This document shows, piece by piece, positions 1 to 27,505 of a stretch of 27,505 nt of DNA (positions are counted from its first letter, which is position 1; each line of letters starts with the position of its first letter). The notes under the pieces are model-generated. The model saw only the letters and a program-made list of their open reading frames with translations, made no database searches and was not told where the DNA came from. The DNA lies in IMG/VR virus record IMGVR_UViG_3300031730_000019, positions 1-27,505 of that record; one strand, 5' to 3'. The DNA comes from a virus. The position numbers and the translations under genes are program-made.

Positions 1-203
1 GTCTCCCATGGCGTGATTAGCTCTTCGTACTCAAATTTGGCGCCGCCGCAGTTGGAGCACCAATCCGGGTCCCAGTCGTGCTCGCCGAAGCCATGGTGAT
101 GGCCTTTTCCGTCGCACCGCTTGCACGGAACAGTAAAGGCGAAGTAGCCACCACCGAAGTCGTGGAGCTGCCTCTCGGGTGGGAGTTGTTCTTGTTTTGT
201 CAT
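1..203 (-). CDS. Small CxxC zinc-finger phage protein, 3' end cut by window edge
   Basis: The reading frame opens with ATG at 201-203 and runs off the left edge with no stop, giving at least 67 residues. The N-terminus is MTKQEQLPPERQLHDFGG. Two Cys pairs, CKRC near residue 27 and CSNC near residue 49, surround an HHHGFGEH stretch. This looks like a single structural zinc site (inference) of the kind common in small phage early proteins. The ATG overlaps the TGA of the frame upstream at 200-202 in an ATGA junction, and a GAGGG-type Shine-Dalgarno lies about 8 bases before it. It is the last visible gene of the leftward early operon. I do not recognise its function. Confidence 0.7.
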   Translation of the reverse strand, partial: MTKQEQLPPERQLHDFGGGYFAFTVPCKRCDGKGHHHGFGEHDWDPDWCSNCGGAKFEYEELITPWE

Positions 204-496
204 CGGGCAGCCCTCGCCCTTTTCCCCATGACCGCTCCGGGTCGGGTACTCAGCGATCCCCAAGTCTCTGACCGCCTCTCGGGGTCACGGGCCCAGGGCG
301 CAATTGGCGCAGCGTTGCCTGGAGTTGGAAAGGAAATCGGCGCAGCGACTAACTCGCGCCGACTCAGCTTTCTTGATAGGCGGGCACCTTGAGACCCCAC
401 GTACTGTCGTGTATCGGACGACGCTTTCGCGCGTCCAGAACTATCAATACAGAGCCCTGTTGAATCCACAACAATCTGTCGAAATGAGCTACTCAC
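200..496 (-). CDS. Possible 98-aa coupled ORF of unknown function
   Basis: This frame fills the only gap in the left operon. It starts at GTG 496, overlapping the TGA of the preceding gene, with an AAGGTG ribosome-site-like stretch just upstream. It ends in TGA overlapping the ATG of the following gene. Both junctions have the 4-base coupled form used throughout this operon, which is the main support. The product is rich in Arg, Ser, Ala and Pro with no motif and resembles translated non-coding DNA, so it may be an intergenic stretch that happens to be open. Its codon pattern is less convincing than its neighbours'. Confidence 0.33.
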   Translation of the reverse strand: MSSSFRQIVVDSTGLCIDSSGRAKASSDTRQYVGSQGARLSRKLSRRELVAAPISFPTPGNAAPIAPWARDPERRSETWGSLSTRPGAVMGKRARAAR

Positions 497-738
497 AAGA
501 CACCTTTCGCTTCACAGCATTCCCTTTCAACGATTCGATACGATGCCGCACCGCGAACTGACATCGGCGAACATCGCGGGCGCATGAACGTTCCATTCGT
601 GCGTCTGAACTTCAGCCGGCGAACGTAGATCGTCAGCTTGGTCACTCTGGTCACTACTTCCGGGATGTTGTTGTTCCCGGTGCAGACGAAAACGAGATCA
701 CCCTTCTTGGCGGTGGTGAGCCAGGATTGAGCGATCAT
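493..738 (-). CDS. Small hypothetical protein, possible SH3/KOW-like beta barrel
   Basis: The product has 81 residues. The chosen start is ATG 738, which has a strong AGGAGG 6 bases upstream and forms an ATGA overlap with the stop of the DUF1367-like gene. An upstream in-frame start at 765 is possible but lacks this support. The N-terminal half alternates charged and hydrophobic residues (KKGDLVFVCTGNN, then VVTRVTKLTIYVRRLKF), which suggests a small beta barrel of SH3/KOW type (inference). The C-terminal part is Arg- and Cys-rich. I recognise no family. Its place in the P-left operon makes it an early accessory protein. Confidence 0.65.
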   Translation of the reverse strand: MIAQSWLTTAKKGDLVFVCTGNNNIPEVVTRVTKLTIYVRRLKFRRTNGTFMRPRCSPMSVRGAASYRIVERECCEAKGVL

Positions 739-1172
739 CGCGAGCCTCCTGCCAGTCCCATGCACTTCAACAGTTCCAGTTCAATCTGCGATTCGGTAAC
801 ACCTGGCAGTACGTCCTCGCACACCACGTCAATTACCCGACGCCATACCTCCTGAAACTCGGTCTCGTCCAGCGTGTCGTAGTCAATGGAGTCGGCCACG
901 AAGAAGGCTTCGCCGCTGGCGCTCTCGATGCGGGTCGCATGGCCGGCGCGGATCTTCAGATACTGGTGCACCTGATCGCGGCTCTTGAACTGTCGGCTGT
1001 TTTCAAACACCAGCGTCAGCAGTGCTTGGTACCGCTTCAGCGACTTGTAGACGCGTGACTTCTTGAGATCGACAATGGCGATCTCCCCTGGCTCCCAGCG
1101 ACGCGAGACACGGATAGCCTCGTCATCGCCGGGAGCCCAGCCAGAAAGCGTACGCGCGAGGGCGACTTTCAC
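735..1172 (-). CDS. DUF1367-like phage early protein
   Basis: The product has 145 residues if translation starts at GTG 1170-1172, which overlaps the TGA of the upstream coiled-coil gene as GTGA. An ATG at 1214 would overlap that gene by 46 bases and is less likely. The order is a VKVALART N-terminus, a basic middle (KSRVYKSLKRYQALLTLVFENS), a KIRAGHATRI segment and an acidic C-terminal half. This matches my memory of DUF1367 proteins, which occur in lambdoid early regions near recombination and replication genes. Their biochemical role is not established. I cannot check this by alignment, so the family call is moderate while the gene itself is well supported. Confidence 0.65.
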   Translation of the reverse strand: MKVALARTLSGWAPGDDEAIRVSRRWEPGEIAIVDLKKSRVYKSLKRYQALLTLVFENSRQFKSRDQVHQYLKIRAGHATRIESASGEAFFVADSIDYDTLDETEFQEVWRRVIDVVCEDVLPGVTESQIELELLKCMGLAGGSR

Positions 1173-2203
1173 GCCGCAATGCTCAACTTGCTGAAGTCCA
1201 TCGCCAGAATCCATTCCACCGCCTGTCCGTCATCGACGCCCCAATGGCCGGCAACAAGCGTGATGATGTCCGCATCTGCAGGCTTCTCGGTCTCCAGCAC
1301 AATCGGCGCCTGAGCTGCTGCCATTTCTTCCTTCTGCCGCTCAATCTCAGCCCGCTCCTTGGCTAGCTGCGCCTGCTGCGCGTCCCATGCGTCGTTTCGC
1401 TCCTTCTCAATGCGGTCCAGTTCGACCTGGCGTAGCCGCGCTTCCTCTCTCTGCTTGGCGGCTTCTGCATCAAGCTCGGTCTTGGCGACAGCATCCAGTC
1501 GGGCCTGTTTCTCACGCTGCGCGCGAAGCTCTTCCTGCCGAGCCCTCTCAGCAACGGCATCGCGCTCTGCCTGTTCCTTGCGGAGCCGCGTCAGCTCTTC
1601 ACGCTCGGCCTTAATCCGCTCCTGTTCGGCCTCGTGCGCTTCTCGCTCGGCCACGATGCCGGTGAGGGCTGCGATAGCCGACACCAGCGCGGTCCGTGCC
1701 ACCTCCGCGAATTCGGCGAACTCATCGCCAATCTCGATTTCCTCAGCTTCCGCGAGGATCTTTCTGGCATGGGCCGAAGTCTTGCCGGCGCCCTTGAGCG
1801 GTAGGCTGCGGATGTATTCGATGTGGTTGTTAATGTCCTCCTGCCGTTTGCGCTCAGCCTCGATCTTGGCCAGCCGTTCCGCTTCCTTGCGGTCTTCCTC
1901 GTTCGTGATCTGGGCATGAATTGGATCTTCCAGGCTCAGGATCTCGGCAGTGATTCGAGCTGCTTCGCTATCCAGCTTCTTTCCCAGTGCCAGAATGGGA
2001 GCCTTCGCGCCCTTGCGGATCGTTTCGATTTCATACCGCGGCGCGCGTACCGCCAGCCTGTCCTTCTTCGCCCGGTCCATCTCGCCAGGCTTCGTGAAGT
2101 CGTAGATCAGCCCGACATAGCGGCTCTTCAGCTCGGCAAGCCCCGCCGCAACCCTGTCGAACTCAGCGACAGCAGTCGTTACCTGTTCAAGTTCTGCGCT
2201 CAT
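1169..2203 (-). CDS. Long coiled-coil protein encoded next to the phage exonuclease
   Basis: The product has 344 residues. After an N-terminal helical domain (about residues 1-90) comes a long highly charged coiled coil (about 90-300) full of EAERLAK, EEARLRQVE and ERAEIERQK patterns. A short globular C-terminus follows (about 310-344, VAGHWGVDDGQAVEWIL). The start ATG 2203 has AGGAGG 5 bases upstream and overlaps the exonuclease stop as ATGA, so the two are translationally coupled. Coiled-coil proteins beside YqaJ-type exonucleases are common in phages and may be recombination partners, but no enzymatic motif is visible. A Ser/Arg-rich frame on the opposite strand is a shadow of the coiled-coil codons. 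Confidence 0.8.
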   Translation of the reverse strand: MSAELEQVTTAVAEFDRVAAGLAELKSRYVGLIYDFTKPGEMDRAKKDRLAVRAPRYEIETIRKGAKAPILALGKKLDSEAARITAEILSLEDPIHAQITNEEDRKEAERLAKIEAERKRQEDINNHIEYIRSLPLKGAGKTSAHARKILAEAEEIEIGDEFAEFAEVARTALVSAIAALTGIVAEREAHEAEQERIKAEREELTRLRKEQAERDAVAERARQEELRAQREKQARLDAVAKTELDAEAAKQREEARLRQVELDRIEKERNDAWDAQQAQLAKERAEIERQKEEMAAAQAPIVLETEKPADADIITLVAGHWGVDDGQAVEWILAMDFSKLSIAA

Positions 2204-2820
2204 GCTGCCTCCTGAAACTTCCCGTTGAGGGCTGTAATCGTTGCGTCCAGTTCATCGATGAATGTCGCTACATCAACTTGCAGCGAGACAATCAGCGCAC
2301 TGTCACGCGGCATTCGCTGGACGAACAGCCGCATGTGAACCGGCATGCGCGGGTCATAGCTCACGAAGTCGCACCACTGACGCCCGGTGCACGCCATCTG
2401 CCACATCATCTGGGTCACATACTTGGACGGCACGTTCCAGCCAAGCAGAGTGTCGATGTGCGTCGCGGTATTCGGGCACTTGATCTCGATCAACCCATCG
2501 GAGCCGACCAATCCGTCAGGTGATGCGGCGCTCATGGCGATGCGCGGATGGTTCACGATGCCTACCTGCGTCACGATGTTTCCGGTGTGCGCCTCGTAGA
2601 CCTGCCTAGCTTCTGGCTCGTGGTCAGTACCCCACTGCATGGCGGAATTGACGAAGCCTTCCGCCGGGACGCCCGTCAGGCGCTCCGCGATCAACTCGAC
2701 CATATAGTTGGCCCGGGACGCGCCCCAACCTGATTTGGTCTTGGCGACCACATCCGCCACACGAGATGCCGTGACCTTCCCGCAGCGCGCCTGCCGCCAT
2801 TCATCGCTACCCTGAATCAT
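2200..2820 (-). CDS. YqaJ/lambda-Exo-like viral recombinase exonuclease
   Basis: The product has 206 residues, normal for the family. These are Mg-dependent 5'-3' double-strand DNA exonucleases of the PD-(D/E)XK fold that prepare single-strand tails for phage recombination. The family signature is visible: SDEWRQAR near the start, ASR at 18-20, MQWGTDHEPEAR at 61-72, and the catalytic block SPDGLVG with D102 followed by IEIK with E112 and K114. ATG 2820 overlaps the stop of the preceding gene and has GGAG upstream. The next gene encodes a coiled coil and the preceding one a possible OB-fold protein, so this is probably a recombination module. No Bet/RecT/Erf annealing protein is clearly recognised. 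Confidence 0.88.
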   Translation of the reverse strand: MIQGSDEWRQARCGKVTASRVADVVAKTKSGWGASRANYMVELIAERLTGVPAEGFVNSAMQWGTDHEPEARQVYEAHTGNIVTQVGIVNHPRIAMSAASPDGLVGSDGLIEIKCPNTATHIDTLLGWNVPSKYVTQMMWQMACTGRQWCDFVSYDPRMPVHMRLFVQRMPRDSALIVSLQVDVATFIDELDATITALNGKFQEAA

Positions 2821-3266
2821 TGCGGGTCTCCCCAGCGATCATCGGCCGGCAGGCTGTCCGAGTACGGAGCCGGCGCGGCCTTGCCTTCCAGCGAAGCCTT
2901 CGCTGCCTTGAACCAAGCGTCGATCTGTCCAGGCGCCGTAATAGTTTTCGCCATGATCGCGGAGCCGATGCAGTTGGAGATGTAGCGCAAGCTCGCTTCC
3001 TCGATGTAAGCCGGCGGCGCAGCAGGGGCCGAGGCAGGCTGCTGCGACGGCGCTTGGCCGTTACCCGGTGGATACCGCCACGCCTCCAGCGTCTTAGCCG
3101 GCTTGCCGTCTGGGAAGGTGAAGGAGCCCTCCTTGATCTCCAGCTTCGTGTTGAGCGGCGGCATCTGGCCGATCTCCTTCGAGAGGAAATACCACTCGCC
3201 CGCAATCTTCGCCTTCGGGTTGCCGTTGCTGGTCTTGCCCAATTCCTGAACCGTTACGATGCTCAT
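2817..3266 (-). CDS. Hypothetical protein, possible OB-fold/ssDNA-binding protein
   Basis: The product has 149 residues. The first ~70 look like a small beta domain (MSIVTVQELGKTSNGNPKAK, then WYFLSKEIG, TKLEIKEGSFTF). A Pro/Gln/Ala linker (about 70-95, QAPSQQPASAPAAPP) is followed by a helical segment and a polar tail ending DDRWGDPQ. This build resembles single-strand DNA-binding proteins, and the gene is coupled to the exonuclease gene by an ATGA overlap, so a role in recombination is plausible. The typical SSB tip DDDIPF is absent, so this is inference. ATG 3266 has a GAGGG site 7 bases upstream. Confidence 0.75.
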   Translation of the reverse strand: MSIVTVQELGKTSNGNPKAKIAGEWYFLSKEIGQMPPLNTKLEIKEGSFTFPDGKPAKTLEAWRYPPGNGQAPSQQPASAPAAPPAYIEEASLRYISNCIGSAIMAKTITAPGQIDAWFKAAKASLEGKAAPAPYSDSLPADDRWGDPQ

Positions 3267-3375
3267 TTTCTGCCCTCAGAATTTCTCTCAATGCATTCCC
3301 GCGCTTGACGTCGCCTTCCATCTTCACCAGCGTTCGCTCAAGCCATTCATTCAATTCCCACTGACGCCGGCTCAT
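3094..3375 (-). CDS. Possible 93-aa ORF overlapping the OB-like gene by 173 bases
   Basis: The frame starts at ATG 3375 in an ATGA overlap with the preceding gene. Its first ~37 residues (MSRRQWELNEWLERTLVKME, then charged helix) look like real phage protein. From 3266 onward it overlaps the next gene out of frame, and the sequence turns into Gly/Gln/Arg-rich text typical of a shadow. Either a real helical protein carries a tail shaped by the overlap, or a base change has moved or removed an original stop near 3266. Without it, bases 3267-3371 would be empty, which is unusual in this compact operon. Confidence 0.45.
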   Translation of the reverse strand: MSRRQWELNEWLERTLVKMEGDVKRGNALREILRAENEHRNGSGIGQDQQRQPEGEDCGRVVFPLEGDRPDAAAQHEAGDQGGLLHLPRRQAG

Positions 3376-3626
3376 GCTCGCCTCTTGCGAGCCCGCTCAA
3401 AGCGCAGCTTCGCCAAGTTCACGACGCCGCTGCGCCTGGCCTTCTGCCGTCTCTTCTCGCGAAGTTCGACATCCGTCTTACGCCACAGCTTTCGCTGAGC
3501 GTCTGTCCGCATGTCCTGAAGATCGCGTGCTCGCCAATGGAAGCAACCGCCCTGCAGGTGCCACCGCCAACGCCACTGGGCGACGTTCAGCGCGTTCTTG
3601 GCCGCGATGAATCCGGGAATGTTCAC
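3372..3626 (-). CDS. Small basic hypothetical protein
   Basis: The product has 84 residues and starts at GTG 3626, overlapping the TGA of the upstream 59-aa gene as GTGA. It is strongly basic, with a Trp-rich N-terminal third (VAQWRWRWHLQGGCFHW) and a Lys/Arg-rich C-terminus (LREKRRQKARRS, then RFERARKRRA). Such charge suggests nucleic-acid contact (inference). I recognise no family. Its place between coupled genes of the leftward operon supports it as real. Confidence 0.55.
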   Translation of the reverse strand: MNIPGFIAAKNALNVAQWRWRWHLQGGCFHWRARDLQDMRTDAQRKLWRKTDVELREKRRQKARRSGVVNLAKLRFERARKRRA

Positions 3627-3802
3627 AGCTCACCCCAACGCGATTGCCCGATCTCGTCCGCCATCTGATCCTCCCAGCACGGAACGACCTGCCGAACCTC
3701 TGGCTCGCCGTACAGCTCCAGGAGTTCGCGGCGCGGGAAGCGCTTCACCTCGCGCTTTGACTGCGCTACGAAGTGCTCGACTAGTTCGACGTGCTGGTTC
3801 AC
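3623..3802 (-). CDS. 59-aa hypothetical protein
   Basis: The gene runs from GTG 3802 to TGA 3623-3625. The N-terminus is NQHVELVEHFVAQSKREVKR after the initiator, followed by a helical acidic-basic mixture ending IGQSRWGEL. A clear AGGAGA ribosome-binding site lies 6 bases upstream of the GTG, and the stop overlaps the start of the next gene. Codon use is like its neighbours'. The predicted fold is mainly helical. I do not recognise the family. Confidence 0.65.
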   Translation of the reverse strand: MNQHVELVEHFVAQSKREVKRFPRRELLELYGEPEVRQVVPCWEDQMADEIGQSRWGEL

Positions 3803-3820
3803 TTCTTTCTCCTGCCCTGA

Positions 3821-4165
3821 CTACTCTTCCGTCTCATCAACAGAGTCGGTCAGCAACTCGCGAAGCACTTCGTTCTTTCCGAGCTTCGGTACTGGCAAAT
3901 TCATGAACCAGTCACGCTGCGCGTATTCATCGACTAGCGCCTTGGCGAGATCGCACGACCTGATGGCAAGTTCCTCTGCGGTGGGAAGCCGCAACTTCTG
4001 ACGGCCGGCGCTATCCTCGCCATCCGGAATGCCGGCGACTAGCGCAAAGCGCGTGGCAATATCGGTCGCGAGGCGCGCCTCGAAATTCGGATGCTTGGTA
4101 GCAAACAGCTTGATCTCTGTGCCGCCGCCGTAGGTTCGTGCTTCTACAAAGTCTTCGGTCTTCAT
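3821..4165 (-). CDS. Hypothetical phage early protein
   Basis: The product has 114 residues from ATG 4165, preceded by AGGAGA at 6-11 bases. The N-terminus MKTEDFVEARTYGGGTEIKL looks like a small beta element. The rest is helical (ARLATDIATRFALVAGI and LAIRSCDLAKALVDEY), with an acidic end SVDETEE. No enzymatic or binding motif is visible. It is transcribed from the leftward operon, separated by 18 bases from the 59-aa gene and by 43 bases from the gene upstream. Confidence 0.7.
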   Translation of the reverse strand: MKTEDFVEARTYGGGTEIKLFATKHPNFEARLATDIATRFALVAGIPDGEDSAGRQKLRLPTAEELAIRSCDLAKALVDEYAQRDWFMNLPVPKLGKNEVLRELLTDSVDETEE

Positions 4166-4208
4166 CTATGTCTCCTGTTGAAAATGTCTCAGTCTGTTCG
4201 TGTGCGTG

Positions 4209-4487
4209 CTACTTCGGCAGATCCACCGCCATCATCTTCTCTGCCAGGATCTGGCCGAAAAGAGTGCGGGGACCGACGTCCTTGTTCGCCGTCGCTATCG
4301 CCCTCATTGCCGAATTCAGCAGCAGGCCGCGATCAGCGGAATCAGAAAACGGATCGAGCACCTTCACGTCGTCAATGCACTTGACGCGGATCGGAATGAA
4401 TCCGGCCTCACGCAATGCATCAAGGTCGGCGGCGACAATCCCGCTGCCAGCCTTGTAGAGCACGATCTGTTTTCTTGTCTGCGTCAT
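4209..4487 (-). CDS. Hypothetical protein with a short alpha/beta fold
   Basis: The product has 92 residues from ATG 4487, which has GGAGCGAG upstream. A frame beginning at 4547 adds 20 residues but overlaps the preceding gene and lacks a ribosome site, so I reject that start. The order is a beta strand (KQIVLYKAG), a helix (AADLDALREAGFIPI), a second strand (RVKCIDDVKVLDPF) and C-terminal helices (LLLNSAMRAIATANKD, GQILAEKMMAV). I recognise no family. It lies 19 bases downstream of the 74-aa gene in the same operon. Confidence 0.7.
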   Translation of the reverse strand: MTQTRKQIVLYKAGSGIVAADLDALREAGFIPIRVKCIDDVKVLDPFSDSADRGLLLNSAMRAIATANKDVGPRTLFGQILAEKMMAVDLPK

Positions 4488-4506
4488 TTCTCGCTCCGTT
4501 ACCTGT

Positions 4507-4731
4507 TCATGGCCTGTAAGAACCGTCGCCGCTATTGAGGGCTTCACTCACACTGCGCTCCCACGCGGCGTATCCTTCGAGCCGGCGCTGCTGCCATGCG
4601 CACAGATCGCGCAGGTAGCTCAACTCTGAAAGATCGGCGGCGTGATCGCCGAAGAAGTCACGCCCGTTGTAGCGCTCGTGCTTCCAGCCGATCGTTTGCG
4701 GCTCAGTTGGCTTTGGATCTCGCTTACTCAT
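4507..4731 (-). CDS. Small hypothetical early protein
   Basis: The product has 74 residues from ATG 4731. It has a polar N-terminus (MSKRDPKPTEPQTIGWKHER) and then a helical region rich in aromatic residues (ELSYLRDLCAWQQRRLEGYAAWERSV). No good Shine-Dalgarno is seen upstream, so translation may depend on coupling with the methyltransferase gene, which ends 14 bases before it. The function is not recognised. Confidence 0.65.
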   Translation of the reverse strand: MSKRDPKPTEPQTIGWKHERYNGRDFFGDHAADLSELSYLRDLCAWQQRRLEGYAAWERSVSEALNSGDGSYRP

Positions 4732-4745
4732 GATTTGTGCGAGGG

Positions 4746-5534
4746 CTAGGCGGGCCGATAGGTCTGCGCGATGTGTCTCGAGAGCACCAACGGAATCTTT
4801 GCGATCATTGCCGAGGCGCGTTTCCTGGCATTCGACTTCGACCCGTGACGCCGACAGGTTGAGTTCGGATCACTGAACCAGTCACCGCCGATCTTCAAGC
4901 CGTGCTCTGCTGGATTGGTCATGTGCGGTGTATGCACTGGGTTCTGTCCCTTGCCGCTCGTCGTGTTGTGCGCTACGCGAAACCAACTACCGCCTGCGTT
5001 TTTCGTCCCATGAAAATTCGTGGAGCCGTCTGTCCGGTGCGTCACGCCAGCCTTCATCACCTGCCTATCTGGAACCATCGGCATCAGCGCCGGCACGTCG
5101 CCCCAAAGATGGAAGCTGCCGAAGTTCCAGCGCGAGCGACCGACCCATGGCTGAGCTCCACGCACGTTCTCCACGACAAGGGGAATATGCCTGCCGGCCG
5201 CTTCGCTCGCCTCACGCTGGATGCGGAAGCACGCCTCAAACAGCGAGTTATCTGGTGGCGGCAGGGCCTTCGCCTTCTTCCATGGCATTGCGCGGTAGCT
5301 GTAGGCCTGGCACGGTGGACTGGCGACGATCAGCGCTGCAGTCTTGAACTGCTTCCCGTGAAGCGTCAGGACGTCCTGCAGCACCAGCTGCGCCGGATAG
5401 CGCTCATCGCCGTACACGTGCTGTTCAATGTCGAAGCCGATCACGTCATATCCCTCTGCAAGTAAACCTTCAGTCCAGCCGCCAAGACCGCAGAACAGGT
5501 CGATGGCGAGTGGTTTTTCTATGGAGCTGCGCAC
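4746..5534 (-). CDS. C5 cytosine DNA methyltransferase (short phage type)
   Basis: The product has 262 residues, short for this class. It would transfer methyl from S-adenosylmethionine to C5 of cytosine. Motif I is DLFCGLGGWTEGL at 12-24 (cofactor binding). Motif IV is SPPCQAYS at 72-79, with catalytic C75. Motif VI is VENVRG at 121-126. The C-terminal helix IAKIPLVLSRHIAQTY takes the place of motif X. The target-recognition region is small. Start GTG 5534 lacks an obvious Shine-Dalgarno and lies 6 bases after the stop of the 42-aa gene, so coupling is likely. No partner restriction enzyme is visible, so it is probably an orphan enzyme protecting phage DNA from host restriction (inference). 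Confidence 0.9.
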   Translation of the reverse strand: MRSSIEKPLAIDLFCGLGGWTEGLLAEGYDVIGFDIEQHVYGDERYPAQLVLQDVLTLHGKQFKTAALIVASPPCQAYSYRAMPWKKAKALPPPDNSLFEACFRIQREASEAAGRHIPLVVENVRGAQPWVGRSRWNFGSFHLWGDVPALMPMVPDRQVMKAGVTHRTDGSTNFHGTKNAGGSWFRVAHNTTSGKGQNPVHTPHMTNPAEHGLKIGGDWFSDPNSTCRRHGSKSNARKRASAMIAKIPLVLSRHIAQTYRPA

Positions 5535-5540
5535 GATCTA

Positions 5541-5669
5541 TTAGCCGAACAGCGCGCGCACGATGCGGGCCTTCTGCTTATCGCTGGTTGTGCTCGCCAG
5601 CGGACCGCACAGCTTCGCGAAGAGGCGGTTCTTCTGGACGATGCGGTCGATGACTGTTTTGGTGCGCAT
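5541..5669 (-). CDS. 42-aa first gene of the leftward operon
   Basis: ATG 5669 to TAA 5541-5543 encodes a 42-residue basic protein, MRTKTVIDRIVQKNRLFAKL followed by a short polar turn and a helix ending KARIVRALFG. It resembles a compact helical hairpin with many Lys and Arg residues. A GGAAGTGAAG purine stretch precedes the start. It is the first gene after PL, where lambda places its antiterminator N. The basic, short, helical character would fit an N-like RNA-binding antiterminator, but there is no sequence proof. Confidence 0.6.
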   Translation of the reverse strand: MRTKTVIDRIVQKNRLFAKLCGPLASTTSDKQKARIVRALFG

Positions 5670-5719
5670 GGCTACTTCACTTCCCTATCTGCGGTTGGCT
5701 GCTTGCCGTCGATGGGAGA

Positions 5720-5748
5720 ACTATAGGCGCGCCTTATACACGCGTCAA
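5720..5748 (-). promoter_or_regulatory. PL: leftward early promoter
   Basis: Read leftward, the -35 is TTGACG (5748-5743), the spacer is exactly 17 bases, and the -10 is TATAGT (5725-5720). This is close to the sigma-70 consensus. Transcription would start near 5713, leaving about 44 untranslated bases before the 42-aa gene. Two operator copies cover it, one over the spacer and -10 and one ending on the first base of the -35. Confidence 0.85.
5723..5737 (-). promoter_or_regulatory. Operator OL1 (over PL -10)
   Basis: Read leftward this is ATAAGGCGCGCCTAT, a near-palindrome. It differs at one of 15 positions from the operator at 6204-6218. Its final TAT is the start of the PL -10 box, so bound repressor would block polymerase. 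Confidence 0.75.
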
Positions 5749-5762
5749 TAGGGCAAACTTAT
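5748..5762 (-). promoter_or_regulatory. Operator OL2 (upstream of PL -35)
   Basis: Read leftward this is ATAAGTTTGCCCTAT, keeping the outer ATAAG and CCTAT half-sites. Its last T is the first base of the PL -35. It lies 25 bases from OL1, start to start, which matches the 24-base spacing at the PR operators. The inner bases are more degenerate than in the other copies. Confidence 0.6.
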
Positions 5763-5825
5763 TATTTTTCGAAAAGACGTGCCAATTGGGCCAAAACCGG
5801 CCTATCGGTCAGTCCGAAGCTGGGA

Positions 5826-6179
5826 TTACTGGCGGGGTTCGCCCCGGAGAAAGTCGATATAGCGCTCTGCTTGGCGCTTCAATTCGGGGTCTAGTGCCTG
5901 GAAAGTCTGCACGAACGATTCGGCGTCTTGAATTACGGCAGGGTTCTTTGGGCCGCGCTCGGTGTAGAGCCATTCGACGCAGACATTGAGCGTCTTCGCC
6001 AGAAGAAGGACTTGCGAATGAGCTGGCGCGCGGCCCGGTAGGCCCCATTCAAATACGGCTGGCTGGCTCACGCCAGCGATCTTAGCGAGGCGTACCTGGG
6101 TAGGCCTTTCTCTTGGGTAGCGTTCTTTCAGCGCCTCTAGGGCGCGCTCCAAGAACGTTCGTTCGCGTGTTTTGGCCAT
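5826..6179 (-). CDS. Short CI-like phage repressor (HTH only)
   Basis: The product has 117 residues from ATG 6179. An upstream extension to 6461 would cross the operators and the cro gene and is rejected. An XRE/CI-type helix-turn-helix spans about residues 27-60 (TQVRLAKIAGVSQPAVFEW). It is followed by a regulator-like helix (LLLAKTLNVCVEWLYTERGP) and a helical C-terminus (SFVQTFQALDPELKRQAERY). The gene is divergent from a Cro-like gene, with paired operators between them, so it is probably the lysogeny repressor. At 117 residues it has no LexA-type self-cleaving domain, so SOS induction through RecA-stimulated cleavage is not expected. Confidence 0.82.
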   Translation of the reverse strand: MAKTRERTFLERALEALKERYPRERPTQVRLAKIAGVSQPAVFEWGLPGRAPAHSQVLLLAKTLNVCVEWLYTERGPKNPAVIQDAESFVQTFQALDPELKRQAERYIDFLRGEPRQ

Positions 6180-6200
6180 GGACCAATTCTCAGCGAATGT

Positions 6201-6229
6201 CCTATAAGGCGCCCCTATTGCATATTCAT
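6201..6229 (-). promoter_or_regulatory. Possible repressor promoter (PRM-like)
   Basis: Read leftward, a -10-like TATAGG (6206-6201) lies 17 bases from a poor -35 (ATGAAT, 6229-6224). The repressor ATG is 22 bases further on. A weak promoter touching the operators would fit autoregulation, as with lambda PRM. The match to consensus is poor. Confidence 0.3.
6204..6218 (+). promoter_or_regulatory. Operator OR copy overlapping PR -35
   Basis: ATAAGGCGCCCCTAT is a near-palindrome with one mismatch to OL1. Its last T is the first T of the PR -35 (TTGCAT), exactly the arrangement of OL2 at PL. It lies between the repressor start and PR, so it may affect both promoters. Confidence 0.75.
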
Positions 6230-6245
6230 AAGGCAATCCTATACC
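6218..6245 (+). promoter_or_regulatory. PR: rightward early promoter
   Basis: The -35 is TTGCAT (6218-6223), the spacer is 16 bases and the -10 is TATACC (6240-6245). Its position relative to the two operator copies reproduces that of PL to within one base. Predicted initiation at about 6252 lies only 2-3 bases before the cro ATG, so the cro message may be leaderless or nearly so. Confidence 0.7.
6228..6242 (+). promoter_or_regulatory. Operator OR copy over PR -10
   Basis: ATAAGGCAATCCTAT matches the other copies except in the three central bases. Its final TAT starts the PR -10, as OL1 does at PL. It is 24 bases, start to start, from the other OR copy. Confidence 0.75.
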
Positions 6246-6254
6246 CTCGGAGTT

Positions 6255-6470
6255 ATGCAAGCGCTCCGCTCCTACCTCGAAAGGACCAATACCACCCAAA
6301 CCACATTCGCGAAACGCGTCGGCGTAAGCCAACCAACGATTGCGAATCTGGTGAACGGAGTTCACTCGGCGTCGGCCGATCTGCTGAAGAGAATCGCGAG
6401 AGAAACAGGTTGTAGCGTGGATGAGCTGTTGGCTGACGACGCAGCCGTGCGTCCTGGACATGTTGCGTAA
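6255..6470 (+). CDS. Cro-like HTH repressor
   Basis: The product has 71 residues. The helix-turn-helix is clear at about residues 14-40: TTFAKRVGVSQPTIANLVNG, followed by ASADLLKRIARETGCSVDELL. This is typical of small Cro-type proteins (YdaS/XRE-like group). It reads rightward from PR, divergent from the CI-like gene, the lambda cI-cro layout. GGAG lies only 2 bases before the ATG and may not be in the transcript if PR starts near 6252. The likely role is to repress the repressor promoter and tune PR and PL during lytic growth (established for Cro, inferred here). Confidence 0.85.
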   Translation: MQALRSYLERTNTTQTTFAKRVGVSQPTIANLVNGVHSASADLLKRIARETGCSVDELLADDAAVRPGHVA

Positions 6471-6559
6471 CCCTTCTTTGTAGTGCTGCTGGGAAGCGGC
6501 GAGAAGGTCGCACCAAGAAAGTATGTGCGCAAGCGGACATACGCCGAGTCGAAAGATTT

Positions 6560-6589
6560 AACAGAACCTGTTCATTCATTTTCGTTTTT
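6560..6589 (+). terminator. Weak hairpin with T-rich tail downstream of cro
   Basis: AACAG (6560-6564) and CTGTT (6568-6572) form a 5-bp stem with a 3-base loop, followed within about 7 bases by a T-rich stretch to 6589. It sits about 90 bases after cro, where lambda has tR1. The stem is short, so it may not work alone. Confidence 0.3.
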
Positions 6590-6628
6590 GTAAGCAGCGA
6601 CGAGTCACTCAAAAGTCCCTCACGAGAA

Positions 6629-6751
6629 ATGAAAAACACTGCGATTTTGCCGTTATTTCGCCGTGCACCCAGCGCGGAATCTAAATCGTTTCGCGTTCGC
6701 GATGTGTGCAATGCGACATATCTACCGAACATTGCACAACTTGTCGCATGA
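6629..6751 (+). CDS. Possible 40-aa ORF in the cro-downstream gap
   Basis: ATG 6629 to TGA 6749-6751 gives MKNTAILPLFRRAPSAESKS and a 20-residue remainder. The ribosome site is poor (CGAGAA). Its stop overlaps the start of the next small frame as ATGA, but it also runs through two interleaved inverted repeats. The position is that of cII in lambda, but no CII-like helix-turn-helix is seen. It may not be a gene. Confidence 0.25.
   Translation: MKNTAILPLFRRAPSAESKSFRVRDVCNATYLPNIAQLVA
6705..6749 (+). repeat. Two interleaved perfect 8-bp inverted repeats
   Basis: TGTGCAAT (6705-6712) pairs with ATTGCACA (6731-6738), and ATGCGACA (6711-6718) pairs with TGTCGCAT (6742-6749). The order is A-B-A'-B', so as RNA it could form either of two hairpins or an H-type pseudoknot. 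As DNA it gives two overlapping dyads. It lies in the 477-base stretch between cro and the HTH gene, where coding is weak. Confidence 0.6.
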
Positions 6752-6945
6752 ATCTCTTACCCCAAGGGGCAGTCTCAGTTTTGAAACCGAAAGGTACTGA
6801 GGAAACCAGCGCCGACTGGCCTGCTGCCCCGTTCTCTCTTTCCTCGAAGCCCTCCTATAGCGCAGTTGACCAAGGCGGCACCGTCGTTACGGCCCGTCCC
6901 AGTACCGAGAGGACTGGCAGCTGCGCATTTCTTCTTTCGGAGTAG
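6748..6945 (+). CDS. Possible 65-aa ORF before the HTH gene
   Basis: The frame begins at ATG 6748, overlapping the stop of the 40-aa frame, and ends two bases before the HTH gene's ATG. The product (MNLLPQGAVSVLKPKGTEET onward) is rich in Ser, Thr, Pro and Ala and has no motif. There is no good Shine-Dalgarno of its own. The fit to the gap suggests a coupled gene, but the composition is not convincing. Otherwise 6471-6947 holds only the hairpin and inverted repeats listed here. Confidence 0.3.
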   Translation: MNLLPQGAVSVLKPKGTEETSADWPAAPFSLSSKPSYSAVDQGGTVVTARPSTERTGSCAFLLSE

Positions 6946-6947
6946 TC

Positions 6948-7184
6948 ATGCACAACGGACCTGCGGCCAAGCAGAGCCAGAACACGCGCGTTATGCAACA
7001 CCTGCGTAACCGCGGTTCGATCACCTCGCTGATGGCCTTCAAGCGGTACTCGATTACCAGGCTGGCGGCCAGGATTGATGATCTCGAACGCAACGGCCAT
7101 CTGATCAACAGCGTCTGGGTCCAGCGCAATGGAAAGCGCTACAAGGCTTACTCGCTGGTGGAAGCGGTGAGGCGTGCGGCATGA
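6948..7184 (+). CDS. Small HTH-domain protein (HTH_39-like)
   Basis: The product has 78 residues from ATG 6948, with CGGAG 6 bases upstream. The core is LRNRGSITSLMAFKRYSITR followed by LAARIDDLERNGHLI, then a wing-like strand pair (VWVQRNGKRYKAYSL). This matches the winged-helix pattern seen in many phage replication regions, where short proteins carry GPITPLEAL and RLAARIHEL motifs. It probably binds DNA. As the gene just before the replication initiator and a structured 120-base spacer, it may regulate replication genes (inference). Confidence 0.78.
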   Translation: MHNGPAAKQSQNTRVMQHLRNRGSITSLMAFKRYSITRLAARIDDLERNGHLINSVWVQRNGKRYKAYSLVEAVRRAA

Positions 7185-7197
7185 GGAAGTTTGAGAA

Positions 7198-7235
7198 GGT
7201 GGCTGGAGCTCGGGCCGGTAACCGGTCCAGCCACC
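7198..7235 (+). repeat. 10-bp perfect hairpin with inner palindrome
   Basis: GGTGGCTGGA (7198-7207) is perfectly complementary to TCCAGCCACC (7226-7235). The 18-base interior holds a second dyad, CCGGT-A-ACCGG (7215-7225). No T-run follows, so it does not look like an intrinsic terminator. It begins 14 bases after the HTH gene and may be a DNA operator or an mRNA structure before the replication gene. Confidence 0.65.
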
Positions 7236-7241
7236 CCTCAT

Positions 7242-7260
7242 GAGCGGAACGTCGCCGCTC
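7242..7260 (+). repeat. 6-bp GC hairpin in the same spacer
   Basis: GAGCGG (7242-7247) pairs with CCGCTC (7255-7260) around a 7-base loop. It follows the 10-bp hairpin by 6 bases and lies in the leader of the replication-initiator gene. Confidence 0.45.
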
Positions 7261-7273
7261 GGATCGCGAAACG

Positions 7274-7291
7274 CCTTATACATCAATAAGG
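7274..7291 (+). promoter_or_regulatory. CCTTAT/ATAAGG dyad before the O-like gene
   Basis: CCTTAT (7274-7279) and ATAAGG (7286-7291) form a perfect 6-bp dyad with a 6-base gap, 13 bases before the ATG at 7305. The half-site ATAAGG is the one used in the PL and PR operators, but here the halves point the other way. It may be a weak extra Cro/CI site or unrelated. Confidence 0.35.
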
Positions 7292-7304
7292 TTGCATTCG
7301 CCTA

Positions 7305-8108
7305 ATGGCCGGCTACGTCCCACTGTTCGATTCGGTTCTCGACGGCACGCTATTCGGAAAGTGGCCGCACACCGGGATATGGGTCTGCCTGCTATCCCAG
7401 GTAGACAAGCACGGCGTCATCGACATGAACCCCAACCTGCTGGCGGCAAAAATCGGCGTTCCCGTCGATATGCTTCAGTCCTGCATTCAGGATTTCATGA
7501 AGCCCGACCCCGGCAGCCGGACCAAGGACAACGACGGGCGCAGGCTGGAATTGATCGACCCTGACGGCAGGGACTGGGGTTGGCGAGTTATCAATCACGT
7601 CAAGTATCGCGAGAAGGCGAGGAAGCAGCAGCACCAGCAGTCGGCCACGGAAACAGGCCGTGATGCGGAGCGGAAGAAGAAAGAAAGGGATGTCCGGCTA
7701 TGTCCGGATATGTCCGGCGGTGTCCGGCCCTCAGACACAACGCATCTCATCTCAAACGCAGACACAAACGCAGACACAAACACAACGCAAGAGGCGCCGA
7801 CTGCTGGCGAGAGTTTGCCGAAGGTGAGAACCCGGGAAGGGGAGATGGCCATTGCACTGCGAGACCTCGGGGTAACCGTCACCAGCATGGACGAGACCCT
7901 GACCGCGTGGGTTCGTGATGGCTTCACGGTGCATCAGGTCAGCGAGGCCACGGGGCTCGCCCGAATGCGCAAGCCCTACCCCGAACGCATTCCTGCGGCC
8001 TACATCGATCCCATCCTGCGCAAACCGCAGAAGCCGCCGACGAAGCAGGTTGACCGCGTGACGTGGAGACCACCACCCGAGGACGAGGTTGCCAGTGTTT
8101 CAAAGTGA
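7305..8108 (+). CDS. Lambda-O-like phage replication initiator
   Basis: The product has 267 residues. The N-terminal domain (about 1-105) carries a winged-helix-like region (LFGKWPHTGIWVCLLSQVDK, then LLAAKIGVPVDMLQSCIQDF and WRVINHVKYRE). A charged, repetitive linker (about 105-170, with DTNADTNTT) is encoded by tandem DNA repeats. A C-terminal domain (about 180-267, EMAIALRDLGVTVTSMDETL onward) ends in a Pro-rich tail. This three-part build and the next gene match lambda O and P, where O binds origin iterons inside its own gene and recruits the helicase loader. ATG 7305 lacks a strong ribosome site. The call rests on architecture and position, without alignment. Confidence 0.7.
   Translation: MAGYVPLFDSVLDGTLFGKWPHTGIWVCLLSQVDKHGVIDMNPNLLAAKIGVPVDMLQSCIQDFMKPDPGSRTKDNDGRRLELIDPDGRDWGWRVINHVKYREKARKQQHQQSATETGRDAERKKKERDVRLCPDMSGGVRPSDTTHLISNADTNADTNTTQEAPTAGESLPKVRTREGEMAIALRDLGVTVTSMDETLTAWVRDGFTVHQVSEATGLARMRKPYPERIPAAYIDPILRKPQKPPTKQVDRVTWRPPPEDEVASVSK
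7691..7730 (+). repeat. Four tandem 10-bp TGTCCGG repeats (candidate origin iterons)
   Basis: Units at 7691, 7701, 7711 and 7721 read ATGTCCGGCT, ATGTCCGGAT, ATGTCCGGCG and GTGTCCGGCC. All share TGTCCGG, with a period of exactly 10 bases, about one helical turn. They sit in the linker-coding part of the O-like gene, the same place as the lambda origin iterons. Confidence 0.75.
7733..7790 (+). repeat. 12-bp direct repeats next to the iterons
   Basis: AAACGCAGACAC occurs at 7755-7766 and 7767-7778, with a diverged third copy at 7779-7790 and a related CAGACACAACGCA at 7733-7745. The strand is purine-rich and poor in T, so this could be the easily melted or strand-asymmetric flank of an origin. 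In the protein it gives the NADTNADTNTT run. Confidence 0.65.
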
Positions 8109-8547
8109 ATTCGACCAGTTCAAAGCGCTCATGAGCGATCTGTGTACGGCCTTCAACCGGCCATACACGGATGACGTGGTGCGCGTGTTCTGGGAAGCGC
8201 TCAAGGGGTATCCATTGGCGCAGATGCGGGTTCGCATGAAGATTGCTGGCGCGACGCTGAAGAAGTTCCCGACGCCGCTGGATCTCACGCCGGAACCGGA
8301 GCCACCTCGGCACGAGCCTGGTGAGCAATCGATATTCGACAAGCTGACCGACTTCGCGATACGCACGAAGCCTCTCACACTGCGGCAACTGCGTGGCTGG
8401 ACGTTCATCTACCGAGGACACAGTGGCGGACCTGGCATAAAGCCGAGTCCTGACTTCGCGGTGACTGGCTTGATTATTCCTCCCGATGGCGATGCGCCCG
8501 GCTATCGAATCATGGTCGAGGACATGCAGCTGGAGCACGCCGCATGA
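8095..8547 (+). CDS. Probable replication partner protein (P-like position)
   Basis: The product has 150 residues from GTG 8095, with CGAGG 6 bases upstream. A TTG at 8089 is an alternative start. The gene overlaps the end of the O-like gene by 14 bases. The N-terminal half (FDQFKALMSDLCTAFNRPYT, then VFWEALKGYPLAQMRVRMKI and KKFPTPLDLTP) has the form of a helical domain often seen in phage replication genes, in which a Trp-Glu-Ala helix is followed by FPTP. The C-terminal half is beta-like. No Walker ATPase motif is present. A helicase-loader-like role is inferred from its position directly after the O-like gene. Confidence 0.6.
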   Translation: MFQSEFDQFKALMSDLCTAFNRPYTDDVVRVFWEALKGYPLAQMRVRMKIAGATLKKFPTPLDLTPEPEPPRHEPGEQSIFDKLTDFAIRTKPLTLRQLRGWTFIYRGHSGGPGIKPSPDFAVTGLIIPPDGDAPGYRIMVEDMQLEHAA

Positions 8548-8747
8548 ACTGGACCGCCGATCCCGTCATGCACTACGCCCAGAGTGACAGCGGCTATCGG
8601 ATTGACTGGTGCGAGAACCATCATGGGATGTTCTTCAACGCCTATGCGCCCAAGAAGGGCCACGCGAAGCGCGGCAAGCATTTGGATGCCGGGTATGACC
8701 TGACGAAGCTGAAGGCGCAGTGCGAAGCGCATGCGGCGGGAACATGA
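8544..8747 (+). CDS. Small hypothetical protein
   Basis: The product has 67 residues from ATG 8544, overlapping the stop of the previous gene as ATGA. The sequence is rich in His, Tyr and Trp (MNWTADPVMHYAQSDSGYRI, then WCENHHGMFFNAYAPKKGHA). Two Cys and several His residues could bind metal, but there is no standard spacing. The function is not recognised. It belongs to the coupled PR operon. Confidence 0.65.
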   Translation: MNWTADPVMHYAQSDSGYRIDWCENHHGMFFNAYAPKKGHAKRGKHLDAGYDLTKLKAQCEAHAAGT

Positions 8748-8763
8748 GACAGGAGCATTCAAA

Positions 8764-9135
8764 GTGAATATCCCCATTGACGATAAAGTCACTGTGCTGC
8801 CTGTCCGCAAGAAACAGGAAGGCAAGGCAATCGAGCTGGTGCAAAGTAATTACGGGGACTGTAAGCACGCGCACGTTCTAGTTGATCCGCAGCTTTCGGA
8901 ACTGACGTGTCGCGATTGCAAGCAAAGGCTGAATCCGATTCAGTATATCGCGAACGTAGCCAACGGCCTGAACGGCTGGGAATACGAGCGCAGTCAGATC
9001 CTCAAGGCACGAGCCGACCATGCCGAACGCACGAGATGCCGCTGCACCAAGTGCGGGGAATGGACCGAGATACGTCGGGTGCGACAGGACGAAGTTGCGC
9101 AGATCAAGAGCACTGCAAAGAGGGGCGGGGAATGA
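8764..9135 (+). CDS. Hypothetical protein with two possible zinc sites
   Basis: The product has 123 residues from GTG 8764, which has AGGAG 8 bases upstream. An in-frame start at 8731 lies inside the previous gene and is less likely. The first metal-like site is DCKHAH followed 13 residues later by CRDC. The second is the CRCTKCGEW cluster near residue 95. Between them is a helical stretch (QYIANVANGLNGWEYERSQI). The arrangement suggests a nucleic-acid-binding zinc protein (inference). It is coupled by ATGA to the nuclease-like gene that follows. Confidence 0.7.
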   Translation: MNIPIDDKVTVLPVRKKQEGKAIELVQSNYGDCKHAHVLVDPQLSELTCRDCKQRLNPIQYIANVANGLNGWEYERSQILKARADHAERTRCRCTKCGEWTEIRRVRQDEVAQIKSTAKRGGE

Positions 9136-9431
9136 GGCAACGCTATGCCGCCAAAGCCGACAAGACCACGCAGGGAATCGTTGATCACCTGCGCCTATCC
9201 GGCTTCGTGGTTTGTCACATCGGCCGGCCAGTTGACTTGTCAGTTACTCATCCGAGCTGGCCTAAGAACATTTGGCGCAAGATCGAATGCAAATCCCCGA
9301 TGGGCAAGAGAGGGCAGGTTTGGCGAGACGCACGACAGAAAAAGCAGCAGGAATTCTGCGCGCTACACGAAATTCCGTACGTGACCGATGGCCCGACCGC
9401 GCTGGCTTATCTGCAGGGATACACACCATGA
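9132..9431 (+). CDS. Small PD-(D/E)XK nuclease-like protein (VRR-NUC type)
   Basis: The product has 99 residues from ATG 9132, in an ATGA overlap with the previous gene. A frame starting at 8907 is a shadow in its first half. The nuclease-like order is an N-terminal helix (TTQGIVDHLRLSGF), D35 in RPVDLSVTH, then E52 and K54 in RKIECKSP, then the Gln-rich helix ARQKKQQEFCALHEIPYVT. This matches the D...ExK...Q pattern of VRR-NUC and related phage nucleases, which process branched or broken DNA during replication. The place in the gene order is where many phages carry a Holliday-junction resolvase. Confidence 0.65.
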   Translation: MRQRYAAKADKTTQGIVDHLRLSGFVVCHIGRPVDLSVTHPSWPKNIWRKIECKSPMGKRGQVWRDARQKKQQEFCALHEIPYVTDGPTALAYLQGYTP

Positions 9432-9727
9432 AAGATCGCGCCCAGCACTGGGCCATCGCTTTCCTTGCCATGCTGATTCTGTTTGCGGCCGGCAAGGTAT
9501 TCGCCGACTCCGAGAAATGGCAACTCCAGGTCATCGCCATCGACGCCAAGACCGGAGAGCAGCTCACAGAGGGCGCGCTGTTCACCAAGGCGGGACTGCG
9601 GTCGGAGTTCGTGACCTACAAGGATTGTCTCGGCGTCTTGGCGGAGGTGGGGCCCATCCCGGCGCATGACAGCATCGCACCGCTGGTGTACTGCCAGAAG
9701 GTGGAAATTCAGCGGATCGGCATATGA
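9428..9727 (+). CDS. Small exported or membrane-anchored protein
   Basis: The product has 99 residues from ATG 9428, overlapping the previous stop as ATGA. The N-terminus MKDRAQHWAIAFLAMLILFA has a charged start and a hydrophobic core, then GKVFADSEKW, so it is a signal peptide with likely cleavage after VFA or an uncleaved anchor. The mature part is small (EKWQLQVIAIDAKTGEQLTE, two Cys residues in YKDC and YCQK that could form a disulphide). No lysis motif is seen. A superinfection-exclusion or other envelope role is possible but unproved. Confidence 0.65.
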   Translation: MKDRAQHWAIAFLAMLILFAAGKVFADSEKWQLQVIAIDAKTGEQLTEGALFTKAGLRSEFVTYKDCLGVLAEVGPIPAHDSIAPLVYCQKVEIQRIGI

Positions 9728-9915
9728 CCTACCAGGAAGCCATGCGCCGTGCCGGCCAGCGCTACTGGAAATCCGTGATGACGCGCACAGGCCGGAATGT
9801 TGGGGCTGCTGCTGCTGTCGCAGGTACCAATCGGACATCGACATATAAGCTGCTGCGTAAGTTCGGGGTGCAGTTCAAGAGCAAGCGCGGGAATTGGAAG
9901 GAGTGTGGTCTGTGA
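9724..9915 (+). CDS. Fis-like HTH protein (NinH-like)
   Basis: The product has 63 residues from ATG 9724, overlapping the previous stop. It contains a Fis-type helix-turn-helix: YWKSVMTRTGRNVGAAAAVA followed by GTNRTSTYKLLRKFGV. This is the pattern of the Fis C-terminal DNA-binding domain and of lambda NinH, encoded just before Q in lambdoid phages. The position here is the same. The protein is short and basic and probably a dimeric DNA-binding factor. Its target is unknown. Confidence 0.72.
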   Translation: MTYQEAMRRAGQRYWKSVMTRTGRNVGAAAAVAGTNRTSTYKLLRKFGVQFKSKRGNWKECGL

Positions 9916-10370
9916 CCGCTGAGGTTATCCCATTCGACAAGCGTTACGAGAAGCTGGAGCGCCGCGCTCTGGAGGGCGAGCTAAACCGCTGGGGCAAGTG
10001 GATTGAGAAGCACTCGGACTATGAGGGCTATCCAGGAGTGAACATCCTGCAAGCGTTCCTAGAGGGCAGGGGAGGCGGCACGCCGGGCCATCGCATCTTG
10101 TGCCTGGACATGCCGACTGATGTCTACTCGGTGCACAACCGAATCCTGATGCTGTCCGAGGAGCAGCGAGAAGCGGTATGGGTCTACTACGTGACGCGCT
10201 TGAAGGCCGATGGAACGCTATGGAGTCTCGAAGAGAGATGCAAAAGACTTGGAGTCACCGAGGTTGCATTCCGTATGCGCGTCTCTCGTGCGCGTCGGCG
10301 GCTACTTGGATTGCCAGATCAAGACCCTTGTGTTCCCGTTATACGTCAAGTACATTCGGTGGCATCGTGA
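9912..10370 (+). CDS. Q-like late antiterminator (sigma-region-4-like HTH)
   Basis: The product has 152 residues from GTG 9912, overlapping the previous TGA, with GGAAGGAG 8 bases upstream. The C-terminal half carries LSEEQREAVWVYYVTRLKAD, then LEERCKRLGVTEVAFRMRVS and RARRRLLGL. This resembles sigma-70 region 4 and is typical of one class of phage Q-type antitermination proteins. It is the last gene of the rightward early operon. An intrinsic terminator begins 16 bases after its stop and the late genes follow, which is the classical Q setting. Q proteins modify RNA polymerase near the late promoter so that it ignores terminators (established for the family, inferred here). Confidence 0.75.
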   Translation: MTAEVIPFDKRYEKLERRALEGELNRWGKWIEKHSDYEGYPGVNILQAFLEGRGGGTPGHRILCLDMPTDVYSVHNRILMLSEEQREAVWVYYVTRLKADGTLWSLEERCKRLGVTEVAFRMRVSRARRRLLGLPDQDPCVPVIRQVHSVAS

Positions 10371-10386
10371 CGTAATTGTCACTCGC

Positions 10387-10409
10387 AACCCGCCCCGAGG
10401 CGGGTTTTT
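10387..10409 (+). terminator. Intrinsic terminator after Q
   Basis: CCCGCC (10389-10394), loop CCGA, and GGCGGG (10399-10404), extended by AA/TT pairs, are followed by TTTTT. It is a strong rho-independent terminator between the Q-like gene and the late genes, expected to be overcome by Q. Confidence 0.85.
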
Positions 10410-10415
10410 CATTTC

Positions 10416-10480
10416 CGGGTCGCTCGCAGCGCCACTCCCCAAAAGCTAAGTCTAGCTCCGGGCGTTTCGCTAGCGACCCG
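10416..10480 (+). repeat. Nested inverted repeats upstream of the late cassette
   Basis: CGGGTCGCT (10416-10424) and AGCGACCCG (10472-10480) are perfect inverted copies 47 bases apart. Inside lies AGCTA (10444-10448) with TAGCT (10453-10457). The region before the ATG at 10500 is otherwise non-coding. It could be a leader RNA structure or a protein-binding site. I do not see a convincing late promoter in it. Confidence 0.5.
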
Positions 10481-10499
10481 ATCTAACCAGAGGTTCCTC

Positions 10500-11069
10500 A
10501 TGCGTTATCTGCTGCTGGCAGTCCTGCTGCTATCCGCCAATGCGATGGCTGCGACTGCATGGGACGAAGACGATCTCACCTGGACGGCTCCGACTGCGTG
10601 CAGCGATGGAGATACGAATCTCGCGCATTGCATCATCACGAAGTACGACGTCCAGACGGCATCGAGCGCCACGGGTACTTGGACGACGCTCGCGAGCGTG
10701 ACTGGGACGAGCTACGCGGCAAAGGCATTGACGGAAGGCCAGCACTGCTATCGGACCATCGCCTATTCCTCGGCCGGTGCCGGCCCGGCTGGCCCCATCG
10801 GCGGAAATAGTTGTCAGATGACTGTGAAGCCGCAAGTACCGCCGGGAACTCCCAGTGCTGTAGTGACTGTCGATACGACGGCCTATGAATTACGCGGCAC
10901 GCCGCTGCAGGCACTTCGCGTTGGGCTGATCGATCTCGATGTGGACTGTGACATCACTCGGCAAAAGGTCATCGCCAATGTCATCTACAGCGGTGTGCCG
11001 AGGGCTGCAGTAGATGTCGTGAACTGGCCGGCTAACAAGCCGCTGAGTTTCTACGCCAAGTGTGGCTAA
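10500..11069 (+). CDS. Secreted protein with a fibronectin-III-like domain
   Basis: The product has 189 residues. The signal peptide MRYLLLAVLLLSANAMAATA has probable cleavage after AMA or AATA. An FnIII-like domain (about 22-110) shows LTWTAPTACSDGDTNLAHCI, then YDVQTASSATGTWTTLASVT and YAAKALTEGQHCYRTIAYSS. A second beta domain (about 115-189) ends SFYAKCG. RBS-like AGAGG precedes the ATG. A Sec signal on a phage protein suggests it acts at the cell envelope rather than in the virion. It ends in TAA at 11067-11069, in the same frame as the next gene (see findings). Confidence 0.75.
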   Translation: MRYLLLAVLLLSANAMAATAWDEDDLTWTAPTACSDGDTNLAHCIITKYDVQTASSATGTWTTLASVTGTSYAAKALTEGQHCYRTIAYSSAGAGPAGPIGGNSCQMTVKPQVPPGTPSAVVTVDTTAYELRGTPLQALRVGLIDLDVDCDITRQKVIANVIYSGVPRAAVDVVNWPANKPLSFYAKCG

Positions 11070-11072
11070 CGT

Positions 11073-12800
11073 GTGCTAATCACGATCAAGGCCGACCTGA
11101 TCGCGCCTACTGCCCCGACACTCAATACACCTACTATCGTTTCGTCCAGCTCGCTTTCAATCAGCCTCGGTGCCGGTGCTATTGATGTCGGTGGTCTCAA
11201 GGAATACGTCCTTGAGCGAGCGCTATCTAGCGGCGGAACATACTCTGAAGTCGCTCGCGGCCTGCTGATCTTCCCGTTCGCAGATTCGGGGCTGACTGCG
11301 AACACGGCTTATTTCTATCGCACGCATGCGATAGACAATTCCCTGAATGATGGGCCGCTCTCATCAGTCGTCAATGCGACGCCTGTCGATGTGATAGCGC
11401 CATCTGCACCGACCCTGGGAGCGCCTGTATCGCTCTCCAGTTCGTCGATTCAATTGATTCTCACGACGGCATCGACTGATACCGGCGGCTCTGGACTCGC
11501 GTCCTACACATTGCAGCGAGCAACCGATGCGGGCTTTACGCTCAATGTGGTAACTACCGGCAGCATTGCGACGAACGCATTTCCGCTATCGATAACGGGC
11601 CTGTCCGCTTCAACGCAATATTTCTGGAAACTCAGCGGCGTAGATGGAGCGGGAAATATTGGGGCAAACAGCGCCGCGGTAAACGGTACCACGCAAGGTG
11701 CCGGCGGTGGGGCAGGGATGACCCACGGAAATAACTTTACCTTTGACGTAGGTGACAAGGTCTCCGGAACCGGAACGACCTTCGGCAATAAGCTGCAGCA
11801 GACGCCGCATATTTGGGATTTCGGCCAGGGCACGGTTAACACGGTGCCATCGATGTATGGCGAAGCATTGCCGAGTGCCTCCAGCAATAGCGCTGCCAAC
11901 ATGCAGTTGCAGAACCTGCCCTATACGGGCGCTGGCAGCACGATCAATGCACCCCATCAGTTCACGTCAAAATGCATGGTGGGCGGGCACTGGGATTCAT
12001 CGCTCGCGCTCGGTTTCTTTGGCGGATGGAACGTTGGCATCAGCTCGATCTACACGCGGCCGGCTGCGGTCTATTATTCCTACTGGTCTGCCTACGTACG
12101 CTGCAACACCGCTTGGATCTTCAGTCTCGTAGATCCAGACAACAACTTCAAAATCAGCGCCTTCACGCATGGCGCTGGCATGTACAACACCAACAACTAT
12201 TGGTACACGGGCCAATGGAGTGGCGATTCAACGGGTGTCAGCAGCACCAGTGAAGGATCGACCATCATCCATGACACCAATTTGCCGAATCCCGACGCGA
12301 CCGGACATTCGCTGTTCTGGGATGGAATCAACAATCCTTTCAATGCGGCGAATGGATGGATTCGCGTTGAGATGATTGCAAAGTGGTCCACTGGCATCAC
12401 GAACGGCTTCTTCCAGTATTGGGAGAACAATGTTCGAGCGATGAATTATCAGGGCAACACCGATCCGTTTTATTCGGGTGCTGGTCAAGTCACAGAATCG
12501 ATGGGCGGGTACGGCCGTTCTCAGCATGGCGGCACTGGCTCGCTGCGAAACGTCCGTTTGTTCGCGGATGTTCACAAGTTCCATCAAAACGATGGCCTGG
12601 GTCGCTTTGCCGTCACTGACAATGCGATCTACGGCAATTCCTCGATCATCGAGACTCAACCCTTTGAAACCTGGGCCGGCCCCGAGGTCAAGCTTCGTTG
12701 GTGGCAAGGCAAATTCCCCAATGGAGCTACGGGCCATATCCATTTCCGCGATGAGGTAAACGGTCACATGTACTTTGGTTCACGGGTCTGGGGAACCTGA
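11073..12800 (+). CDS. Large FnIII and lectin/lyase-like surface protein (fibre or receptor-binding candidate)
   Basis: The product has 575 residues from GTG 11073. No Shine-Dalgarno is seen. Two FnIII-like repeats (about 8-105 and 108-210) both start with a DxIAPxAPTL linker (ADLIAPTAPTLNTP; VDVIAPSAPTLGAP). A Gly-rich hinge (GAGGGAGM) leads to a large beta domain (about 220-575) rich in Trp, Tyr and Asn (WNVGISSIYTRPAAVYYSYW, then GNTDPFYSGAGQVTESMGG). This resembles carbohydrate-binding or polysaccharide-lyase-like jelly-roll domains of phage tail proteins, but no catalytic residues can be named. Possible roles are host-surface binding or an envelope protein continuing the previous gene. 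Confidence 0.7.
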   Translation: MLITIKADLIAPTAPTLNTPTIVSSSSLSISLGAGAIDVGGLKEYVLERALSSGGTYSEVARGLLIFPFADSGLTANTAYFYRTHAIDNSLNDGPLSSVVNATPVDVIAPSAPTLGAPVSLSSSSIQLILTTASTDTGGSGLASYTLQRATDAGFTLNVVTTGSIATNAFPLSITGLSASTQYFWKLSGVDGAGNIGANSAAVNGTTQGAGGGAGMTHGNNFTFDVGDKVSGTGTTFGNKLQQTPHIWDFGQGTVNTVPSMYGEALPSASSNSAANMQLQNLPYTGAGSTINAPHQFTSKCMVGGHWDSSLALGFFGGWNVGISSIYTRPAAVYYSYWSAYVRCNTAWIFSLVDPDNNFKISAFTHGAGMYNTNNYWYTGQWSGDSTGVSSTSEGSTIIHDTNLPNPDATGHSLFWDGINNPFNAANGWIRVEMIAKWSTGITNGFFQYWENNVRAMNYQGNTDPFYSGAGQVTESMGGYGRSQHGGTGSLRNVRLFADVHKFHQNDGLGRFAVTDNAIYGNSSIIETQPFETWAGPEVKLRWWQGKFPNGATGHIHFRDEVNGHMYFGSRVWGT

Positions 12801-13853
12801 GTGGCCATTGCACACGTCATCAGTTGGGCGGTCGGAACCGGCAAGCCTGGCGATCCAACGACACTGACCGGTGTCGATACTACTGGCGCACAACTGATTG
12901 TCGTCACCATTGGCTATTTCCCCGACAACGCGGGCGCCAATACAACGGAAGTCTCTGGAGTCACAGACAGTAAGGGGAACACTTATCAGATCGCGGGCGC
13001 GAGAACCCGGATAACCGGTGGCGATGCGAGCGAGATCTGGTATTCCAGTGCGGGGTCTGTAGGAGCCTCACACACAATCACCGTAGATTTCGAAGGATCT
13101 ACGTTCAATTCCGTTTGCGCTGCGGCCTACGGTGGATTTTCTGCAGCGCCCGTATTGGATCAAACCACCGGTGCCACGGGTAACGGCACGGTCCTGAATT
13201 CCGGGAGTGTCACGCCGACCGCTGCAGATGAACTGCTTGTCGGCGGTGGCACCCATGCCAATAACGACATCTTGTTCACGGCCGGCGCGAGTTATACGGT
13301 CCGTGCCGAATATCCGACCAGCTCTGATAACTCGACCGGATATATCGAGGATCGGGTCGTTGCGTCCATTGCATCTTACGATGCATCAACGACTGCCACC
13401 GCCGTCGGAGATTGGGCGGCCCGCATCGCGACGTTCAAGGCGGGCTCCGGCAGCGCAACGATCAGCGCAGCAACGCCTAGCGGCACGTTGGGAACTACAA
13501 CTACCGCGAGCCTTGGCGCGACTACCGATCAGGCGACGGGCACCTTCTACGGCGTCGTAGATACCGCAGGCAATCTCGCTGGCGTCACCGCAGCGCAAGT
13601 AAAGGCCGGGCAGAAAGCGAGTGGTGCCGCGGCGGCATTCTCGGGTAACTCAGCCGTCTCAACCACGACGCCGACGATTCCGATTAGCGGCCTTACCTCG
13701 GCCACGGCTTACAGCTATGCGGTCATTCAGAACAACACGAATGGCGATACCAATCTGCTGACCGGGACTTTTACGACGGCCTCAGCGATACCGAATCCGA
13801 GTGTTAGGAACTTCGGCGCGCAGGGCTTCCTGCGAATCCTTTTGAATCTTTAG
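12801..13853 (+). CDS. Beta-rich, Thr/Ser/Ala-rich structural or surface protein
   Basis: The product has 350 residues from GTG 12801, directly after the previous TGA and in the same frame. GGGGA 6 bases upstream serves as ribosome site. The N-terminal domain (about 1-210: AIAHVISWAVGTGKPGDPTT, then TEVSGVTDSKGNTYQIAGAR and SHTITVDFEGSTFNSVCAAA) has a jelly-roll-like beta pattern often seen in phage and bacterial surface proteins. The C-terminal part (about 215-330) is a further FnIII/Ig-like beta domain (TTPTIPISGLTSATAYSYAV) ending in a short hydrophobic tail (FLRILLNL). The function is not recognised; a virion fibre or decoration role is inferred. Confidence 0.7.
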   Translation: MAIAHVISWAVGTGKPGDPTTLTGVDTTGAQLIVVTIGYFPDNAGANTTEVSGVTDSKGNTYQIAGARTRITGGDASEIWYSSAGSVGASHTITVDFEGSTFNSVCAAAYGGFSAAPVLDQTTGATGNGTVLNSGSVTPTAADELLVGGGTHANNDILFTAGASYTVRAEYPTSSDNSTGYIEDRVVASIASYDASTTATAVGDWAARIATFKAGSGSATISAATPSGTLGTTTTASLGATTDQATGTFYGVVDTAGNLAGVTAAQVKAGQKASGAAAAFSGNSAVSTTTPTIPISGLTSATAYSYAVIQNNTNGDTNLLTGTFTTASAIPNPSVRNFGAQGFLRILLNL

Positions 13854-13861
13854 GAGACTCA

Positions 13862-14317
13862 ATGAGCAGCCGTGTCTACGTGGCGCCGCTCGATACGATC
13901 TCGGTGACCAATGATGCCGACCAAGACGTATGGGAGCTGGCATCCGCTTCAACCAAGCAATGCATTCTGCATGGATTCTCACTCACCTCCTCCTTTACCA
14001 CTGACGAACGCGCCCGCCTGAGGCTCATCCAGCGCACTGGTGTGGGATCGGGTGGCAGCGGAGCAACCGTGCTCGCCCTGGATCGCGGTAACGCTGTCGC
14101 AGCGACCGCAACACTGAGCACGCTGCGTACCACTCCCGGTAGCGGCTCGAACATCCTGAAGGGCTGGCAGTGGAGCCAGCAGGGCGAACTCCTCTATTAC
14201 CCAGCCCCGGAGAACCGCCCCGTCATCGCCGTGAGCTCATGGCTGTGCCTGAACCTGCAGGTTGCCTTGGGCGGTACGCGCTCCTGGTCGGGTTGGATCA
14301 TGTGGGAAGAAATATAA
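13862..14317 (+). CDS. Hypothetical phage beta protein
   Basis: The product has 151 residues from ATG 13862, with an excellent AGGAG 6 bases upstream. The sequence (MSSRVYVAPLDTISVTNDAD, then DVWELASASTKQCILHGFSL and TDERARLRLIQRTGVGSGGS) is beta-rich and of a type often found beside phage head and tail genes. It ends WSGWIMWEEI. It is the last gene before a terminator, so it closes the cassette that starts at 10500. The function is unknown. Confidence 0.7.
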   Translation: MSSRVYVAPLDTISVTNDADQDVWELASASTKQCILHGFSLTSSFTTDERARLRLIQRTGVGSGGSGATVLALDRGNAVAATATLSTLRTTPGSGSNILKGWQWSQQGELLYYPAPENRPVIAVSSWLCLNLQVALGGTRSWSGWIMWEEI

Positions 14318-14346
14318 GAGCTTTCGGTTTGATGGATTCGATAGCG

Positions 14347-14366
14347 CCCGCCATGAGCGGGTTTTT
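14347..14366 (+). terminator. Intrinsic terminator in the late region
   Basis: CCCGC (14347-14351), loop CATGA, and GCGGG (14357-14361) are followed by TTTTT. The stem and the bases after it are nearly identical to the terminator after Q. It lies 29 bases after the 151-aa gene and 20 bases before the next ATG. Confidence 0.8.
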
Positions 14367-14385
14367 CCATTTCTGGGAGTCGTAA

Positions 14386-14787
14386 ATGTCTCAAGCTAGT
14401 AACTACCTGGAGACCAAGATCTACGATCACGTCTTCCGGAATACCGCCTATACCTCGCCAACCACGATCTCGCTTGCCCTTTTCACCAGCACCGCCACTA
14501 GCGCAGAGCTTGAGGCCGGTACGCTCACCAACGAGGTGACGGGCGGTTCGTATGCCAGGCAGACGGCAGCATTCGCCGCTTCGAGTAATGGCGTCGGCTC
14601 CAACTCGGGAACCATCACCTTTCCAACCGCCTCAGCCGGCTGGGGAACGATTCGCTTCGTCGCTGCCATGGACGCTTCGAGTTCCGGCAATGTGCTGTGG
14701 TATGCGCAGCTGACTTCGGATGTGACGATCAATACCAGCAACACCTTTCAGTTCAATGCAGGCAGCGTGGCTCCTAGCGTCGCATGA
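14386..14787 (+). CDS. Phage tail-fibre-like protein (Gp80-type)
   Basis: The product has 133 residues. The sequence follows a known small phage structural pattern: SNYLETKIYDHVFRNTAYTS, then TTISLALFTSTATSAE, EVTGGSYARQTAAFAASSNG, TITFPTASAGWGTIRFVAAM and TFQFNAGSV. These blocks (Y-L-E-x-K, TxxSLALFT, GGSYAR, FNAG) are typical of proteins annotated as tail fibre (mycobacteriophage Gp80-like), which occur in many phages. ATG 14386 follows GGGAGTCGTAA. It probably sits on the virion. The exact location in the particle is not known. Confidence 0.78.
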   Translation: MSQASNYLETKIYDHVFRNTAYTSPTTISLALFTSTATSAELEAGTLTNEVTGGSYARQTAAFAASSNGVGSNSGTITFPTASAGWGTIRFVAAMDASSSGNVLWYAQLTSDVTINTSNTFQFNAGSVAPSVA

Positions 14788-15470
14788 TTGGAATCTTCCG
14801 CAGGGCCCTCGTCTTTCGCAATAGCCGCGAGACGACGCTCCTCGGTTCAGCCTCGATTGTTACCGCATCGACGATTGTTGCGGCCATTATCCTTGCCGGC
14901 ACGGCGACAGGCTCAACGACCGCGAGCACTGGCAGTGCCTCCGGTGGCATTGTCTTTGGCGGTGGAACCATCAGTTCCGCCAATATCCAGGACTCGGCCA
15001 GCGGTCCAATCGTCCTGGCGGGTTCCGCCACCGGGCTGCGTGTCAGTCTCGGAACAGCCTCAGGCTCCATTGTCTTGGCGGGCATCGGTCGCCCTGATGT
15101 TTATGGCAGCGGCACGATTGCCTTCGGCGGTAGCGCCACCGTGGGCTCCGTCTTCACGATGGATGCGAATGGCGCCATTGTATTCGCCGGTACCGCCTTG
15201 CCGGTCTATCCAACCGCCAATGCCTCAGGCTCCATTATCTTCGCTGGTACCTGTAGCGGCGGCCAGATCTCAGGTGGAACGGTCAACGGCAGTGCCAGTG
15301 GCGCCATTGTCATGCTGGGCACAGCAGCAGGTGTTTCAGCCAATGTGGTGCAGGGTGCGATTATCTTCTCCGGCATTGCCTCCGGCTTCGCTATCGACAA
15401 TGCCGTACACGTTTCACGGATCAGATTCACTGCGATTGAGCCACGCATGAAGTTCAAGGTCATCCGATGA
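14784..15470 (+). CDS. Gly/Ala/Ser-rich repeat protein, probable beta-solenoid
   Basis: The product has 228 residues from ATG 14784, overlapping the previous stop as ATGA. From about residue 30 to 210 it holds roughly nine copies of an 18-24-residue unit, with core SGxIVxAGxAxG (ASGGIVFGGG, ASGPIVLAGS, ASGSIVLAGI, SGTIAFGG, NGAIVFAG, SGSIIFAG, SGAIVMLG, QGAIIFSG). Regular hydrophobic pairs between small residues suggest a beta-solenoid or fibre. The ends are unique (MIGIFRRALVFRNSRETTLL; MKFKVIR). I recognise no family. It lies between a tail-fibre-like gene and the packaging genes. Confidence 0.7.
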   Translation: MIGIFRRALVFRNSRETTLLGSASIVTASTIVAAIILAGTATGSTTASTGSASGGIVFGGGTISSANIQDSASGPIVLAGSATGLRVSLGTASGSIVLAGIGRPDVYGSGTIAFGGSATVGSVFTMDANGAIVFAGTALPVYPTANASGSIIFAGTCSGGQISGGTVNGSASGAIVMLGTAAGVSANVVQGAIIFSGIASGFAIDNAVHVSRIRFTAIEPRMKFKVIR

Positions 15471-15808
15471 ATCTGGTCATTAACGAAGGCAGCAGCTTCA
15501 AGTTGCAGACAGACTTCTTTGGCCTGGTCGGTATGGCTCGCGTTCCCCTCGCCCCGAATAGCGTTCGCTATCGAATCAAGGACATCGATAACAATCGCCT
15601 GGTCAGGGACTGGACCGCTATCGCCACCGGAACTTCAATCACCATTACGATTGCAGCCGATGACAACGACATCTGGGACAAGAGCACCCGAAATCGCGTG
15701 AGACGCCAGAACATGAGCATTGTCGTGCAAGCAGATCCAGGCCAGGACTTCGAATATGACGACGAATTCCTGTATCAAATCCGCAACCTGCGCGGATTTG
15801 AATCATAA
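15467..15808 (+). CDS. Hypothetical beta-sandwich phage protein
   Basis: The product has 113 residues from ATG 15467, in an ATGA overlap with the repeat-protein gene. The pattern (MNLVINEGSSFKLQTDFFGL, then VRYRIKDIDNNRLVRDWTAI, TSITITIAADDNDIWDKSTR, MSIVVQADPGQDFEYDDEFL) is an Ig-like or beta-sandwich domain. Similar small proteins occur beside tail-fibre-like genes in many phages, but the function is not known. It is followed by 29 bases and then the terminase genes. Confidence 0.68.
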   Translation: MNLVINEGSSFKLQTDFFGLVGMARVPLAPNSVRYRIKDIDNNRLVRDWTAIATGTSITITIAADDNDIWDKSTRNRVRRQNMSIVVQADPGQDFEYDDEFLYQIRNLRGFES

Positions 15809-15837
15809 AGAAAAACAAAACATTGGAATTGAACTCA

Positions 15838-16125
15838 ATGGCTGGCGCACCTGAAGGCAACAAGAACGGAGCAAAGAAGAATCGGCTCCTGACTGATGCG
15901 CTGCGTCGCGAGCTTGTGCAGAACCCGGAAGATGCATTAGCGATCACTAGAAAACTGATCGAATGCGCTAAGGCTGGAGAGCCTTGGGCACAGACGCTCA
16001 TTCATGATCGCTGTGATGGCAAGGTTCCACAGCCAATTGTTGGGGATGATGAAGAGCCACCAATCCAGATTCAGAAGATAGAGAGGGAAATTGTCCGCAA
16101 GAACACTTCAGCTACCGACAGCTGA
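15838..16125 (+). CDS. Terminase small subunit (probable)
   Basis: The product has 95 residues from ATG 15838. A TTG 15 bases earlier could also start the frame. The N-terminus MAGAPEGNKNGAKKNRLLTD carries the GNxNGAKK motif common in phage small terminase-like proteins. It is followed by helices (ALRRELVQNPEDALAITRKL, AKAGEPWAQTLIHDRCDGKV) and an acidic linker (PIVGDDEEPPIQIQ). Small terminases bind the packaging site and present DNA to the large subunit. The gene overlaps the large-subunit gene by 35 bases, the usual pairing. The ribosome site is weak (GGAA). Confidence 0.75.
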   Translation: MAGAPEGNKNGAKKNRLLTDALRRELVQNPEDALAITRKLIECAKAGEPWAQTLIHDRCDGKVPQPIVGDDEEPPIQIQKIEREIVRKNTSATDS

Positions 16126-17416
16126 GGTATTCGAGCCCTTACTCGCTCATGCTCGCTACAAGGGAGCGCATGGCGGACGAGGCAGTGGTAAGAGCCATTT
16201 CTACGCCGAACTCCTGATTGAGGATTGCCTTGCCGAGCCTGGCAATAGCAATGGGGAGGGAATGCGGGCTGTCTGTCTGCGTGAAGTGCAGAAAGATCTG
16301 GCGCAGTCTTCCAAGCTGCTGCTGGAGACAAAGCTCAGGCAGCATGGCATTGGCGAGGCAGATGGCTTCAAAGCCTTCCGGGATGTAATCCGAACGCCCG
16401 GCGATGGAATCATCATCTTCAAGGGGATGAACGATTACACCGCCGAATCGATCAAGTCCCTAGAAGGCTTCAAGCGCGGCTGGTGGGAGGAAGCCCAGAC
16501 GGCAACAGCGCATTCGCTGAATCTCTATCGCCCGACCATCCGTGCTGATGGATCGGAGAAATGGTTCAGCTGGAACCCTCGCCGTAAGGTCGATCCGATC
16601 GATGTGATGTTGCGCGGGGAGTTGCGTCCTACAGGCGCGGTCGTTGTTCGAGCTAACTGGAAAGACAATCCCTGGTTCACCGGGGAGCTGGAGCATGAGC
16701 GTCAGGACTGCCTGCGGATGCAGCCTGAGCAGTACGACCATATCTGGGATGGTGGCTACGTCACGATCATTGAGGGCGCCTACTACGCGGCCTGTCTCAA
16801 CGCAGCACGTATAGCCAACCGCATTGGGCGTGTCTCAGCCGATCCGCTGATGACGACTCGCCTGTTCTTCGACATTGGCGGAACGGGAGCTAGAGCTGAT
16901 GCCGTAGCCATCTGGGCCGCGCAGTTCGTTGGTAAGTCGATTCTCGCGCTGAACTATTACGAAGCCGTAGGACAGCCGCTCGCAACGCATCTCACCTGGA
17001 TGCGCGAGCAAGGCTATCTGCCGAAGCAAGCGCAGGTATGGCTACCACATGACGGCGAGACTAACGACAAGGTCTATGACGTGTCGTACGAGTCGGCCAT
17101 TAAAGCAGCCGGCTACGACGTGACGGTTGTCCCTAATCAAGGCAAGGGCGCTGCAAAGTCCCGCATCGAAGCAGGCCGGCGTTATTTCCCGTCCATCTGG
17201 TTCAACCAGGAAACCACTCAAGGCGGCTTGGATGCGCTCGGCTGGTATCACGAGAAGAAAGACCCAGAACGCGGCATTGGCCTGGGACCAGAGCATGACT
17301 GGTCAAGTCATGGCTCCGATGCGTTCGGACTGATGGCCGTAGCTGCCGAGCAGATCTTCAGCGAGAGCACCAAAGTTCCTAGCGATCCTTACAGAGCATT
17401 CAGACGACATGGCTAA
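16091..17416 (+). CDS. Terminase large subunit (P22/Sf6 gp2-like)
   Basis: The product has 441 residues, starting at TTG 16091 behind GAGAGGG. It is the ATP-driven packaging motor and headful nuclease. The ATPase shows Walker A GGRGSGKS at 28-35 and a Walker-B-like WWEEAQ at 131-136. The coupling region (FSWNPRR) and the RANWKDNPWF segment follow. The C-terminal RNase-H-fold nuclease shows FFDIGGTGARADAVAIW (first acidic residue) and WSSHGSDAFGLMA near the end (last acidic residue). Length and motifs fit the Terminase_3/6 type used by P22-like phages. It overlaps the portal gene by 8 bases. Confidence 0.9.
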   Translation: MSARTLQLPTAEVFEPLLAHARYKGAHGGRGSGKSHFYAELLIEDCLAEPGNSNGEGMRAVCLREVQKDLAQSSKLLLETKLRQHGIGEADGFKAFRDVIRTPGDGIIIFKGMNDYTAESIKSLEGFKRGWWEEAQTATAHSLNLYRPTIRADGSEKWFSWNPRRKVDPIDVMLRGELRPTGAVVVRANWKDNPWFTGELEHERQDCLRMQPEQYDHIWDGGYVTIIEGAYYAACLNAARIANRIGRVSADPLMTTRLFFDIGGTGARADAVAIWAAQFVGKSILALNYYEAVGQPLATHLTWMREQGYLPKQAQVWLPHDGETNDKVYDVSYESAIKAAGYDVTVVPNQGKGAAKSRIEAGRRYFPSIWFNQETTQGGLDALGWYHEKKDPERGIGLGPEHDWSSHGSDAFGLMAVAAEQIFSESTKVPSDPYRAFRRHG

Positions 17417-19709
17417 GGCGGACAAGAAAGCAGCTAGCAAGAAAGAGCTGCTAATCAAAGCCCGTAAGCGCGCCAAGGTCATGATGGAAGCGGATCGCGA
17501 GAACCGAAAGCTCGGCATTGCCGATATGAAGTTCCTGCGGGTTCCGGGAGAGCAAGCCGATCCCATCGTCAAGAATGAGCGCGGCGACGACCGGCCGATG
17601 TATGAGTTCAATAAGCTCAACGTCTCGGCGAAGTCGATCATCAATCAAATGCGTGAGAACCGCCCAATGGGTAAGGTTCGCGCAGCTGAAGATAGCGATG
17701 TAAAGACGGCCGATATCATGGAAGGGCTGATTCGCAACATCATTGCGAATGCGGACTTCGATACGGTCACCGACTATGCCGCGGAGTATCAGGTCGGTGC
17801 TGGATTGGGTGCCTGGCGTGTCACGCTCAAATGGGCTGAGGACTCATTCAATCAGGTCATCGATATTGACCCACTGCTGAATCCGTTCTGCCTCTATGCC
17901 GATCCGGCCTGTAAGGACCTGCTGAAGCGCGATGCCGATGATTGGTGGTACACGGACCGCATCAGCAAAAGCTCTTACGAAGCGCGCTGGCCCGATGCCG
18001 ATGTCGTCAATCTCACCGATTACGACTTCGATGATGCGGACATGCACTGGGAGGACGAGGACCAGGTTCGCATTGGTGAGTATTGGTACAAGGAGCCCTA
18101 CGACAGGAAGTTGCGGTTGCTCTCGGATGGTTCAGTCATCCCTGAGTACGACGATGAGGGAAAGCCGATAACGCCTCCCGAGGGCGTGACCGTTCGCAAA
18201 GAGCGTATGCAGCGCTGCTACAAGATCTGGATGTGCATTGTCTCAGGCAGTGCCATCCTCGAAGGCCCGGTCGAATGGGCTGGCTCACAGCATCCTTGGG
18301 TCATGGTCTACGGCGATTACGTCGTGATCGATGGCAAGGTGTATTGGAATGGCATTACGCGTCCGGGCAAGGATGCTCAGCGCGCCTACAACACCTCGCG
18401 TACCGCGGCGATTGAGACTGTCGCGCTAGCGCCTCAGGATAAGCCCTGGATGACGCCGAAGCAGGTCGCGGGCCTGGAGGGATTGCTGGCCGAATCGCAC
18501 AAGAAGAACTATCCCTTCAATCTGTACAACCCTGATCCCATTTCGCCTGGTCCGCCGGTGCGCATGGGCGGTCCGAATATTCCTGCTGCGCTCGTGCAAG
18601 AGATGCAGATTGCCTCGGATGACATCAAGGCGGTCACAGGCGTGTATGACGCCTCCCTCGGCGCGAAGGGGAATGAGACTTCCGGGAAGGCGATCAATGC
18701 CCGCAAGCAGCAGGGCGAGATCGCGAACTTCAACTTCCAGGACAACATGGGGAAGGGCGTCAAGCGCACCTGGGAGATTCTGGTCGATCTCGTCCCGAAG
18801 GTCATCGATACCGAACAGGCAGTGCGAATCCTGGGGGCGGATGGCAAGGAGAGTTACGAGACGGTCAATAAGAAAGATCCCATTACCGGGGAGATGATCA
18901 ACGACCTCGGTAAGGGTCGCTTCGACACGGCGATTACCGTCGGACCGTCCTATGCAACGCGTCGCATGGAGGCTGCAGAAGCCTATACGCAGATGGCCGG
19001 CACAGATGAAGGCCTGATGATGTCGGCAGGCGATCTCGTCTACAAGGCGATGGACTTGCCCTACGCGCAGGAGATTGCCGAACGCAGGCAGGCGCTGCTG
19101 CCGCCTCCGATTCAGCAGCTCATCACGCAGGGAAAGAACCTGCCGCCTGAAGTCACGATGGCCATGGCGCAGGTCCAGCAAGCGCAGCAGCAGGTCATGC
19201 AGCACGGTCAGCTGGTCCAAGCCGCACAGCAAGAGCTTCAGCAGGAGATGGCGAAGGCGGGGAGCGACAAGGCTGCCGCCCAACTCGCATCGGCAAATCT
19301 GAAGACCCAGGAAGCTGAGTTCTCCATCAAGCAGGCCGAGTTGAATCAGGCAATGGCCGAACTCGCCAATCAGCAGAAATTGCTACAGGCATTCGAGACC
19401 AACTCCATCCTGCGTATCCAGCTAGCTGAAGAGAAGGCGAGTAACAAGCTCGTTTCTCAGGCGCATCAGCAGGACCTGCAGACGATGCAGACCGAGCATG
19501 CCATCGAAGGCCATGCTCGAGATGTGCAGGATCAGGCGAAGGATGCGACCCACAATCTCGATGCGAAGTCGGTAGATATTCAGATCCAGGCCAAGGACGC
19601 ACAACACGGCCTGGAGAAACAGGAGAGCGAGAATGCCATGCAGAACATGACAGCCGCTCATAAGCAGGATTTGAAAGCGGCCAAGCGGCCGAATGGAAAG
19701 CAGTCATGA
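17409..19709 (+). CDS. Portal protein (P22 gp1-like)
   Basis: The product has 766 residues, close to P22 gp1. It forms the dodecameric DNA entry channel of the head. The N-terminal part has DMKFLRVPGEQ, then NKLNVSAKSIINQMRENRP, typical of P22 portals. The middle shows the conserved DPLLNPFCLYADPACKD block and the WNGITRPGKDAQRAYNTSRT block. An ITGEMINDLGKGRFDTAITV segment (TVGPSYATRRMEA) comes near residue 510-530. The last ~200 residues are Gln/Ala-rich helix (QVQQAQQQVMQHGQLVQAAQ onward), the counterpart of the P22 C-terminal barrel, here long and polar. The gene follows the terminase directly. Confidence 0.9.
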   Translation: MAKADKKAASKKELLIKARKRAKVMMEADRENRKLGIADMKFLRVPGEQADPIVKNERGDDRPMYEFNKLNVSAKSIINQMRENRPMGKVRAAEDSDVKTADIMEGLIRNIIANADFDTVTDYAAEYQVGAGLGAWRVTLKWAEDSFNQVIDIDPLLNPFCLYADPACKDLLKRDADDWWYTDRISKSSYEARWPDADVVNLTDYDFDDADMHWEDEDQVRIGEYWYKEPYDRKLRLLSDGSVIPEYDDEGKPITPPEGVTVRKERMQRCYKIWMCIVSGSAILEGPVEWAGSQHPWVMVYGDYVVIDGKVYWNGITRPGKDAQRAYNTSRTAAIETVALAPQDKPWMTPKQVAGLEGLLAESHKKNYPFNLYNPDPISPGPPVRMGGPNIPAALVQEMQIASDDIKAVTGVYDASLGAKGNETSGKAINARKQQGEIANFNFQDNMGKGVKRTWEILVDLVPKVIDTEQAVRILGADGKESYETVNKKDPITGEMINDLGKGRFDTAITVGPSYATRRMEAAEAYTQMAGTDEGLMMSAGDLVYKAMDLPYAQEIAERRQALLPPPIQQLITQGKNLPPEVTMAMAQVQQAQQQVMQHGQLVQAAQQELQQEMAKAGSDKAAAQLASANLKTQEAEFSIKQAELNQAMAELANQQKLLQAFETNSILRIQLAEEKASNKLVSQAHQQDLQTMQTEHAIEGHARDVQDQAKDATHNLDAKSVDIQIQAKDAQHGLEKQESENAMQNMTAAHKQDLKAAKRPNGKQS

Positions 19710-20041
19710 CCATAGGATTGGACATCAATGGACTAGTGGTTGATCTAGCCCCCACGACAGCAGCGCCGATGAGTTTGATCGACATCGATCTGGGCACGTC
19801 GGCACATTCCGGCCGTTTCACCATTCAGGGGGCGAATTTCGATCCGAGCAAGCGCGTCGTAATCAATCCGGCACCCGCTCCTTATTCCGGCAAGGGCTCG
19901 CTCACCGATGAAGCTGAGATGGATGCCATTACCGTGCTGGGATCGGTCCTAGATGCCACGCATCTTGAGTGTTTCTGGCACGCGATACCGGGTCCGGTTC
20001 GCGGCCACTTCAATTTCCAGTATCGGCTGGCTAATCCATAG
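19706..20041 (+). CDS. Hypothetical protein between portal and scaffold
   Basis: The product has 111 residues from ATG 19706, overlapping the portal stop as ATGA. It is beta-rich: MTIGLDINGLVVDLAPTTAA, then SLIDIDLGTSAHSGRFTIQG and a C-terminus GHFNFQYRLANP. No motif or known family is seen. Its place inside the head gene cluster suggests a virion or assembly protein. P22 has no gene here. Confidence 0.68.
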   Translation: MTIGLDINGLVVDLAPTTAAPMSLIDIDLGTSAHSGRFTIQGANFDPSKRVVINPAPAPYSGKGSLTDEAEMDAITVLGSVLDATHLECFWHAIPGPVRGHFNFQYRLANP

Positions 20042-20053
20042 GCAGGGAACGTC

Positions 20054-21427
20054 ATGGCTATTATCGAAGATCCAATCACTAATGCGAAGCTGAGCATAAG
20101 CGCAGCCGGTGAAGCGCAGGTCAATTTGCCTGCGCTCGCAACTTCAGCGGGCTTTGCCAAGCTGCTGGATTCGCTCGGCCGTGAGATCAACACGACCGAG
20201 AACGGCGCGCTGAATACCTCGACCGATTCGCTGCTGTTCTATGAGCAGGTGGACGGTGCGGCGATTGACCTGCGCAAGTGGAATCAGTCCACCAGCGGCA
20301 TGACGATCTCGCAGACGAGCGGGTTTCAAACGCTCAATGCCGCTGCTGCTGTCACGGCCGGAGCCTATGCGATCCTCTCCAGCATCCAGTACGTGCCGCT
20401 CTATGGACATCTGCCGGCGCGCATCACATTCAACAATCGCACGCCCGTCATCGCGCAGGCGAATCTCACCATTGAGTTCGGCATTGGCCTGGTCGCTACG
20501 AATGCGGCGCCGACTGATGGCTGTTTCTTCCGCTGGAGCCCGAACGGCAATTTCTACTGTGTCATCAACAACGGTGGCGTGGAGACGCTCTCCGCTCCCC
20601 TGACGCCGATCGATACGGCGGAGGCAGAGATCTTCGACATCGTGGTCGTCGAGGATCTGGTGCAGTTCCAGATCGGTGACGTGATTGTCGCTGAGATCCC
20701 GGTTCCGCCCGGCCAAGCGTATCCGACCGCATCAGGGCGCCTGCCCATCTTCACGCGCGTCTACAATTCCGGCTCGGCACCCGCAGTGGCCCCGCAGCTG
20801 CTCATCGGCCAGATCGTGGTCGTGCAGGAAGCGCTCAATCAGACGCGTGAATGGCGCGAATGTCTGTCGATCCTCGGTGCGGGCGCGTATCAGTCTCCGG
20901 TCACGCCATTCGCGCAGACGGCGAACCATGCAAACAGCACCTCGCCGACCTCGGCGACACTGTCCAACACCGCAGCCGGCTACACGACGCTCGGCGGTCG
21001 CTATCAGTTCGCTGCCGTGGCGAGTGCCGCGACCGATTTTGCGCTGTTTGCTTATCAGGTACCTTCTGGCTATCGACTTGTGGTGACCGGCGTAACCATC
21101 AGCTGCGCCACCACAGGCGCTATTGGCTCTGCGGCAACGCCGACGCTGCTGGACTGGGGCCTGGGTATCAACTCCAGCGCCGTATCGCTCGCGACCGCAG
21201 ATGGCGCCGGTACGTGGGCGCCGCGTCGCATTCCCCTCGGCGTGCAAGCCTTCGCACTCACCGCCGCCATTGCCCAGCTCGCGAACGACATCGTACGCAC
21301 CTTCGATCCACCGCTCGTGGTCGACTCGCTACGCTTTCTTCACACCATCGTGCAAGTGCCGCTGGGGGCTGCGACAGCCTCGCAGATCTTCCGCGGCAAC
21401 GTCTTCATCCAGGGTTACTTCGAGTAG
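20054..21427 (+). CDS. Large beta-rich head-region protein of unknown function
   Basis: The product has 457 residues from ATG 20054, with AGGGA 5 bases upstream. The N-terminus (MAIIEDPITNAKLSISAAGE) is followed by a small helical part and a concanavalin/jelly-roll-like beta domain (about 70-250: WNQSTSGMTISQTSGFQTLN, then ITFNNRTPVIAQANLTIEFG and GCFFRWSPNGNFYCVINNGG). A second beta domain (about 310-457) ends QIFRGNVFIQGYFE. Proteins with this layout appear in several phage head clusters, but I know no assigned function. A strong terminator follows, so it may end its own transcript when Q is absent. Confidence 0.68.
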   Translation: MAIIEDPITNAKLSISAAGEAQVNLPALATSAGFAKLLDSLGREINTTENGALNTSTDSLLFYEQVDGAAIDLRKWNQSTSGMTISQTSGFQTLNAAAAVTAGAYAILSSIQYVPLYGHLPARITFNNRTPVIAQANLTIEFGIGLVATNAAPTDGCFFRWSPNGNFYCVINNGGVETLSAPLTPIDTAEAEIFDIVVVEDLVQFQIGDVIVAEIPVPPGQAYPTASGRLPIFTRVYNSGSAPAVAPQLLIGQIVVVQEALNQTREWRECLSILGAGAYQSPVTPFAQTANHANSTSPTSATLSNTAAGYTTLGGRYQFAAVASAATDFALFAYQVPSGYRLVVTGVTISCATTGAIGSAATPTLLDWGLGINSSAVSLATADGAGTWAPRRIPLGVQAFALTAAIAQLANDIVRTFDPPLVVDSLRFLHTIVQVPLGAATASQIFRGNVFIQGYFE

Positions 21428-21451
21428 CCATTTAGACAGATTTTGACTTGA

Positions 21452-21475
21452 AGGCTCGCTTCGGCGGGCCTTTTT
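21452..21475 (+). terminator. Intrinsic terminator between the head-region gene and scaffold
   Basis: AGGCTCGC (21452-21459), loop TTCG, and GCGGGCCT (21464-21471) pair with one T-G wobble. They are followed by a T-run to 21475. The UUCG loop makes it very stable. It splits the late gene cluster. Confidence 0.8.
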
Positions 21476-21484
21476 CGTTTCCGA

Positions 21485-21504
21485 CACCGGGCGGTTTCCC
21501 GGTG
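21485..21504 (+). repeat. 7-bp hairpin before the scaffold gene
   Basis: CACCGGG (21485-21491) pairs with CCCGGTG (21498-21504) around CGGTTT. It lies between the terminator and the scaffold ATG. It could be a leader structure affecting scaffold translation. Confidence 0.45.
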
Positions 21505-21517
21505 CATTACCCGCGAG

Positions 21518-22300
21518 ATGCGCATGACCGATACGACTGAACAGGTTGTAGAACAACCTGCGCCCGATGCAAACGCAACCCCGGTTGTGTCCCCGGAACC
21601 ATCACCCGGCGCTGACGATACCAGCGACAAGTCTGCAAAGCCCAACGGCGCGCAGAAGCGAATCGACGAACTGACATGGCACAGGCGAAATCTAGAACGT
21701 GATCGGGATTACTGGCGCGAAATAGCTCTCAGGCAGCCTGAAGCTAAAGCTCCAGAACCGACTGCGGTCAAAAAGCTCGCTGATTTCGATTTCGACGAGG
21801 ATAAGTTTGCCGCTTATGTGGCCGACGTTGCTGCCGAGAAGGCCGCAGCGAAGATCGCCGAGCGGCAATCCAAAGAGCAGAGAGAGACTTCCCGCAAGGA
21901 CAATCAGAGCAAGTTCCGCGCAAGCGAAGCGAAGCTCCGGGAAGAAGTCGAGGACTACGAGGACGTCGCCTATACGGCGCCTATTCACGACCACGTAGCC
22001 GAATTGGTCATGGCCATGGATGAAGGCCCGCGCATTGCGTACTACCTGGGTAAGAACCCAGAAACTGCAGCGCGCCTCTCTGCTCTACCCCCCCTCGACG
22101 CCGCTAAGGAATTGGGGCGAATCGATGCCCGGCTTGCGTTCGAGCGTGAGCAAGCCAAAGCCCAACGGCCTGTCAGCAGAGCCCCGCCACCGCCTCCGAA
22201 GATCGAAGCCACCGAGCCTGCGGTCGATAAAGACCCCGGCACGATGAGCGATGCGGAGTTTGCGAAATGGCGGCGACGACAGATCGCACAACGCAGGTAA
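21518..22300 (+). CDS. Scaffolding protein
   Basis: The product has 260 residues from ATG 21518; ATG 21524 is an equal alternative. It is very charged and helical. The acidic disordered N-terminus (EQVVEQPAPDANATPVVSPE) is followed by a coiled-coil region (RIDELTWHRRNLERDRDYWR), the KLADFDFDEDKFAAYVADVA segment and a long charged helix. After a Pro-rich stretch (RAPPPPPK) it ends in a basic helix (AEFAKWRRRQIAQRR), the type of C-terminus that binds coat protein in P22 gp8. Position directly before the coat gene is the strongest support. Scaffolds direct procapsid assembly and then leave the shell. Confidence 0.82.
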   Translation: MRMTDTTEQVVEQPAPDANATPVVSPEPSPGADDTSDKSAKPNGAQKRIDELTWHRRNLERDRDYWREIALRQPEAKAPEPTAVKKLADFDFDEDKFAAYVADVAAEKAAAKIAERQSKEQRETSRKDNQSKFRASEAKLREEVEDYEDVAYTAPIHDHVAELVMAMDEGPRIAYYLGKNPETAARLSALPPLDAAKELGRIDARLAFEREQAKAQRPVSRAPPPPPKIEATEPAVDKDPGTMSDAEFAKWRRRQIAQRR

Positions 22301-22306
22301 TTTCAC

Positions 22307-23530
22307 ATGAGTAACCAAGTCGTCACCATTGATATGGTGGCACGGGAGTCTTTGCGCATCGCGCACGAAAAGCTCTCTTACATCGGCACGATTAACCGCG
22401 ACTACGACGATTCTTACGCCAAGGTTGGCGCGAAGATCGGCGATACGTTGCGGGTCAGAAACCCCAACCAGTACGTTCGTCGCCAGGGATCGCGGGTGAT
22501 GGCCGTTCAGGACCAGAACGAGACTACGCAGAGCATTACGGTCGCCACGCAGGACGGCGTGGACATGAAGTTCAACTCGGCAGAACTGGCTCTGTCGATC
22601 GATGAATTCAGTCGGCGCTATATCGATCCGGCAGTATCGGTGCTGGTCGCTGGTATCGAGGGCGATACGCTCACCGCTCATACCAAGCTGCTGTATCAGA
22701 CGGTCGGCACGGCGGGAACGGTGGTGGGTGCTTCTGGCGATATCTCAGCCATCACCAATGCACGCGCCAAGCTCAATCAGCAGTTGGCTCCCAAGGACAG
22801 CAATCGAGCGGTGCAGTTCGATTCCGTGACCATGGGTTCAGTGGTGAATGGCCTGAAAGCATTGTTCCAGGATGCAACGCAGGTCAAAGAAGCGTTCCGC
22901 GAAGGCTTCTACTCGCGCAATGCCATGGCGGACTGGTACGAAAACGAGAAGACCTGGACGCTGTCGAACGGCTCGGACGTGACGGGAACGCTGGATGCAG
23001 CGGCCCTGGTCACGGATGGCGGTTCGATCATGGACATGCACACGACCGTTGCGGTTGCGGTGCAGGCCCTGGGCATGGTCTTTACGGTGGCTGGCGTCTA
23101 TGACTGCCACCCCGAGACCAAGCAGGCGTATGCGCATCTCAAGCAGTTCACCATCACCGGCATCGGCACCTCCACCACCACCGTCTCGCCGCCGACTTAC
23201 CTGACGGGCGCGAAGAAGAATGTCTGCAGCTCCACTGGATCTGATCTCGCTACGACCTTCTTCAACAGCGCCACTCTGACGTTCTGGGGTTTGGCCTCGA
23301 CGACCTATCGTCAGAACATCATGTACCACAAAGACTTCGCGACCTTCGTCACGGCGGACTTGCCGCTGATGGACGATGCCGCCAAGTGCGTGCGCCGGGT
23401 ACAGGACGGCTTGAGCCTGCGGGTATGGCAGGGCTCTGACATCCGCAACGATGAATTGCTGATGCGTCTCGACATTCTTTACGGAAGCAAGGTCCTGCGG
23501 CCCGAGTGGGCTGTGCGGATCAGCAACTAA
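22307..23530 (+). CDS. Major coat protein (P22 gp5-like)
   Basis: The product has 407 residues, near P22 gp5 (430). The N-terminal region matches the P22-type pattern: ESLRIAHEKLSYIGTINRDY, then YAKVGAKIGDTLRVRNPNQY. MDMHTTVAVAVQALG follows mid-protein, and near the C-terminus comes the conserved RRVQDGLSLRVWQGSDIRND followed by LDILYGSKVLRPEWAVRI. It is the HK97-fold shell subunit. It starts 6 bases after the scaffold stop, which ensures joint expression. Confidence 0.9.
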   Translation: MSNQVVTIDMVARESLRIAHEKLSYIGTINRDYDDSYAKVGAKIGDTLRVRNPNQYVRRQGSRVMAVQDQNETTQSITVATQDGVDMKFNSAELALSIDEFSRRYIDPAVSVLVAGIEGDTLTAHTKLLYQTVGTAGTVVGASGDISAITNARAKLNQQLAPKDSNRAVQFDSVTMGSVVNGLKALFQDATQVKEAFREGFYSRNAMADWYENEKTWTLSNGSDVTGTLDAAALVTDGGSIMDMHTTVAVAVQALGMVFTVAGVYDCHPETKQAYAHLKQFTITGIGTSTTTVSPPTYLTGAKKNVCSSTGSDLATTFFNSATLTFWGLASTTYRQNIMYHKDFATFVTADLPLMDDAAKCVRRVQDGLSLRVWQGSDIRNDELLMRLDILYGSKVLRPEWAVRISN

Positions 23531-23544
23531 GCGGAGTACACAAC

Positions 23545-24042
23545 ATGACTATCGCAGTTTCACGCGAGGCCGTCTCGTATGGGAGTCCTGATGGTGCATT
23601 GCTGCTCGGTGCAGCACGTCAGGTCATCTCCGGAGTCGGCGCAACTCGTACCCTGCTTACCAAGGAGTCGGGCGCTCTGTGCCTGTTCGATGCGGCAACC
23701 GGGGCCATTTTTACCTTGCCGGCGCCAACGGCCAATAACATCGGAATCTACTACGACTTCCTTGTTACGGTCAGCGTCACCAGCAATGCGCACAAGGTCA
23801 TCACTGATGCGGCTACCACGTTCATTGTGGGCGCTGTGACCATGGTGACCATTGCCACTGCCTCCCCGGCGGGCTTCTCCGCGAATGGCACGACCATTCG
23901 GGCGCTCTCTGCGGCAGGTACCACCACCGGTGGATTGATCGGCGAGACCTATCGTCTGCAGCTTCTCAATACCACTCAGTGGGGCATTTCCGGTGTGTGC
24001 GTGGGTTCGGGCACCATCGTTACGCCATTCGCTACTTCGTAA
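23545..24042 (+). CDS. Head-decoration-like protein downstream of coat
   Basis: The product has 165 residues from ATG 23545, with CGGAG 7 bases upstream. A start at 23506 lies inside the coat gene and is rejected. The sequence is beta-rich and small-residue-rich (MTIAVSREAVSYGSPDGALL, then LCLFDAATGAIFTLPAPTAN and YYDFLVTVSVTSNAHKVITD). Small proteins of this style after the coat gene often coat the head surface. This is inference from position and composition, and P22 itself lacks one here. Confidence 0.68.
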   Translation: MTIAVSREAVSYGSPDGALLLGAARQVISGVGATRTLLTKESGALCLFDAATGAIFTLPAPTANNIGIYYDFLVTVSVTSNAHKVITDAATTFIVGAVTMVTIATASPAGFSANGTTIRALSAAGTTTGGLIGETYRLQLLNTTQWGISGVCVGSGTIVTPFATS

Positions 24043-24049
24043 CCCCATT

Positions 24050-24073
24050 GGCGGGGACTGCAGACCCGCCTTT
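24050..24073 (+). terminator. Possible weak terminator after the decoration gene
   Basis: GGCGGG (24050-24055) pairs with CCCGCC (24065-24070) across a 9-base loop and is followed by only TTTCT. It may slow transcription or protect the message end rather than stop polymerase fully. Confidence 0.4.
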
Positions 24074-24087
24074 CTCCTGGATGTAAT

Positions 24088-24498
24088 GTGAACAACCTCG
24101 ATCTGATTACCGATGCCTTGCGTGAGCTGGGTGTCTTGGATCGTTATCGCTCACCGGTTCCCGAAGATGCCTCGCTCGCTTTGCGCAAACTCAATGCGCT
24201 CATGTCGAACATGGAGGGCGATGGTATCGACCTGGGATATTTCCCGCAGACCGATGTCAACGATGAATTGCCGCTTGACGATGATGCAGCAGCAGCGGTG
24301 CTCCCGATCTTCGCCATCGCATTGAAGATCAATTTTCCGAGTGCGCAGATTCCCCCGGAACTCTCTGCGTGGGCTGGCTCGAATATGCAACGCTTGCTGA
24401 GAAATGCGGTGCTACTGAATGCGCAAGAGGCCAGCATGAGTAATCTACCGCGCGGTGAAGGCCAGGGTTGGCGCGGCAATATCCTGACCGGCGAATGA
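24088..24498 (+). CDS. Head-tail connector / tail accessory factor (P22 gp4-like)
   Basis: The product has 136 residues from GTG 24088. The sequence follows the P22 gp4 pattern: LITDALRELGVLDRYRSPVP, then ASLALRKLNALMSNMEGDGI, DLGYFPQTDVNDELPLDDDA and AAAVLPIFAIALKINFPS. These proteins bind under the portal ring after packaging and stop DNA leaking out. Its position after the coat and before the gp10-like gene is as in P22. The next gene's ATG overlaps its stop. Confidence 0.85.
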   Translation: MNNLDLITDALRELGVLDRYRSPVPEDASLALRKLNALMSNMEGDGIDLGYFPQTDVNDELPLDDDAAAAVLPIFAIALKINFPSAQIPPELSAWAGSNMQRLLRNAVLLNAQEASMSNLPRGEGQGWRGNILTGE

Positions 24499-25886
24499 AA
24501 CTTCCGCTTCCCTTCGCCACCTACGAACTCGATGCCACGCAGGCCAGCCCTAAGCGACTGGTGAACTGTGCGATTGAGGCGGTACCGGATGGCAAGGGCC
24601 CTGATCTACTACGCCGTACCGAAGGCATCAAGTCCTGGGGCACGGTGGGGACTCTAGGGCGTGGCCTACACGTGCATCTTGCTACGGGCCAACTCTATGC
24701 AGTCTCTGGCAACAGCCTCTATAGCGTAAATCCTAGTGGTACCGGCACTGCGTTAGGAACGATCCCCGGAACCGGACTATGTTCGATTGACAGCAACATC
24801 GATACGGTTGTCGTGATCGCCGAGCCTGATGGCTATTACTACAACGGCACCTTCGGGCAGATTACTGATCCGGACTTTACAGAGCGTGGCGCATCTCAGG
24901 TCGTCTTCCTCGGCAACTGGATGATCTACCTCGAACCCAATTCAGGCCGTGAATTCGGCGCAGACTTCGGTACAGCGGTCAATTTCGATGCGCTCAACTT
25001 CGCCACAGCCGAAGGAGTGCCGGATAACACGCAGCAGTTGCTATCCGACAAACAGCAACTAGTGCAGTTCGGCTCTGCCAGTGTGGAGATTGCCTACAAT
25101 TCAGGCCGAGCCGGCTACCCCTTTGAGCGCATTCCCTCTGGGGGTGATTTCAGCCTGGGCACAGCAGCAGCGCGTTCTGGTGCGCTCGCCGACAATACCT
25201 TCATCTGGCTCGCAAGCGATCTGACCGTCAGGGCCTTGCGGGGCGTCACGCCGCAACGCATTTCAACCCATGCGATAGAGCAACAGATTCTCGGCCTGAG
25301 CCGAAAGGATGATGCTATTGGACTTTCTTTTACTATCACTGGGCACATCTTCTATGTGCTCACGTTCCCTGCCGACCGCCGATCCTTCGTCTATGACATC
25401 ACGACGCAGCAATGGCATGAGCGCGAAAGCTGGCTCAAAGGCCGCTGGCGCCCGGTGTCGTATGCGTTCGCATATGGTAAGCATTTGGTGCAGGACTTCG
25501 AGACAGGCCGGATTGGCGAACTAGATCCGAAGACGAAGTCCGAATGGGGCGATCCCCAGCTGATGCAGTGGACCTATCCGACCACCTATGCGGAAGGCGC
25601 TGAAATGATCATTGATCGCCTGGAGATCATGGGCGAGAAGGGCGTGGGGCTGATCACCGGACAGGGTTCGCAAGCCGAAGTCACATTGGAAGTATCCGAT
25701 GACGGCGGTAAGACTTGGTTCATCTACCCGCAGCGGGACTTCGGCCGCATGGGCGAATACAAGGCGAGAACGTACTGGGACGGATTGGGATCGGCACGCG
25801 AATGGACACCGCGCTGTACCGTCTCTGATCCGATGACGACGGTGATCACAGATACGCAGCTCTATGCTCGCGGTGGTCGAGCATGA
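24495..25886 (+). CDS. Packaged DNA stabilisation protein (P22 gp10-like)
   Basis: The product has 463 residues from ATG 24495, in an ATGA overlap with the gp4-like gene. A start at 24468 is a shadow extension. P22 gp10 (472 residues) forms a hexameric tail plug below gp4. Visible shared features are the N-terminal LPLPFATYELDATQASPKRL, mid-protein WMIYLEPNSGREFGADFGTA and QQLVQFGSASVEIAYNSGRA, and later SFVYDITTQQWHERESWLKG and VTLEVSDDGGKTWFIYPQRD. It has a beta-propeller-like character. It supports a P22-type short tail rather than a long tail. Confidence 0.87.
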   Translation: MKLPLPFATYELDATQASPKRLVNCAIEAVPDGKGPDLLRRTEGIKSWGTVGTLGRGLHVHLATGQLYAVSGNSLYSVNPSGTGTALGTIPGTGLCSIDSNIDTVVVIAEPDGYYYNGTFGQITDPDFTERGASQVVFLGNWMIYLEPNSGREFGADFGTAVNFDALNFATAEGVPDNTQQLLSDKQQLVQFGSASVEIAYNSGRAGYPFERIPSGGDFSLGTAAARSGALADNTFIWLASDLTVRALRGVTPQRISTHAIEQQILGLSRKDDAIGLSFTITGHIFYVLTFPADRRSFVYDITTQQWHERESWLKGRWRPVSYAFAYGKHLVQDFETGRIGELDPKTKSEWGDPQLMQWTYPTTYAEGAEMIIDRLEIMGEKGVGLITGQGSQAEVTLEVSDDGGKTWFIYPQRDFGRMGEYKARTYWDGLGSAREWTPRCTVSDPMTTVITDTQLYARGGRA

Positions 25887-26734
25887 GGACCGTCAAGCTC
25901 ACGCAGATCAGGCTACCCGACAAGTACGCTGATCTTCAGCCTATCTTCAGCGATATCTTCACCAAGATCCTTGCGCAGTTCGACCTTAGGAGCGAGGACA
26001 CGGAGTTCGCCAGTGGCATCAAGTATGACGGCACCGATGTAGTGCTAGGTAATGATGCGGTTCCCGTGGGCCGCACGGGTGGGATTCCCTCGATTGTGCA
26101 GCGCTTGACCGATGGCGGACGCGCTACCGATCAGCGATTACTGCCCATGGTCAACTTCGGGAATATCTCCAGCGTGCAGAGCGCTGACCCGATTTCGGCC
26201 ACAGCCGGTGCGATGAGTTCCGATCTCACCATTGCGGCGCACACGCTGCACACCGACTTCGGGAACATTGCCTACAACTCCGGATCGATCCTCGGGCTTG
26301 CACTCAACACACGGTTTTACGTGTACGTGGATGATCCCGACAACTTGGGCGGGGCTGTCACCTATGTTGCCAGTTCATCCAAGCCAACGGTCCCAGCCAA
26401 TACTGGTCGTTACCTGGTCGGCTCCATTGTCACGCCAGTATCCGCTAGCACCTCGAATATCTCAGCGGCGACGAGCGCAAACCCCATTCATTTCACGACC
26501 ACAGCCGCGCATGGCTGGAGTACGGCGAACATCATTGACTTCGCTTCTCTGCCTGGTGACTTCGCTGCGCTTAACACCGGAACCTATCCCATCATCGTGA
26601 TCGATAGCGATGAGTTCACCGTGGCGGTGGATGGATCGACATTTGCCGCCTACACCGCCGGAGGAACCGCTACGCGAGTCGTTCCGGATGAGTTCCCCGA
26701 CTATGGCGGTGGTGGCGGCGGCTCGCTTCCATGA
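25883..26734 (+). CDS. Tail or connector-region structural protein
   Basis: The product has 283 residues from ATG 25883, overlapping the gp10-like stop as ATGA. The N-terminal part (MRTVKLTQIRLPDKYADLQP, then ILAQFDLRSEDTEFASGIKY) is unlike P22 gp26. The middle and C-terminal part are beta-rich (NTRFYVYVDDPDNLGGAVTY and STANIIDFASLPGDFAALNT), ending in a Gly-rich tail YGGGGGGSLP. The block around 200-250 (ANPIHFTTTAAHGWSTANII) resembles a domain found in many tail and fibre proteins. It probably contributes to the tail spike base or needle, which is inferred from position. Confidence 0.7.
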   Translation: MRTVKLTQIRLPDKYADLQPIFSDIFTKILAQFDLRSEDTEFASGIKYDGTDVVLGNDAVPVGRTGGIPSIVQRLTDGGRATDQRLLPMVNFGNISSVQSADPISATAGAMSSDLTIAAHTLHTDFGNIAYNSGSILGLALNTRFYVYVDDPDNLGGAVTYVASSSKPTVPANTGRYLVGSIVTPVSASTSNISAATSANPIHFTTTAAHGWSTANIIDFASLPGDFAALNTGTYPIIVIDSDEFTVAVDGSTFAAYTAGGTATRVVPDEFPDYGGGGGGSLP

Positions 26735-26967
26735 CCGTTACCGTGCGGCGTGTGCCATTCAACGATGAGCACATGGATCAGAAGTTCCTGGTGCTGGAAG
26801 GATCTATCGAAGGTCTGCCTCAGCTCACCAAGCGCGTCACCATCAACACCTCGGCATTGGCCGATGGAACCATCGCCTTGGCTGATGCAAAGGCGAAGCT
26901 GATCGCAGATGTTGATGAGTACCACGCGCGTTGGCTCGCGGTCGAACAGGCACTGACCGAGCTGTGA
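26731..26967 (+). CDS. Small tail-region hypothetical protein
   Basis: The product has 78 residues from ATG 26731, overlapping the previous stop as ATGA. It has a short beta N-terminus (MTVTVRRVPFNDEHMDQKFL, then IEGLPQLTKRVTINTSALAD) and a C-terminal helix (AKLIADVDEYHARWLAVEQA). I do not recognise it. It is coupled to the oxygenase-like gene by a GTGA overlap. Confidence 0.65.
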   Translation: MTVTVRRVPFNDEHMDQKFLVLEGSIEGLPQLTKRVTINTSALADGTIALADAKAKLIADVDEYHARWLAVEQALTEL

Positions 26968-27505
26968 TCACAGTGCTAGATGATTTCTGTCCGCGTCTTG
27001 ATGAGGTGCGGGAAAGCGCCCTTGCGAGTGGATTCGGCACATGGAAACCCAGTAAGGGCGAAGTCGGATCTTCAATATATGAGGGGATGAATTTCTGGGG
27101 AAAGCATTCTCTGATGCTAGCTGCTCTGACGAATGTATTCGGTCGGCCCGTCTTCCCTAACAACATGTTCTTTCGCGTGACAAACGCAGATACCGAAGCC
27201 GCTTATGTTCATAGCGATAGGGAAGCCGGCGACATCACTTGCATCGCATATCTGTCCGATCATGCAGAAGTGTCTGGAACTGGGTTCTACCGTCATCGTG
27301 CGACTGGCATGACGCAGATGCCGTCATTCGCAGAGATGGCTCAGAACCAGGCCGCATTCGACAAACTTAAGCGAGAGATGGTCGCAGGCTCGGAGGAGCA
27401 CTGGGAGCAATTGGACTTCGTGCGCGGGATCTACAATCGTGCCGTGATCTTCGATGCGCCTCGCTTTCATGCTCGCAGCCCGCGTCATGGGTTTTCAGAT
27501 TCCGC
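26964..27505 (+). CDS. 2OG-Fe(II)-oxygenase-like protein, 3' end cut by window edge
   Basis: The frame starts at GTG 26964, overlapping the previous TGA, and continues to the window edge with no stop (at least 180 residues). It has an HxD iron motif in YVHSDREAGDITCIAYLSD near residues 82-85. A distal conserved part reads RGIYNRAVIFDAPRFHARSP, with His near residue 169, then RHGF. This gives the H-x-D...H facial triad and the final Arg expected of 2-oxoglutarate dioxygenases (of the DUF6445/prolyl-hydroxylase-like kind). Such enzymes hydroxylate proteins or other substrates with iron and 2-oxoglutarate. The substrate is unknown, but its position in the tail module suggests modification of a phage structural or envelope component. 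Confidence 0.75.
   Translation, partial: MITVLDDFCPRLDEVRESALASGFGTWKPSKGEVGSSIYEGMNFWGKHSLMLAALTNVFGRPVFPNNMFFRVTNADTEAAYVHSDREAGDITCIAYLSDHAEVSGTGFYRHRATGMTQMPSFAEMAQNQAAFDKLKREMVAGSEEHWEQLDFVRGIYNRAVIFDAPRFHARSPRHGFSDS

Follow-up and report, generated by a model that had tools for sequence, protein, structure and literature searches.

In phage lambda, OR3 is the textbook device by which CI is limited and Cro is allowed to win. Several described systems come closer to the locus considered here in repressor, operator or transcript. RacR, the repressor of the Rac region of E. coli, binds TTAGGC/GCCTAA repeats (PMC5700373) and has been reported as an octamer (PMC11014345). The restriction-modification controller C.Csp231I recognises the 15-bp sequence CTAAG-N5-CTTAG (PMC4321490). 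In PY54, both cI and cro are expressed from leaderless mRNAs whose starts have been mapped (PMC4488713), and the paaR2 transcript of CP-933P, with a mapped start, is leaderless as well (PMC8630535).

The present locus lies in an IMG/VR virus record of 27,505 bases, which was analysed over its whole length (hereafter, the window) and which encodes a P22-type portal and coat protein. Judged from its sequence and by comparison with related phages, the locus is very probably a lysis/lysogeny switch of the lambda kind, in which four 15-bp sites of the window form the full set of operators, shared by CI and Cro.

Operators and promoters of the window

An earlier note on this DNA had described four copies of a 15-bp operator at PL and PR, and all four were found without mismatch (Table 1). 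They are the sole exact matches to ATAAG-N5-CCTAT in the 27.5-kb window, whereas dinucleotide shuffles gave a mean of 0.01 matches and a maximum of 1. The overlap with the promoters that had been pointed out holds at PL and PR alike, in that the upstream site shares the first T of the -35 and the spacer site shares the TAT of the -10. Re-measurement returned the same spacings between copies, 25 bp at PL and 24 bp at PR. The 117-aa and 71-aa proteins to which binding had been ascribed are indeed present as divergent HTH genes, the latter as the first gene of the right operon.

Table 1. Positions of operators, promoter elements and genes in and around the immunity region of the window
Feature	Position	Strand	Sequence	Remark
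C5-cytosine methyltransferase-like gene	4746..5534			early in left operon, under predicted PL control
PL -10 hexamer	5720..5725	-	TATAGT	10/12 sigma-70 match, 17-nt spacer
OL-spacer operator	5723..5737	-	ATAAGGCGCGCCTAT	between PL -35 and -10; exact 15-mer match
PL -35 hexamer	5743..5748	-	TTGACG	17-nt spacer to TATAGT
OL-upstream operator	5748..5762	-	ATAAGTTTGCCCTAT	ends on first -35 base
Terminator-like hairpin, cI end to PL	5781..5801	-		weak, near shuffle background
cI-like repressor gene, 117 aa	5826..6179	-		P22-c2-like HTH and short helical C-terminus, no Peptidase_S24
Predicted cI -10	6186..6191	-	GAGAAT	-12..-7 from start codon
OR-upstream (inner) operator	6204..6218	+	ATAAGGCGCCCCTAT	ends on PR -35; exactly 24 nt before cI start
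PR -35 hexamer	6218..6223	+	TTGCAT	16-nt spacer to TATACC
OR-spacer operator	6228..6242	+	ATAAGGCAATCCTAT	ends in TAT of PR -10
PR -10 hexamer	6240..6245	+	TATACC	16-nt spacer
cro-like gene, 71-aa HTH_3 protein	6255..6470	+		starts 9 nt after PR -10

Judged by consensus, PR of the window (TTGCAT/TATACC) is weak, and the promoter scan did not report it. When the four operators were scored with a matrix from which the window had been left out, the OL-upstream (17.6) and OR-spacer (17.5) sites ranked above the OL-spacer (13.7) and OR-upstream (12.7) sites, and a scan of the region with this matrix gave no further site of comparable score beyond the four. A lone site scoring as high as the operators, ATCGGCGAGACCTAT at 23938-23952, lies inside a head-region gene and is probably due to chance.

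A plan common to 13 phages

Two close relatives, G001 and G002, encode CI proteins 72% and 70% identical, and Cro proteins 79% and 58% identical, to those of the window. The earlier note had made its reading depend on the presence of the motif in near relatives, and both phages carry all four sites at the same promoters. The OR-spacer site of G002 has one mismatch, while the OL-upstream 15-mer is unchanged in G002 and differs by one base in G001. Among the three closest phages, two of the cores are preserved, GCAAT of the OR-spacer site and TTTGC (in one case TTTAC) of the OL-upstream site, and the remaining two vary.

More distant members came from two scans. A DNA-only scan, in which the viral collection was searched for TARG-N5-CYTAT sites in pairs, returned L037, L038 and L142-L145, plus many Rac-type enterobacterial prophages. 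In the phages L037, L038 and L143-L145, the frames on either side of the sites encode relatives of both window proteins, CI and Cro, an outcome of the kind of motif search that had been suggested. A protein-only scan was run with a four-member CI alignment, a nine-sequence alignment being too diverse for the purpose, and returned L150-L153, which then showed the same operator plan. Because these four were found by protein alone and were not chosen by operator, they constitute an independent test. The set of 13 phages consists of the window, L002, L003, L017, L037, L038, L143-L145 and L150-L153. The layout is therefore present in at least twelve phages besides the window, of which two are close relatives and ten are more distant. 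Pairwise CI identity among them is mostly 20-55%, with 68-72% in a close trio. An integrase occurs in 8 of 12 records, which is consistent with temperate phages; the window record itself gave no integrase match, and the phage would be temperate by analogy with its relatives rather than on account of an integrase of its own.

Searches of the phage collection gave no match with the DNA of the region and none with CI at E 1e-5, only weak ones appearing at E up to 5, and a protein scan of genome contigs gave no relative. One viral match, L016, was rejected because the phage is rich in AT and the motif is no commoner at its locus than in shuffled sequence. The CI-like proteins of L157-L168 (33-45% identity over about 42-64 aa; 27% in L159) show no such sites and fall outside the family. 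Pattern matches in genome contigs were about as numerous as the chance estimate; of six, only L023 was read, and it is unrelated. At 1574-1613 it has a tandem duplication of a CTAAGTGTCACCTAT-like site, and the adjoining frame is one that we take to be BrnT/BrnA-like toxin-antitoxin. The motif can therefore arise elsewhere.

Two distances are fixed across the family. The OR sites are 24 bp apart in all 13 phages, and from the end of the inner OR site to the start codon of cI there are exactly 24 nt, again in 13 of 13, where the start in newly found members was taken as the codon fitting the protein alignment (some frames have alternative upstream starts). A third operator in the position of OR3 would not fit between the sites and cI in any of them. 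Spacing at PL is 24, 25 or 26 bp in each of the 12 phages whose PL sequence was covered, and the TTG of the -35 is joined to the upstream site throughout the family, all promoters having been called by consensus only. Since the CI proteins are so divergent outside the close trio, these exact distances are not simply a result of recent shared ancestry. The two-sided, lambda-type arrangement with two operators per side, first proposed for the window alone, is thus a family-wide plan, and its geometry is that of lambda OR2 and OR1, 24 bp apart.

Most members have four sites per genome. No more than four exact sites were counted in any of the 12 related records, which are metagenomic and possibly fragments, and the backwards pattern, serving as control, occurred in 0 of 12. 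The half-sites ATAAG and CCTAT that had been given for the operator hold in the window, but the family consensus is the symmetric ATAGG-N5-CCTAT, in which A is tolerated at position 4 of the half not overlapping a promoter hexamer; ATAAG in the window is a variant of the half-site that does not double as a promoter element. The plan is not without exceptions. Exact copies are missing from the L150 and L153 records, whose sites all carry one or two mismatches, and several half-sites deviate in L150-L153 (ATCGG, CCGAT, GTAGG). L145 has a degraded inner OR site, and its cro lies 31 nt from the PR -10.

The cI promoter, the repressors and a proposed mechanism

With a cI transcript beginning at the ATG, the centre of the inner OR site would fall at -32, so that the site would cover the -35 region. 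The predicted cI -10 has A-11 and T-7 conserved in 13 of 13 phages; position -12 is C or G, and on reading the sequence a -35 hexamer could not be recognised. A weak, leaderless cI promoter is therefore predicted in all 13. With only 24 nt between the inner OR site and cI, and with OR3 lacking, this promoter would run through the inner site. Shine-Dalgarno matches are scarce upstream of cI (p = 5e-5) and cro (1e-5) when compared with 20 other window genes. The cro start follows the PR -10 hexamer by 7 nt in 7 of the 13 phages, by 7-13 nt in 12 and by 9 nt in the window (6240-6257). The lack of Shine-Dalgarno sequences and the short distance from the PR -10 to cro lead us to predict leaderless mRNAs for cI in all members and, exactly or nearly so, for cro in most; the seven relatives with cro exactly 7 nt after the -10 make a leaderless cro mRNA likely.

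The CI-like protein gave profile matches to P22 c2 (2e-6) and, over the HTH and the C-terminal helix, to C.Csp231I (4e-5). Its AlphaFold model (pLDDT 85) has the C.Csp231I-operator complex and P22 c2 among its top folds, at modest E-values (best 3e-3). Peptidase_S24 was absent from the nine CI proteins scanned and from all of the records (0/12), and RecA-stimulated self-cleavage is therefore not expected.

The recognition helices of CI and Cro are alike, the Q of the VSQPxV motif being invariant in both nine-sequence sets. Together with the four sites per genome of most members, this makes it unlikely that only one of the two proteins uses the full set while the other has its own sites or uses just one, even though the Cro of PY54 binds a single OR3 site (PMC4488713). 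Much less probable still is a role of the 117-aa protein as a C.Csp231I-class restriction-modification controller of the left-operon methyltransferase instead of a lysogeny repressor. Such a role would fit the shared 15-bp 5-N5-5 format, the full-length profile similarity to C.Csp231I (PMC4321490) and the presence of a C5-cytosine methyltransferase in the left operon. However, the sites are also found at the divergent cro gene and the replication operon, the left early operon carries recombination genes as well (for a RecE-like exonuclease and a NinB/Orf-like protein), the left operon of G002 opens with a 112-aa protein and not with a methyltransferase, and most relatives have an integrase; the controller role was rejected on this gene context. 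That the sites resemble one another because of promoter elements (TTGAC, TATA) and common ancestry, and not because a repressor binds them, is hardly credible, for although the CCTAT half overlaps the -35 and the -10, the ATARG half holds no promoter element, is kept across repressors mostly 20-55% identical and stays while the five central bases vary.

The model in which CI and Cro share the four sites takes these sites, their spacing, the promoter overlap, the family-wide conservation and the lack of S24 from the sequences. In it, the 117-aa CI-like and 71-aa Cro-like proteins would bind the same 15-bp sites in competition. At each of the two promoters, PL and PR, the -35 would be covered by a dimer bound to the upstream site, and the region up to the -10 by one bound to the spacer site. 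Because the PR/PL layout is that of lambda OR2/OR1, occupancy is expected to repress, shutting off the early left and right operons as OR2 and OR1 do in lambda. The -35 region of cI would lie inside the inner operator, and its mRNA would be leaderless. In the lysogenic state CI would sit on its preferred OR-spacer site, with PR blocked and the cI promoter still usable, and cI would be turned down once the inner site is occupied by Cro or by CI in excess. Activation of cI from -32 is possible. The order of the matrix scores, with OL-upstream and OR-spacer on top, is in line with the order of CI sites proposed. We infer the binding by both proteins, the leaderless starts, and the CI site preference with the turn-down of cI.

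Comparison with known switches

The RacR/YdaS/YdaT region of Rac resembles the family in its short repressor, in the TAGG...CCTA halves of its repeats and in a PL pair that is spaced by 25 bp and overlaps the promoter in the same way. It differs in its three or four OR repeats, one of which overlaps the racR start codon, as against two sites only in the family, and in that YdaS takes the role of Cro. A locus of this kind was seen in L142, where the gene for a RacR-like repressor of 173 aa has on either side a pair of TAGG-N5-CCTA sites spaced by 24 bp and, as in Rac, a further site that overlaps the repressor start codon (4498-4536, 4559-4573 and 6256-6294). In L025, four sites stand at 3223-3325 as two adjacent pairs (24 and 25 bp) beside a YdaS-like gene, with no repressor gene between the two pairs.

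C.Csp231I shares the 15-bp site format, the profile match through the HTH and C-terminal helix and a place among the top PDB folds. It belongs to a restriction-modification operon with two sites separated by 18 bp and no Cro partner, whereas the ATARG-N5-CYTAT sites described here lie in a phage immunity region. The immB regions of the telomere phages PY54, N15 and phiKO2, and PaaR2/YdaS of CP-933P, have a divergent repressor and Cro in common with the family; PY54 has one operator, N15 three and CP-933P three to four, and their site sequences differ from those of the family. The earlier note had regarded the sequence specificity as new, which does not stand: the 15-bp 5-N5-5 format and the TAAG/TAGG core are known from C.Csp231I and overlap in sequence with the RacR repeats, which makes the specificity only partly new. 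What was not found in the open-access papers searched, where absence is no proof of novelty, is two sites per side combined with the exact geometry and ATAGG-N5-CCTAT.

With lambda, the family shares divergent cI and cro genes, operators at PL and PR of which those at PR are shared with the repressor promoter, an upstream site joined to the -35, a second site reaching into the -10, PR sites 24 bp apart and, as predicted here, a leaderless cI. Lambda differs in having three operators per side, with OR3 next to cI, in place of two 15-bp operators of another sequence, in an OR2 centred at -42 from the cI start, the position from which lambda CI activates, where the inner site here would be at -32, and in a self-cleaving S24 repressor where the family has one of 117 aa without S24. 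The 24-nt distance to cI, the predicted leaderless mRNAs, the missing self-cleavage domain and a cI promoter not placed as in lambda all go beyond the earlier note.

A natural family with repressors mostly 20-55% identical does without OR3 and keeps two distances exact to the base, and it offers a compact and clearly delimited case in which to ask for the minimum that a switch requires. As no self-cleavage domain is present, induction is expected by something other than SOS cleavage. For work on recognition rules, the operator sets of the 13 phages should be useful when combined with the HTH sequences that belong to them. Tentatively, with a confidence somewhat short of even, we consider the family to represent a class of minimal lambda-like switch that is widespread and so far undescribed. 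Its marks would be two operators per side, leaderless divergent cI and cro, a short repressor lacking the self-cleavage domain and a rigid 24-24 geometry. In this class the inner operator would lie on the -35 region of a cI promoter without a -35 of its own, and the same two sites would carry cI activation (or self-limitation) and cro repression from a position, -32, that differs from that in lambda. Set beside the systems above, the switch is a real variant and probably a new combination, in which the operator format and core were already known.
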